From Methanospirillum stamsii (lineage in GTDB: Archaea; Halobacteriota; Methanomicrobia; Methanomicrobiales; Methanospirillaceae): DNA of 53,916 nt. Under the pieces are notes generated by a model that had not been told where the DNA came from, ran no database searches, and was given only the letters and a program-made list of their open reading frames with translations. Where the stretch lies: NCBI RefSeq assembly GCF_003173335.1, contig NZ_QGMZ01000026.1:1-53916 (forward strand), written 5' to 3'. The stretch's first letter is position 1. Every line of letters starts with the position of its first letter. Below, piece by piece: positions 1 through 53,916 of this stretch. A program made the position numbers and the translations under genes.

Positions 1-57
1 ATGTGTTTGAAAATTGGAGGAAAACTTATCCGAAAGTCATCCCTAACTCAGCCGAGT

Positions 58-369
58 TCAGGTCTCATTGTCTGATACTAACAATTCTCTGAATATATCT
101 GTTAAGAGAGCAAGTTCATCTCCCACAATTGGCTGGAGTCTGTCATCATCAAGGTTGAGATATAAAATACATGATTTTGGAACTCCCTGGTTGATTAATC
201 CGGTAATCATCTGATACATCAGGTATGTCTTTCCGGATCTCCGAACCCCGATAATGTCATTGATATGAGGAATATTCATCTGTACCTGGTATTGTCTGTG
301 ATGTATTTCCGGCAAAGAACTCTCCTGCCATTCAATGATAGCAGTTTTTAATTTTGCCCGGGTATCCAT
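58..369 (-). pseudogene. truncated AAA-family ATPase, N-terminal part only
   Basis: This 103-residue reading frame carries the start of an archaeal AAA ATPase of the type often paired with a DUF4143-like C-terminal domain. A Walker A motif (GVRRSGKT, near residues 41-48) is followed by the typical segment ILYLNLDDDRL. Full-length members usually run to about 400 residues; here a TGA ends the frame about 20 residues after that segment. The remaining 57 bases to the window edge show no obvious continuation. It is therefore a 3'-truncated or frameshifted remnant, unless the rest lies outside the window in another frame. It diverges from the tandem ATPase-nuclease genes that start 300 bases away. 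Catalytic function is unlikely without Walker B. The family call is moderately sure; the broken state is seen directly. Confidence 0.55.
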
Positions 370-669
370 ATAAAGAAGTAAGGGTTTTTACAATGATTAA
401 GTTATCGTATATGGACGATAAATATTAATGAAATTATCGTTTATGTGCGATAGCGTCGCTCTATATAAATAACTTAAAACCAATCAGACCGGATTTTCTT
501 GGAGGACAGTAAATATGGTATATCTGTGATAATTTGTGATAAACTTATCAAATATATGCGATGTCTTCCACTCAAAATCATTATCTCAAAATTTCGCTAT
601 CCATTAAACAATATTCCGGAAAAAGGGATACTCATAAGAATAACCGGAAACAATGATTAGTATATCGCA
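370..669. promoter_or_regulatory. divergent intergenic region with paired inverted repeats
   Basis: This 300-base gap contains two copies of an imperfect inverted repeat, TTATCG-8 nt-CGATAA at 402-421 and TTATCG-8 nt-CGATAG at 434-453, spaced 32 bases apart (about three helical turns). A TATA-like CTATATAAAT lies at 461-470. A GGAGG at 501-505 precedes a four-codon frame, ATG at 515 to TGA at 529. A perfect inverted repeat TGATAA-AC-TTATCA lies at 537-550. The first long gene at 670 has no Shine-Dalgarno sequence. The repeats look like binding sites for a dimeric regulator acting on the tandem array, the truncated ATPase, or both; that role is inferred. Confidence 0.5.
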
Positions 670-2391
670 ATGACTCTCCTAAAAATCCCGTATGGTATCA
701 GCAATTACCGGACGATTGCCCTTGAAGGATATGCATATGTCGATAAAACCCGGTACATCCGGATCCTTGAAGAATATCCCAGCCCCTACCAAATATTCCT
801 TCGGCCAAGGCGGTTTGGAAAGAGCCTCTTTGTATCACTTTTACATTATTATTACGATATCAGTGAAAAAAATAATTTTAATGACCTCTTTTCAGGAACA
901 GAAATTGGAAAAGATCCGACGATAAAATGTGGAAAATACTATATATTAAGTTTTGATTTTTCTGGAATTATTTCCTCTACTCAATCAGATCTCGAACGTA
1001 GTTTCTTCAACAACACCCGATTCTCCCTGCAAAACTTTATTGAACGATATAATCTTCCATTGACCCTGGGTGAAAGAAGTTCAGCAGCAGATCAATTGAC
1101 TGAATTTTTCTCAATCATTTCGACGAGAATAAATGGTCCAATATTTGTGATCATTGATGAATATGATCACTTTGCAAATGAATTACTGAGTTTTCATATA
1201 GATTTATTTCAGGGTACAATCAGTAGAGATGGTTTTATCCGGAAATGGTATGAAGTTCTTAAACGTGCAACGAAAACAATGGTTGACAGGATATTTGTAA
1301 CTGGAGTTTCACCAGTCACACTGGATAGTCTTACATCAGGATTTAATGTTGCTGATGATCTTACCCGATCTCCATTATTCAATGAGATGGTGGGGTTTAC
1401 GGAGAAGGAGTTAGTCCAGTTAATAGAATCAACGATATCTTCATCAATATCAATTTCCCCAATGACAGGGTTATTAAAATTTTATTATGACGGGTATCTG
1501 TTTAGTGAAGATGCAAAAGAACGCCTTTATAATAGTGATATGGTTCTCTTTTATTTAAAACAAATGCAAACCCTGAACGAAGCCCCAAAAAAGCTTCTGG
1601 ACACCAATATTTCCAGTGATTATGGTAAATTAAGTAACACATTCCGGTTGAAAAATCCTGACCAGAATTACGAGGTAATAAAGGATATTGTCTCCAACAA
1701 TAATATTTTTTCCCACCTGACTGATCAATTCTCGATGGATCTGCCTTTTTCTAAAGATGATTTCAAATCTCTTCTCTTTTATCTGGGTCTTCTGACTATA
1801 CGCGATAGTCTTCCCGGAGCAGTATCTCTCCAGATCCCCAATTATGTCATCCGCGGATTATACTATGACTTTTTCCTTGATCTTATCGCAAAAGAGGCCC
1901 CTTTTCAGATAGAACCGGACAGAATCCGGGATGCGATATACCAGATCGCCTATGCAGGATTATGTGACAAATTAACTGCCCTTATCGAAGAACTCCTTCA
2001 TGCCTTTTCAAACCGGGATTTTATCGGATTTGATGAGAAATACATCAAGATTGCCATTTTTGCCTATGCCAACATGAGTAGTTTGTACCTGGTAAAATCA
2101 GAATATGAAGTTCCGGGTGGTTATATTGATCTTGCCCTCCTGAAAAGAGACCCCTGGCACCCGGATTATTATGCTCTCTTCGAACTAAAGTATCTGAAAA
2201 AGAGTATAAGTTCTGATGAGGAGATAGAGCAGGCAGCCAGTCAGGGAATCGAACAACTAAAACGGTATACATCATCTCCGGAATTATCCTCAATCCCGAA
2301 TCTGAAGAAATGGGTTTTGGTCTTTTCTGGTGACCGGTGTGTGAGAAAAGAGGAAGTGTCGGATTTAGACGACCTGAAGAACAGTCAGTAA
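670..2391 (+). CDS. AAA-ATPase-like / PD-(D/E)XK nuclease-like protein, copy 1
   Basis: This 573-residue protein has the two-domain layout of the AAA-ATPase_like plus DUF1703/PDDEXK_9 family. A P-loop variant RPRRFGKS lies at residues 45-52 and a Walker B-like IIDEYDHF around D163-E164. The C-terminal nuclease-like core shows D487 in GGYIDLALL and E505-x-K507 in FELKYLKK. The biological role is not established; nucleic-acid cleavage or a defence role are possibilities only. It is the first of three tandem copies. Its first 39 codons and its last 190 or so are nearly the same as in the other copies, while the middle differs strongly. No clear ribosome binding site precedes the ATG; the same N-terminus in all three copies supports this start. 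Confidence 0.8.
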   Translation: MTLLKIPYGISNYRTIALEGYAYVDKTRYIRILEEYPSPYQIFLRPRRFGKSLFVSLLHYYYDISEKNNFNDLFSGTEIGKDPTIKCGKYYILSFDFSGIISSTQSDLERSFFNNTRFSLQNFIERYNLPLTLGERSSAADQLTEFFSIISTRINGPIFVIIDEYDHFANELLSFHIDLFQGTISRDGFIRKWYEVLKRATKTMVDRIFVTGVSPVTLDSLTSGFNVADDLTRSPLFNEMVGFTEKELVQLIESTISSSISISPMTGLLKFYYDGYLFSEDAKERLYNSDMVLFYLKQMQTLNEAPKKLLDTNISSDYGKLSNTFRLKNPDQNYEVIKDIVSNNNIFSHLTDQFSMDLPFSKDDFKSLLFYLGLLTIRDSLPGAVSLQIPNYVIRGLYYDFFLDLIAKEAPFQIEPDRIRDAIYQIAYAGLCDKLTALIEELLHAFSNRDFIGFDEKYIKIAIFAYANMSSLYLVKSEYEVPGGYIDLALLKRDPWHPDYYALFELKYLKKSISSDEEIEQAASQGIEQLKRYTSSPELSSIPNLKKWVLVFSGDRCVRKEEVSDLDDLKNSQ

Positions 2392-2420
2392 GAAAACTAT
2401 TGCATTCATACATTCCAAAA

Positions 2421-4142
2421 ATGACCCTCCTAAAAATCCCGTATGGTATCAGTAATTATCGAACGATAGCCCTTGAAGGATATGCATATGTCGATAAAAC
2501 CCGGTACATCCGGATCCTTGAAGACTATCCCAGCCCCTATCTTTTCTTTCTTCGCCCAAGACGGTTTGGAAAAACCCTTTTCGTATCGATGATCAGTTCC
2601 TATTATGACATCGCAGAGAAAGATAATTTTCAAAGGCTTTTTTCAGACACTGAAATTGGGATGGAACCAACTGAAAAAAGGAACAGTTACTATGTTCTTA
2701 GTTTTAATTTTTCAGGAATTTCATCTGAATCTGAGTCCCAATTAGAATCAAGTTTTATCCGTAAAACAAGTAACTCGTTATTTTCATTTATTAACCGGTA
2801 TCATCTGGAAATTACATTGAGTGATAATGGTTCAGCCGCAGACCAGTTATCAGAATTTTTTACTATCCTCGGAGCAAAAATACATGGGTCGGTTTATGTT
2901 ACCATTGATGAATATGACCACTTTGCGAATGAATTATTAAGTTTCAATATCCCTGTTTTTCAAAGTACCATCGGCAGAAATGGATTTATCCGAAAATGGT
3001 ATGAAATCCTAAAGGAAGCAACACAAACAATAGTACATCGCATCTTTGCAACCGGGGTGTCACCTGTAACTCTTGATAGTCTCACCTCCGGCTTTAATAT
3101 CGGGAGAAATGTTACCCGGTTTCATCAGTTACATGAGATGATGGGTTTTACAAGAGAGGAAATATCAATTCTCATTTCGAGAACTCTTCCTAAAGGCACT
3201 GTAAATCCTGAAATATCAAAATGCCTTCAGGAATATTATAATGGGTATCTTTTCAGTGAACAAGCAGAAAAACGTCTATTTAATAGTGATATGATACTCT
3301 ATTATCTGCATTCATATCTTGACCTTGGGAAACCTCCTGAAAAACTAATAGATGTTAATATCGCAAGCGATTATAGCAAAATAGGAAATCTTCTCCAATT
3401 GAAAACTCCTGATAAGAACATTGAAGTAATAAAGGAAATAGTGAGTACTGGTATGACATCCGTTCAGATGACTGAGCAGTTTTCGATGGAAAAGTCCTTT
3501 TCATCTGACGATTTTAAATCCCTTCTTTTTTATCTTGGCCTGCTCTCCATTCGTGAGAGCCTTCCCGGAGCAGTCTCTCTCCAGATACCAAATTATGTCA
3601 TCCGTGGATTATACTATGACTTTTTCCTTGATCTTATCGCAAAAGAGGCACCATTTCAGGTAGAACCTGACCGGATCCGGGATGCTATGTACCAGATTGC
3701 ATATGCAGGGTCATGTGACAAATTAATAGTTCTTGTCGAAGAACTTCTTCATGCCTTTTCAAACCGTGATTTTATTGGATTTGATGAGAAATACATCAAG
3801 ATTGCAATCTTTGCATATGCAAATATGAGTAGTTTGTACCTGGTAAAATCAGAATATGAAGTTCCGGGTGGTTATATCGATCTTGCTCTCCTGAAAAGGG
3901 ATCCCTGGCACCCGGATTATTACGCTCTCTTCGAACTAAAGTACCTGAAAAAGAACCAGAGTTCTGATGAGGAGATAGAGCAGGCAGCCAGTCAGGGAAT
4001 CGAACAACTAAAACGGTATACATCATCTCCGGAATTATCCTCAATCCCGAATCTGATGAAATGGGTTTTGGTCTTTTCTGGTGACCGTTGTGTAAGAAAA
4101 GAGGAAGTGTCGGATTTAGACAATCTGAAGAGCAGTCAGTGA
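2421..4142 (+). CDS. AAA-ATPase-like / PD-(D/E)XK nuclease-like protein, copy 2
   Basis: Second member of the tandem array, 573 residues from the ATG at 2421. The frame stays open upstream into copy 1 (to 2337), but the start MTLLKIPYG matches the other two copies, so 2421 is preferred. It has the same P-loop variant (RPRRFGKT), IDEYDHF Walker B-like motif and C-terminal D...ELK nuclease-like residues. The 29-base spacer after copy 1 resembles the spacer before copy 3, so the duplicated unit includes it. The C-terminal third is almost the same as copy 3 in protein and DNA; the section from residue 40 to about 370 has diverged freely. Function is unknown beyond the family. Confidence 0.8.
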   Translation: MTLLKIPYGISNYRTIALEGYAYVDKTRYIRILEDYPSPYLFFLRPRRFGKTLFVSMISSYYDIAEKDNFQRLFSDTEIGMEPTEKRNSYYVLSFNFSGISSESESQLESSFIRKTSNSLFSFINRYHLEITLSDNGSAADQLSEFFTILGAKIHGSVYVTIDEYDHFANELLSFNIPVFQSTIGRNGFIRKWYEILKEATQTIVHRIFATGVSPVTLDSLTSGFNIGRNVTRFHQLHEMMGFTREEISILISRTLPKGTVNPEISKCLQEYYNGYLFSEQAEKRLFNSDMILYYLHSYLDLGKPPEKLIDVNIASDYSKIGNLLQLKTPDKNIEVIKEIVSTGMTSVQMTEQFSMEKSFSSDDFKSLLFYLGLLSIRESLPGAVSLQIPNYVIRGLYYDFFLDLIAKEAPFQVEPDRIRDAMYQIAYAGSCDKLIVLVEELLHAFSNRDFIGFDEKYIKIAIFAYANMSSLYLVKSEYEVPGGYIDLALLKRDPWHPDYYALFELKYLKKNQSSDEEIEQAASQGIEQLKRYTSSPELSSIPNLMKWVLVFSGDRCVRKEEVSDLDNLKSSQ

Positions 4143-4172
4143 GAATACTATTACATTCATACAATCCAAAAA

Positions 4173-5864
4173 ATGACTCTCCTGAAAATCCCGTATGGTA
4201 TCAGCAATTACCGGACGATCGCCCTTGAAGGATATGCATATGTCGATAAAACCCGGTACATCCGGATCCTTGAAGACTATCCCAGCCCCTTTGTTATCCT
4301 ATTACGTCCCCGTAGATTTGGAAAAAGCCTTTTTGCTTCCCTCCTGAATTATTACTATGATATTGCGGAAAAAGATAATTTTCCGGCACTTTTTTTACAT
4401 ACTGATATCGGACAAAATCCAACACCCGGAAGGAATTCTTACTATGTATTAAACTTTAATTTCTCCGGAATTGCATCTGAATCAGAAGGAGAACTCTATG
4501 AAAGCTTTCGTAGAAAGACGAGAAATGCCTTAAATTTATTTATTGAACGATATAATATTAGCATTGAAATTTCCAATTCAGGTTCAGCCGCAGATCAGTT
4601 ATCTGAGTTTTTCAATCTGGTATCAACTCGGTTAGATGGTCAGTTGTTTATCATTATTGATGAATATGATCATTTTGCAAATGAACTGTTAAGTTTTAAT
4701 TTCAATATTTTTCAGAATACTATCGGTAGAAATGGATTTATCAGAAAATGGTATGAAGTATTAAAAGAAGCCACCGCAACCATCGTCAGCCGGATATTTA
4801 TTACCGGAGTCTCACCAGTCACCCTTGACAGCCTGACCTCCGGATTTAATATTTCAGACAATATCTCAAGATCGCCCTTGATGAATACGATTATGGGATT
4901 TTCCAGAGAGGAAATCCACTCATTACTGCTACAAACAATCCCGGGAGATATTGATTATAATATGGTTGAAATAACCCTGCAGGAATATTATGATGGGTAT
5001 CTTTTTTGTGAGACTGAAGAAAAAAGACTATTTAATAGCGACATGGTTCTTTACTATATAAAACAATATCAGATCTTTCAAACACCTCCAAAAAGTCTTC
5101 TTGATACGAATATTGCAAGTGATTACGGAAAACTAGGCAATCTCCTGCGAATCAAAGATCCAGATCAAAATATCAGTGTACTAAAAGAAATTGTTACAAC
5201 CGGATTTGTATCTGCGAACATTACCGACATATTCTCAATGGATCTGCCTTTTTCTAAAGACGATTTTAAATCCCTTCTTTTTTATCTTGGTCTGCTTTCC
5301 ATTCGTGAGAGCCTTCCCGGAGCAGTCTCTCTCCAGATACCAAACTATGTCATCCGAGGATTATACTATGACTTTTTCCTTGATCTTATCGCAAAAGAGG
5401 CACCTTTTCGGGTAGAACCTGACCGGATCCGGGATGCTATGTACCAGATTGCATATGCAGGGTCATGTGACGAATTAATAGTTCTTATCGAAGAACTTCT
5501 TCATGCCTTTTCAAACCGTGATTTTATTGGGTTTGATGAGAAATACATCAAGATTGCAATCTTTGCATATGCAAACATGAGTAGTTTGTACCTGGTAAAA
5601 TCGGAATATGAAGTTCCGGGTGGTTATATTGATCTTGCCCTCCTGAAAAGAGACCCTTGGCACCCGGATTATTACGCTCTCTTCGAACTAAAGTATCTGA
5701 AAAAGGGCCAGAGTTCTGATGAGGAGATAGAGCAGGCAGCCAGTCAGGGAATCGAACAACTAAAACGGTATACATCATCTCCGGAATTATCCTTAATCCC
5801 AAATCTGAAGAAATGGGTCCTGGTTTTTTCCAGTGACCGGTGTGTGAGAAAAGGAGAGATATGA
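4173..5864 (+). CDS. AAA-ATPase-like / PD-(D/E)XK nuclease-like protein, copy 3
   Basis: Third tandem copy, 563 residues, with the RPRRFGKS P-loop, IIDEYDHF and C-terminal D...FELK nuclease-like motifs. It ends about ten residues earlier than copies 1 and 2: their tail EEVSDLD is replaced by a short GEI before the stop, so the end of the repeat unit has been altered here. The spacer before it matches the spacer before copy 2. All three lie on the plus strand 30 bases apart and may be co-transcribed. The intact triplication suggests all copies are still under selection, which is inference. Confidence 0.8.
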   Translation: MTLLKIPYGISNYRTIALEGYAYVDKTRYIRILEDYPSPFVILLRPRRFGKSLFASLLNYYYDIAEKDNFPALFLHTDIGQNPTPGRNSYYVLNFNFSGIASESEGELYESFRRKTRNALNLFIERYNISIEISNSGSAADQLSEFFNLVSTRLDGQLFIIIDEYDHFANELLSFNFNIFQNTIGRNGFIRKWYEVLKEATATIVSRIFITGVSPVTLDSLTSGFNISDNISRSPLMNTIMGFSREEIHSLLLQTIPGDIDYNMVEITLQEYYDGYLFCETEEKRLFNSDMVLYYIKQYQIFQTPPKSLLDTNIASDYGKLGNLLRIKDPDQNISVLKEIVTTGFVSANITDIFSMDLPFSKDDFKSLLFYLGLLSIRESLPGAVSLQIPNYVIRGLYYDFFLDLIAKEAPFRVEPDRIRDAMYQIAYAGSCDELIVLIEELLHAFSNRDFIGFDEKYIKIAIFAYANMSSLYLVKSEYEVPGGYIDLALLKRDPWHPDYYALFELKYLKKGQSSDEEIEQAASQGIEQLKRYTSSPELSLIPNLKKWVLVFSSDRCVRKGEI

Positions 5865-5906
5865 ATCTCCCAGTTCGTAAAAAATAACCGTCGAATGGTT
5901 CTTTAT

Positions 5907-6905
5907 TTATTTTTTATTCATCATCTTCAAGAGTCCATCCCTTAACTCCACCTTCGGTTCCCATCCGAGTGTCGCCCTTGCCTTCGTAATATCCGGAACC
6001 CTCCGTGTCGGATCATCCGGAGGCATCGGCTGATAGGTCAACTCTGATGATGAACCGCAAAGCTCAATAATCATCCGGGCAAGTTCGAGGATGGTCCACT
6101 CTACCGGATTACCAATATTCACCACTTCTCCTGAAATCCCCGGAAGAACTGCCAGCCGGAGAAGGCCGGTTATCTGATCAGTAACATAGCAGAATGACCT
6201 GGTCTGTTTACCGTCCCCAAAAATGGTTATAGGCTGATTATTTGCAGCCTGATCCATGAACCTGGGGATGACTCTCCCATAATGACCGTCTGATCTCATT
6301 CCCGGCCCGTAGGTATTAAATATCCTTGCAATCCTGACATCTAGCCCGTGCTGTCGGAAATATGCCATGCAAAATGCTTCACCTGCCCGCTTGGCTTCAT
6401 CATAACAACCACGAATACCAAGGGTATTGACATTTCCCCGATAGGTTTCCGGAGTTGGGAAAATCGCTGCCTCTCCATAGGTCTCACTGGTTGAGGTGAA
6501 TAAGAATGCTGCTTCATATTTCTTGGCGATTCCAAGGGCATTCATCGTTCCAAGGGTATTGGATTTTAGTATCTGGATTGGGTAATGCTCAAATTCGAGC
6601 GGGCTTGCCCGTGAAGCAAGATGACAGATTAGGTCAATTTTTCTCCCCGGATCATACGATTTCGAGATGTCATGGAAAATCCTGGTAAACTTCGGATGGG
6701 TTTTCAGATGATCAGTATTTTCTGCTTTTCCTGATGCATAATTATCCAGACAGATCACTTCAGCCCCTTTATTAAGAAGCGTCTCGCACATCCACGAACC
6801 CAGGAATCCGGATCCGCCGGTAATCAATACCGTCTTACTTTCAAAAGAGATATCTGATATCCCGTTTAAAATTTGTTCTATATCTGATTGTGAAGAATGA
6901 GTCAT
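5907..6905 (-). CDS. NAD-dependent epimerase/dehydratase, UDP-glucuronate decarboxylase-like
   Basis: An extended short-chain dehydrogenase acting on nucleotide sugars in the cytoplasm. The N-terminal NAD-binding motif TGGSGFLGS, the catalytic TSTSETYG segment and the YDEAK (YxxxK) pair are all visible. Overall it resembles UDP-glucuronate decarboxylases (UXS), which make UDP-xylose; a related epimerase or dehydratase activity cannot be excluded. I chose the ATG at 6905 because GGAG lies about nine bases ahead of it; an ATG at 6935 would add ten residues without a good ribosome binding site. Nearby galU and ugd would make UDP-glucose and UDP-glucuronate, so the three could form a short route to pentose sugars for surface glycans. 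Confidence 0.85.
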   Translation of the reverse strand: MTHSSQSDIEQILNGISDISFESKTVLITGGSGFLGSWMCETLLNKGAEVICLDNYASGKAENTDHLKTHPKFTRIFHDISKSYDPGRKIDLICHLASRASPLEFEHYPIQILKSNTLGTMNALGIAKKYEAAFLFTSTSETYGEAAIFPTPETYRGNVNTLGIRGCYDEAKRAGEAFCMAYFRQHGLDVRIARIFNTYGPGMRSDGHYGRVIPRFMDQAANNQPITIFGDGKQTRSFCYVTDQITGLLRLAVLPGISGEVVNIGNPVEWTILELARMIIELCGSSSELTYQPMPPDDPTRRVPDITKARATLGWEPKVELRDGLLKMMNKK

Positions 6906-7091
6906 ATTTTTCTTCTCCATTATATTGTCTTTCATGTATGAAAAAACTCATCCGGATGGCAATACACAAAATGAAAACAGTTGCATTATTATCTTTCATG
7001 ACGGTACATTCAGAGTACTTGACATTAAGAGGTTGTAATGATTAATAGCACCCGTTTGTTTTCCAATAGAAATTAAAAAAGGATTTTTTAC

Positions 7092-8006
7092 ATGACAATT
7101 TCACTCATTGTGCCTGCATATAATGAAAAGGAGGCTATTGGTCCGGTCATCGAGGAATATTCTCCCTATGTGGATGAAATAATCGTTGTTGATGATGGTT
7201 CAAATGATTCAACTTATGACATTGCATGTTCATATGCAAGCGGGAAAATCCATGTTTTTCAGCATAAAGAAAACCAGGGAAAAGTTGGTGCATTATTAAC
7301 AGGTGTGAATCAGTCAACCGGAGATATCATTGTTTTCACCGATGCTGACTGCACCTATCCAGCCAGGTATATCCCGGAATTTATTAAAGAACTTGAAAGG
7401 GGTTCTGATCTTGTTCTTGGAGTCAGGAACATCGAAGCACACAATATTCCTTTCTTTAACCGTATAGGGAATGCAATCTTCTCAACAATGGCAACGTATA
7501 TAAGCGGAAAATATATTTCTGATGGTCAGACCGGTTTCCGGGCTTTTAAAAGAGAGATGTTCAAAGAACTTCATGTTCATGCAAAAAGTTTAGAATTCGA
7601 AACAAAAATGACGGTCAGGGCTGCAAAACTTGGGTATCTCATATCTGAAGTCCCTATTGAATACCGGGAACGAGTTGGAACATCTAAGCTTCACCCCGTC
7701 CGCGATGGATATCGCATGTTTCGTGCTCTTCTCTCGATAGCATGGCATGAAACCTCACCACTTGCAAAAATGATCTCGGTCCCGGGAATAATTCTTCTTT
7801 TTGCGGGTCTTATTTTCGGGCTGTTCAGTCTTCAGGAACGAATATTTCATTACCATCTTGTCCATGAATATTATCCGCTGATTTCAGTATTTCTTATGCT
7901 TTTTGGTATCCAGCTTACATCAATTGGCCTTATTATCGATTACCTGTCGAAAAAAATGGATCGTCTGGAAGAACGGATACGTCAGTTATCTTTTAAAAAG
8001 GACTAA
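7092..8006 (+). CDS. family 2 glycosyltransferase, dolichyl-phosphate sugar synthase type
   Basis: A 304-residue GT2 enzyme of the DPM1/ArnC type, which moves a sugar from a nucleotide donor to a polyprenyl phosphate on the inner membrane face. It begins with SLIVPAYNEKEAIG, has VDDGSNDST and the metal-binding FTDADCTYP, then GQTGFRAFKR. Two hydrophobic segments near residues 220-245 and 258-285 anchor the C-terminus. An AGGA lies about ten bases ahead of the ATG. The next gene follows after eight bases, so the two are probably co-transcribed. The sugar is unknown. Confidence 0.88.
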   Translation: MTISLIVPAYNEKEAIGPVIEEYSPYVDEIIVVDDGSNDSTYDIACSYASGKIHVFQHKENQGKVGALLTGVNQSTGDIIVFTDADCTYPARYIPEFIKELERGSDLVLGVRNIEAHNIPFFNRIGNAIFSTMATYISGKYISDGQTGFRAFKREMFKELHVHAKSLEFETKMTVRAAKLGYLISEVPIEYRERVGTSKLHPVRDGYRMFRALLSIAWHETSPLAKMISVPGIILLFAGLIFGLFSLQERIFHYHLVHEYYPLISVFLMLFGIQLTSIGLIIDYLSKKMDRLEERIRQLSFKKD

Positions 8007-8014
8007 TCGTAAGA

Positions 8015-8371
8015 ATGAACACGATAATTATTATCCTTATAGGGATTTTATTTGCTTCATCTGGACAGATCCTCTGGAAAATCGGGATGACAGACATCGG
8101 TCCGGTAACATCCTTTTCTGCCGGAACGCTTCTACCAATGGTGCTCAGTCCCTGGGTAATTGGAGGGACACTGTGTTACGGGTTATCTACGGTATTTTGG
8201 TTAATTGCATTATCACGTGCAGATCTTTCATATGTGTATCCATTTATTGCCCTTACTTTTGTTATCATTTTTATCGCTTCATTCCTTCTTTTCCATGAGA
8301 ATATCAGTTTCCCCAGGCTTTCCGGAGCGATCATTATTGTCTGCGGAATAATTGTTTTAGTAAAAGGATGA
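8015..8371 (+). CDS. small EamA/DMT-type membrane protein (ArnE/F- or SMR-like)
   Basis: A 118-residue protein with four predicted membrane helices, typical of half-size drug/metabolite transporter proteins. Recognisable parts are SSGQILWKIGM in helix 1 and a last helix ending IIVCGIIVLVKG. It sits eight bases behind a polyprenyl-phosphate glycosyltransferase gene. This resembles arnC next to arnE/arnF, where such proteins flip lipid-linked sugars across the membrane. Flipping a lipid-linked sugar is therefore the preferred idea; a small-molecule exporter is the alternative. It probably works as a dimer. Confidence 0.75.
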   Translation: MNTIIIILIGILFASSGQILWKIGMTDIGPVTSFSAGTLLPMVLSPWVIGGTLCYGLSTVFWLIALSRADLSYVYPFIALTFVIIFIASFLLFHENISFPRLSGAIIIVCGIIVLVKG

Positions 8372-8397
8372 AAAAGGGAAAATCTGATTTTTACTCG

Positions 8398-10488
8398 TTA
8401 TAAAACAGATAAATTTGAAAATTTAAAGCTAAAACATTTGTCAGAGATGGTATTCATCTCCGGTATATCACATAATTTTGTACAGGTGCTGGAAAAAATT
8501 ATTTCATTAAATCCTTTATTCAGATGTATTGTTCCTCCTCCTTCAGTAAACCCACCAGGAAGTGCGTTTATTGTTCCAATATCCACACCATTCACAGATA
8601 TTGAAAGGTTTTTGTTTCCATTTGTTGGCTCTGCCAGGAAATAGATCTGATAATCCCCTTCAGATTTTGCATATGCTTTTATTTTTCCAGAATTTTTAAG
8701 GAAAAATTCGGGAAGTATATTTGATCCAAACCAGCCACTTTGAAAGATTAACATTACTTCATCGGGTAAAATTTCTGGTTCTGGCAGGATTTCATATACA
8801 TAGGTATCTGAAAATGAATTTGTAAAACGGACAGTATGATAGAATTTTTCTTCAATCTCGTGATTAATTGATGAAATTAAAAAATTATAAAACTCATCAG
8901 ATTTTTCTTCTGGTACATTTTGTAACGCTCCAATTCTGTCGGCATGTAGTAATACATATCTAACACCAATTTTTTGAAGTAGGGAAACTGTATTGTTTGA
9001 CGGGAAGAAAGCTCCTGTGTCCCGCATTATTTTTGATGCTTCCTCAACGTCACGCCCACTATACCCATTTACCATGTCTTTCCAGTGGTACACGGAATAA
9101 TACGTATATTCAGAGTTATCTTCAACCCATCGTGTTGGGAGTTCAATTATTGCATAATTACCTGTCTGATTGGCGAGCCATCTGTATTCCTGTGGTACCT
9201 GATCACCAGTGGCAAGTGATGCCGGCATATAAACCGGACCATGCCACGAGACAAAAATGGTGAGAAGAATAAGCCCAATTGCAACGGGAGTTTTATATGA
9301 TACACTTTTTACCCGGTTGATGATTACAGCAGCTCCAAAACCCGTCAGCACAGAACAGGCAAAACTTATAACAAAACTGAACCTGGCCAGATCACGAATT
9401 ATGGCAATAAATGGCACGACGGAATAGAGATAATAATACGGTAAAAAAATACCTGTTGGAGTCCCGGAAATCTTTAGTATTGGTCCTAACGTGAGAATAT
9501 AACTGACAATTCCGATTATAAAAAAAATTATCGGGATTTTTTGTTGCCTGATACGATTTGGAAAGGTGATCGTGTTTTGATTATTTGGTGTATCAGTGGA
9601 AAGTGGGAGAATTATGCCGATAATTGCGAATATAAGAAAAACAATGCCAAATTTATCGATGACGGTATGAATATCAACAGGCCATGATGAATCAAATGGG
9701 GTGTCTATGTCTCTCTCGGCATCATAGTGTTTGCTGGCCTCAAAATATGGAATCGCGAAGGGTAATAGAATGATACTAATCAGGACTAATGAAATTAGTA
9801 TCCTGCATAGTGCCTTTTGGGTGAGAAGTCTTTTTCGAACATCTGTATCAAGTATAACATACCCTGCTATGAAAATGCTCCCAATTATTACGGAGAATAT
9901 CCCGACATACCACCCGGACAACGCCTCCATGATAAAAAAAAGGGAACATGCCAGTATGTCACGAAGGGATACGGAATAAAAAAACCGATCGAGAAAAAGG
10001 AGCATAAAAGGAACCCATTGCATTGCGAGAAGATGCAGTTGTATTCCGGTTCGGTATGCAAAAAAAGCAAAAAAGATTCCTGCAATAAATGCTGCATAAC
10101 GGTTTTTGGTATACCTGAATGAAAGCAGGTACATACCAAAACCGCAGAGGACAAATGTCAGGAGTTTTAAAAAATTATGGGTAAATACCGGATCATGGGT
10201 AAGAGCATACACCGGTATTGAAAATAGTGTCCACCCTGCAAGATGTTCTGATAAGGCAAGAGAATATTCATTTGCCGGATAAAAAATATTTGCATTGAAC
10301 AGGTTTGCCGGGTCTTCGATAATATGTTTTGTAGTCCAAATCAAAGACCAACAGGTAAATGCCTCATCTCCATTCCCAATTGCATCACTCATATGAAAAG
10401 CCATCGGGTATGTAAGAATGACTGTGAGGATGGAAAAGAGAGCAATTACAATGACATATTCCTGAAAAGTAGAAACCCTTTCCTCCAA
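8398..10488 (-). CDS. large polytopic membrane protein, GT-C glycosyltransferase-like
   Basis: A 696-residue protein with about ten hydrophobic segments in residues 10-415 and a soluble outer domain of roughly 270 residues. After helix 1 an acidic loop, NGDEAF, is followed by an aromatic-rich stretch, as in lipid-sugar-dependent GT-C enzymes. The C-terminal domain includes a beta-rich part (SISVNGVDIG). Transfer of sugars or other surface glycan work outside the cell is plausible, but no specific family is recognised. The start is a TTG; the next in-frame ATG lies beyond helix 1, and GTGAT just upstream could pair with 16S rRNA. It is convergent with the preceding transporter gene, 26 bases apart. 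Confidence 0.65.
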   Translation of the reverse strand: MEERVSTFQEYVIVIALFSILTVILTYPMAFHMSDAIGNGDEAFTCWSLIWTTKHIIEDPANLFNANIFYPANEYSLALSEHLAGWTLFSIPVYALTHDPVFTHNFLKLLTFVLCGFGMYLLSFRYTKNRYAAFIAGIFFAFFAYRTGIQLHLLAMQWVPFMLLFLDRFFYSVSLRDILACSLFFIMEALSGWYVGIFSVIIGSIFIAGYVILDTDVRKRLLTQKALCRILISLVLISIILLPFAIPYFEASKHYDAERDIDTPFDSSWPVDIHTVIDKFGIVFLIFAIIGIILPLSTDTPNNQNTITFPNRIRQQKIPIIFFIIGIVSYILTLGPILKISGTPTGIFLPYYYLYSVVPFIAIIRDLARFSFVISFACSVLTGFGAAVIINRVKSVSYKTPVAIGLILLTIFVSWHGPVYMPASLATGDQVPQEYRWLANQTGNYAIIELPTRWVEDNSEYTYYSVYHWKDMVNGYSGRDVEEASKIMRDTGAFFPSNNTVSLLQKIGVRYVLLHADRIGALQNVPEEKSDEFYNFLISSINHEIEEKFYHTVRFTNSFSDTYVYEILPEPEILPDEVMLIFQSGWFGSNILPEFFLKNSGKIKAYAKSEGDYQIYFLAEPTNGNKNLSISVNGVDIGTINALPGGFTEGGGTIHLNKGFNEIIFSSTCTKLCDIPEMNTISDKCFSFKFSNLSVL

Positions 10489-10613
10489 TTATATCACATT
10501 ATTTGAGTAGATGCCAATCACCATTAATCATGATGTTTTGATTCTCCAGACTGAATATTCTCTCTAAAAATTTTCTTTTGGTTCATTACCATTGATACTA
10601 TTGCTGCCCGGAT

Positions 10614-11492
10614 CTACTTTTCACAGACATCTTTTCTTAAAATATTCAGAAGATCGTCTCTGAATTCCTCACGTTGCAGTGCAAGTTCAAAAAATGCTGT
10701 CATCCACCCTAGTTTATCACCAATATCATATCTCCGGCAGTTTGTAACAAGACCTACTGATCCGGACAATTTCCTGATTGCATCGGTAAGTTGAATCTCT
10801 CCTCCTTTTCCCGGTTTAGTCTCTTTTAACCTTGCAAAAATTTCCGGAGTAAAGAGATAACACCCGATAGCGCCAAGGTTTGAGGGAGCTTCACTTACAG
10901 CAGGTTTTTCGATGATATCTGTTATCTCGTAAAGACCGTCACCAATTTTTTCCCCATCTATTATACCGTAATCAGGAATTTTATACTCCGGAACTGGCTC
11001 AACTGCAATAACTGATTTGTTGCATTTATTGTATGCCCGGATCATCTGCGAGGTGCAGGTAAGTTCTCCTTTTGGGGCAATGGTAATGGTATCACCAAGC
11101 AGGACGACGAATGGTTCATCATTGCAGTGTTTTTCTGTAAGTAGTATTGCATCTCCAAGGCCTTTTGGTTCACGCTGCCTGATATAATGGATATTCGGGA
11201 TTTCGGTGATATCTATAAAAGAATCAGGGTGATGAGAGCCCGTTCCGTTAGAAAATTTATCCTCAAGTTCAATGGAACGGTCAAAATGATCTTCTATTGC
11301 CCGCTTATTCCTCCCGGTAATAATAATGATATCATCAATTCCGGATGCGACTGCTTCTTCTACCACGTACTGGATAACCGGTTTATCCACAACCGGAAGC
11401 ATCTCTTTTGGCTGAGCTTTGGTAATGGGTAAAAACCGCGTCCCAAGTCCTGCTGCCGGAATTACTACTTTTCTTACCCTATTTCCACTCAT
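10614..11492 (-). CDS. galU: UTP--glucose-1-phosphate uridylyltransferase
   Basis: Makes UDP-glucose from UTP and glucose 1-phosphate. The nucleotidyltransferase signature AAGLGTRFLP is at the N-terminus, followed by KEMLPVVDKP, then GLGDAILL and the late ELTDAIRKL-type region. The length, 292 residues, is normal. I chose the ATG at 11492; a TTG at 11501 would add three residues and overlap ugd. Its start lies two bases after the ugd stop, so the two form an operon that makes UDP-glucose and then UDP-glucuronate, precursors for surface glycans. Confidence 0.95.
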   Translation of the reverse strand: MSGNRVRKVVIPAAGLGTRFLPITKAQPKEMLPVVDKPVIQYVVEEAVASGIDDIIIITGRNKRAIEDHFDRSIELEDKFSNGTGSHHPDSFIDITEIPNIHYIRQREPKGLGDAILLTEKHCNDEPFVVLLGDTITIAPKGELTCTSQMIRAYNKCNKSVIAVEPVPEYKIPDYGIIDGEKIGDGLYEITDIIEKPAVSEAPSNLGAIGCYLFTPEIFARLKETKPGKGGEIQLTDAIRKLSGSVGLVTNCRRYDIGDKLGWMTAFFELALQREEFRDDLLNILRKDVCEK

Positions 11493-11494
11493 AA

Positions 11495-12766
11495 TTACCA
11501 ACAGACTCCCTCTGTCCCAAAGCCGGATAGGATTTTCCGTCCTTCAATAACAACCGGGTTTTTCATCCGGTTGAATTCGTCTTTGAGTCTGGAAAATTCA
11601 GGCCACTCAGTCAGAACAAGGCAGGCATCTGCCCCTTCAAGTGCATCACCTACAGAGGAATGATAGGATAAATCCGGGAAAATTTTCTTCATCGTTTCGG
11701 TTGCCATTGGATCATATGCAGATATGTTCGCTTCCTTTTGAAGCAACTCTTCAATTACCGGGATTGATCGTGAATCCCTGACATCATCGGTGTTATCTTT
11801 GAATGCCAGCCCGAGAACCGCAATTTTTTTGCCTTTTATTTCCCCGATTCTCTCGTACAGGATTTTTACAATGCGACCTGGTTGGTGCTCGTTCACATCA
11901 ATAACTGATCTGAGGAGGATGGGCTCTTCACCATTCCTTTCAGCCAGACGAATGAGTGCCATGACATCCTTGGGAAAACAGCTTCCCCCAAAACCAAGAC
12001 CGGCATTCAAAAAGTATGGGTTTATCCGGTGGTCATATCCGATCCCTTTCATAACATCATATACGTCAATCCCGATTCTCTTACATATATTGCCGATCTC
12101 ATTGGAGAAAGAAATCTTGGTTGCCAGGAAGGCATTGGATGTATATTTAATCATCTCCGCTGCTTTCAGCGATGTTGTTATAATCGGTGCATCGAGTTTT
12201 TCATAGGCGTTTTTTACAACGTCAATTGCCTTATCTGACTGACCACCTATCACGATTCGATCCGGGTGCATAAAATCATCGATGGCTTTTCCTTCCCTGA
12301 GAAACTCCGGGTTCATACAAAATCCTATGATACCTGAAAATTTTCCGGATTTCCGGAGAACTGCCGGAACTACTACTGATTCGGTAGTACCTGGAGGAAC
12401 CGTGCTCTTCACGGTTACTACATGGAATGAGTCAGATCCGGAAAGTGCAGACCCTATGGACTCCGCAGCACTTAAAATATACCGTAAATCCGCTGATCCG
12501 TCATCCTGCGGTGGTGTTCCGACACAGATGAATATCAGGTCAGAATCGTTAATCCCGTCATAATTGCATTGTGCTGAAAGCCTCTTTCCGATTGATTGTT
12601 TCAGGATTCCTTCCAGTTTATCTTCGTATATCGGTGGTTTACCTGCATTTATCTGCTCTGCTTTCCTTTTGTCAATCTCAATAATCCGGACATCATGACC
12701 AAGTTCTGCAAAGCATGCCGCAGTCACCAGGCCTACATACCCCCCGCCTATTACAGATATTCTCAA
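11495..12766 (-). CDS. ugd: UDP-glucose 6-dehydrogenase
   Basis: Oxidises UDP-glucose to UDP-glucuronate with two NAD. It begins with the Rossmann motif GGGYVGLVTAACFAELGH. The catalytic cysteine region GFGGSCFPKD and the downstream LGLAFKDNTDDVRDS are present. At 423 residues it is full length. The start is a TTG, decided by a strong AAGGAG about eight bases ahead. galU follows at two bases. A TATA-like stretch (TTATTTATC) lies about 60 bases upstream, so ugd-galU probably has its own promoter separate from the fwd operon. Confidence 0.95.
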   Translation of the reverse strand: MRISVIGGGYVGLVTAACFAELGHDVRIIEIDKRKAEQINAGKPPIYEDKLEGILKQSIGKRLSAQCNYDGINDSDLIFICVGTPPQDDGSADLRYILSAAESIGSALSGSDSFHVVTVKSTVPPGTTESVVVPAVLRKSGKFSGIIGFCMNPEFLREGKAIDDFMHPDRIVIGGQSDKAIDVVKNAYEKLDAPIITTSLKAAEMIKYTSNAFLATKISFSNEIGNICKRIGIDVYDVMKGIGYDHRINPYFLNAGLGFGGSCFPKDVMALIRLAERNGEEPILLRSVIDVNEHQPGRIVKILYERIGEIKGKKIAVLGLAFKDNTDDVRDSRSIPVIEELLQKEANISAYDPMATETMKKIFPDLSYHSSVGDALEGADACLVLTEWPEFSRLKDEFNRMKNPVVIEGRKILSGFGTEGVCW

Positions 12767-12836
12767 AATAAATCTCCTTTGTTAATCAGGTGCTGAAAAC
12801 ACGATAATTTGATAAATAATAATACAGAATAGGAAT

Positions 12837-12862
12837 ATTTATCTTGCTCATGCAAGATAAAT
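12837..12862 (-). terminator. perfect 11-bp hairpin behind the fwd operon
   Basis: ATTTATCTTGC and its exact complement flank a four-base TCAT loop, about 20 bases past the fwdC stop and about 70 bases ahead of the ugd start. On the minus strand it is followed by an AT-rich stretch but no long T run. It could end the eha-fwd transcript, protect its 3' end, or be an operator for ugd-galU. A second, weaker pair GTGAG/CTCAC (12866-12870 and 12880-12884) straddles the fwdC stop codon. Confidence 0.5.
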
Positions 12863-12880
12863 GCTGTGAGCTCTTAATAC

Positions 12881-13633
12881 TCACGTAATTTTGGATTTTA
12901 CTATCAGTTCTCCCTTCCCCTTGTTCGCAACATCCCCATGATACATCATCATCCCGTCTTTTTCCCCAATCCTCTCAAAGGTCGGGAGCATCTCATGGAT
13001 CTCACCCCGGATAATACAGGTTCCTTTACTCATGTTCGCTGCTGGAATTCTGGCATCCCCATCGATTATCAAGCATCCGCCACGCATTTCTGCCCCTGCA
13101 AACATTCCGGCATTTCCATGAACATGGATTTCGCCTCCAGTCAGGTATTCTCCCAGGTAATCCCCTGCATTTCCTGTGACTTCGATTTTTCCGCCCCTCA
13201 TCCCCCGTTTTTCACCACGGTATCCGGAACCGCAGTAATCTCCGACATTCCCGTGACAGAGGATGGATCCTCCCCGCATCTCACGACCAAGCCATCCGTC
13301 TGCATTCCCATGAATCTCAATAAACCCTCCCCGCATGAAATTCCCGCAATGCATCCCGATATCTCCTTCAACAATAATCGTCCCGGATGACATATACTCG
13401 CCGACCCGTTTTACCCGGCTGGTATCACCCCGTAGTACGACAACAATATTTTCCGGAGAGTTTACATTTCCTTCTTTCCTGACGGTGAAGATATCTTCCA
13501 GCCTCTTTTGTTTGTTCCCTTCCCAGACAAAAAGGTCATGGCTTCCGATAAAATTCATTGGGTTTATCATCTCTGCTTCAATCGGCAGAAATGGTTTAGC
13601 CCGGGGTTTCATAGTTAGGGTTACCTGCATCAT
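12881..13633 (-). CDS. fwdC: formylmethanofuran dehydrogenase subunit C
   Basis: Subunit C of the Mo/W enzyme that reduces CO2 and binds it to methanofuran as a formyl group, the first step of methanogenesis. The 250 residues contain the regular GxxGxxxG beta-helix repeats of this subunit and of the glutamate synthase alpha C-domain (for example MHCGNFMRGGFIEIHG). Its ATG overlaps the stop of the PIN-domain gene as ATGA, and its ribosome binding site (AGAGGA) lies inside that gene. It is separated from fwdA by the PIN/antitoxin-like pair, which is unusual. A second ATG one codon later is also possible. Confidence 0.95.
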   Translation of the reverse strand: MMQVTLTMKPRAKPFLPIEAEMINPMNFIGSHDLFVWEGNKQKRLEDIFTVRKEGNVNSPENIVVVLRGDTSRVKRVGEYMSSGTIIVEGDIGMHCGNFMRGGFIEIHGNADGWLGREMRGGSILCHGNVGDYCGSGYRGEKRGMRGGKIEVTGNAGDYLGEYLTGGEIHVHGNAGMFAGAEMRGGCLIIDGDARIPAANMSKGTCIIRGEIHEMLPTFERIGEKDGMMMYHGDVANKGKGELIVKSKIT

Positions 13634-14049
13634 AAGAAATCCTCTGGAACAGATATAATTCCGAAATTTTTCATCTCATTGAAATGGTGATCAACTGTGA
13701 GGATTAGGGGAACATGAATACTTTTTGATACAGCCAGAAGTGAACAATCTGTGTAACTCCATTTTTTATCAGAAAAAGAATGATAAATATTCCTGGTATC
13801 CTCATCTTCAAGCCATGTGATCAGATGATAGTTACATTTTTCTCGTAAAAATGAACCAATTGGTAAGGCATATTTTGGGTGGATTTTAAATCGTAACCAG
13901 GTCATTAATTCAGAAAAAACCGTTGATATTATGATCCATTCAAGGTTTGGATTTTCCTGAATATATTGTGAAATTTTTTGATGGTTTTGTTCGGAATCAA
14001 TGAAATAGGAGATGAGGGCGGAAATGTCAACAATGATTCTATCTTTCAT
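13630..14049 (-). CDS. PIN-domain ribonuclease, VapC-like toxin
   Basis: From the ATG at 14049 this gives 139 residues with the PIN-domain acidic set D8 (VDIS), E47 (FSEL), D101 (YTDCSLL) and D120 (TVDHHF). Such proteins are Mg-dependent RNases, most often toxins of VapBC modules. The frame is open to an earlier ATG at 14064. The preceding small gene overlaps it by 11 to 26 bases, as in toxin-antitoxin pairs. The pair lies between fwdA and fwdC on the operon strand, and its end overlaps the fwdC start, so it should be co-transcribed with them. Its RNA target is unknown. Confidence 0.8.
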   Translation of the reverse strand: MKDRIIVDISALISYFIDSEQNHQKISQYIQENPNLEWIIISTVFSELMTWLRFKIHPKYALPIGSFLREKCNYHLITWLEDEDTRNIYHSFSDKKWSYTDCSLLAVSKSIHVPLILTVDHHFNEMKNFGIISVPEDFL

Positions 14050-14347
14050 TCCCGTCAGGCTCATGCACGCAGAACATCAGAATATCTTCATCGACGGTAC
14101 TTGCATAATTAGTAACAATTGGTTTTTTTCTTTCTTTCAATTGAGGATAATCTTTCAGATCCTGAATATCAATATATCCTTTCAGTTTTTTGATTGTCAA
14201 ATTCAATTTTTTTTTCACAGGGTCTGATATGTTTCTTTTATCTGGGTTTTCAGAATAAGACCTTATAATTGAGTAAACTTCGGAAAGTTTTTCAATAGGA
14301 ATTTTTTTGATCTCTGTTTCAATATCTGAAAAAGTGATAGTATTCAT
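14039..14347 (-). CDS. probable antitoxin partner of the PIN-domain protein
   Basis: A 102-residue protein of no family I recognise. The first 80 residues look helical and charged (IPIEKLSEVYSIIRSY; KKKLNLTIKKLKGYIDI), and the tail VDEDILMF is acidic, as in many antitoxins that cover the toxin active site. It lies directly upstream of and overlaps the PIN gene, the usual antitoxin-then-toxin order. An AGGTAGAT precedes its ATG by a few bases. The 52 bases before it, after fwdA, show no clear promoter. The antitoxin role is inferred from position and size. Confidence 0.6.
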   Translation of the reverse strand: MNTITFSDIETEIKKIPIEKLSEVYSIIRSYSENPDKRNISDPVKKKLNLTIKKLKGYIDIQDLKDYPQLKERKKPIVTNYASTVDEDILMFCVHEPDGNER

Positions 14348-14399
14348 TGGTTATCTACCTGTGTTATTGTTCATACTCTCTCTAAAGGTATCTTAATGA

Positions 14400-16097
14400 T
14401 TATGATGTCCCGGCTTTAATGGCAACACCCCGCTGAACATATTCGTCCTGGACAAGGTAATTCTCAAGATCAACCGAATAGAATCGCGAGAACTTTTCAA
14501 CAAACCGTGGACTTTTCATTACGTCCATATCTTCAGGCAGGTTCGCTTTCGACCAGAATGTCCGGTTAGCTACGCCCGTAATTACCTCTCCATCCCTGCT
14601 CACAATAACCCCGTCTTTCAGGGTGTAAAGGGTCTGTTGAAATGCTCCTATCACTTCTTCATATTGGAGTGATGGATCGGTCTGGTCCGGTTTTACCGGA
14701 TAAATAGCGATATCTGCAAGTGCATCTTCCCTGAAATGACCTTTTCCCTGGTTAATTATCCCGAGTGCCTTTGCCTGGCCCGCCCGGGTCATGACAGCAA
14801 TCTCTTCAAAACTCAGTTCCCGGTCGATGGTTCCCAAGGAGGTCCGGTCAGTGGTCAGTCGGTGAACCTGACGAAGTTCCTTCTCCCGGTATTTGTTCGA
14901 CATTAAAAGGCCGATAATCTCCGGATACTTGACAAATGGTGCTCCGTTCGGGTTATCGGTTGTCAGCATGCACTGCCAGGGATTTTTGACGAGTAATGCA
15001 AGTTCAAGACCGATTGCCCACATGATGCTGTTAACAGAGCTTTTCCTGCTATAATAGACCGGAATGATTCCGGAGCCTGTTTCAAGTTCTACATCATGGT
15101 TACTCCATTTATTGTGGTGTAATGTGTAAAGCCTGAATTCCATCGGGCCATCAGCGGTCATCGTCATCGTCCGGCCAAACATGACCTGGCCCATATCGAT
15201 AACAACCTGTGGTTTGTTATTTATCGAGTCTGATATTTTTTTTGCTTCTGATTTGATATCTCCCCAGGTATTACCGCCATACGAGTGGAATTGGACATGG
15301 GTGAGGTACAATGTCTGTCTGTCTGGATTCATATCACCCGGAATATCCAGGGTCTCCAGGGTTGTCCGGTAATTTCCTGGCATTCCAAGGTTATTACAGT
15401 GGAGATGTACTGAATGAGGAAGGTGAAGGAGTTCACAAGCCCTGATGGTTGTGTCAATTATTTCTCGCGGGGTAATGTCCCAGTTAGGTACTTCTTCATC
15501 GATACTTGCAAGGTCTTCACCAAATCCCCAGGCTTCAGTACCCCCGGGATTGGTCAGTTTTATCCCAAATCCCTTTACTGCAGCGAGCGTCCATCCGATG
15601 ACTGCTGCAGCCTGCCTGATGTCTTTGTCCCCGACTGCTTCGAAAAGGCTCCAGTTACCATCGAACAGGGTATTCGCAAGCATATCCTGCATGGGAGTTG
15701 CAGCAAATTCTTCATGGGTATGCCGAGCTTCCATTGGTGCCATTGCCCCTTCAAGAAGGGTGGTATACCCCATTTTGCTGTATCGGTAACTGTTACCGTA
15801 CGTTGTCGGAACGGTATACCCGGAGGTCGGATACATGGCACCCCGCCGAGGAGTCCTTCCTGCCCGCATGTCCTCCGGGCTCATGTACCTGCCAAAATTG
15901 ACTTTTGTCCCGCAAACATGGGTATGAGAATCAATACCGCCGGGCAAAGTCAGATTGCCTGCTGCATCAATAACCTCGCAGGAGCCGGAGACCTTATCGA
16001 CAATTCTTCCGTCACGGATGGAAATATCCATAATATCTCCATGAATGCCCTGCAGAGGATCGATAACAAATGCATTCTTAATAAGAAGTTCAGGCAT
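14400..16097 (-). CDS. fwdA: formylmethanofuran dehydrogenase subunit A
   Basis: The amidohydrolase-like subunit that condenses formate, made in FwdB, with methanofuran at a dinuclear metal site. The HxH ligands are H58 and H60 in GIDSHTH; further candidates are the lysine in FGIKLTNPGG and the histidines in SVHLHCNN. It has 565 residues from the ATG at 16097, which is preceded by GAGAGGAAAG and overlaps the fwdB stop by eight bases. A longer in-frame start at 16133 lies inside fwdB and is unlikely. Cytoplasmic, part of the Fwd complex. Confidence 0.96.
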   Translation of the reverse strand: MPELLIKNAFVIDPLQGIHGDIMDISIRDGRIVDKVSGSCEVIDAAGNLTLPGGIDSHTHVCGTKVNFGRYMSPEDMRAGRTPRRGAMYPTSGYTVPTTYGNSYRYSKMGYTTLLEGAMAPMEARHTHEEFAATPMQDMLANTLFDGNWSLFEAVGDKDIRQAAAVIGWTLAAVKGFGIKLTNPGGTEAWGFGEDLASIDEEVPNWDITPREIIDTTIRACELLHLPHSVHLHCNNLGMPGNYRTTLETLDIPGDMNPDRQTLYLTHVQFHSYGGNTWGDIKSEAKKISDSINNKPQVVIDMGQVMFGRTMTMTADGPMEFRLYTLHHNKWSNHDVELETGSGIIPVYYSRKSSVNSIMWAIGLELALLVKNPWQCMLTTDNPNGAPFVKYPEIIGLLMSNKYREKELRQVHRLTTDRTSLGTIDRELSFEEIAVMTRAGQAKALGIINQGKGHFREDALADIAIYPVKPDQTDPSLQYEEVIGAFQQTLYTLKDGVIVSRDGEVITGVANRTFWSKANLPEDMDVMKSPRFVEKFSRFYSVDLENYLVQDEYVQRGVAIKAGTS

Positions 16098-17394
16098 GTT
16101 CTTTCCTCTCCCTGATCTGCTCATATATTTCATTCATGAGAGATGTGTCAGTTGGGTATCCGGTTTCCAAAAATTTTCTGGTCCGGATTGGAATACCATC
16201 CATCCGGTAGGCAGTACCTGCGGCATCTATACCATTTACTGCACAGGGGATCTGGACGGTGCAGAGATGAGTGGTTGCACTCGGGTACGGGTCAAAGAGT
16301 ATGGTTGGGATCTTTGCGAGATGTTCACAGCACGCCCGTGGGAAGTGAGCACCCGGATCACTTGCCATAATGAGGGCAGCATCTGCTTCTTTTCTTGCGA
16401 GAATATCAACTGCAGTGGTTTCACCTGGATTATAAAAAGCAATGCCCCGTGCATAGTCAACCGCATAGGGATACCCGGTGATCCACGTGAACACTTCATT
16501 GGATCCGTATACATTCGAGTGTCCCCTCATGGGAGATATGGTCCATTTTGTATGACGGTTTAATTCATCAACAAATTCAATGGCATTGCGGATATTTTTA
16601 TATTTTCCTCCGGTCATGGTTACGCCGACACCAAAGAACAAAGCACCGAACTTCGCCTTTTTGCACAGTTCAGCAACCCCGATGAGTTGAGATTTCGGAA
16701 CACCTGCAATCATGTCTGGAACAACATCTTCTCTTCCCCTGACTATTGCCCGGAGAGCAGAGAGGACATGATAATCCCCTCCCTGTTCCAGTTGCACAAA
16801 TTCTGTTGCAATTTCTGCGGTTGCGGTCTTTCTCACATCAAAAACGATTACTTTCCTTTCGCGGAAGGCGTTATGGAGGAAGTATGCATCGGCATAGTTT
16901 GTATACCTGCTCAGGTGGCGTGGGTGTGCCTCAATCGGGTTGGATCCCCAGTATACGATGGTGTCAGCCCGGTTTTTTACCTGTCCAAGGGTGCAGCCAG
17001 GGTGTCCTACTTCCTGTATGGCAAGGATGGAAGGTCCGTGGCAGACCGATGTTGTGCTGTCAACGACACCTCCGATTAATTCTGCAAGGTGTGCTCCGAT
17101 TGCCTGCGTTTCGGTTACACATCCGGACCATCCATAGAGGAGCGGACGATCCGCTTCTGATAGTGTCTGCACGGCAAAAGCGATGGCTTCCTCATAGGAG
17201 ATGTCAATCCATTCATCACCTTTTCTCATGATTGGGCCTTTCAGGCGGTTATCAGCATCATCCAGGAACTTATGTGCACCAAGGGTGCAGGCATTTTCAA
17301 CTCCGGATATCTTTCCATCGGTCAGTTCAACCAGGATATCATCGCAGAGACACCCGCAATAGGGACACACAATATGCCGGACCTTATCTTCCAT
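16090..17394 (-). CDS. fwdB: formylmethanofuran dehydrogenase subunit B, catalytic
   Basis: The molybdopterin-containing subunit that reduces CO2 to formate. The N-terminal cluster ligands are in CPYCGCLCDD (C10, C13, C17), and the metal-ligand cysteine is C118 in SVCHGPS, at the same number as in the characterised tungsten enzyme. It uses cysteine, not selenocysteine. The start is decided by GGAGG eight bases ahead of the ATG at 17394; an earlier TTG at 17409 is rejected. It overlaps fwdD by 11 bases. Whether it binds W or Mo cannot be read from the sequence. Confidence 0.96.
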   Translation of the reverse strand: MEDKVRHIVCPYCGCLCDDILVELTDGKISGVENACTLGAHKFLDDADNRLKGPIMRKGDEWIDISYEEAIAFAVQTLSEADRPLLYGWSGCVTETQAIGAHLAELIGGVVDSTTSVCHGPSILAIQEVGHPGCTLGQVKNRADTIVYWGSNPIEAHPRHLSRYTNYADAYFLHNAFRERKVIVFDVRKTATAEIATEFVQLEQGGDYHVLSALRAIVRGREDVVPDMIAGVPKSQLIGVAELCKKAKFGALFFGVGVTMTGGKYKNIRNAIEFVDELNRHTKWTISPMRGHSNVYGSNEVFTWITGYPYAVDYARGIAFYNPGETTAVDILARKEADAALIMASDPGAHFPRACCEHLAKIPTILFDPYPSATTHLCTVQIPCAVNGIDAAGTAYRMDGIPIRTRKFLETGYPTDTSLMNEIYEQIRERKEHA

Positions 17395-17773
17395 AAGGAA
17401 CGCCTCCAAGTTGTCGCATCAGTTCTCCCACGGTTGTTATCGTATCTACCGTTGCTTCAATATCTGCATCAGTCTGTTTAAAATCAGGCATACCGGTACT
17501 GTGAGTAGTTCCGTCTACCAGGAAATTTGCATAAGGGCCGAGCGGGAGAAATCCGGTTCCTCTCTTTATTGTATCGTCGGATACTGCCCGGAGAATTATG
17601 GACAAATTATCAGTTTTTGCCTTAACTCGTTCCCCGTCATCAATACCAATCTCCATCATATCGACTGGGTTAAGCCTGATGGTCGAGGTCTCCCTGAAAT
17701 ATTCAGGTGAGTTTTTCCGGTCTACATGTGATCCCTGGATGACCGTCCTGCCGGAGTTGATCCTGATTTTCAT
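17384..17773 (-). CDS. fwdD: formylmethanofuran dehydrogenase subunit D
   Basis: A 129-residue molybdopterin-dinucleotide binding domain that completes the pterin site of FwdB, equivalent to the C-terminal domain of formate dehydrogenases. Visible marks are LNPVDMMEIGIDDGERV and, later, GFLPLGPYANFLVDG. It overlaps the ferredoxin gene upstream by ATGA and fwdB downstream by 11 bases, so translation is probably coupled. Confidence 0.93.
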   Translation of the reverse strand: MKIRINSGRTVIQGSHVDRKNSPEYFRETSTIRLNPVDMMEIGIDDGERVKAKTDNLSIILRAVSDDTIKRGTGFLPLGPYANFLVDGTTHSTGMPDFKQTDADIEATVDTITTVGELMRQLGGVPYGR

Positions 17774-18381
17774 GGTTCCTCAGTGATTTGAAGGGGCTCG
17801 AGTACCCGGGCAACCATCACAGATCGGTTCGGACACTGCTCCTCACAGGTTTTGCACCCGGTGCATTTCTCTTCGTGAAAAACGGTGTTAATCCCTTTAT
17901 AGACCCGCATGATGACTTCATCAGATGTACTGGTTCCCTTTGCTGCCAGCTGGGGATCTATCTCTTTATTAACCGGGCAGGCGACAGAGCAGATTCCACA
18001 TCCCATGCAGGTGACCGGGTTTACCGTAATATGGAATTGAAATTGCATATATGTTCCATCCTGGGCGTTCTTTGTATGTACTCGTCCGGAATCAAGGACA
18101 AGTTCTGGACATATCTCCACACAAAGCCCGCATCTGATGCAATGGCCAAGGTGGATAACTGGTTTCCATTCTCCCGGTTTTTCTGTTCTGATTACTTCGA
18201 TGGCACCGGGAGCAGGACAGATCATCATACACTGGAAACAATGAGTACATTCCTTGCCGGTCAGATGAGGGAATCCCCTGAAATGAGACGGAGTTATGAG
18301 AGGCGCTGTTTTGGCAAAGAAAAATGTTTTTATCCATTCTACACTTGCCATGTGTTGGATATACGACAGTATCGATCTCAT
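17770..18381 (-). CDS. four-cluster [4Fe-4S] ferredoxin linking Eha and Fwd
   Basis: A NuoI/EchF-like ferredoxin of 203 residues with four CxxCxxCxxxCP motifs (CTHC, CIRC, CMGC, CTGC), so about four [4Fe-4S] clusters. The part before the clusters (IKTFFFAKTAPL...HFRGFPHL) is like ferredoxins that dock on membrane hydrogenases. It sits between the hydrogenase large subunit and fwdD, so it is the natural wire from Eha to Fwd. The ATG at 18381 has GAGG about five bases ahead; a TTG at 18444 would add 21 residues and close most of the 88-base gap to ehaO. It could be an ehaP-like or fwdF/G-like protein; no separate fwdF or fwdG is seen here. Confidence 0.88.
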   Translation of the reverse strand: MRSILSYIQHMASVEWIKTFFFAKTAPLITPSHFRGFPHLTGKECTHCFQCMMICPAPGAIEVIRTEKPGEWKPVIHLGHCIRCGLCVEICPELVLDSGRVHTKNAQDGTYMQFQFHITVNPVTCMGCGICSVACPVNKEIDPQLAAKGTSTSDEVIMRVYKGINTVFHEEKCTGCKTCEEQCPNRSVMVARVLEPLQITEEP

Positions 18382-18469
18382 AAATCCTCGGGGTTTGGGT
18401 TTTTCTGCATGGGTCTGCTTATCATATGTTCTTACCGAGATCAACCATTAAAACATGTGACAGGTTTTT

Positions 18470-19555
18470 TTATCGTTCAGTGCATGCCACACAGGGATCT
18501 GAACTGATATATGCAGAAGTTACATCAGCAACAGAAGTCCCTCCAGGGATCATGTACCTGGCACATGCTTCGATGTTCATAATCGATGGTGTCTGAATCG
18601 CTATCTCCTGGATCCTTCCATGGGTGTCTGACTTTATCCGGTAGGTTAATTCTCCCCTGGGCGCTTCTCCCCGGTGTGTTGTATGTCCCCTTCCGATGGT
18701 CCCTCCACCACGAATTTTTCCTTCAGGCAGTGTTTTAATAATCATCCTGATAATGTCGATGCTCTGAAGAATCTCATCGAACCGTATCATAACCCGGGCG
18801 AAATTATCACATTCGGTTCTCACAATGGGAGTGAATCCGAGCATCTGGTATGTCGGATGTTCAGATCTGCAGTCTGCTTTAATGCCGCTTGCCCGCAATG
18901 TGGGACCGACAGCATGAACAAGTTCAGCCTGCTCGGCAGTCATGATGCCGATTCCTTTACTTCGAAGTCCGATAAGCGGGCCATGTTCAAACATGCTGAT
19001 ATACCTGCGTGTTTCCTCTTCGACCTGATCCATGGCTTTCATGATCCTTGAAAGGTCTTCTTCATCAGTGTCAAACCGTACTCCGCCTGGAACGATGTAT
19101 GCACAGGTTACCCGTGCACCGGTAAGATATTCCAGCATATCCATTACCGTCTCACGGATGTTCAGGAGATACATGCCGAGCGTTTCATGTTCAATGGTAT
19201 AGCAGTATGAAAAGTTTGCAATCAGGTGACTTTGCATCCGGTCAAGTTCATTGGCCAAAACTCTCAGATATGCTGCCCGGTTAGGAACGGTGACTCCGGA
19301 TATCTTTTCCATGGTTTCAATGAACACATAATTGTGGATGACAGAACAGATACCACAGATCCGTTCGGCAAGAAACATCACTTCCTGCCATGGTCTACCT
19401 ACCATTATCCGTTCTATCCCCTTTTTCATATACCCGAGTTCTACCTCGGCAGCGAGGATCTGTTCTCCAAATGTTTCACACTTAATTCGGCATGGCTCTT
19501 TAAATATCGGGTGAACTGGACCGAGAGGTATTGATACATCTACTGTTTTTCTCAT
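18470..19555 (-). CDS. ehaO: energy-converting [NiFe] hydrogenase large subunit
   Basis: Holds the NiFe active site for H2 oxidation. The metal ligands are C67-x2-C70 (RICGIC) and C355-x2-C358 near the C-terminus (DPCVAC). The protein has 361 residues from the ATG at 19555, which overlaps the ehaN stop as ATGA; the open frame to 19636 lies inside ehaN and is ignored. Only three residues follow the last cysteine, so there is no long C-terminal extension of the kind a maturation protease removes, as in Ech and Eha enzymes. Confidence 0.93.
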
Positions 19556-20004
19556 TTTCGTATCTCCCAGTCTTTGAATATCAGGGGAGCGACAGAAAGA
19601 ATTGCCTGGATAATTTCGGTTGGCCGTGGAGGACATCCCGGAACTTCTGCCGCAATCGGGATGTAACTTTTTGCCGGAGGTCTTGTCAGTGAATCAGGTC
19701 TGTTATATACACAACCGGAGATAGGACAATTTCCGATGGCAACTGCTACTTTTGGTTCGGGCATTTTATCCCAAATCATTTTGAGTTTGTCTTCCCACTG
19801 GGGTGTGACACCCCCGATGACTAACAGTACATCTGCTTCACGGGGGTTGTTATGAACATAGATCCCATACTGTTCGAGATCGTATCGTGGCGATAAACAG
19901 GCAAGGACTTCAATGTCACATCCATTACATGAGCCGGTGTCAACATAACAGACATGAATAGAACGCTGCCTGACTGCATTCTTGACTGACTGAAGCAGAG
20001 TCAT
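19552..20004 (-). CDS. ehaN: energy-converting hydrogenase small subunit
   Basis: A 150-residue NuoB-like protein binding one [4Fe-4S] cluster, which passes electrons from the NiFe site. The cysteines are in GSCNGCDIE (C26, C29), AIGNCPISG and EVPGCPPRP. It overlaps ehaM and ehaO by ATGA. Its size fits EhaN, which lacks the extra clusters of standard hydrogenase small subunits. Confidence 0.92.
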
Positions 20005-20378
20005 TCTACATCCTCTGGAAAAACCTGGTTCCGGAGATATTCACGTATATTTTCTGCGTTTTCTTCGTTTTTATCAATTGTTTCAAGGGCTTTGTTCATG
20101 ACATCCTGGGAAATTATTGGGATATACCGGGTAAAGAGATCAAATCCGATTTCACGCCTGATTCCTCCATCCGGGTCTCCATGTTCCATCCAACTGTCAT
20201 ACCTTGCTCCCAGCGATTCAAGCATCAGCATATCCAGGTTCTCAATAAAATATCTTCTGACTCTCATTGGAGGAACGCCGAGCATTTCAGCACAGGTTTT
20301 GACTACCATTTTATGGTATGGGCTTTTCAATATGGCAAATTTCATGCCAAAGAGATCACGCTCATACACCTCTGTCAT
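20001..20378 (-). CDS. ehaM: Eha hydrogenase subunit M (DUF1959 type)
   Basis: A soluble 125-residue helical protein without metal-binding cysteine sets. It matches EhaM (DUF1959) in size, charge and place directly before ehaN. The ATG at 20378 overlaps the upstream stop as ATGA; a longer frame to 20435 lies inside the upstream gene. Its exact job in the complex is not known. Confidence 0.8.
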
Positions 20379-20620
20379 ACCAGGCCTCCACTTTTCAAAA
20401 TGGCATACAGGCCGAAGAGGAGGATGCATGTCCAAACTGCAACCATCTCTCCATTATGAAGGAGGTGTTCTTCCTTAGAAAAAGGCAGGGCCGCAAGGCC
20501 AAGAATTAGGATTACTCCTATTATTGCCTGGAGGAGAATATGTCCTCTGATTAGTTCAACAATGAAAATTAGTCCATAAATCAGGGCACCCGTGAGCAGC
20601 GTGGTTCTGATAAGGTTCAT
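20375..20620 (-). CDS. Eha hydrogenase small membrane subunit (EhaL- or EhaK-like)
   Basis: An 81-residue protein with three hydrophobic segments (residues 7-23, 29-46, 60-77). Its position between ehaJ and ehaM corresponds to ehaK or ehaL; only one such gene is present here. It overlaps both neighbours by four bases. Assignment rests on gene order and size. Confidence 0.65.
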   Translation of the reverse strand: MNLIRTTLLTGALIYGLIFIVELIRGHILLQAIIGVILILGLAALPFSKEEHLLHNGEMVAVWTCILLFGLYAILKSGGLV

Positions 20621-21459
20621 CCCATCACCCCGAGGAAGATGATATATACAGCCAGGATTCCTGTTATCACGGTCTGCATTGCCACTGCATCAAATGGTGA
20701 AAGCATCGGAGTAAAGGCACACACAAATGAGAGTGATACAAGCAGGATAAGCATTGCCAGCAGCATCAGGTACCATGGTAATGCTCCGATAAAGAGCAGA
20801 ACAAATGCTGCAAGAAGAACAAAGGTCTTCAGGGCATATGCAACTTCAAGGCCAGCCCGCCATACCCCAAAATGTTCTGTACGGTTTCCTGATACAATCT
20901 CTTTTGCTTCGATGATGGAGAAGGGGCCGTAATGCATTTTTGAGAGGATTACAATATAGAGAGCAATTGCAATGGGGAATGCATGAATCAGAAGGGGGCC
21001 GTGTATCTCCTGGTATTTTGTAATGTCACTTATCATCAGTGATCCGGTGACGACATAAATTCCTGCTATGGTTGCAAAGAGTGGAATTTCTGAAGCAGCC
21101 GACATAACTGATCTGATGGCTCCGAATTTCCCATAGGGAGATCCTGATGAGAGTCCGAGACCATGTTCGGTTATTTTGTGAAGCATGAAGACAGCAAAGA
21201 GGAGCAGCAGGCTTCCGCCACTAAAGACAATGTAAAATGCCCCGGTCCAGATAGCAATGGAAACCGCAACGATAAAGACATACATCGGCATGCTTGCCGT
21301 TTTTGGTATCCATGTCTGTTTAAATGAAAACTTCAGGGTATGGAGAATCTCCTGCCAGATTGGTGGTCCGGGCCGTCCCTGAATCCGGGCAATAACTTTG
21401 CGGTGTATACCGTGAAAGAGCAGGCCGATAAAGACAGCAGGTAATATCAATGTTATCAT
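20617..21459 (-). CDS. ehaJ: Eha hydrogenase membrane subunit J, NuoH-like
   Basis: A NuoH/EchB-type protein that connects the hydrogenase arm with the ion-moving membrane part. It has 280 residues and about eight helices. The signature RKVIARIQGRPGPP follows helix 1, and a later loop has IIEAKEIVSGNRTEHFG, typical of the NuoH quinone-site region. The ATG at 21459, two bases after the ehaI stop, places helix 1 at the N-terminus; the frame open to 21531 runs back into ehaI and is rejected. Confidence 0.9.
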   Translation of the reverse strand: MITLILPAVFIGLLFHGIHRKVIARIQGRPGPPIWQEILHTLKFSFKQTWIPKTASMPMYVFIVAVSIAIWTGAFYIVFSGGSLLLLFAVFMLHKITEHGLGLSSGSPYGKFGAIRSVMSAASEIPLFATIAGIYVVTGSLMISDITKYQEIHGPLLIHAFPIAIALYIVILSKMHYGPFSIIEAKEIVSGNRTEHFGVWRAGLEVAYALKTFVLLAAFVLLFIGALPWYLMLLAMLILLVSLSFVCAFTPMLSPFDAVAMQTVITGILAVYIIFLGVMG

Positions 21460-21460
21460 A

Positions 21461-21664
21461 TTAATACCCGGTAAAAGGGAAATCTCCTTCAATATTTGAT
21501 GCATTCCACCAGAGAAAGAGTGCCAGGACAAACACCGGAAATGTAAGTACCACCACGATCACTGGCACCCATCCGGGCTCAACTCCGATAGGTACGGCAA
21601 ATGCGGCAACTCCGAGAATGATGGCCGTGATGATTGTTACTATCAGATATGACTCTTTTTTCAT
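21461..21664 (-). CDS. ehaI: Eha hydrogenase membrane subunit I
   Basis: A 67-residue protein with two membrane helices (residues 6-25 and 31-52) and a short tail ending FPFTGY. Position between the NuoN-like and NuoH-like genes matches EhaI. Gaps of two bases on the ehaH side and one base on the ehaJ side indicate tight coupling. The family is judged from order and topology rather than motifs. Confidence 0.7.
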   Translation of the reverse strand: MKKESYLIVTIITAIILGVAAFAVPIGVEPGWVPVIVVVLTFPVFVLALFLWWNASNIEGDFPFTGY

Positions 21665-21666
21665 CG

Positions 21667-22323
21667 TTACACCGTCAGGATGATCTCAATAATCCGTAGA
21701 AAGATTAGGAGGGAACTGACATGGATCATTAATACATAGGGTGCTCCCGGTGCCCGGGTGATCTCCGCTTTTGCTATGTAGAAAGGGGCCATTCCTTCTC
21801 CCATCACCCCAAGAACCAGAAACATCTTTGCTGCAAGGGGAACCATCCCGAGCCCGGCAAGTTCCCAGATTGACAGGGTTCCGCAGGTTCCAAGGGCAGT
21901 TGCTGCTCCTCCGAAGAGGAACGTGGTTGCTACCATTGCAACGATTCCGTAATTGTATGCAGCATTCAGGACATACCGGTTATTCACTCCGGCAACAATT
22001 CCGATGTTGGTAATTCCGATGAGTGCAGTAAAGAGACAGAAATTAAACAGGTCTCCGGAGCATACTGCACCAAGGGTTGCAAGTCCACAGGCAATTGCCA
22101 TAAACCGCTGGAACCGGAGATTATCTGGATTAATCTCTTTGGTATATACTGCATCAGTCCCAAACACGATATCGGTCTGCCGTTCCGGCCTCGCAATTAT
22201 GGCGATGATGATAAAGGCTGTAGCAAAGAGGAAAAGGGTTGTCGTGTACAAACTAAAATAATTTACAATGTCCCCGAATTCAAGGACAAACAGTTCCTCC
22301 CCTTCTATTGGAAGATTAAACAT
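21667..22323 (-). CDS. ehaH: Eha hydrogenase membrane subunit H
   Basis: A 218-residue protein with about six helices, related to part of the NuoN/MrpD antiporter family but much shorter, as known for EhaH. Notable stretches are CSGDLFNFCLFTALIGI and MVPLAAKMFLVLGVMGEGMAPFYIAKAEIT, which carry buried lysines like those of ion-moving subunits. The ATG at 22323 has GGGAGG ahead and overlaps ehaG by eight bases; a longer frame to 22386 is rejected. Confidence 0.8.
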   Translation of the reverse strand: MFNLPIEGEELFVLEFGDIVNYFSLYTTTLFLFATAFIIIAIIARPERQTDIVFGTDAVYTKEINPDNLRFQRFMAIACGLATLGAVCSGDLFNFCLFTALIGITNIGIVAGVNNRYVLNAAYNYGIVAMVATTFLFGGAATALGTCGTLSIWELAGLGMVPLAAKMFLVLGVMGEGMAPFYIAKAEITRAPGAPYVLMIHVSSLLIFLRIIEIILTV

Positions 22324-22912
22324 TCCGTCCCTCCCGCATGGTACCAATGAGTGCCATCTTGGTGGATACTTTAAGCAGAATTGCACTTCCGGAAAGCATT
22401 ACTGCAATAAGCCAGGCTTCGGGAATAATCATGAAGATGAAAAATGCCACTATCCAGAGTGCCCATGCATATCCTGATACTGTTTCGAGAAGGGCAAACC
22501 GTTCTTCATATCCCTTGCAGAGGAAATAAAATACAAGCCCTATCCCGGCAACCGCCCCGCCAGAAAATCCTGAAAGGATTATACCGTACACAATAAGGAC
22601 AAAGGTGATGATGGGTGGTGCTGTCCTCATGACTTCAATCCGGATTGGTTTGTAGGTCGGAAGGGGAAGTTTTTCTTTCCTGATATAGAGTTCGGTGAGC
22701 ATCAGGAGTTCTGAAATCCCGACTACAAGGCCGGGGAGGATGAGTGCTTCTGCAAGATCTGTTGCTACCAGGCAGATTAAGACCAGTCCGACTGTCTCTA
22801 TTAAATCCACGACCAGGATCTTATGAATGTCATCACGTTCACGGAGAAGTGCAACAAAGGAAATGGCAACACAAATAAGAGTAAAGAACAGGCCTATCTG
22901 GTAAAAATCCAT
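22316..22912 (-). CDS. ehaG: Eha hydrogenase membrane subunit G
   Basis: A 198-residue integral membrane protein with about six helices and a charged middle loop (ELYIRKEKLPLPTYKP). It matches EhaG in order and size class. The start has GGAGG eight bases ahead and shares one base with the ehaF stop (TAATG). Probably part of the membrane ion-translocation module. Confidence 0.72.
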   Translation of the reverse strand: MDFYQIGLFFTLICVAISFVALLRERDDIHKILVVDLIETVGLVLICLVATDLAEALILPGLVVGISELLMLTELYIRKEKLPLPTYKPIRIEVMRTAPPIITFVLIVYGIILSGFSGGAVAGIGLVFYFLCKGYEERFALLETVSGYAWALWIVAFFIFMIIPEAWLIAVMLSGSAILLKVSTKMALIGTMREGRNV

Positions 22913-23379
22913 TATTCTTTCCTCCTGAATAGGAATGACGCGATTGCAAATGCAGTAAACAGGATACTTGTTTCTACAACGGTATCAAGGCCACGGGTAT
23001 TATAGAGGATTTCATCAAGAATCCCTCCCGGATGGGCGACAATGGTGGTACCAAGAAAGGGTGAACTGTTTGCAAGGAACCATGAAAACGGAGTCAGATA
23101 GGTGGTCACATATCCGGCTGTTGGTGAATTTTCCGGATATTGCGCCTCAATATCCACTTTCGTGAAAGGTATTCCTCCCCGGTCATACGGGTCAAGGGGA
23201 GAATCACGGTTTATGGATTTTGAATAAATCTGATCCTCATGGTAAGTAATCAGGGGAACCATTATGATTCCACACATAGCAACGATAATTCCTAAAACTG
23301 CATATACTGCAACCAGGTTCTCATATGTGGACATCCATTTTGAGAAAGTCCGAAATCCCTTTCCGATCAGGCGGATCAT
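22912..23379 (-). CDS. ehaF: Eha hydrogenase membrane subunit F
   Basis: A 155-residue protein with helices near residues 22-42, about 95-110 and 132-150. Between the first two lies an outer loop with DSPLDPYDRGGIPF. The C-terminal part (LYNTRGLDTVVETSILFTAFAIASFLF) resembles the MrpB/MbhE-like fold, where a similar conserved segment occurs. It overlaps ehaE by ATGA. Confidence 0.72.
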   Translation of the reverse strand: MIRLIGKGFRTFSKWMSTYENLVAVYAVLGIIVAMCGIIMVPLITYHEDQIYSKSINRDSPLDPYDRGGIPFTKVDIEAQYPENSPTAGYVTTYLTPFSWFLANSSPFLGTTIVAHPGGILDEILYNTRGLDTVVETSILFTAFAIASFLFRRKE

Positions 23380-23612
23380 GATGTCACCTTCCGTTCGACA
23401 AGCATGACCAGAACAAAGGTTGTCAGGGTTGAAACCGCAATGAAGGTTAGCAGAGCCAGCGTCTCATCAAATGATAATGCAACCAGAAGCAGGCCGAATG
23501 CAGGTATTTCCAGGTTGATTATCCGTGTCAGATATTCCCGGTCTCGGGGAAATGCACAGGCTCCGGTCCCTATTACCAGAATAATCAGCCCTATTATGAA
23601 CTCAAGGCTCAT
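23376..23612 (-). CDS. ehaE: Eha hydrogenase membrane subunit E
   Basis: A 78-residue protein with three hydrophobic helices and little else. Order and size match EhaE. Overlaps of four bases with both neighbours support a real gene. Confidence 0.68.
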   Translation of the reverse strand: MSLEFIIGLIILVIGTGACAFPRDREYLTRIINLEIPAFGLLLVALSFDETLALLTFIAVSTLTTFVLVMLVERKVTS

Positions 23613-23836
23613 GCTGCCCCCTTTCTGCAGAGCTGGAGCACAAATATGGTTGAAAGAGGGATGATGACCGCAAGAGCAGTTGCAACATCGACATATCCTC
23701 TCATGATAATAAGTGGCATTATGCCTCCCCCGATTATCCCGATTGCAATCAGTTTTGCATATGGGTCACGGGCAAATCCTGCAAATATACTCCCTGTCAG
23801 GATAATGATCCCAAAAACCAGGGGAAGAATAATCAT
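23609..23836 (-). CDS. ehaD: Eha hydrogenase membrane subunit D
   Basis: A 75-residue, three-helix protein (IILPLVFGIIILTGSIFAG at the start; GIIGGGIMPLIIMRGYVDVA inside). The middle stretch recalls MrpC/NuoK-like small subunits. Four-base overlaps on both sides. Named by position. Confidence 0.68.
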   Translation of the reverse strand: MIILPLVFGIIILTGSIFAGFARDPYAKLIAIGIIGGGIMPLIIMRGYVDVATALAVIIPLSTIFVLQLCRKGAA

Positions 23837-24156
23837 TCTTCAACTCCTCCTGCAAAGGTGCTGGCGATTGCGTTGGATTCAAAGGTTGATCCAATAAAAT
23901 ATGCAGCTGCTGCGATAATTCCGAGTGGATGAGGGATGAGAAGGGCCATGATCCCGGATATTGCAAAGCTGAAGACATTCAGAAATGGGAGTTTTCGCAT
24001 GACATCCGGTTCAAGAATTATTCTTAAAACGGCATACAATGCGATAAAACTACATAACAATGCAGCAAGTTCTGCACTCTCTGTCGGGGGGGATATGAAA
24101 GGTGATGTAAAAGGGGAAGAGAAGAAATCGAAGTTTTCTCCGAAGATGGAACTCAT
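23833..24156 (-). CDS. ehaC: Eha hydrogenase membrane subunit C
   Basis: A 107-residue membrane protein with three helices after a soluble N-terminus of about 30 residues rich in F, S and P. The ATG at 24156 overlaps the ehaB stop as ATGA; a TTG at 24171 is less likely. Named by order; the N-terminal extension is somewhat long for EhaC. Confidence 0.65.
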   Translation of the reverse strand: MSSIFGENFDFFSSPFTSPFISPPTESAELAALLCSFIALYAVLRIILEPDVMRKLPFLNVFSFAISGIMALLIPHPLGIIAAAAYFIGSTFESNAIASTFAGGVEE

Positions 24157-24638
24157 TTTCTGATCTCCCAAATGGCCCCGAGTAACCTGCTCGAATGACG
24201 GTGTGAAATACCCTGTATTGTTACTATGGCAATAACCATCCCGGTGATGAAATATTCAGCGGGAATACCGATGAGCGTCCCTCCATATACCATAAATGTA
24301 GCAAGGAAACATCCGCTTGTTCCTGCATGCCCTTTGTCATAACAGATCCGATTCCCGATAAATACCAGAACCGTTGCAAGAAGACCGCCGGGGATCCCAA
24401 AACAGTACACGCCACAGGCAGCAAGAAGAGTTCCGGCTGAAGCATCCGGGGAAGAAACGATGTTTCCCATCATTGTCCCTCCCCTGATATTTCCTCCTGC
24501 TTTCTCTACTGCTAAAGCAATTGCTTTTGCTCCGACAACGCCCCCTTCACGAGGCAATGCCCAAATCATATCTATAGTGATAAACAGAACCCAGCAGCAG
24601 AGGGCCGCAAAGGCTATCTGAAGGAACGAGGTAATCAT
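24153..24638 (-). CDS. ehaB: Eha hydrogenase membrane subunit B, first gene of the operon
   Basis: A 161-residue protein with four or so helices and small-residue-rich loops (GGNIRGGTMMGN, CGVYCFGIPGGLL). It matches EhaB in length and position, and starts the eha-fwd operon. No ehaA-like frame precedes it. No clear ribosome binding site is seen before the ATG, so the message may begin close to the start codon. Confidence 0.7.
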   Translation of the reverse strand: MITSFLQIAFAALCCWVLFITIDMIWALPREGGVVGAKAIALAVEKAGGNIRGGTMMGNIVSSPDASAGTLLAACGVYCFGIPGGLLATVLVFIGNRICYDKGHAGTSGCFLATFMVYGGTLIGIPAEYFITGMVIAIVTIQGISHRHSSRLLGAIWEIRK

Positions 24639-24886
24639 GCCGGTTGTATAACGTATGCTTCGTTTGTGGAAAGGTTAAATGTTGTGATCCGTGATGAAAT
24701 GCGTGCAGAGTTGGAAAATATGTCCAATTTATCTTTTTGTCAGGGAATGGGTTAGAATATTTGCCTCATATGAGTAAAATGGAAGTCCGAAGCGGAAGAT
24801 TACTCTCATGATGAGGTCTGCCATTCGCATTCATTATTATCTTTCCTTGTCAGATCTAAGGATAGTATGATCCCGGGTGTTGTTGC
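24639..24886. promoter_or_regulatory. divergent promoter region of eha-fwd and mobB
   Basis: These 248 bases separate the leftward eha-fwd operon from the rightward mobB gene. On the minus strand ATTTAACC, about 40 bases ahead of ehaB, is a possible TATA element. On the plus strand the 60 bases before mobB hold AT-rich stretches but no convincing TATA box. No strong inverted repeat was found. The placement would let hydrogenase/Fwd and cofactor genes share control, which is inference. Confidence 0.4.
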
Positions 24887-25597
24887 ATGAAAATATTTCA
24901 CATTGCCGGATGGTCTGGATCTGGAAAAACCACGTTTATTCAGGATCTGTTGCACCACCTTTCTTTTCATGGAAAAACCGGGACTGTCAAACACATTTGT
25001 AGTCATTATAGTTCTCTTCCTGAAGGAAAAGATACAACTCTCCATTATGAAGCAGGAGCAAATCCTTCAATAGGAATAGATAGTGAAAAAACAGTAGCCT
25101 ATTTTCACGACGGAGATCTTGAAAATTCACTAAACCTTCTTTCAGATGCAGGAGTCAGGTATGCAATTATTGAAGGGTATAAAAAGTATCCATTCACGAA
25201 GATCCTGATTGGCGATCTGGAGGTTTCCCATATCCTGAAAAATCCCCGTGCTTTAGATGTAATACCTGTTTTGGATCGGTTTGATGACTGGTATACTTTG
25301 ACAGGACTTTCCAGGGAACTCATTGAGGAATGTCCGGGCTCATTCCTGGTGACCTGGACCGGATATACAGGTGATTACAAGGCAACTTCCTTCTTATGTG
25401 CTGATATTGAACAGGAGGTTTTACTGCATCCGGATGTCTGCGGGATACGTCTTCGTGTTCACCGTTGGGGAAAAGGAAATATGTTTCCGGTCTACCTGGT
25501 ATTCGCATATCGTAAAGGTAATGGCAATATCCTTCTTTCTGATATTATGAGCCGGCTTAAACCCTGTATTTGTGAACCGGTTTCACCTTCCATCTGA
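24887..25597 (+). CDS. mobB: molybdopterin-guanine dinucleotide biosynthesis protein B-like
   Basis: A P-loop GTPase of the MobB family, which helps attach GMP to molybdopterin. The start KIFHIAGWSGSGKTTFI holds Walker A (GWSGSGKT), then KTGTVKH and a conserved IIEGYKK around residues 95-101. After about residue 150 there is a second domain; IRLRVHRWGKGNMFPVYLVF recalls the VHRIG region of MoaE, so a degenerate MoaE-like domain is possible but weak. Position next to fwd, a pterin-dinucleotide enzyme, suits the role. 236 residues; the next gene follows at 18 bases. Confidence 0.82.
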   Translation: MKIFHIAGWSGSGKTTFIQDLLHHLSFHGKTGTVKHICSHYSSLPEGKDTTLHYEAGANPSIGIDSEKTVAYFHDGDLENSLNLLSDAGVRYAIIEGYKKYPFTKILIGDLEVSHILKNPRALDVIPVLDRFDDWYTLTGLSRELIEECPGSFLVTWTGYTGDYKATSFLCADIEQEVLLHPDVCGIRLRVHRWGKGNMFPVYLVFAYRKGNGNILLSDIMSRLKPCICEPVSPSI

Positions 25598-25615
25598 ATT
25601 TCTCAATATGTAATT

Positions 25616-26557
25616 ATGAAAACCGGAACCGCTTTAAAAACATCTGATGAAATGGCCATGCTGGTTACCCGGATGGCTGAAATATCTCCTGATGAGCAGA
25701 GCTGTGTAAGCCGGATTACAAGTGAAATAATCCAACTGGTGGCTGAGCAACTGATATCACTCAGGCACGATCATCCGAGGTTTCGGGAATCTGATTATTC
25801 AATGTATACAGGAGTCGGAGAAATTACCCGAAGGAAGGACGCGAATATTTTTTTGACTGCATGTTTTCTGGAATACCGGTCAGGAAAAACTGATGTCTGG
25901 GACAATGCAGTATTCTTTTCTGAAGAGATTCTGGATGATCCTGAAAAAATCTGGCAGGTTATTCTGGACCATACCTATGAAGGCTGGAAGGAGAGATTTT
26001 ATGATTATAATCTCCATCCGATGCCGGAAATACATAATCGCCTGTATTTCATCGCAAGTCGCATGGTCAGATATTATGCGGGAGATGGAAGACAGATATG
26101 GGAGGGTTATCTGCAGGATCCTGAATCTGTCTATAAAAGGCTCCTGTTGCTCCAGATTCCAAAATCAATTGCCTGTCTCGTTGTGGGCATTCTAAAAGAT
26201 CTTGGGCATATCAGGGGTTCCTTTGATATCGTTGGAGATATCGTTGATTCACGTGTTCTGGGCCGGATGATTTGCGGGGATGGAAGTGGGATTACCTTCA
26301 TGAAAGCAAGACGGCTTGCCCGTATGCTGGCACCGGATGATCCCTGGATTTTAGATCTCCCTCTCTATCTTATTGGTTCTTCCTGGTGTGGTCCCGGGCC
26401 AAAATGTCGCGCCTGTCCGGTACGAAATGCCTGCGTCTTTGCTGTATCTGAAGAACTGGGAATCAGGCCGGACCCGGTTTTTCGTGATCTCTTCTTTGGG
26501 AGAAAAACAGTCCAGAAGACTCTCCGGTCTTGGCAACAGATGGTTAATAATAAATAA
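25616..26557 (+). CDS. EndoIII-like iron-sulfur protein, function unknown
   Basis: A 313-residue protein whose C-terminal part has C258-x5-C264-x2-C267-x5-C273 in WCGPGPKCRACPVRNAC, close to the [4Fe-4S] loop of endonuclease III and MutY (C-x6-C-x2-C-x5-C). The middle is helical (FMKARRLARMLAP; LPLYLIGSSWCG), but I do not see a clear helix-hairpin-helix or the catalytic lysine/aspartate pair, so it may be a non-catalytic or divergent HhH-GPD relative. It probably forms an operon with mobB. A T-rich stretch follows its stop. Confidence 0.6.
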   Translation: MKTGTALKTSDEMAMLVTRMAEISPDEQSCVSRITSEIIQLVAEQLISLRHDHPRFRESDYSMYTGVGEITRRKDANIFLTACFLEYRSGKTDVWDNAVFFSEEILDDPEKIWQVILDHTYEGWKERFYDYNLHPMPEIHNRLYFIASRMVRYYAGDGRQIWEGYLQDPESVYKRLLLLQIPKSIACLVVGILKDLGHIRGSFDIVGDIVDSRVLGRMICGDGSGITFMKARRLARMLAPDDPWILDLPLYLIGSSWCGPGPKCRACPVRNACVFAVSEELGIRPDPVFRDLFFGRKTVQKTLRSWQQMVNNK

Positions 26558-26603
26558 TTTTTTGGTATGTGTAAAAAAACCTGTTCTTTTTTCGGGACAA
26601 ATT

Positions 26604-26638
26604 TTTAGCTAGAAGCTTTATTGACCATGTCGTACATG
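26604..26638 (+). promoter_or_regulatory. operator-like elements upstream of the DtxR gene
   Basis: Two elements lie just ahead of the regulator gene. One is TTTAGCTAGAAGCTTTATT (26604-26622), which recurs with 17 of 19 bases at 27074-27092. The other is a perfect inverted repeat CATGT-CGT-ACATG (26626-26638), eight bases ahead of the ATG. Either could bind the DtxR-type protein for metal-dependent self-control. Confidence 0.5.
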
Positions 26639-26645
26639 ATCTTCT

Positions 26646-27068
26646 ATGGCTGGTCGTGTCGATACTCCTCAGAAAATCAGGTTTTTAAAATATATTTTTG
26701 CTCAGGGTGGTGGTGTTAAACCCGGTGATATTGCAGGCAATTTTGGTATCCGGACTCCGACCGTAACACGAACTCTTCATGAGCTGAGTGATGCCGGGTA
26801 TGTCAGGTATGATTCAAACAGGAGAGTCTTCCTTACTGATGATGGAGAACAAATGGTCTGGTTTTTAATCCGGAGACACCGGATTCTCTCTCTTATGTTT
26901 ACCAGAGTCGGGCTTTCCGAAAACCAGGCCTGTGTTCAGGCAGAAAAAATAGAGCATCTGGTGCCAAAAAATCATATAAATCAGATTTGCCGGTCTCTTG
27001 GTCACCCAAGCCGGTCTTCATGTGGAGTTATCGAGCACGATCCAGTTTGTTGTGGAGTATCTGTATGA
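26646..27068 (+). CDS. DtxR/MntR-family metal-dependent transcription regulator
   Basis: A 140-residue regulator with an N-terminal winged helix (GGVKPGDIAGNFGIRTPTVTRTLHELSDAGYV) and a helical dimerisation part with possible metal ligands (ILSLMFTRVGLSENQACVQAEKIEH, a DtxR hallmark). The tail is cysteine-rich (DPVCCG). It overlaps the znuA-like gene by ATGA, so it probably senses the metal imported by that transporter and represses the operon. The metal, Zn or Mn, is not decided. No SH3-like domain is present. Confidence 0.85.
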   Translation: MAGRVDTPQKIRFLKYIFAQGGGVKPGDIAGNFGIRTPTVTRTLHELSDAGYVRYDSNRRVFLTDDGEQMVWFLIRRHRILSLMFTRVGLSENQACVQAEKIEHLVPKNHINQICRSLGHPSRSSCGVIEHDPVCCGVSV

Positions 27069-28006
27069 AAAAATTTAGCTATAAGCTTAATTACCAAAAA
27101 CTTTTTGGAAAAAATGTTTTTGCTAAGAATTTGTTATCTCAATGGTCCTTTATTTTACTTGTTTCCTTTCTCTTACTAACAAGTGGATGCATCAGTTCAA
27201 CTCCGGATACACGGGATTCAGAGGATTTAATTGTTGCCTGTACTATTCCTCCACAGGAAGAGTTCATCAGGGCAATAGCAGGGGAATCCAATGTATCTGT
27301 ACTGGTAATGGTTCCTCCGGGTGCAAGTCCGCATACATTTGAACCAACGCCATCTCAAATAGCTGAGCTCGAACATGCAGATCTGTATGTTGCCCTTGGA
27401 TCCGGTGTTGAGTTTGAAAACCGGTGGATAGAGAGAATTCATAAGTTATATCCTGACCTTAAGGTTGTAAACAGTTCACGTACTATACCCCTTCTGTCCG
27501 GGAGCGGACATGGTGATGAAGAAAAAGGAACAGATCCTCATGTCTGGATGTCCCTTACTAATGCAGCAACTATAGTCCGTGAAACCTGTGATGGAATGGT
27601 TGAGATTGAGCCCGGGAGAAAAGATTTGTATGAACAAAACAGGGATAATTACCTTGCACGGTTAAACCAGGTTGATGATTCGATACACGATTCCCTTCAG
27701 GATCTTTCATCCCGGACTATTCTGGTGTATCATCCGGCCTTTGGATATTTCTGCCGGGATTATAACCTTACCCAGATGGCTGCAGAGGAAGCAGGTCATG
27801 AACCATCAGCACAGGGATTAGCTGATCTCATTACGAAGGCAAAAACACTCGGCATCACGTTCATCTTTGCAGAACCGGAAACATCTACCCGGCAGGCAGA
27901 AACTCTCGCAAAAGAACTGAACGGAACTGTTATCCTCATCAGTCCCCTTGCCGGTAACTATCTTGAGAATATGCAGGAAATTGCACAAAAAATCGCAGGT
28001 CATTAA
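27065..28006 (+). CDS. metal ABC transporter substrate-binding lipoprotein, ZnuA-like
   Basis: Captures a divalent metal outside the cell. A lipobox LTSGC puts the lipid-modified cysteine at C42. Metal ligands are expected in SPHTFEPTPSQ, DPHVWMS and HPAFGYF, with an acidic one in FAEPETS. The loop between ligands 1 and 2 is short (GSGHGDEEKG), so it lacks the long His-rich loop of many zinc-binding versions. It has 313 residues from the ATG at 27065; the open frame to 26987 overlaps the regulator gene. The operator-like repeat 27074-27092 lies in codons 4-10. Confidence 0.88.
   Translation: MKKFSYKLNYQKLFGKNVFAKNLLSQWSFILLVSFLLLTSGCISSTPDTRDSEDLIVACTIPPQEEFIRAIAGESNVSVLVMVPPGASPHTFEPTPSQIAELEHADLYVALGSGVEFENRWIERIHKLYPDLKVVNSSRTIPLLSGSGHGDEEKGTDPHVWMSLTNAATIVRETCDGMVEIEPGRKDLYEQNRDNYLARLNQVDDSIHDSLQDLSSRTILVYHPAFGYFCRDYNLTQMAAEEAGHEPSAQGLADLITKAKTLGITFIFAEPETSTRQAETLAKELNGTVILISPLAGNYLENMQEIAQKIAGH
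27074..27092 (+). promoter_or_regulatory. second operator-like copy, inside the znuA-like gene
   Basis: The bases TTTAGCTATAAGCTTAATT match 17 of 19 with the element at 26604-26622. Around a three-base centre they form an almost perfect inverted repeat (ATTTAGCT/AGCTTAAT). Its position in the first codons would let a bound regulator block transcription within the operon. Confidence 0.45.
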
Positions 28007-28782
28007 TGGAAAACAACCCGGTTATTGAAGTCAGGAATGTGAACGTATATTTCCAGAATCAGCTGATACTGGATAATGTCAACCTGGTTGTAAGAAAGGG
28101 GGATTTCTATGCGATTATTGGGCCGAACGGGGCCGGAAAAACTACTCTTATTCGTGCAATACTCGGACTGACACCAGTTGATTCTGGTGAGATATTTCTT
28201 TTTGGAAAGCCCGCGTCACTTGAAGGTCGAATCCGTATCGGGTATGTTCCCCAACATCAGATGTTTGATTTTACGTTTCCCATAACTGTCAGGGAGATGG
28301 TTCTTACCGGAAGAATCGGGAAAAAACCGGGTTTAATCAGAAGATACAAGGATAAGGATTATACTGCTGTAGATACAGCATTATCAAAACTTTCCATAAA
28401 ATCCCTTGAAAAACGCCCGATATCTGATCTTTCCGGTGGAGAACGACAACGGGTGCTGATAGCAAGAGCGCTTGTTGGAGATCCTGACATCCTTATCCTT
28501 GATGAACCAACGGTGTATGTCGATACCCCGACTGAGGAGCACTTCTATGAACTTCTTTCTGTTTTGTCAAAAAGCATAACAATCCTGATGATTACTCACG
28601 ATATTGGTGTAGTATCACGGCATGTAACTCATGTGGCATGCCTGAACAGGCGGCTCTATCAGCATGATACTAATCATCTTACTGCAGATATGCTGGCAAA
28701 GACTTATGGGTGTCCTGTTGATCTTATCACTCATGGTGATATTCCACACAGGGTTTTGGAATATCATGGAGATAAGCCATGA
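28006..28782 (+). CDS. metal ABC transporter ATP-binding protein, ZnuC-like
   Basis: A 258-residue ATPase driving import. Walker A is GPNGAGKTT, the signature LSGGERQRV, and Walker B LILDEPT followed by YVD. The start overlaps the znuA-like stop by one base (TAATG) and the end overlaps the permease gene by ATGA. Confidence 0.93.
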   Translation: MENNPVIEVRNVNVYFQNQLILDNVNLVVRKGDFYAIIGPNGAGKTTLIRAILGLTPVDSGEIFLFGKPASLEGRIRIGYVPQHQMFDFTFPITVREMVLTGRIGKKPGLIRRYKDKDYTAVDTALSKLSIKSLEKRPISDLSGGERQRVLIARALVGDPDILILDEPTVYVDTPTEEHFYELLSVLSKSITILMITHDIGVVSRHVTHVACLNRRLYQHDTNHLTADMLAKTYGCPVDLITHGDIPHRVLEYHGDKP

Positions 28783-29612
28783 TTGAAGCATTGGGATATG
28801 AATTCTTTCGTTCGGCACTCGCAGCAGGAATTCTGTCTTCTATTGTGTGCGGGATAATCGGAAGTTATGTGGTCGTCAAACACATGATATCGGTAGCCGG
28901 AGGAATATCTCACGCAGCATTTGGTGGGATAGGTCTTGGATATTTTCTTGGGATTGATCCTCTTGCCGGAGCATTCTGGTTCACTCTTGGAGTAGCAACG
29001 CTTATATGGGGATTGATGGACCGGGCCAGACAGCACATTGACACCCTTATCGGAGCATTCTGGGCCGGAGGGATGGCACTTGGGATATTATGTCTATCAC
29101 TCACCCCGGGTTATACTCCTGACCTCTTTAGTTATTTATTCGGGAATATCTTACTGGTTCCATCCGGTCATCTCACGCTGATTGCATTTTTATGTGTTAT
29201 TGTTGTCGTTCTGGTAGGGTTACTCTATCCTGTCTTACAGGCAATTGCCTTTGATCAGGAGTATGCCTCTATTTCTGGTCTTCCTACCCGGATTTTTAAC
29301 CTTTTGGTTCTTTTGCTGATTGCCGTGTCGGTAGTTGTCCTTATCCAGATCGTCGGTATCATTCTTGTTATTGCCTTACTCACCCTCCCTGCAGCGATTA
29401 TTCGTCCTTTTTCAAATACGCTGAAGGGGATGATGATTGGTGCCACCCTAACCGGAATGTTCATCACAACAACGGGGATTTACTTATCGTGGATATTTGA
29501 TGTACCATCAGGCTCGACGATAATCCTTCTTGGAGTGACTCTCTATCTCCTGGTTCTTTGTTACAAAGAAGTCATGGGAAAGAGAAAAAGTCCGGCGATA
29601 CCCTCTGTATAA
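28779..29612 (+). CDS. metal ABC transporter permease, ZnuB-like
   Basis: A 277-residue permease of the ABC-3 family with about eight helices. The early SVAGGISHAAFGGIGLG and the late LLTLPAAIIRPFS are family marks. It is the last gene of the regulator-SBP-ATPase-permease operon; a run of nine T follows about 15 bases later. Confidence 0.92.
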   Translation: MIEALGYEFFRSALAAGILSSIVCGIIGSYVVVKHMISVAGGISHAAFGGIGLGYFLGIDPLAGAFWFTLGVATLIWGLMDRARQHIDTLIGAFWAGGMALGILCLSLTPGYTPDLFSYLFGNILLVPSGHLTLIAFLCVIVVVLVGLLYPVLQAIAFDQEYASISGLPTRIFNLLVLLLIAVSVVVLIQIVGIILVIALLTLPAAIIRPFSNTLKGMMIGATLTGMFITTTGIYLSWIFDVPSGSTIILLGVTLYLLVLCYKEVMGKRKSPAIPSV

Positions 29613-29981
29613 CGAATTAAAAAATCTTTTTTTTTGATTTTCTGACAGGTCAACACCGATGAGGTTTTCCCTGCAACTAATAATTCTGAATGGATAAAAA
29701 AACAGTTCGATCTCTTTCAGGCTCAATCTCTTGTCCATATGAACCATTCTTCAGAGATTTTCCCGGAGGAGAGGTGGGTATACGGTGACTTTTCATGGCA
29801 AAAACCTTTCCGGGTTATTTATGGTGCTGTGTTGATGGAACAGTCGATGAATCGGTAGTTTTCCATGGGTTTATTTGTGTACTGCCACCTCGTAGTAAAA
29901 ATCACCGTAGTATTACAAATAATAATCTGGTAACAACACATATGAAATTACTCTCTATATTCTATAGAGAAAAAAAAGGTG
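29613..29981. terminator. convergent intergenic region with terminators for both operons
   Basis: This 369-base gap lies between two convergent operons. T9 at 29627-29635 is a likely archaeal terminator for the rightward one. For the leftward one, a seven-A run on the plus strand (T7 on the minus) beside 29970 and a perfect inverted repeat TCTCTATA-TTC-TATAGAGA at 29952-29970 fit a terminator. The rest holds no convincing gene; a plus-strand open frame at 29795-30061 has no family features and runs into the substrate-binding gene. Confidence 0.55.
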
Positions 29982-30863
29982 TTACTGAAGGATCAGTTCT
30001 TTATTGTGTTTTAAGACATCCGGAATTGAATTCACACCTTCAATTGATTTCGGGAAGTTAGTAAAGATAACTCTGTCAGCATAAATTGCCATATCAACAA
30101 GAGCTTCTTCAATGCCTTTGGCTAGTTCTCCGGATTGCATATTCTCAATAACGTAAATCTTTCCTCCTCCCGGAAGAATGTCAAGTGCATAGAGTTTCTG
30201 TGGATCAGCCTTCATAATGTCCACAATCTTGGCTGGTGTCTTATTTCCGCCATACGCAAATTCTGGTGCAAAAATGTCAACGACATTAACACCCAGCCAT
30301 TTTTCCACCGGTTCTTTCTGCCATGCCATTACAATTGCATACTTCTTGGACAGAAGACTCTTTTCTTCTTCAGTGAGATTTCCTGCAGCAGTGATCTTAC
30401 TTTTATATGCGGCTGCACGTTCTTCGAATGCTTTTGCATTTTGTGAATCAGCTGCTTTGAGCCATCCAAGGACAGTGTCTGTAAGTACCAATGCAGTTTC
30501 TGGTGTGTTCCAGGATGCGTCCGGGTTTAAAATTTTCCAGTTTGTCTTTCCATATCCATTTGAATCACGGAATTTTTCAATTGCCTGCATGGTTGCAACG
30601 TCCATGCTTGAGTTATGGGCCAGGAATAGATCTGCACTTTCAAGTGCTTCTGCATTTTTCTGAATAAGTCCGGGAAGAATGTCTCCTTGTAGGTGCGGAC
30701 ATACGGATGGATCTGCAATATATACGACATCAACCGCATCTCCTCCAATTGCCTGAACCGGGTCCCAGAGGACACTTGTCGTGGTTACTACATCAAGAGC
30801 CCCGGCTGCCGGCATCAGAAAGAGGATGAAGCCGAGGATAAGAAACAGTGCTACACGTTTCAT
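29982..30863 (-). CDS. metal ABC transporter substrate-binding protein, divergent ZnuA-type
   Basis: A 293-residue secreted protein with a signal peptide (MKRVALFLILGFILFL...AGA) and no lipobox. The fold order matches ZnuA/TroA proteins (TTTSVLWDPVQAIGGDAVDV; AHNSSMDV; IEEALVDMAIYADRV). Ligand motifs differ from usual: the first site reads SVCPHLQGD, and no DPHxW or HPAF segment is seen, only YAIVMAWQKEPVEKWLG. Its metal may therefore not be Zn or Mn. The ATG at 30863 is used; the frame open to 30980 overlaps the permease. Last gene of the FmdE operon. Confidence 0.82.
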   Translation of the reverse strand: MKRVALFLILGFILFLMPAAGALDVVTTTSVLWDPVQAIGGDAVDVVYIADPSVCPHLQGDILPGLIQKNAEALESADLFLAHNSSMDVATMQAIEKFRDSNGYGKTNWKILNPDASWNTPETALVLTDTVLGWLKAADSQNAKAFEERAAAYKSKITAAGNLTEEEKSLLSKKYAIVMAWQKEPVEKWLGVNVVDIFAPEFAYGGNKTPAKIVDIMKADPQKLYALDILPGGGKIYVIENMQSGELAKGIEEALVDMAIYADRVIFTNFPKSIEGVNSIPDVLKHNKELILQ

Positions 30864-30888
30864 AATTATTACTTCTTCATTTTTTGTA

Positions 30889-31719
30889 TTAATGTTTGTG
30901 AAAAATAACTTTACGTTTCGGAGAAAAGGCAACTGATCCCACAAAAAAAGCACTGAAAACCACTGCTGTGAGGGGACCAACCGGAAGAGAATACATAATG
31001 CCGCAGACTGCTCCGGTCACGCTTATAATAATTGCAATGAGAGGAGCCATGATAAACATCCTTTTTATAGTATTGCAAAACTGGTACGCAATTGCTGCCG
31101 GAGTTACCAACCAGACATAAAGAAGCAATCCGCCAACGATGGGGATGCTTATGGCAACCATTATTGAAATGAGAAATAATATCCCGTAATAAATCGGCCT
31201 GACTTTAATGCCTGCGATTTCCGCAATGCGTTTGTGAAATACAATCGCGGTTATCTCTTTATAAAAGGCGATAAGGAATACAATGATTAGTATCGTAATG
31301 AGTGCCAGAGCATAGATCTCTTCCCGGTACAGGGATATGACATTCCCGTATAGTAACGAACTGGCCTCGAAACCCTTTCCTGTTCCCTGCATGAGAGCAA
31401 TAAAGAAAATGGCAACGGCCATCATGGTTCCGAAGAGCACTCCGAGGGTGGTATCGGTGTGCATTCTGGTCCGGTCACTTAAGGGGCCCATAAGAAAAGC
31501 GGTCAGAATACTGATAAAAATTGCAGACGGGATGATTGCGAAACCAAAAAAAGCTCCAACTGAGCCACCTGCAAAAGCAGCATGAGACATCGTAAACCCT
31601 ATGGAAGAGATGTTCATCTGGGTAATCAGAACGCTGAGCAGGGCGCAACCAAGAGATGCAAAGAGCATGGCCTCCACCGCATGGCAGAGGACATTATTCG
31701 GGATAAGAAATTCAAGCAT
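30889..31719 (-). CDS. metal ABC transporter permease of the FmdE operon
   Basis: A 276-residue ABC-3 family permease with about eight helices (GFTMSHAAFAGGSVGAFFG early; PIVGGLLLYVWLVTPAAIAY late). Its start shares one base with the ATPase gene stop (TGATG). The gap of 25 bases to the substrate-binding gene keeps it in the same operon. Confidence 0.9.
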   Translation of the reverse strand: MLEFLIPNNVLCHAVEAMLFASLGCALLSVLITQMNISSIGFTMSHAAFAGGSVGAFFGFAIIPSAIFISILTAFLMGPLSDRTRMHTDTTLGVLFGTMMAVAIFFIALMQGTGKGFEASSLLYGNVISLYREEIYALALITILIIVFLIAFYKEITAIVFHKRIAEIAGIKVRPIYYGILFLISIMVAISIPIVGGLLLYVWLVTPAAIAYQFCNTIKRMFIMAPLIAIIISVTGAVCGIMYSLPVGPLTAVVFSAFFVGSVAFSPKRKVIFHKH

Positions 31720-32462
31720 CAGGCTGCCACCGAGGCAGTCCGCACCAGGTTCCCGACCTTTGAAGGATCAGATTGCTGGTTCAGAATTATTTTCCCGTTC
31801 TGCATTACAAGAACCCTGATTGTTCTATTCGGGAGTGCATCAAATGCATGTGAAACTATGAGGACCGGGATTCCTCCATCTGCAATTTCACATAATAGAT
31901 TACTGACTTCTTCTCTGGTTACCATGTCCAGGTTACTGAAGGGTTCATCGAGAAGTAGGACTTCCGGTTCCTTGGCAAGGTTTTGTGCGATGAGAACCTT
32001 TTGTTGTTGTCCCCCTGAGAGTTTTCCTATCTGATTATGTCTTATAAGGGTAAGACCAAGGTTATCAATGGCAGATGTGACTTTTTCCATATCATAACCC
32101 GAATGTCTCTTCAGCCATCCAATCTTCCCGTATCTTCCCATCAGGACTACTTCCTCAACGGTAAACGGAGTGAACGGGTGAAAATCAAAATTCTGAATGA
32201 CATATCCAATCTTTTTTCTTGCCGTGCACCCGTCACTGACCACATCATGACCACATACTGTGACACTCCCGTTTACTACCGGAAGTAGTCCGGCAATTGT
32301 CTCAAGAAGTGTTGTTTTCCCGGCACCATTCGGACCTCCGATAACGACAAATTCACCGGGTTTTATATGCAGGCTAACATCCTGAATTACCGGGAGGTCA
32401 GCACCTTCGTAGGTGGTATAGACCTGGTTTAACAAAATGACATCTTTAGCTCCCCCTGTCAT
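31719..32462 (-). CDS. metal ABC transporter ATP-binding protein of the FmdE operon
   Basis: A 247-residue ATPase: Walker A GPNGAGKTT, signature LSGGQQQKV, Walker B LLLDEPFSNLD. It overlaps the FmdE gene by ATGA, which ties that protein to the transporter. The late part (IPVLIVSHAFDALPNRT) is the usual switch histidine region. Confidence 0.92.
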   Translation of the reverse strand: MTGGAKDVILLNQVYTTYEGADLPVIQDVSLHIKPGEFVVIGGPNGAGKTTLLETIAGLLPVVNGSVTVCGHDVVSDGCTARKKIGYVIQNFDFHPFTPFTVEEVVLMGRYGKIGWLKRHSGYDMEKVTSAIDNLGLTLIRHNQIGKLSGGQQQKVLIAQNLAKEPEVLLLDEPFSNLDMVTREEVSNLLCEIADGGIPVLIVSHAFDALPNRTIRVLVMQNGKIILNQQSDPSKVGNLVRTASVAA

Positions 32463-32902
32463 ACAATGGCCTCAACAGAAAAGAGCTGGTCATCCGGAAG
32501 TTTATATAGGTCTGCAGCATATCGCTCAATTTCAAGTTCATAATCCGGATTTTCATCCGGAAAAGATGTAAGTGGGTGCGGTGTTAACCTGATTCCAACT
32601 TCCTCTGAAGAGAATTCGCCGTAAATGAGATCTGATTTAACGATTTCAATATTTCCTTTTCCTAAAGTACATCCGCTTCCAAGCTGAATGCCATCAGCCA
32701 GACAGGACTGGGGTGTTACCCCGGAGCAATAAACCCGTGCTTTGATTGCAAAGGGGTTTTCTCCAAGGTTTTTCAGTGCATATCTTCCCATCCGGTATCC
32801 AAGAACGATAAAGGGACCCAGGTGGCCATGGAACCGGGCAAGTTCCAGAACCGGGTAGTCACGAGGGAGTTCCATATACTGGCAGTGTTCATGCCATTTC
32901 AT
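32459..32902 (-). CDS. FmdE-family protein, first gene of a metal transporter operon
   Basis: A 147-residue protein with the FmdE signature FHGHLGPFIVLGYRMG (H25, H27) and the cysteine-containing YCSGVTPQSC...GSGCTLGKGN, which in this family bind a metal. FmdE was first seen in the operon of molybdenum formylmethanofuran dehydrogenase but is not part of its core enzyme. Here it leads an ABC transporter operon, so a metal chaperone or sensor role is plausible. The ATG at 32902 is used; the frame open to 32929 would run through the palindrome at 32913-32935. Confidence 0.82.
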   Translation of the reverse strand: MKWHEHCQYMELPRDYPVLELARFHGHLGPFIVLGYRMGRYALKNLGENPFAIKARVYCSGVTPQSCLADGIQLGSGCTLGKGNIEIVKSDLIYGEFSSEEVGIRLTPHPLTSFPDENPDYELEIERYAADLYKLPDDQLFSVEAIV

Positions 32903-32912
32903 GATATAGTAT

Positions 32913-32935
32913 CTTTTTTTGTAATACAAAAAAAG
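32913..32935 (-). promoter_or_regulatory. perfect 23-bp palindrome upstream of the FmdE operon
   Basis: Arms of 11 bases, CTTTTTTTGTA and its complement, flank one central base, 11 bases ahead of the chosen FmdE start. Length and symmetry fit a binding site for a dimeric repressor controlling metal uptake. A TATA-like TTTTTAATA lies about 35 bases further upstream. No similar site was seen at the other metal transporter operon. Confidence 0.6.
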
Positions 32936-33007
32936 TATTCATATGAACAATTGGGAATCAGGTAATAATGGTATTAAAAAGTTTAAAAAAAATTAGAACT
33001 ATAGAAT

Positions 33008-36000
33008 TTATTCCGGAATTATTATCCGGCTGTGACCATTGTTTCCTTTTTCAATAACTATCTGAGTAGGGATGCGTTCTTTTAAAGTTTTAACATGCGA
33101 AATAACTCCGATAAGTTTCCCTTCGTGCTTAAGTCCGGATAGTGTTGAAAGAGCAGTTTCAAGTGCCTCATCATCGAGGGTACCGAATCCTTCATCTAAA
33201 AAGAGTGAATCCACCCTGACATTTTTGCTTGCCATTCCTGAAAGACCAAGGGCAAGAGCAAGGCTGACGATGAACACCTCTCCTCCGGAGAGATTTTTTA
33301 CTGATCTTATTACCCCTCCCTGCCAGGTATCGATGACCTGCATGTCAAGAGGAATGCTTTTGTCCTGAATGAGGATGTATCGATCAGTCATCCGTTGTAA
33401 GTGTTGGTTCGCATGGCCGAGGAGGATGGAGAAGGTAAGTCCCTGGGCAAACACTCTGAATTTTTTCCCATCTGCTGATCCGATGAGTTCATGGAGCCGT
33501 GACCATTTATCCAGTTCATGTTGCTGTTTATCCCGCCCGGCAATCTTTTCACCAAGTTGCCTCATCATCTCATCATGCTGGGAGAGTTTTTCCTGGTTTT
33601 TACCAATTTCAGTGATACACTGGGTTTTTTGATCCTGGAATGAAACGAGTTCTCCCTGAAGTTCTAAAATTGGTTTTATTGTGAGGTTTTTCCGTAGTTC
33701 CTCTTCATACCTGATTTTGGCAGAACTTTGTCGTTCATTAATCCTGGTCTGTTCGGTTCTGATATCTTCCCATACCTTTTCCAGTTGTGAAATCTCTTCC
33801 GGTTTCATAAGAGAGGTTTTAAACTTCTGCTCATCTGCAAACCCTGCCGTTTGGATTTGCGTTAGAAATATCTTAAGAGATTTTTGAATATCGTCATCAG
33901 TTATGGCAATTCGCGTTTCAAGGTCTGAAAGAAGGCTCGTTAATGACTGTAACCGATTTGAGAGGTAAGTTTTGTCTTTCTGCCTGGCTTCGAGGTTCTC
34001 CCTTGCCTTTAATACTATTTCAGCCAGGCGTTTTTCTTCATTCTCTGTAAGTTTTTCTCCGAACTTTTGCTTTCTCTCATCTTTTATTGCAAGAAGTTTT
34101 CTCTCTTCCTCTCTGAGATGTTCAGTTTTTCTGGATATCTCATCTGCCTTTTCAGATATCTTCGCTAAAAGTCCGCTTATCTCTGCCTCTATCTCCCTGA
34201 GTTGCTCTTCACAGGTCCGAATCCGGTCTTCTTCCTCCCGGAATCTTTTCTGGCGGTTTCGGAGGGTGAGGAGCAATGCCGTGATATTGGTTTCCCTACT
34301 GATTGAACAGCCAAGACCTGTCAGTATCGGTATTAATTCATCGAAACAGGTGGTAACTCTCTTATCAGCTGTTATGATTCTATTTCGATACTGCTCGATT
34401 TTGTTATTGCCTGATTCGATCTCAAACTCCTTCTCCCTGCATTCCTTCTGACAGGTATTCAGGTGTTCACGACATTTTGTTATAAGAGGTGCTGCTTTCC
34501 TGATTTTTTCCTCACATTGTTCTGCATTGTGGAGTGTTGTATCCAGGTTCGTGAGTTCTGAAGTGGTCCCATCAATGCAGGAGGTAAGGGAGAAACAATC
34601 AGTTTCAGTGTTCAAACCCAGGGTATCTGTCCCTTCGTTCCATGCTCTGTGTTGTTCGTTAAGTATTTTTTCACATTCGGTGATGTCTTCAAGACAACGT
34701 TTTAATTCACCATCTTTTTCTGCTATTTTGGTTGTGAGAGTCGTTAGTTGCCGGTTAAGATCCTTAATCTTGTTTTCTTCTTCTACAAAATCGCTTATGA
34801 TCTCGTCTGGATCTAGTTCCTGCCCGATTACAAACGGATGGTGGAGGGAGCCACAGAGAGGACAGGGCTTCCCATCTATAAGCTGATTTCTCTCTATTGT
34901 CAGGTCTCTTACCTTTGCAGCAAGGAATGCCGCTTTTTGTTTTATTTCTAGGGTTTCTTCCCGATGGTTAAGATCTGATTTAATGTGGTCTTTTTCATCC
35001 CCTGATATCTGCAGGAAATGAATCAGGTCATCCCGTTTCTGTTCAAGGGCCTCCTGTTTGGTAGATACCTCTTTTATCCCTGCCTGAATCTCACTCAGCC
35101 GGTTCAGTCTTTCTAGGCGAATCTTTGTCTCATCACGGCTCTTTCTCAGGTCTTTTAGGGATGTTCCCAAAAGGAGTTTTTCCAGTTCTATCTCAAGGTT
35201 GTTTTGCTCTGCTTCCTGTTTTTTTAATTCCTGTTGCTGTTGTTCTTTTTTCTTTTGAAGGTCTGTCAGTTCTTGCTTTGCTTTCAGAATCTGGGTTTTC
35301 TGCCCGATGCATTCTGTTTTATCTTTTTCGATTGCATCAAGGTGTTCTCTGATTTGAGACGTCTTCTCTTCAATCCCTGAATATTGATCTCTTATAGTTG
35401 CGTCCGTGGCATGTTGACTGATAAAGTGGGTTGCGATTTTTTTGGAGTCTAGTATCTCCTGCTGTCTCTTTTCTGCCTGCTTCAAATTGTTATTATAACC
35501 GGTCAGGAGGTTTTGCAGCTCGTCTAACTCATTGTTATCCTTTTTAATTCCTGCTTCCTTATCGCTGATTTCCTTATCGAGGGCACGAATTGTCTGGATG
35601 AGTCTGATTCCTTCCTCTCTTTCCCGCTCTGCCTGCTCCATGCCGGTTTGAGCAGAACAGACTGCGTTATCTAAATCCGGAAGAGATGACAGCAGAGTAT
35701 CTTTCGCTTGGACTGTTTCCTGCTGTTTTTCTGTATCCTTTTGCAGAGTATCCCGTTTTAGTTCCAATGGTGCATATAATCCCAGGAAAGATGCAGCCTT
35801 CTGTGCTGTTAAGAATGCCAACCGGGATGGCTCAAATGCAACCTGTTTCTCTGTTAGATGGTTCGCATCTGTTTCCAGATCCTGGATCTCTCGCCTGAGT
35901 TTTTCCACCGTTTCAATCCATCGGATAGCGTCTGTTGTTCTGGTGATTTCGCCGTCTGTTTCGGCGACCGTTTTCTGGATATTCTCTATCTGCTGATTTA

Positions 36001-36661
36001 TGTTCTCCTTTTCTTCAGGGGAGAGGACAGAAATGAGATCAAGTTCCTGATTCAACTGATCGAGTTTTTCCCGTTCCTTTGTATATCGCTCATGGGTTTT
36101 TTTCGACAAATCTGAATAGATGGCTGTACCGGTTATCTGCTCAAGGATTGGTGCCCGCTCATCAGCACCTGCCTGAAGAAATGCGGCAAACCCTCCCTGG
36201 GCGAGAAGAATGGACTGTGTAAACTGGTAATAATCCATGCCGGTTACTTCTTCGACCATCTCCTGGACCTGGTTTATTTTTGTAGCCAGAATCTCTCCGC
36301 TATCAGCCCTGCATATCTCGTGCTGTGGTGATTGCAGTTCTCCTTCTGGTTTGTTTCTTGCTCTTCGCTGGTTCCAGTTACAGATAAATCTCCCTTTTTG
36401 TGATTCAAAAACAACTTCAGCAGAGCATTCACCGGTATGTCTGCTCATGATTTGATTACTTGTCTTGGTGACTTTACCAAGTCGGGGGGTTCTGCCATAG
36501 AGTGCAAGACAGATAGCATCAAGGACGGTAGTTTTCCCTGACCCGGTCGGACCAGTGATCACAAAAAAGCCTGAAGAGGTAAATACAGGATCAGTGAAAT
36601 CGATATCCCAGGTTCCGGCCAGGGAATTCAGGTTTGAAAATTTTAGTTTCAGGATCTTCAT
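33008..36661 (-). CDS. sbcC: SbcC-type DNA repair ATPase (Rad50 family, bacterial type)
   Basis: A 1217-residue SMC-like ATPase that works with SbcD on DNA ends and hairpins. Walker A is GPTGSGKT (37-44); a very long coiled coil follows; the zinc hook CPLCGSLHHPF is near residue 600; the signature SGGEVFIVSLALALGLS and Walker B DSLFLDEGFGTLD are at the C-terminus. The N-terminus (KILKLKFSNLNSLAG) and length match bacterial SbcC rather than archaeal Rad50 (about 850-900 residues). It starts five bases after sbcD. Confidence 0.93.
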   Translation of the reverse strand: MKILKLKFSNLNSLAGTWDIDFTDPVFTSSGFFVITGPTGSGKTTVLDAICLALYGRTPRLGKVTKTSNQIMSRHTGECSAEVVFESQKGRFICNWNQRRARNKPEGELQSPQHEICRADSGEILATKINQVQEMVEEVTGMDYYQFTQSILLAQGGFAAFLQAGADERAPILEQITGTAIYSDLSKKTHERYTKEREKLDQLNQELDLISVLSPEEKENINQQIENIQKTVAETDGEITRTTDAIRWIETVEKLRREIQDLETDANHLTEKQVAFEPSRLAFLTAQKAASFLGLYAPLELKRDTLQKDTEKQQETVQAKDTLLSSLPDLDNAVCSAQTGMEQAEREREEGIRLIQTIRALDKEISDKEAGIKKDNNELDELQNLLTGYNNNLKQAEKRQQEILDSKKIATHFISQHATDATIRDQYSGIEEKTSQIREHLDAIEKDKTECIGQKTQILKAKQELTDLQKKKEQQQQELKKQEAEQNNLEIELEKLLLGTSLKDLRKSRDETKIRLERLNRLSEIQAGIKEVSTKQEALEQKRDDLIHFLQISGDEKDHIKSDLNHREETLEIKQKAAFLAAKVRDLTIERNQLIDGKPCPLCGSLHHPFVIGQELDPDEIISDFVEEENKIKDLNRQLTTLTTKIAEKDGELKRCLEDITECEKILNEQHRAWNEGTDTLGLNTETDCFSLTSCIDGTTSELTNLDTTLHNAEQCEEKIRKAAPLITKCREHLNTCQKECREKEFEIESGNNKIEQYRNRIITADKRVTTCFDELIPILTGLGCSISRETNITALLLTLRNRQKRFREEEDRIRTCEEQLREIEAEISGLLAKISEKADEISRKTEHLREEERKLLAIKDERKQKFGEKLTENEEKRLAEIVLKARENLEARQKDKTYLSNRLQSLTSLLSDLETRIAITDDDIQKSLKIFLTQIQTAGFADEQKFKTSLMKPEEISQLEKVWEDIRTEQTRINERQSSAKIRYEEELRKNLTIKPILELQGELVSFQDQKTQCITEIGKNQEKLSQHDEMMRQLGEKIAGRDKQQHELDKWSRLHELIGSADGKKFRVFAQGLTFSILLGHANQHLQRMTDRYILIQDKSIPLDMQVIDTWQGGVIRSVKNLSGGEVFIVSLALALGLSGMASKNVRVDSLFLDEGFGTLDDEALETALSTLSGLKHEGKLIGVISHVKTLKERIPTQIVIEKGNNGHSRIIIPE

Positions 36662-36666
36662 CGATT

Positions 36667-37899
36667 CTACTCCAAGTTCGTGTCCTTTTCCAGCAGTTCG
36701 GTATATATCTCCCGGAATGATTCAAGGAGCTCCTGACGGTCAGTTTCAGTAATCTCTACTGAATCCATTCGCCGGATAAATACCTCTTCAGGAGTGAGCT
36801 GGTCAAGCGATTCATCCTCCCCATGTTTTTGCACGGATTGGTTTAACAGACGAATATTTTTAATCCTGAAAACTTCTACCGGTGATCCGGTGGTAATACT
36901 TCGTATCCTCTCCTGTGCGTCAGGGATAATTCCCGGATCATCTAAAAGAACCTCGACGAAAATCGAATCCGATTCAAGTTTTAATCTGGTTAATTCTGAT
37001 GCAATGTGATCAAACGGTCCGGAAATTTGCAGATATTGCTGAAAGACTGGAACCCTAACATCCTGTACTGATACTGGTCCATCCCCTTTTGTCTCTATTA
37101 ATAGAATTGATTTCGTTTTTCCTGCCTCTCCAAATCCCATAATAAGGGGGGCTCCGGAGTATCTCATGTGATTATTTCCGCAGACTTTTTGTGGGAGATG
37201 CAGATGGCCAAGAGCCAGATAATCAATACAGGGAGGAAATGCATCTGCACCGACACATGCAAGGTTTCCAAGATATAAATCACGGCTCCCGTCGTCATCT
37301 CTTGTGATTCCTCCTGCTGCAAAAAGGTGACCGGTAGCAATTATCGGAATATCGCACCCAATTTCTTTTCTCTTATCTTCTGCACATCTGCCGATTTCAT
37401 GATATCGTGATTTTATTCCGGAGATCATATTTGCAATTTTTTCATTGCAGCTCTCACCTGCAAGAACCGTTCGAACGTCCCGGTCCCGGAGGTAGGGAAC
37501 CGGGCATATAATTATTGATGGTCGATTATCCTCATCTGATATGACCAGAACCATATCTTTTGGATCTTCTGTTACATGACCGATGACATTTATATTCAAA
37601 TATTTGCATAATTCACGGGGAGCAGAGATGAGAGAAGGAGAGTCGTGATTTCCAGCGGTAATAATGATATGTCTGCAGCAGGATCCTGCGGCTTGCGCCA
37701 GAAAATGGTAATATTGTTCCAACGATCGGTTCGGTGGTGTTGTTGAATCAAAAACATCTCCGGCAACAATGAGTATGTCGACATGTTCACTTTTTATCAC
37801 CGCTAGTAGCCAGGAGAGGAAGGTTTCATGTTCTTCATATCGTTTCCTACCACAGATCTGACTTCCAAGATGCCAGTCTGAGGTATGGAGGATCTTCAT
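36667..37899 (-). CDS. sbcD: SbcD-type nuclease (Mre11 family)
   Basis: A 410-residue metallophosphatase-type nuclease partner of SbcC. Metal-binding motifs are in order: TSDWHLG at the N-terminus, AGDVFD, AGNHD, ATGHLF, and LALGHLHLPQ. After about residue 270 comes the cap and SbcC-binding region. The gene order sbcD-sbcC and close spacing show an operon, with a 146-base gap to the divergent lipoprotein gene. Confidence 0.93.
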   Translation of the reverse strand: MKILHTSDWHLGSQICGRKRYEEHETFLSWLLAVIKSEHVDILIVAGDVFDSTTPPNRSLEQYYHFLAQAAGSCCRHIIITAGNHDSPSLISAPRELCKYLNINVIGHVTEDPKDMVLVISDEDNRPSIIICPVPYLRDRDVRTVLAGESCNEKIANMISGIKSRYHEIGRCAEDKRKEIGCDIPIIATGHLFAAGGITRDDDGSRDLYLGNLACVGADAFPPCIDYLALGHLHLPQKVCGNNHMRYSGAPLIMGFGEAGKTKSILLIETKGDGPVSVQDVRVPVFQQYLQISGPFDHIASELTRLKLESDSIFVEVLLDDPGIIPDAQERIRSITTGSPVEVFRIKNIRLLNQSVQKHGEDESLDQLTPEEVFIRRMDSVEITETDRQELLESFREIYTELLEKDTNLE

Positions 37900-38045
37900 G
37901 GTTTCTCCATGAGAAAAAAAATATTGAAGGTTTTTTGGGTATTCATCTTTCTAAAAGGTTGGAGAAGAGAAAATATGAATTATTTGTTACGTTCATATTT
38001 TTTGTCACCGACAGACTTTTGAGATTGTTGATTGGTATGGTATAT

Positions 38046-38543
38046 ATGAACAAGCTGTTGACAGGCATTTTCATTATCCTGGTTGGAGCAGCATCTTTAT
38101 CCGGATGTATCGGAACAGATACTATTGAAGGCAAAAAACAGGACGTTATAATCCCTCTCCCGACCAATCCAGAACCTATGGAGAGTAATGAATCAGATAT
38201 CTCCTATTCTTATGAAGAGGAAATAACAATGCTTCAGGACAAGACAAACAGAACTATTCCGGAAGAATTAAAAATCGGACAACCAACCCAGATATCTTTA
38301 AAAGAAAACCCTACAACCGGTTACAGTTGGAATGTCACTGTAACTGATGGGCTTGTAATCATAGATGATACATTTGTCGGTCCGGATAATAAGCGGCTTG
38401 TCGGAGCAGGCGGTACACACATCTGGACTCTTAAGGCAACAGGTGTTGGAAACCAGTCTTTTTCAGGGGTATATCGACGGTCATGGGAACCCGCGGATGA
38501 TTCTGATACAAGATATGTAAAGGAATTCATTGTCCTTCAATAA
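38046..38543 (+). CDS. chagasin-like cysteine protease inhibitor lipoprotein
   Basis: A 165-residue protein with a lipobox LSGC at C21 and a C-terminal chagasin/ICP (MEROPS I42) domain. The three inhibitory loops are visible: ENPTTGYSW, VGAGGTHIWTLK and YRRSWEP. Such domains block papain-type proteases; in an archaeon the target may be its own or foreign proteases at the cell surface. The ATG at 38046 puts the signal peptide at the N-terminus; the open frame to 37935 begins with TTG and lacks support. A T7 run follows at 38551-38557. Confidence 0.85.
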   Translation: MNKLLTGIFIILVGAASLSGCIGTDTIEGKKQDVIIPLPTNPEPMESNESDISYSYEEEITMLQDKTNRTIPEELKIGQPTQISLKENPTTGYSWNVTVTDGLVIIDDTFVGPDNKRLVGAGGTHIWTLKATGVGNQSFSGVYRRSWEPADDSDTRYVKEFIVLQ

Positions 38544-38761
38544 TCGGATATTTTTTTCTACATTGCATAAGACTCTCTATGAAAAATCTCCAAGGATTCC
38601 CCCGACAACTTTCTTTGAAAAATATTCTGTATAATAATGGTTTCTAGGGATTCTGAAACTCCCTTTATAATAAAAGAGATCATGAGATCAATTTCGTTTA
38701 TATCGGAAAAAATTCTGAATTTCTATTTTTGGTTATATTATCTCTTTTTCTAATCATTTGT

Positions 38762-39277
38762 TCACACCTGCAAAGTCTGCTGTCCGTACTGGTAAATATT
38801 CATATTGTCATTGACAAACAGGGGTTTTTGAGAAAAAGCGTATTTGCTATTGGTTTTTATCCATTGCACCGGACCAATAAATGGGGAAAGTGTCCTGAAT
38901 ATATAATTTGCTTTTACTCCAAGTACAACAACCGCTCCTCTTTTTTTTGAGTATTCTTTACATTTCAATCCGAATTCGAGGATTCGTTCAGGTTCATCCC
39001 CGAACCATTCATCACAGCATTCAATGAGAAGAAGATCTCCTTTCTTGTTAGTAATATGGGAGATGAGCATTTCATAATCGGTGATTCTGATATCCTTAAT
39101 ACCGGATTCTTGTGAATGGCTAAACAGTCTGCTCCCTTCATTTAGGTAAAGATGGACAACCGACCGGTATGAACTAACCGCCTCAGGTAGTGCGGCACGA
39201 ATGATATCCCTTGGGGCAATATATGCTGAAAATTCCCAGGGAGCGATGGTTGTAAGATAGGATGGTATCACCGGCAT
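38762..39277 (-). CDS. hypothetical protein
   Basis: A 171-residue protein I do not recognise. It has alternating beta and helical stretches: ISHITNKKGDLLLIECCDEWFG resembles a Walker B strand, and KKRGAVVVLGVKANYIF a later strand. This could be a remnant or relative of RecA-type (KaiC/GvpD-like) ATPases without a Walker A motif. No signal peptide or membrane helix. It stands alone, convergent with the chagasin-like gene. Confidence 0.6.
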   Translation of the reverse strand: MPVIPSYLTTIAPWEFSAYIAPRDIIRAALPEAVSSYRSVVHLYLNEGSRLFSHSQESGIKDIRITDYEMLISHITNKKGDLLLIECCDEWFGDEPERILEFGLKCKEYSKKRGAVVVLGVKANYIFRTLSPFIGPVQWIKTNSKYAFSQKPLFVNDNMNIYQYGQQTLQV

Positions 39278-39380
39278 ACCCTGATGGTCAGGGTCAGGAG
39301 TATATAAACTTCAGGTAAACAGGGTGAAAGTGAACTCATAAATTATTCGTCAATAGATCTAAAAAATAAAATAATAATCA

Positions 39381-39746
39381 TCAAAGATCTCCCATTGCAA
39401 GGGAGATACCTTTTTTGATGTTCTCAAGTCCTTCCTCATGCTGGCCTATCTTTCTCAGTGTCATTCCCCTGTTGTACCAGATTTCAGCATCGTAGGGATC
39501 ACACTCAAGAGCAGAATCATAACATCGGATAGCTTCAGTATGATTTCCCATGAGATCTAATACGTTTGCTTTGTGGTGTAATGCCCGTGCATTTGATGGA
39601 TCATTGGAAATAATATCATTGTACAGGTTCAGGGCGAGCTGATAGTCTCCGGCCATTTTACAGTTTTGTGCATCACGGAGAGCACATTCAACATTTGGAT
39701 TCATTTTTGTGAATTTATGTTCACTTGTTATTACTTCAGTAACCAT
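39381..39746 (-). CDS. tetratricopeptide repeat protein
   Basis: 121 residues with about three TPR units (residues 20-54, 55-88, 89-117): GDYQLALNLYNDIISNDPSNARALH, GNHTEAIRCYDSALECDPYDAE, GQHEEGLENIKKGI. Small TPR proteins act as protein-binding scaffolds; the partner is unknown. The ATG at 39746 is chosen because GGGAGGG (39754-39760) lies about seven bases ahead; other starts at 39752 and 39812 are in frame. Confidence 0.8.
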   Translation of the reverse strand: MVTEVITSEHKFTKMNPNVECALRDAQNCKMAGDYQLALNLYNDIISNDPSNARALHHKANVLDLMGNHTEAIRCYDSALECDPYDAEIWYNRGMTLRKIGQHEEGLENIKKGISLAMGDL

Positions 39747-40066
39747 TGTCATTCCCTCCCTTACATTCTGGTATTTTATACCAGTGGCCCAGATATTCAA
39801 TTTTAAAGACATCTGGCATCCGAATCTACAGACACTAAAAATTTCTGATGATTCCCGTCATCATTTCTAGTGTATGAGTAACAGGTGTCCTGTTTATTCC
39901 GGGCTGAATGACCATTCAACGGATGAAATATTAACAATTTGCCAACCAGCATCGCAAATCAGACCTGCATACCAGTAATGCTGCCAGTAATGCAATACAG
40001 GAATGCCATGCAATAGCATGTCTTTGACTTTGATTCAGATAATAACTTATATTGCTAAATCCTGCA
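39747..40066. promoter_or_regulatory. divergent intergenic region with repeats ahead of the receiver gene
   Basis: About 320 bases. It holds an inverted repeat GATGA-TTCCCG-TCATC (39847-39862), two direct copies of CCAGTAATG twelve bases apart (39972 and 39984), and CATGC-AATA-GCATG (40007-40020). A TATA-like CTTATATT at 40046-40053 lies close to the receiver start, so that message is probably leaderless or nearly so. The repeats just before the TATA box are possible activator sites. Confidence 0.4.
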
Positions 40067-40531
40067 ATGAATATCATATTCTATATGCCTGATGAACCTC
40101 TCCGGGTACTACACATTGATGATGAGGAGCTATGGAGATCCACCGTTTGTGATTATCTTCCGACATTTGGGAATTATCAGATAGTATCTGTTGAATCTGG
40201 TGAAAAAGCCCTTGCACTTCTTCGCACTACATGTTTTGATGTTGTTATTTCAGATTATCAGATGCCGGAGATGAACGGTCTTGAAATTCTGTTACACATC
40301 CGGCTATCAGGTAATATGATACCATTCATACTCTTCACCGGATTAAAACATGAAAGACTTGCCCAGGAAGCTAAGGATACCGGGGCTGATTTCTATGTCC
40401 TGAAAACCGGGGATCCATCTCTGGTTTTTTCAGATCTCAACCGGAAAATCATCCAGACTGTTGAAAAATACCGGACTATTCAGGCTCTTGCTACGCACAG
40501 GATGCATGAGACAAAATTTTCCATCCTCTGA
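40067..40531 (+). CDS. lone response-regulator receiver protein
   Basis: A single receiver domain with the acidic pair D18-D19, the phosphoacceptor D63 in VVISDYQMPEMNG, the conserved T in FTG and the lysine in LKTGD. After the domain come about 30 residues (IIQTVEKYRTIQAL) that look like the linker joining receivers to PAS/histidine-kinase parts in methanogen sensor proteins, then a stop. It may be a cut-down sensor or a free-standing receiver. No kinase gene is adjacent. ATG at 40067 or 40085. Confidence 0.85.
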   Translation: MNIIFYMPDEPLRVLHIDDEELWRSTVCDYLPTFGNYQIVSVESGEKALALLRTTCFDVVISDYQMPEMNGLEILLHIRLSGNMIPFILFTGLKHERLAQEAKDTGADFYVLKTGDPSLVFSDLNRKIIQTVEKYRTIQALATHRMHETKFSIL

Positions 40532-40575
40532 TTGTTCCTGAAAAACCACCAGTATTATATAACAGGGTTATTTGT

Positions 40576-41817
40576 ATGCTTTACAGAGTTGTTCCAAAAA
40601 CGCAGGAAAAACTTCCTATTCTGGGATTTGGGTGTATGCGGTTTTTGGAAAAAAATGGTGCGATAGATGAAGAGTTGTCTTTGCCCCTTCTCCGGTATGC
40701 GATTGATAATGGAGTGACATACCTTGATACAGCCTGGATGTACCATCATGGGCAGTCAGAATCTTTTGTCGGGAGGGTCCTTGCCAATGGGTATCGGGAA
40801 AAAGTCCAACTAGCTACCAAGCTCCCTCACTGGCTGGTCCGGACCAGGGGGGATATGGATGTTTTTTTACAAGCACAACTAACCCGGCTTCAGACTGATC
40901 ATATCGATTACTACCTTATTCATTCTGTGGGGAAAGAAAGCTGGCAACGGATGAAAAATCTTGGTGTTCTGGATTTTCTTGATAATGCTAAAAGAGACGG
41001 AAGAATTATTCATACCGGTTTTTCATTCCATGAAGATACCCGGACTTTTAAAAAAATTGTTGATGACTATTCGTGGGATGTATGTCAGATTCAGTATAAC
41101 ATTCTAGATGAGTTCAGCCAGGCAGGAAGGGAAGGATTGCTTTATGCGGCAAAACAGGGACTTGCCGTTATTATTATGGAACCTCTCCGGGGAGGAAAAC
41201 TGGCCAACAGACCTCCTGATGAAATCGCCCGAATCTGGGCCAGTTCAAAAGTTAACCGGACACCTGCTGAGTGGGCTCTCCGCTGGTTGTGGAACCAGCC
41301 CGAAGTTACCATGGTTCTGTCCGGGATGAATGATATTGCACAGGTTGATGAAAACTGCAAAACTGCTGAAACCGCATATCCAAAATCCCTGAACCCGGAA
41401 GAGTCAGCTACTATTGCAGATGTCGCCAAGACATGGCGTTCACTCATGAAAGTCCCCTGTACCGGCTGCCAGTACTGTATGCCCTGTCCATTCGGAGTAA
41501 ATATTCCATCATGTTTTGAGATGTACAATAATGTACACATGTTTGGAGATGGATGGCGAACAAATGCTGTATATGCCATCAGGCTTGGAGGAGTAATGAG
41601 TGGAGTATCAGTAGCATCTGCCTGTGCAGAGTGTGGTTCATGTTTATCTTCATGTCCACAAGGTATTGATATTCCTAACCGGCTAAAAGACGTCTCTTCA
41701 CGTTTTGAAGGACCTTTTTTTCATATCCTCGTGATGGGAGCAAAATTTGCCCTGCCTTTTATTCGATGGTATGAACTGTTCAAAAACAGGAAGTTATTTA
41801 GGATATTACATAGGTAG
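40576..41817 (+). CDS. aldo/keto reductase with C-terminal [4Fe-4S] ferredoxin domain
   Basis: A 413-residue predicted oxidoreductase. The barrel part has YLDTAWMYHHGQSE (catalytic Asp and Tyr), KLPHW (Lys) and YLIHSV (His). The C-terminal part has two cysteine sets, CTGCQYCMPCP and CAECGSCLSSCP, as in ferredoxin-linked members of this family common in anaerobes. The substrate is unknown; the clusters suggest it exchanges electrons with ferredoxin instead of, or besides, NAD(P)H. Confidence 0.9.
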   Translation: MLYRVVPKTQEKLPILGFGCMRFLEKNGAIDEELSLPLLRYAIDNGVTYLDTAWMYHHGQSESFVGRVLANGYREKVQLATKLPHWLVRTRGDMDVFLQAQLTRLQTDHIDYYLIHSVGKESWQRMKNLGVLDFLDNAKRDGRIIHTGFSFHEDTRTFKKIVDDYSWDVCQIQYNILDEFSQAGREGLLYAAKQGLAVIIMEPLRGGKLANRPPDEIARIWASSKVNRTPAEWALRWLWNQPEVTMVLSGMNDIAQVDENCKTAETAYPKSLNPEESATIADVAKTWRSLMKVPCTGCQYCMPCPFGVNIPSCFEMYNNVHMFGDGWRTNAVYAIRLGGVMSGVSVASACAECGSCLSSCPQGIDIPNRLKDVSSRFEGPFFHILVMGAKFALPFIRWYELFKNRKLFRILHR

Positions 41818-41888
41818 GTACTTCTGGTAAGATAAACTCTGATCAGGAATCACCAGATACCTGTTATCCAGAGTGGCAACGATTATAA

Positions 41889-41900
41889 CAATATATAAAT
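41889..41900 (+). promoter_or_regulatory. TATA box ahead of cheW
   Basis: An AT-rich CAATATATAAAT, matching an archaeal TATA element, lies about 80 bases ahead of the CheW start, predicting a leader of roughly 55 bases that carries the ribosome binding site GAGGTGG. Confidence 0.5.
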
Positions 41901-41980
41901 AATCCCAACAGGTAAGGGATCTACTTGGTACATTATTCCTGGAGATCAATGACCGGGTTTGTGGATATGAGGTGGTGCAT

Positions 41981-42505
41981 ATGGTTTTAGCGGCTACACA
42001 ACAGGCAGGGGTTACAACAAATGAGCATGGTAATGAAGAAGTTCAGGTTGTTGAATTTATTATCGGAGACGATAAATTTGCAGTAAATCTCTTTGATGTA
42101 AAGGAGATTGTTGAAGCATCAAAAATTACTCCGCTTCCCCATGCACCTGCGTATATCCGGGGAATAATCGACCTCAGAGGAGAGATAACGACCATTGTTG
42201 ATCTCCGGCAGTTACTCAGAATCACTAAAGGAAAAGCTGCAGATAATGAAGACCTACGGTTCATTGTTCTGGATGAGTCTGTTACTGATGGAAAGACCGG
42301 GGTTGTCGTAGATGAGGTCACCTCGGTTCTGACGGTAAATGTTGCAGATATTGATCAACATTCGCATGGTGCCGGAGAAGATTCACACATCCTGGGTGTC
42401 ATTAAAAAGGATGTAGGAGAAAAAGGTGAAAATAAAAAGGAGCTTGTTATCTGGATTGATATGAGCGGACTTATCAGGGAAGCTGGCGGGGTTTCCCAAA
42501 TCTGA
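41981..42505 (+). CDS. cheW: CheW-like chemotaxis coupling protein
   Basis: A 174-residue CheW that links receptors to CheA. Family features are EFIIGDDKFAVNLFDVKEIVE, ITPLPHAPAYIRGIIDLRG and the late VDEVTSVLTV. The ATG at 41981 follows GAGGTGG; a GTG at 41972 would add three residues. No CheA or receptor is nearby, unless the open frame at the right edge is a receptor. It stands convergent with the flavoprotein gene, ten bases apart. Confidence 0.9.
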   Translation: MVLAATQQAGVTTNEHGNEEVQVVEFIIGDDKFAVNLFDVKEIVEASKITPLPHAPAYIRGIIDLRGEITTIVDLRQLLRITKGKAADNEDLRFIVLDESVTDGKTGVVVDEVTSVLTVNVADIDQHSHGAGEDSHILGVIKKDVGEKGENKKELVIWIDMSGLIREAGGVSQI

Positions 42506-42515
42506 ATATCTCTCT

Positions 42516-43766
42516 TTATTTTTCTGATATTTTTTTCCCGGTAATTTTTTTGTGAATTCCACTGGCGGCAAGTGCGCCTGTAGAAAACGCAGCCTGTAGG
42601 TTATATCCCCCGCAATCACCATCAATATCCAGTGTTTCACCAATGCAAAAAAGTCCTTGAATTATTTTAGACTCCATGCTATCCTGTTTTATCTCGTCAA
42701 GTGCAATACCGCCTCTGGTGACCATAGCATCTTTTTGATCCCCAAGCCTGACATCAGAAAATGGATATTCAAGTAAAAAGGTGATAAGTCTGTTTCGGAG
42801 TTGTTTACTAAATTGTGCGCAGGTTATGTCTGATGGTATCTGAGCAACTTCCATGATTTTTCTGGCAAACCTCTCAGGGAGGTGCAGGCTGGAAAGAATC
42901 GTTTTAACCTGTTTTATTCCTCCGGACGAAAAGTATCCTGTCAGTTCATCACGTGCATTGGCACTATTCTGACAGGGCAGAAATGAAACCTTAAGTTCAT
43001 CACCGTCTCTGATATATCGGGACAAATCCAGGATACCCGGACCCGAGAGTCCCTTGTGTGTGATAAGAATATCTCCTGTGGTCTCCCTCATTTTTTTGTT
43101 GTCACGAAAAACTGATAATCTGGCTCCGGAGAACGAAATACCTGATAGTTCACCGAAAGGAAATTCCGGGATATATACCGGGGCAAGTGCAGGACCTGGT
43201 TGTATTATTTTGTGGCCCATTTCTTGTGCAAATAAATAGCCGTCCCCTGTGGAGCCGGTCACCGGATAGGTAAAACCTCCGGTTGCAAGAACAACATATG
43301 GAGAGTAATATTCTGTGAGTTTGGTTGTTACAACAAATTCATCAGAATGATGCGTAATTTTTTGTACCGGTTCATCTACCTGTATTTGAACACCGGCATT
43401 ATCGGCCTCATTTAATAGTGCCGTTAATATATCCCTTGATTTACCAGATTTTGGGAATATTTTTCCCTCTTCATTCTCTGTAAATTCAATTCCCTGTTCT
43501 TCAAAAAATCTGATGAGTTCATGATTGGGAAAATGCATCAGAGCAGACCTGATAAATTTTCCATGTTCCCCATAATGATTGAGAAATGAGGGAATGGTTC
43601 CGGTATGTGTCAGGTTACATTGCCCTGAACCGGAAATGAGTAGTTTTCTTCCGCATGTGTGCATCTTTTCCAGAAGAAGCACCGGGCATCCGGTTTTTGC
43701 CAGGAGTAGTGAACAGAAAAGTCCGGCAGGACCTCCCCCGATAATTATGGTAGTACTGTTGTTCAT
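42516..43766 (-). CDS. FAD-dependent oxidoreductase, HI0933/BaiN family
   Basis: A 416-residue flavoprotein. It starts with the dinucleotide-binding IIGGGPAGLFCSLLLAK, then CGRKLLISGSGQCNLTH, and late GGIALDEI and GLFCIGETLDIDGDCGGYNLQAAFSTG, all family marks. Members are seen widely but their substrates are mostly unknown. It is a single gene with a 219-base gap upstream. Confidence 0.87.
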   Translation of the reverse strand: MNNSTTIIIGGGPAGLFCSLLLAKTGCPVLLLEKMHTCGRKLLISGSGQCNLTHTGTIPSFLNHYGEHGKFIRSALMHFPNHELIRFFEEQGIEFTENEEGKIFPKSGKSRDILTALLNEADNAGVQIQVDEPVQKITHHSDEFVVTTKLTEYYSPYVVLATGGFTYPVTGSTGDGYLFAQEMGHKIIQPGPALAPVYIPEFPFGELSGISFSGARLSVFRDNKKMRETTGDILITHKGLSGPGILDLSRYIRDGDELKVSFLPCQNSANARDELTGYFSSGGIKQVKTILSSLHLPERFARKIMEVAQIPSDITCAQFSKQLRNRLITFLLEYPFSDVRLGDQKDAMVTRGGIALDEIKQDSMESKIIQGLFCIGETLDIDGDCGGYNLQAAFSTGALAASGIHKKITGKKISEK

Positions 43767-43916
43767 GATTACAGCTCATGGGTAACGGTGTTCAAACCCG
43801 GGGCGAATCAAAAAATAAATGACTCACCTGATCTTTTCCGGATTGAATTGTGATAACGAGGTTAATTATTTCGTCCTGAAAAAAATTGAGAAATATATTG
43901 GTGTTAGTATTCTTTT

Positions 43917-43947
43917 TGAAAACTATGGAATATAGTTTTCATTTTTT
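43917..43947 (+). terminator. terminator-like hairpin with T tract on the plus strand
   Basis: TGAAAACTAT and its exact complement flank a GGAAT loop (43917-43941), followed by six T. This is the shape of an intrinsic terminator read on the plus strand, yet both flanking genes are on the minus strand. It may end a small plus-strand RNA starting within 43770-43917, or act as a 3' structure for the minus-strand message of the gene at 43986. Confidence 0.45.
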
Positions 43948-43985
43948 AGATTTTTCCAAATCATTTTACAGAGGCCCGACTAAAT

Positions 43986-45020
43986 CTATGATATCTCTCC
44001 ATATTTAAAGTCGTCAAATGCGACGGAGACAGACTGTTCTTTAATATATCCTTCTTCAGCCAGTCTTGATACAAAGAACCCTACATCCCCATGGGTAAGT
44101 GAGGTATCACTGATGGCCCGCACCATCTTTCCGTTAATATACAAGCTCAAGGTGTTTCCATCAGCTTTTACGCCAAGTTTATTGGTAACATATCCCTTGT
44201 TGAGAATGTAGGTTTCGGTTAACGGTATAAGTTCGTAGACTTTACCATCGACATGTTTTTTTACGGTAAACCAGCCTCTCCCGTTAATTCCGAACAGGTA
44301 ATAGTTATCATCAGAAAAGCGGAAGAGAATCCCATACTGTCCGGTGAGTGGGCCGGAATCAAGCCTTGCCTTCACTTCGGTAATGAAATTTTCAGCATCA
44401 TTTCCGAGGAGAGCCCTATCAGACATGTCTTCACCTTTCTGGACCATGTGGTATTCTCCCTGTGAATAATATCGCATATAGGTGTCACTGTCATATTCTC
44501 CCCAGCCGCTGCTTCTATCTGAAAAATCATCCGACATTGTGTACCCCTCAGATTTTGATACAGGTACTGCCGGGACTGGTGTGGTCTCTTCCTGGATAGA
44601 ACTGGTATTTTCAGGAACAGGTATTTGGGTGATATTCTGCCCGGCTGATTCTGTATCTGATGAGGGTCCGGGTAAGAAGAACAAAACCATAATGATAACT
44701 ATCCCAATTATGGCAATACCCGCAAGAAAGATCAATTCTCTTGAGACTGGAAGAGAAAACGTCTGTTTTTTGGGAGCCGTTTCCGGCCCTTCAAGATCAT
44801 CATCCGGTGAAAGATAAGGACCTTTTACAGGTGGTTTTTCCTGAACCGGTTCTGAAGGTTTTGGGGGGATAATGTCGTCTGAAAACAGGTCATCATAGGG
44901 TGATATAGGTTCAACCACCATCTCCTTTTCATTATTGGTAATCGACATTCCGCAATATTCACAGTTATCTGTCTGACCCGATATTTCTTTACCACATGAT
45001 GGACAGCGGTGTGTATGCAT
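43986..45020 (-). CDS. zinc-ribbon membrane protein with extracellular LamG/DUF1080-like domain
   Basis: A 344-residue protein in three parts: an N-terminal zinc ribbon (CPSC near residue 6, CEYC near residue 20), a proline/acidic linker, one membrane helix near residues 95-120, and an outer beta-rich domain from about 165 (DDFSDRSSGW; FSDDNYYLFGING; LGVKADGNTLSLYINGK) of the concanavalin-like fold. The ribbon would be inside the cell and the lectin-like part outside. It may bind sugars; no enzyme site is seen. 14 bases separate it from the alanine dehydrogenase gene. Confidence 0.75.
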   Translation of the reverse strand: MHTHRCPSCGKEISGQTDNCEYCGMSITNNEKEMVVEPISPYDDLFSDDIIPPKPSEPVQEKPPVKGPYLSPDDDLEGPETAPKKQTFSLPVSRELIFLAGIAIIGIVIIMVLFFLPGPSSDTESAGQNITQIPVPENTSSIQEETTPVPAVPVSKSEGYTMSDDFSDRSSGWGEYDSDTYMRYYSQGEYHMVQKGEDMSDRALLGNDAENFITEVKARLDSGPLTGQYGILFRFSDDNYYLFGINGRGWFTVKKHVDGKVYELIPLTETYILNKGYVTNKLGVKADGNTLSLYINGKMVRAISDTSLTHGDVGFFVSRLAEEGYIKEQSVSVAFDDFKYGEIS

Positions 45021-45034
45021 TTTTTTTCTCCTGT

Positions 45035-45991
45035 TCAGACAACAATTCCGTCATTATCCGGAAATGGCAGGTCAATGATTGTTCCTTTTCCAAGTGCCAG
45101 GTGTGCTACCGCAAGGTCGGTAATTGCAATACCGGTTGAATCAAAGACCGTTATTGCATCTGGAGAACTCCTGCTGATTTTTCCAGTAATAACTTCCCCC
45201 AGTGTGCCGGCAACCTGTTCAGGATGATAGATTCCTGTACTGATCGGCACATTTATCTCTCCCGAATGAACTGCCTGCATCAGATCATCCACAAATACTT
45301 CTGCTCGAGAGAGAATCGCTGGATCCAGTTCCTGTTTCCCTCGAGCATCAGCACCCATTGCATTAATATGTGTCCCTTGTGCAATCCATTCATCAGAGAT
45401 CAGAGGGGCTTCAGATGGGGTGACCGTGAGAAGAACGTCTGCATCTGCTGCTTTTTTTAGTTCTACTACTTGGACTGGAAGATTCGGGAACTGTGATGCA
45501 AAACGCTCTGCATGCTTCATAGACCTTGACCATACCCGCACCTCCATCGGTTCAAAGACATGATTAAGTGCCATAAGGCCTGCCATTGCTTGTCTGCCTG
45601 AACCGATAATCCCGACAATGCCCTTTTTTTTGGGAGCAAGCACACTTGTTGCTACTGCAGCAGAAGCTCCGGTTCGAAGGGCAGTAAGATTTGATGTGTT
45701 TAGGACTGCGATTGGTTTTCCTGTCGGAGGGTCAAGAAGGATGGTCATTGACATAACCGTGGGTAATCCGATTGTAGGGTTATCCGGATGCACATTTACG
45801 ACCTTGACTCCAGCGACATTTAATGAGGGGAGATATGAAGGCATCGTCCTGAAATCACCCCCCGGAAGATCAACATATACTTTTGGTGGCATTACACATC
45901 TTTCTTCCCCATGGTCTGTAAATGCCGTTCTGACCGCTGCAATCAGGTCATCCATCTCAATCACCTCCTCAGGTGCCGGGTAATATTGCAT
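45035..45991 (-). CDS. alanine dehydrogenase / ornithine cyclodeaminase family protein
   Basis: A 318-residue enzyme of the archaeal alanine dehydrogenase type, which interconverts pyruvate plus ammonia and alanine with NAD(H). Visible are the early PPKVYVDLPGGDFRTMPSYLP, VKVVNVHPDNP, TALRTGASAAVAT and the dinucleotide-binding GIIGSGRQA. Other members are ornithine cyclodeaminases, so the substrate is not certain. Its ATG lies about 25 bases from a TATA-like TTCTATATT, so the message is probably leaderless. Confidence 0.88.
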   Translation of the reverse strand: MQYYPAPEEVIEMDDLIAAVRTAFTDHGEERCVMPPKVYVDLPGGDFRTMPSYLPSLNVAGVKVVNVHPDNPTIGLPTVMSMTILLDPPTGKPIAVLNTSNLTALRTGASAAVATSVLAPKKKGIVGIIGSGRQAMAGLMALNHVFEPMEVRVWSRSMKHAERFASQFPNLPVQVVELKKAADADVLLTVTPSEAPLISDEWIAQGTHINAMGADARGKQELDPAILSRAEVFVDDLMQAVHSGEINVPISTGIYHPEQVAGTLGEVITGKISRSSPDAITVFDSTGIAITDLAVAHLALGKGTIIDLPFPDNDGIVV

Positions 45992-46016
45992 AGTACTTTA
46001 CTCTTTTTTCACAAAT

Positions 46017-46037
46017 ATAGAACGATTCTGGTTCTAT
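46017..46037 (-). promoter_or_regulatory. inverted repeat over the alanine dehydrogenase promoter
   Basis: ATAGAAC and its exact complement flank a seven-base spacer, overlapping the TATA-like sequence 26-46 bases ahead of the start codon. A protein bound here would compete with TBP, so a repressor site is likely. Confidence 0.5.
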
Positions 46038-46432
46038 TTATGGACCTGCTAAAACATCAAATTCCCGGTTGCTTTAATATTGGGTCAGGTAAGAACTTTC
46101 TCTTGCAAGAATGACCTCATGGGGGAATTCCAATCATATCAAGAAGGTTGGATCCTCCAATCATGGGGACAGGTACCAAGATAACTCCTGCCATATAAAA
46201 AAAATACGAGAGAAAGTATCCTAAAAAATTTTCAGGTATTGTTTCCAGAATGGTAGATGAGGTGGTATGATGAGACTCATTCCATATCTGTTCACTTTCC
46301 ATCTTCCAGTGTGTTTGTATTCAGGCAAATCAGTCGGTTTTTACATCCTGGAGGAAGTGAATGATATCAAAATTATTCACAACATCTGCACAATAGTTTT
46401 ATCTTTTAAAGGAGGTTTTCTTTTATGCTCTT
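46038..46432. other. intergenic region without a confident gene
   Basis: About 395 bases between the alanine dehydrogenase promoter and the acetyltransferase gene. Two weak open frames were seen. A minus-strand one (46117-46302, 61 residues) ends in a hydrophobic FFYMAGVILVPVPMIGG and could be a membrane-protein remnant. A plus-strand one starts at 46270 after GAGGTGG but runs into the acetyltransferase gene on the other strand. Neither shows a family. Confidence 0.4.
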
Positions 46433-46951
46433 TCATTGGGTATGAAAAGTTACGTACAGGCATTCATGAAAGATTTGCCCGTTTTTAAAAATAGCATCTT
46501 TATGTATTGCTTCCAGCACAAATCCGTTCTTTTCAAGCACCCTTATTGACGGGAGGTTGGTATGGAAAACACCTGCCTGGATTCTGATAATCGGTAATTC
46601 ATGAAAAGCCACCGGAATGATTGCATGAACTGCATCGGTTACAATCCCTCTTCCCTGAAATGCCGGTGAAAGCCAGTAGCCTATCTCCGCTGTTTTCTGG
46701 TATATATCATTAAGCTGATGGACTCCGATACCCCCGACTGCTTCTCCCCTGATGTCAATGGCGAGAATAATGTTGCAATTATCCCCGGTTGTCATCTCAA
46801 TAAAGTGTTCTGCATCCTTTTGCGTGTAAGGAGAAGGAAATCCGTTTCTCATCCATTTAGCAACTTCAGGGTGATTGGCGTGAAGGATGAGTGAGGGAAT
46901 GTCGGTATCTGACCATTTTCGAAGTACGCAGGATGGTGTTATAAGATTCAT
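46433..46951 (-). CDS. GNAT-family acetyltransferase, RimJ/RimL type
   Basis: A 172-residue N-acetyltransferase using acetyl-CoA. It has LRKWSDTDIPSL, GGIGVHQLND, AEIGYWLSPAFQGRGIVTDAV (CoA-binding QGRG) and NLPSIRVLEKNGF, the RimJ/RimL pattern. The target, a protein N-terminus or small amine, is unknown. The ATG at 46951 is used; a TTG at 46978 is also open. Confidence 0.85.
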   Translation of the reverse strand: MNLITPSCVLRKWSDTDIPSLILHANHPEVAKWMRNGFPSPYTQKDAEHFIEMTTGDNCNIILAIDIRGEAVGGIGVHQLNDIYQKTAEIGYWLSPAFQGRGIVTDAVHAIIPVAFHELPIIRIQAGVFHTNLPSIRVLEKNGFVLEAIHKDAIFKNGQIFHECLYVTFHTQ

Positions 46952-47099
46952 AATCACTATCTGAAAATTACTCCTCAAACGTCTTTTTCATAAATGAAAA
47001 ATATTTCTTTCCGACAGGTTGACATACAAATATTTCTCCTTTTATTTTCTAATATAAATCTGTGTGTAAAACCGAAACCCGGTTTTCATGGAGAATTCT

Positions 47100-48923
47100 A
47101 TGAATCCATTTGATATTCACTTTAATGGGTGCTGCCAACCGGTAACACCTTTCAGACATCTTTTGTTTGTACTTACGATCATGGTATGTACAAGTTTCTG
47201 CCCGGTTTTAGCTACCGAAATAGTCCCTGACATTATGTCACTAAACCCAGATACCGGCTATGCTGGATTCTCTTATCTGGTTACGGTCAATGGTCAGAAT
47301 TTTAAGCCAGATATGACCGCCAGTCTTGAGCTTGATGGTTCTGTTCTCAATCTCTCTGAAATTTCCCTGGTAAACAATAGTTCCCTGACGTTTCGTGCTC
47401 TTATTCCTGCGAGTGTAAAACCTGGGTATTATCAGTTTTCTCTGGTTTCACCGGATGGAAAGGTACAGAAACTGAATCAGGCATTTCATGTCCAGCCCCC
47501 TGCTGCACCGATGATTCAGAATCTCTCTCCTGCACAGGCAAAAGCTGGATCACTCGTTCCTGCACAAATCACTGGGAAGTATTTCAGGTCTGGTGGTAAT
47601 GTTTCTCTTTCCAAGGGGAAAGAGAAGATAATTCTGACAAATCAATCCGTTTCATTCACTAATATCTCCGGAACATTTGCCATTCCGGTTGATGTCGCAC
47701 CTGGAACCTGGAATGTAACCGTCACAAATTCAGATGGACAGAATGCAACTCTTCCGGAAGCATTTACTATAATGGCACTTCCTGCTCCCCGAATTCTGGC
47801 AATAACTCCGGACCAGGGAGAGATGGACACACCAGTAACCGTAGCAATAACCGGTAGTGAGTTCCTTCCGGGAGCGGTATTTTCCCTGAACCGGAAAGAC
47901 CTGGTCATAACAGGAAAGGATGTAGTGACTGATTCATCAGGGAGAATAACCGGCTTCGTCCTGGTGCCATCCAAATACCCGGAAGGGCTTTGGGATCTCT
48001 GGGTTACAAATCCGGATGGTCAGTCAGTTCAAAAGAACAATGCATTCCTCAGTGGAACTCCTGCAGCTCCCTTCAGTCTGCACATCTCACCTTCATGGGC
48101 TGTTCAGGGGACAAATAGAGAGGTTACCATCCGAGGCATGGCATTTCTGGAGGGAGACAGGGTTACTCTTCAAAGTGCAGAAAAAACGATTCAGGCAACC
48201 AATATTACGGTAGTGTCTGATACCCAGATAACCTGTACTTTAGAAATTCCATCAGATGCAAAGACTGGTTCCTGGGATGTCGTTGTTACAAGCAGATATA
48301 ATAAAAGTGATATTCTCCCATCCGGATTTAGAATTTATGATAAAGAATCCCTTCTTCTGGCAGGAATAGAGCCTGATGTCGCTGAACAAGGGCAGTTTTT
48401 TACCGCGACGGTTTATGGCCATAATCTGGTGAATGGGTCCGGGATTTCTCTGACTGCAGAGGGAGAAGAACCCATTTTGGGAGAAGTAATGTTCATTCCC
48501 TCTTTAGGAGAAATGGGGGTTTCATTTCATATCCCCGCCGATGCAATGCCGGACATCTGGGATCTTACCCTGATATCTCCGTCTGGAAAAGAACTCACGA
48601 AAGATAAGGCCTTAAAAGTATCATATAACAATACCCCGGTAATTTTTACGATTGATCCTGACCGTGCTCCGGCAGGGACAGATGATATGAAGGTAACAGT
48701 TACCGGAAAAAATTTTGGTGACAATGAATATCTTGACCTGAATCTTTCCCTGAATGGAACTACCCTTCCGGTCAGTGGAACAGTATCATACAAAGGAACT
48801 CGTGCTATTGGCTATCTCACGATTCCAAATGGAACGCCCACCGGATGGTATGACTTGTCTCTAATCCGGGATGCAGGCCAAGGAAAAGGTTCAATGGAGC
48901 GGGAAATGTTTCGCGTACTGTGA
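47100..48923 (+). CDS. secreted protein with six IPT/TIG domains
   Basis: A 607-residue secreted protein with a signal peptide (hydrophobic LLFVLTIMVCTSF...A) followed by six Ig-like IPT/TIG repeats of about 90 residues, each ending in a pattern such as GTWNVTVTNSDGQ...AF or GLWDLWVTNPDGQ...AF. No membrane anchor or catalytic domain is seen at the C-terminus. It probably binds other surface components. The ATG at 47100 follows GGAG at six bases; an ATG at 47088 is also in frame. A TATA-like TAATATAAAT lies near 47050. A T7 run follows the stop. Confidence 0.82.
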   Translation: MNPFDIHFNGCCQPVTPFRHLLFVLTIMVCTSFCPVLATEIVPDIMSLNPDTGYAGFSYLVTVNGQNFKPDMTASLELDGSVLNLSEISLVNNSSLTFRALIPASVKPGYYQFSLVSPDGKVQKLNQAFHVQPPAAPMIQNLSPAQAKAGSLVPAQITGKYFRSGGNVSLSKGKEKIILTNQSVSFTNISGTFAIPVDVAPGTWNVTVTNSDGQNATLPEAFTIMALPAPRILAITPDQGEMDTPVTVAITGSEFLPGAVFSLNRKDLVITGKDVVTDSSGRITGFVLVPSKYPEGLWDLWVTNPDGQSVQKNNAFLSGTPAAPFSLHISPSWAVQGTNREVTIRGMAFLEGDRVTLQSAEKTIQATNITVVSDTQITCTLEIPSDAKTGSWDVVVTSRYNKSDILPSGFRIYDKESLLLAGIEPDVAEQGQFFTATVYGHNLVNGSGISLTAEGEEPILGEVMFIPSLGEMGVSFHIPADAMPDIWDLTLISPSGKELTKDKALKVSYNNTPVIFTIDPDRAPAGTDDMKVTVTGKNFGDNEYLDLNLSLNGTTLPVSGTVSYKGTRAIGYLTIPNGTPTGWYDLSLIRDAGQGKGSMEREMFRVL

Positions 48924-48937
48924 ATATTTATCCCGCA

Positions 48938-48980
48938 TTTTTTTGTAATATATTCAACTTCCCGGTTGTATCGCACAACC
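48938..48980 (+). terminator. T tract and hairpin after the IPT/TIG gene
   Basis: A seven-T run starts near 48938, about 15 bases past the stop, followed by GGTTGT-ATCGC-ACAACC (48964-48980). The T run alone suffices for archaeal termination. Confidence 0.45.
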
Positions 48981-49094
48981 ACTCTTATACTGCTTTTTTA
49001 TATCTGAATTACACGGAGTTTTAGTATCTCATGATCAGCAACGTCTGGTCATCAAATACTCAACCAGTATTTTTCCCAGGATTTTTAAAAAACG

Positions 49095-49958
49095 ATGATA
49101 ACTATGGCTTTCACGATATCAGATGCGATAAATTTCAAACCGAATAAAAATAAGTACCCGGAAAAGGCCGATTCACTCCGGAAAAACCTGCAGAATATAA
49201 ATGCAATTCTTTCCTGCTATAATCCGGTAAGTCTTTCAGAAATGGAAGGTGCAGCTCTCATGGATCGGTGTGAGGAGAAATATGTACTTACCGGGAATGA
49301 AGCGGTGGACGTCCTTAAAACGCTTCCTGCTGATTATTATGTGTTAGAGATAGAGGGCAGCCGCTATATGGGATATGAAACCTGCTATTTTGACACTGAT
49401 AAGTATGACACGTATCTCCAACATCACAACGGAAAACTAAACCGGTATAAGATACGTTCACGAAGGTATGAAGTTACAAATGAGAGTTTTTTTGAAGTAA
49501 AACAGAAATCCAACACCGGGAGGTCTAATAAGAAACGGATCTCTACTGAAAGGTTTGTGACCAGAATTGAAACCAGTCTGATGGGTTTTCTTCATGATTG
49601 TTATCCCTATCCGACAGAAGGGTTCAGTCCCCGGATTCTGAATAACTATAACCGGATAACCCTGGTGTCACAGGATCTCTCTGAACGGGTTACTCTGGAT
49701 TTTGAGTTGTCATATCTTCATAATAGCAGGCAGATTACTCTTCCAAATATTGTCATTGTTGAAGTGAAAACCCCAAGTCGGAGAGCAAAATCTCCAATTC
49801 GACTCCTTCTACGGAATATGAGAATAAGGCCGTCCAGTTTTTCAAAGTATTGTATTGGTGTCTCCCTGCTCTGCCCGGAAGTGAAAAATAACCGGTTCAG
49901 GTCAAAACTTCACCAGATATGTAAGATGATGTCTTCAGAAGGAATGGTGTCTGCATGA
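49095..49958 (+). CDS. VTC-domain protein, polyphosphate polymerase-like
   Basis: A 287-residue protein with the VTC domain, the tunnel-shaped triphosphate fold that makes polyphosphate in yeast Vtc4. Marks are RCEEKYVL, YFDTDKYDTYLQHHNGKLNRYKIRSRRY, ESFFEVKQKSNTGRSNKKR and VTLDFEL...IVIVEVKT, with the basic and acidic residues expected to bind phosphate and metal. It overlaps the DUF4956 gene by ATGA, and such pairs occur in many microbes. Polyphosphate synthesis is inferred. ATG at 49095 or 49104. Confidence 0.85.
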   Translation: MITMAFTISDAINFKPNKNKYPEKADSLRKNLQNINAILSCYNPVSLSEMEGAALMDRCEEKYVLTGNEAVDVLKTLPADYYVLEIEGSRYMGYETCYFDTDKYDTYLQHHNGKLNRYKIRSRRYEVTNESFFEVKQKSNTGRSNKKRISTERFVTRIETSLMGFLHDCYPYPTEGFSPRILNNYNRITLVSQDLSERVTLDFELSYLHNSRQITLPNIVIVEVKTPSRRAKSPIRLLLRNMRIRPSSFSKYCIGVSLLCPEVKNNRFRSKLHQICKMMSSEGMVSA

Positions 49959-50560
49959 CCGGGTCAATAATGCTTGCAGCAGGTTTTTTAGTCAATTTCA
50001 TCTCTGCCCTGATAATAATCAGGGGGATTTACTATCCAAAGCAGAAGGACCATAATTTCATCTTTACATTTCTGGTATTTAATGCTGTAATCTATATTGT
50101 GATGAGCCTTTTTACCAGTGTAGAACTCTCTATTGGCATTGGTTTTGGTTTGTTTGCTCTCTTCTCAGTCTTACGGTACAGGACAGAAACGGTTCCAATC
50201 AGGGAGATGACCTATCTGTTTGTGATGGTAGCACTTCCCCTTGTAAATGCATTCTTCTTTCAGGCCGGAAAGTATGAAACACTGCTGCTTTCAAACCTCC
50301 TTATCATCCTGGTAACCTGGATTCTTGAAAAAGGGATTGGTTTCTCCTGCGAAGGGCAAAAACAGATCGTTTATGAACGAATTGATCTGGTCCATGCTGA
50401 CCGGAGGGAGGAATTGATTGCCGATCTCAAAAGCAGGACTGGTCTTTCTATTATACGGGTTGATGTCCTGCTTATTGATTACCTTCGGGATACTGCAGAT
50501 ATCATGGTTTATTATACGATAAATGCCGGGAAAAAGGAGAACCTCATTTCGGAGCAGTGA
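49955..50560 (+). CDS. DUF4956 membrane protein, partner of the VTC-domain protein
   Basis: A 201-residue protein with about four helices in the first 130 residues and a soluble C-terminal part. The FGLFALFSVLRYRTETVPIREMTYLF segment is typical of DUF4956. Coupled to the VTC gene by ATGA; it may anchor the polymerase at the membrane or carry the product. Function is unproven. Confidence 0.82.
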   Translation: MTGSIMLAAGFLVNFISALIIIRGIYYPKQKDHNFIFTFLVFNAVIYIVMSLFTSVELSIGIGFGLFALFSVLRYRTETVPIREMTYLFVMVALPLVNAFFFQAGKYETLLLSNLLIILVTWILEKGIGFSCEGQKQIVYERIDLVHADRREELIADLKSRTGLSIIRVDVLLIDYLRDTADIMVYYTINAGKKENLISEQ

Positions 50561-50609
50561 ATTTCAAATTCGCCTCCACCATTATGTGATGATTTCGTTT
50601 CAGGCTCCT

Positions 50610-50700
50610 CACTTTTTTTAATCAGAAAATCACCGATTTATTAAATTATCCGGTCTTCCGGATTCACGTTACTCGAAAAAAATAATAAGATATATCTGAA
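50610..50700 (+). promoter_or_regulatory. terminator tract, hairpin and TATA box ahead of thiE
   Basis: A seven-T run near 50611 probably ends the VTC operon. A perfect hairpin ATCCGG-TCTT-CCGGAT lies at 50648-50663. A TATA-like AAGATATATC near 50691-50700 lies about 25 bases before the thiE ATG, which predicts a leaderless message and leaves no room for a TPP riboswitch. Confidence 0.45.
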
Positions 50701-50718
50701 GCATCAAACGATGAATGC

Positions 50719-51351
50719 ATGGATTATGGTCTTTATATTGTCACTGATGAAATATTAGCCCCCGGATGCTCTCATATTCAGATTGCAAGGGAATCCCTTG
50801 CCGGTGGGGCAAACATCATTCAGCTTCGGGATAAGAGAAGAGGTGGTGCTGAATTATATATAATCGCAAAAGAAATTCGCTCGTTATGTAATGAATATTC
50901 TGCAGGGTTCATCGTAAATGACAGGCTGGATATTGCTCTTCTGACCGGAGCAGACGGTGTTCACCTGGGACAGGATGATATCCCGGTATCTGCAGTCCGA
51001 ACACTGGCTCCACGTCCTTTTATCATCGGTATTTCTGTTGGTTCTGTTGAAGAGGCAATACTGGCTGAAAAAGGTGGTGCAGATTACCTTGGTGTCGGAC
51101 CGGTTTATCCAACCGAAACCAAAAAGGATGCCGGACCAGCGGTAGGTCCCAGTCTAATCAGGAAAATCCGGGAAAAAACAAAAATTCCGATTGTTGCGAT
51201 TGGGGGCATTAATCTTTCAAATACCCGTGATGTCATTGATGCAGGAGCTGATGGAATTGCAGTCATCTCTGCTGTGATTTGCAGTCCGGACATTAAAATC
51301 GCATCCAGGAAGTTTGTGCAGTTATTGTCCGGAAAACCATCTGTTGTCTGA
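50719..51351 (+). CDS. thiE: thiamine-phosphate synthase
   Basis: Joins the pyrimidine and thiazole halves of thiamine phosphate. The barrel marks are GANIIQLRDKRR, FIVNDRLDIALLTGADGVHLGQDD, GVGPVYPTETKKDAG and IVAIGGI. At 210 residues it is normal length. The thiazole-forming thi4 gene follows 60 bases later, so the pair make thiamine together. Confidence 0.95.
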   Translation: MDYGLYIVTDEILAPGCSHIQIARESLAGGANIIQLRDKRRGGAELYIIAKEIRSLCNEYSAGFIVNDRLDIALLTGADGVHLGQDDIPVSAVRTLAPRPFIIGISVGSVEEAILAEKGGADYLGVGPVYPTETKKDAGPAVGPSLIRKIREKTKIPIVAIGGINLSNTRDVIDAGADGIAVISAVICSPDIKIASRKFVQLLSGKPSVV

Positions 51352-51411
51352 TTCACATTTGCCTTTACAATAAGAACTCATTTAGATTATTAGATATAAG
51401 CGAGTAAGGAC

Positions 51412-52170
51412 ATGACACTTGATGAAATTACTATCAGCAGGGCAATCATTTCTGACTACATGCACACGCTTCTTGAATATATGGAGATGGATGTTGCCAT
51501 TGTTGGTGGCGGGCCTTCTGGTCTTGTGTGTTCTGCACTTATTGCTGAAAAAGGCTATAAAGTTGGTCTTATTGAGAAAAAACTCTCTATTGGTGGGGGG
51601 ATGTGGGGCGGAGGGATGATGTTTCCCCGGATTGTGGTACAGTCTGAAGCGAAACGCCTCCTTGAGAGGTTCAATATTACGCACTCTGAATTTTCTCCGG
51701 GTTATTATACTGCCCGTTCAATTGAAGCGGTTTCAAAACTTACAACGGCAGCGGTCGATGCAGGAGTTGAATTTTTTAATCTCACCACAGTTGAAGATGT
51801 AATGGTTAAGGGTGACGGAAGGCTGTCAGGCCTTGTCATTAACTGGCAGCCGGTTGAAGCAACCGGGTTACATGTTGATCCCTTAACTATCAGGTGCAGG
51901 ATGATTGTTGATGCAACCGGGCATGATGCAGTGATCGCTCATTATGTCTCAAAAAAGATGGGAAAACCTGACATTAAAGGTGAAGGAACCATGTGGGCTG
52001 ATAATGCGGAATCAGCTGTAGTCACTCATACAAAAGAGGTATTTCCCGGATTATTTGTATGTGGTATGGCAGCAAATGCCGTATCCGGTGGACACAGGAT
52101 GGGTCCGGTTTTTGGTGGGATGTTTCTTTCAGGTGAATCCGCTGCTGTTCAGATCCTGCAGCAACTCTGA
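51412..52170 (+). CDS. thi4: Thi4-family thiazole synthase, His type
   Basis: A 252-residue FAD-fold protein that makes the thiazole of thiamine from NAD and glycine. Marks are IVGGGPSGLVCSALIAE, SIGGGMWGGGMMFP, DATGHDA and SGGHRMGPVFGGM. At the place of the sulfur-donating cysteine of yeast Thi4, this protein has a histidine (H154 in LHVDP). This is the mark of archaeal versions that use free sulfide and can turn over many times. Ribose-1,5-bisphosphate isomerase annotations of this family are less likely next to thiE. Confidence 0.9.
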   Translation: MTLDEITISRAIISDYMHTLLEYMEMDVAIVGGGPSGLVCSALIAEKGYKVGLIEKKLSIGGGMWGGGMMFPRIVVQSEAKRLLERFNITHSEFSPGYYTARSIEAVSKLTTAAVDAGVEFFNLTTVEDVMVKGDGRLSGLVINWQPVEATGLHVDPLTIRCRMIVDATGHDAVIAHYVSKKMGKPDIKGEGTMWADNAESAVVTHTKEVFPGLFVCGMAANAVSGGHRMGPVFGGMFLSGESAAVQILQQL

Positions 52171-52602
52171 TTATTCCTTCTTTTCAAAAGGATTTAGTGC
52201 ATCAAAAATACAGTCTATCTCGACAACATATGGTTTTATGTCAATTACCAAAGAATTGTCCAGAGCCTCTAGTCCGGTGACGGTAATTATTCCATCAGAT
52301 ATATCCTCTATCTTTCCTATCGAGAGAGCTATTGGATTTGGCCGTGACGGGGAGCGAGTAGTAAAAACGGGTTTTTTCTCTGTCCATTCCGGTCTTTTCG
52401 CAAACAAGGTATTCCGGTCTGCCCGGTCCATCCAGTAGAGAACCCAGATATGTGATATCCCTGACATGGTTCCGATTCCCTGTTGATATTCGGGATAGAT
52501 TTCAATCTTCATTTTTTCATTAGAGCTGCGTCCCTGTCTTGGTGCCTGTCCGTGTCCGGTAAAGGGTGAGTGAATAATTCCGATAGGTGTCAAATCAATC
52601 AT
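52171..52602 (-). CDS. TrmO/TsaA-family tRNA methyltransferase-like protein
   Basis: A 143-residue protein of the TsaA/YaeB family. In bacteria TrmO methylates m6t6A in tRNA. Marks are PIGIIHSPF, HIWVLYWMDR, and FTTRSPSRPNPIALS, the SAM-binding core. It lacks the long C-terminal domain of bacterial TrmO, as usual in archaea. Its ATG is six bases after the tspO stop, so the pair is probably co-transcribed. Confidence 0.85.
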   Translation of the reverse strand: MIDLTPIGIIHSPFTGHGQAPRQGRSSNEKMKIEIYPEYQQGIGTMSGISHIWVLYWMDRADRNTLFAKRPEWTEKKPVFTTRSPSRPNPIALSIGKIEDISDGIITVTGLEALDNSLVIDIKPYVVEIDCIFDALNPFEKKE

Positions 52603-52608
52603 GGGATA

Positions 52609-53097
52609 TCACATATTCAGGATTACTATCATTGCATTCAGTAATGTGGCAAATGAAGTCCAGCACAGGTACGGGATGAGCAGATATACTGACCATGGGG
52701 ATGCGAACCTGAAATAATGCATATTCAGAAGTATCAGGAATAATAATACCAAAATTACGACAAGACCTCCTATAGGAGACTGCATGCCAAAGAACACAAC
52801 CGACCAGAGAAAATTCACCCCTAACTGGATTAAAAACCACAAGGTGACTCTCCGGACTGCCGGTTTATGAAACCCTGTTTTCAGGGCAAACCACCATGCC
52901 ACCCCCATCATGATATAAAATATAGTCCATGCCGGTGCAAACACCCAGTTTGGGGGAGAGAACCATGGTTTCTGAAGGGTCAGGTACCATCCGGTAATTT
53001 GAGTTATGGTAAAAAATGAACCTATAAATCCAACGATGAGGGGAAGGGAAATAGCCAGAATGAGGAGGAGAAAAAGGTAAAGATTACGATTTTTCAT
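52609..53097 (-). CDS. TspO/MBR-family membrane protein
   Basis: A 162-residue, five-helix tryptophan-rich sensory protein. WYLTLQKPWFSPPNWVFAPAWTIFYIMMGVAWW is the family core (shown by WYxxLxKPxFxPPxWxFxPxW). Relatives bind porphyrins and steroids; the role in methanogens is unknown. It starts about 165 bases from the divergent aIF1A gene. Confidence 0.9.
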   Translation of the reverse strand: MKNRNLYLFLLLILAISLPLIVGFIGSFFTITQITGWYLTLQKPWFSPPNWVFAPAWTIFYIMMGVAWWFALKTGFHKPAVRRVTLWFLIQLGVNFLWSVVFFGMQSPIGGLVVILVLLFLILLNMHYFRFASPWSVYLLIPYLCWTSFATLLNAMIVILNM

Positions 53098-53265
53098 ATA
53101 ATTGTATTATGTTTGCATAGCATTGTAAATAAATGGTATATGATTTTTTTGCAACCGATATCTTCTTTTGGTATTGGAACCTTTATATTCTTACAGACAG
53201 GATTTTTAAATTTTGTCATAGTTACTAGTGCGAACTGATTGCCCAAATCTTGTTATTCTTTCCCT

Positions 53266-53652
53266 ATGCAGGCTTTTCGTGGTTTTTTTGCACTTTTTAC
53301 CGGAGATGGTCAGATCACTCAAATAGAAACAGAAGAAGGGATAGAACAACCTATTGCAGCACCGGCACCAGCAGATGTCGAAACCGTCAGGGTGCGTCTG
53401 CCCAATAGCAGGAAAGGAGAACAGTTCGCGTATGCTGAACTAATGTTAGGCTCTTTTCATATCCGTGTCCGCTGCTCAGATGGTATAACCCGTCTTGGCA
53501 GGATTAAAGGAAAGATGAAACGTCGTGCATGGATAAGGGAAGGAGATGTTATCATCATTACTCCCTGGTCTTTCCAGGATGAAAAATGCGATATCTCATA
53601 TCGATATACTCCTCCTCAGCGGGATTGGCTGAGAAGAAATAAGTATATCTGA
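53266..53652 (+). CDS. translation initiation factor aIF1A with N-terminal extension
   Basis: A 128-residue S1/OB-fold factor that helps place initiator tRNA on the small ribosomal subunit. The core, VRVRLPNSRKGEQFAYAELMLG...VRCSDGITRLGRIKGKMKRRAWIREGDVIII then PWSFQDEK, and the tail QRDWLRRNKYI are typical. About 40 residues with acidic and alanine/proline-rich parts precede the core, longer than in usual archaeal versions. The ATG at 53266 is used; a TTG at 53239 would add nine more residues. TATA-like stretches lie near 53180 and 53205. Confidence 0.9.
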   Translation: MQAFRGFFALFTGDGQITQIETEEGIEQPIAAPAPADVETVRVRLPNSRKGEQFAYAELMLGSFHIRVRCSDGITRLGRIKGKMKRRAWIREGDVIIITPWSFQDEKCDISYRYTPPQRDWLRRNKYI

Positions 53653-53683
53653 TTTTTTTATTTTTTGATCCCTTTAATGGGAT
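53653..53683 (+). terminator. T tracts and hairpin behind aIF1A
   Basis: Two T runs follow the stop directly (near 53653-53666), then ATCCC-TTTAAT-GGGAT at 53668-53683. Confidence 0.55.
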
Positions 53684-53877
53684 GATAGTTACCTGTGTTG
53701 GTACCTTGTTACTTTAGTCAGGGTTTCTTTATTTCCGGCCACAAAAGCTGTTTTCGTCACAGTATCTTGTATTTCCTGGAAAAAGAGGTTATTGTCTGAT
53801 TTTTCTCTACCGGGAAAAATATTTAATCTTATACAATGAGCATAGAGCATGTCGGCTCTGTCTGAATTTCTAGTGAT
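53684..53877 (+). promoter_or_regulatory. probable promoter of a gene running off the right edge
   Basis: This 194-base stretch has no gene. A TATA-like AAATATTTAATC near 53817-53827 lies about 50 bases ahead of an ATG at 53878, and GTGAT (53873-53877) just before that ATG can act as a ribosome binding site. Confidence 0.4.
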
Positions 53878-53916
53878 ATGAAAAATTTTTCAATGAGAAT
53901 TACATTTAGAGAGATT
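53878..53916 (+). CDS. start of an open reading frame cut by the window edge
   Basis: Thirteen codons, MKNFSMRITFREI, run open to the end of the window. The sequence looks like the N-terminus of a membrane sensor or chemotaxis receptor, where a short basic segment precedes helix 1. That guess rests on very little sequence. Confidence 0.4.
   Translation, partial: MKNFSMRITFREI

Follow-up and report, generated by a model that had tools for sequence, protein, structure and literature searches.

In Methanospirillum stamsii, two small genes lie between fwdA and fwdC of one of its several CO2-fixing formylmethanofuran dehydrogenase operons, one of them encoding a PIN-domain protein, and we wondered whether they govern this operon or simply reside in it. 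The window analysed comprises 53,916 nucleotides (contig NZ_QGMZ01000026.1, positions 1 to 53,916), and on its minus strand the open reading frame list and family profiles gave the order fwdD, fwdB, fwdA, X, PIN, fwdC. fwdB (16090–17391, alternative start at 17409; TIGR03129, E = 2.9e-181), fwdA (14400–16097, alternative start at 16133; TIGR03121, E = 8.9e-248) and fwdC (12881–13633; TIGR03122, E = 7.6e-84) were all assigned above curated cut-offs. The gene at 17384–17773 encodes a fwdD-like molybdopterin-binding subunit that matches the molybdopterin-binding domain (PF01568, E = 6.5e-13) and falls below the NCBIfam cut-off (NF042908, E = 1.3e-24). The fwdD-B-A-C order and the hydrogenase genes alongside, both kept in relatives, identify this as an Eha-linked fwd operon, the Eha link being taken from PMC2686161.

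The same-strand pair that a sequence-only reading had placed between fwdA and fwdC was found as described. Gene X, a putative antitoxin gene of 102 codons (14039–14347 including the stop), is separated from the fwdA stop by a spacer (14348–14399) that forms the left junction of the insert in comparison with relatives. It is followed by the PIN gene, which encodes a VapC-like protein of 139 residues (13630–14049 including the stop). The conserved PIN start is the ATG at 14049 rather than that at 14064, and from there the gene shares 11 nt with the end of X, as is also the case in G154, another genome of the genus; a small partner gene thus lies immediately upstream of the PIN gene with the same overlap in two species, the layout of VapBC modules. 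The PIN stop (TGA, 13632–13630) overlaps the first fwdC ATG (13633–13631) to give the ATGA (13630–13633) noted before, and a similar overlap is formed by fwdA in relatives that lack the pair. If the second fwdC ATG (13630) is used as the start, the overlap with the PIN stop is reduced to 1 nt. This second ATG corresponds to the fwdC start of relatives; in G171 the first position is GTG. The purine-rich AGAGGA (13640–13645), 6 nt upstream of the first fwdC ATG and within the PIN gene, is likely the fwdC ribosome-binding site, in agreement with the earlier reading.

Searches with PIN and X over the relatives found the pair at the same site in one other genome, G154. Between M. stamsii (G000) and G154, identity is 66% for PIN, 51% for X and 87% for FwdC. 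At the nucleotide level, codon positions 1 and 2 are far better kept than position 3 in both PIN (0.80 vs 0.43) and X (0.73 vs 0.46). Because third positions changed far more than first and second ones, both frames are translated and constrained, and by this measure X and PIN are real genes; dN/dS for the two is only rough, since synonymous change is close to saturation. This pattern of change, together with the recurrence at the same site, argues against a pair produced by chance. The G+C content of X and PIN is 0.31–0.33 vs 0.46–0.49 for the fwd genes.

The PIN protein matches PF01850 above the cut-off (E = 6.6e-8) and shows VapC matches. All four acidic residues ascribed to it earlier are present, as D8, E47, D101 and D120, and these catalytic acids are invariant in 13 aligned relatives. 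A profile of the 13 members searched against the PDB matched VapC20 (E = 2.3e-28), AF_1683 (E = 1.9e-17) and VapC26 (E = 2.5e-15), and a narrow two-sequence profile matched VapC26 (E = 1.2e-4). VapC20 and VapC26 of Mycobacterium tuberculosis (PDB 5wzf, 5wz4, 5x3t), the best solved-structure matches, belong to the same PIN family and carry the four acidic residues. By sequence, then, the protein is VapC20/VapC26-like, and it is by sequence alone that it is likened to VapC20, whose PDB deposit is titled a 23S rRNA-specific endonuclease. The identity to both is low, however, and no known VapB can be recognised in X. AlphaFold models built from the single PIN and X sequences, with pLDDT values of 35–39, were not good enough to search for similar folds and gave no structural support.

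Close relatives of this PIN protein are rare. They are present in two of the 232 genomes of the class, with none in the other 230, and no matches were found in viral contigs and phages. The nearest PIN in the collections searched is encoded on a Gloeocapsopsis dulcis plasmid (38.5% identity, E = 8e-29; PIN and partner WP_105218331 / WP_105218332). The PIN of this cyanobacterial plasmid pair (L230, 2256–2908) resembles that of the window more closely than does any PIN found in archaea other than Methanospirillum, which hints at transfer between domains. The plasmid partner gene overlaps the PIN gene and has a tail like that of X, but the plasmid pair lies between unrelated genes and the N-terminal part of the partner aligns unconvincingly with X. 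The same two-gene layout is seen in archaeal PIN pairs with AbrB-like, AF2212-like or ribbon-helix-helix partners, many of them in Halobacteriota. Their PIN proteins, however, are only 19–29% identical to this one in the alignment made, and their partner tails mostly end in xHDxYLYG, unlike that of X. Among the distant PIN relatives with a readable upstream gene, the majority have a small overlapping or adjacent partner.

The identity of X is less clear-cut. It has no recognised domain: Pfam, NCBIfam, PHROGs and the PDB gave nothing of weight, in searches that a diverged family member would escape. An X profile run over 393 genomes of the phylum returned only weak matches, mostly within long unrelated frames, and viral contigs and plasmids returned none. 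Close inspection of its C-terminus revealed a motif, TNYAxxVDxxL, that recurs in the small partner of the Gloeocapsopsis dulcis plasmid PIN; the cyanobacterial partner ends in TNYAEQVDDVLY, X has TNYASTVDEDIL, and X of G154 has TDYASTVDQDLS. BLASTP and hhalign aligned the two tails at the same spot. Tail-only shuffles gave p = 0.001 for M. stamsii and 0.02 for G154; with the whole sequences shuffled, significance was marginal or lacking (p = 0.05 and 0.29). A comparison of X with xHDxYLYG, the tail usual in archaeal partners, gave no significant result (p = 0.30 and 0.78). The shared tail is modest evidence that X is an antitoxin, which would make it a candidate outside the named families. The sequence-only view of the pair as a VapBC module stands as far as the complete PIN, the overlapping small partner and the patchy distribution are concerned; what speaks against it is X, which falls into no known antitoxin family and does not carry the xHDxYLYG ending of other archaeal partners. 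Taken together, X and PIN are a probable toxin-antitoxin pair of a kind common in archaea, here in an unusual position.

The sequence-only reading had suggested comparing fwd loci across Methanospirillum and its relatives, and this comparison found the pair in two genomes, an empty site in two and a scar in one. In G171, the nearest relative (97.6% identity in FwdA and 94.8% in FwdC), the site is empty and the fwdA stop overlaps the fwdC start; in G182, fwdA likewise overlaps fwdC directly. In G202 (JAQVIE010000048, locus L049), a gap of 132 nt separates fwdA from fwdC, and the final 60–90 nt of this gap align with the 3' end of PIN from G154, scoring 102 against a shuffle mean of 23; none of 1000 shuffles reached that score. 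Judging from this match, G202 keeps only the decayed 3' end of PIN as a scar. X is present in two of the 12 Methanospirillum genomes and, with the empty and scarred sites, shows the patchy distribution of mobile modules. More widely, fwdA lies upstream of fwdC in 77 of 80 related loci and overlaps it by a few bases in 75 of the 77 (the exceptions are L049 and L113), so that the expectation of fwdC normally adjoining the other fwd genes holds well. Because fwdA ends in such an overlap in these 75 loci, the stop/start overlap with fwdC is, on this comparison, the ancestral fwdA-fwdC arrangement, preserved by the insert. The PIN gene of G154 differs in that it stops a few bases short of fwdC, with no overlap.

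The history of the pair can be read in two ways. The fwdA-B-C-D tree has the form ((G000,G171),((G154,G202),G182)), in which the position of G182 is moderately supported (58–91), and it fits a single gain followed by loss in G171, G202 and G182 as well as two gains and one loss. The fwdA tails and overlaps are intact in G171 and G182, as would be expected alike from precise loss, from a second gain or from exchange with an empty allele. Homology of the left spacer between species was not significant. At the G154 locus (L128), around the fwdA stop and the fwdC start, some 44 nt at the left end of the insert look like the end of PIN and the beginning of fwdC, possibly a decayed direct repeat that dates from the insertion; with a best shuffle p of 0.006, uncorrected over 12 comparisons, and no counterpart seen in M. 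stamsii, we do not claim such a repeat.

The explanation we consider probable is that a VapBC-type module entered the operon without breaking it, has been maintained as a toxin-antitoxin pair and lost in some lineages, and does not control the operon. Chance insertion, one of two alternatives in the sequence-only reading, fits best with the low G+C, the empty sites, the scar and the same-site pair in G154. The insertion would have happened in an ancestral member of Methanospirillum, precisely at the fwdA-fwdC joint of the Eha-linked operon. It would have broken neither gene and would have left a stop codon directly before the fwdC start or overlapping it, so that the operon went on working. 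X and PIN would both be read from the operon transcript, and X would bind and silence PIN through its C-terminal tail. VapC20 and VapC26 cut the sarcin-ricin loop of 23S rRNA. By analogy with these relatives, PIN freed by the loss or degradation of X would cut RNA, possibly at this loop. The pair would persist because it is self-maintaining and cheap rather than as a control of the operon, and would be lost from time to time. Closely related methanogens that carry the pair, lack it or retain its scar in one and the same operon form a clean natural experiment. They show that a probable toxin-antitoxin module can come into and go from a core energy operon while leaving it whole, and they caution against inferring function from such a position.

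Only five of the 12 Methanospirillum genomes yielded a close full-length fwdC ortholog, and G163 and G167, both 99% complete, did not; the Eha-linked fwd copy is thus itself variable, although several fwd-negative genomes are incomplete. The M. stamsii genome holds at least two further fwdC homologues (35–37% identity). For M. hungatei JF-1, three fmd/fwd gene sets are described (PMC4704411), one of them adjoined by the Eha cluster (PMC4704411, PMC2686161), and the fmd-flanked Eha cluster of M. purgamenti is thought to be anaplerotic (PMC11346949). The description of this fwdC as an essential subunit is thus not supported. The Eha-linked set of JF-1 (Mhun_2094-2112), described in PMC4704411 and PMC2686161, is the same operon, and the term-matched passages of these two papers contain no PIN, toxin or inserted pair. 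Toxin-antitoxin genes stabilise replicons that carry them (PMC2701414), and the variability of this fwd copy would suit an addiction module by which loss of the eha-fwd segment removes the antitoxin and frees the toxin, so that carriers are retained. We regard this as unlikely, since the pair disappears more readily than the operon does (the G202 scar; the empty sites of G171 and G182) and the incomplete genomes weaken the case for operon loss.

Improbable, in our estimate, is a regulatory cassette made when eha-fwd is on, in which PIN trims operon mRNA or cellular RNA and thereby sets the fwdC level or slows growth when low-potential ferredoxin is short. The same-strand overlapping genes imply co-transcription, and X and PIN are under protein-level constraint in two species. 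M. stamsii has about 20 PIN genes (19 matches listed plus the window's own); rough ORF maps of 17 of these loci show mostly ordinary isolated pairs, some calls being ambiguous, and no other locus with readable neighbours is clearly so tightly embedded in an operon. However, two of the five fwd-bearing relatives lack the pair and a third has it in decayed form, and the fwdC overlap is older than the insert. The operon is thus kept without the pair, and the coupling of fwdC expression to an RNase toxin as a control switch, the other alternative offered earlier, finds no support; X-PIN looks like a dispensable passenger instead. Slightly less credible still is a built-in switch in which translation through X and PIN into fwdC, combined with RNA cleavage by PIN, would tie growth to the activity of the Eha-fwd CO2-fixing complex in species that retain the pair. 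Equally remote is the idea that X and PIN have ceased to be toxin and antitoxin, PIN having been domesticated as an RNase for some housekeeping RNA task and X being an unrelated partner. The missing family match and archaeal tail of X would allow this; against it stand the tail motif common to X and a bacterial PIN partner and the patchy presence and decay of the pair.

The fwdA-fwdC joint holds another kind of insertion in a Methanospirillaceae metagenome-assembled genome. At locus L113 (8841–9701), about 1.2 kb separate the two genes and contain an opposite-strand ORF that, judged by eye, is MobB-like, MobB being a protein of molybdopterin-guanine dinucleotide synthesis.
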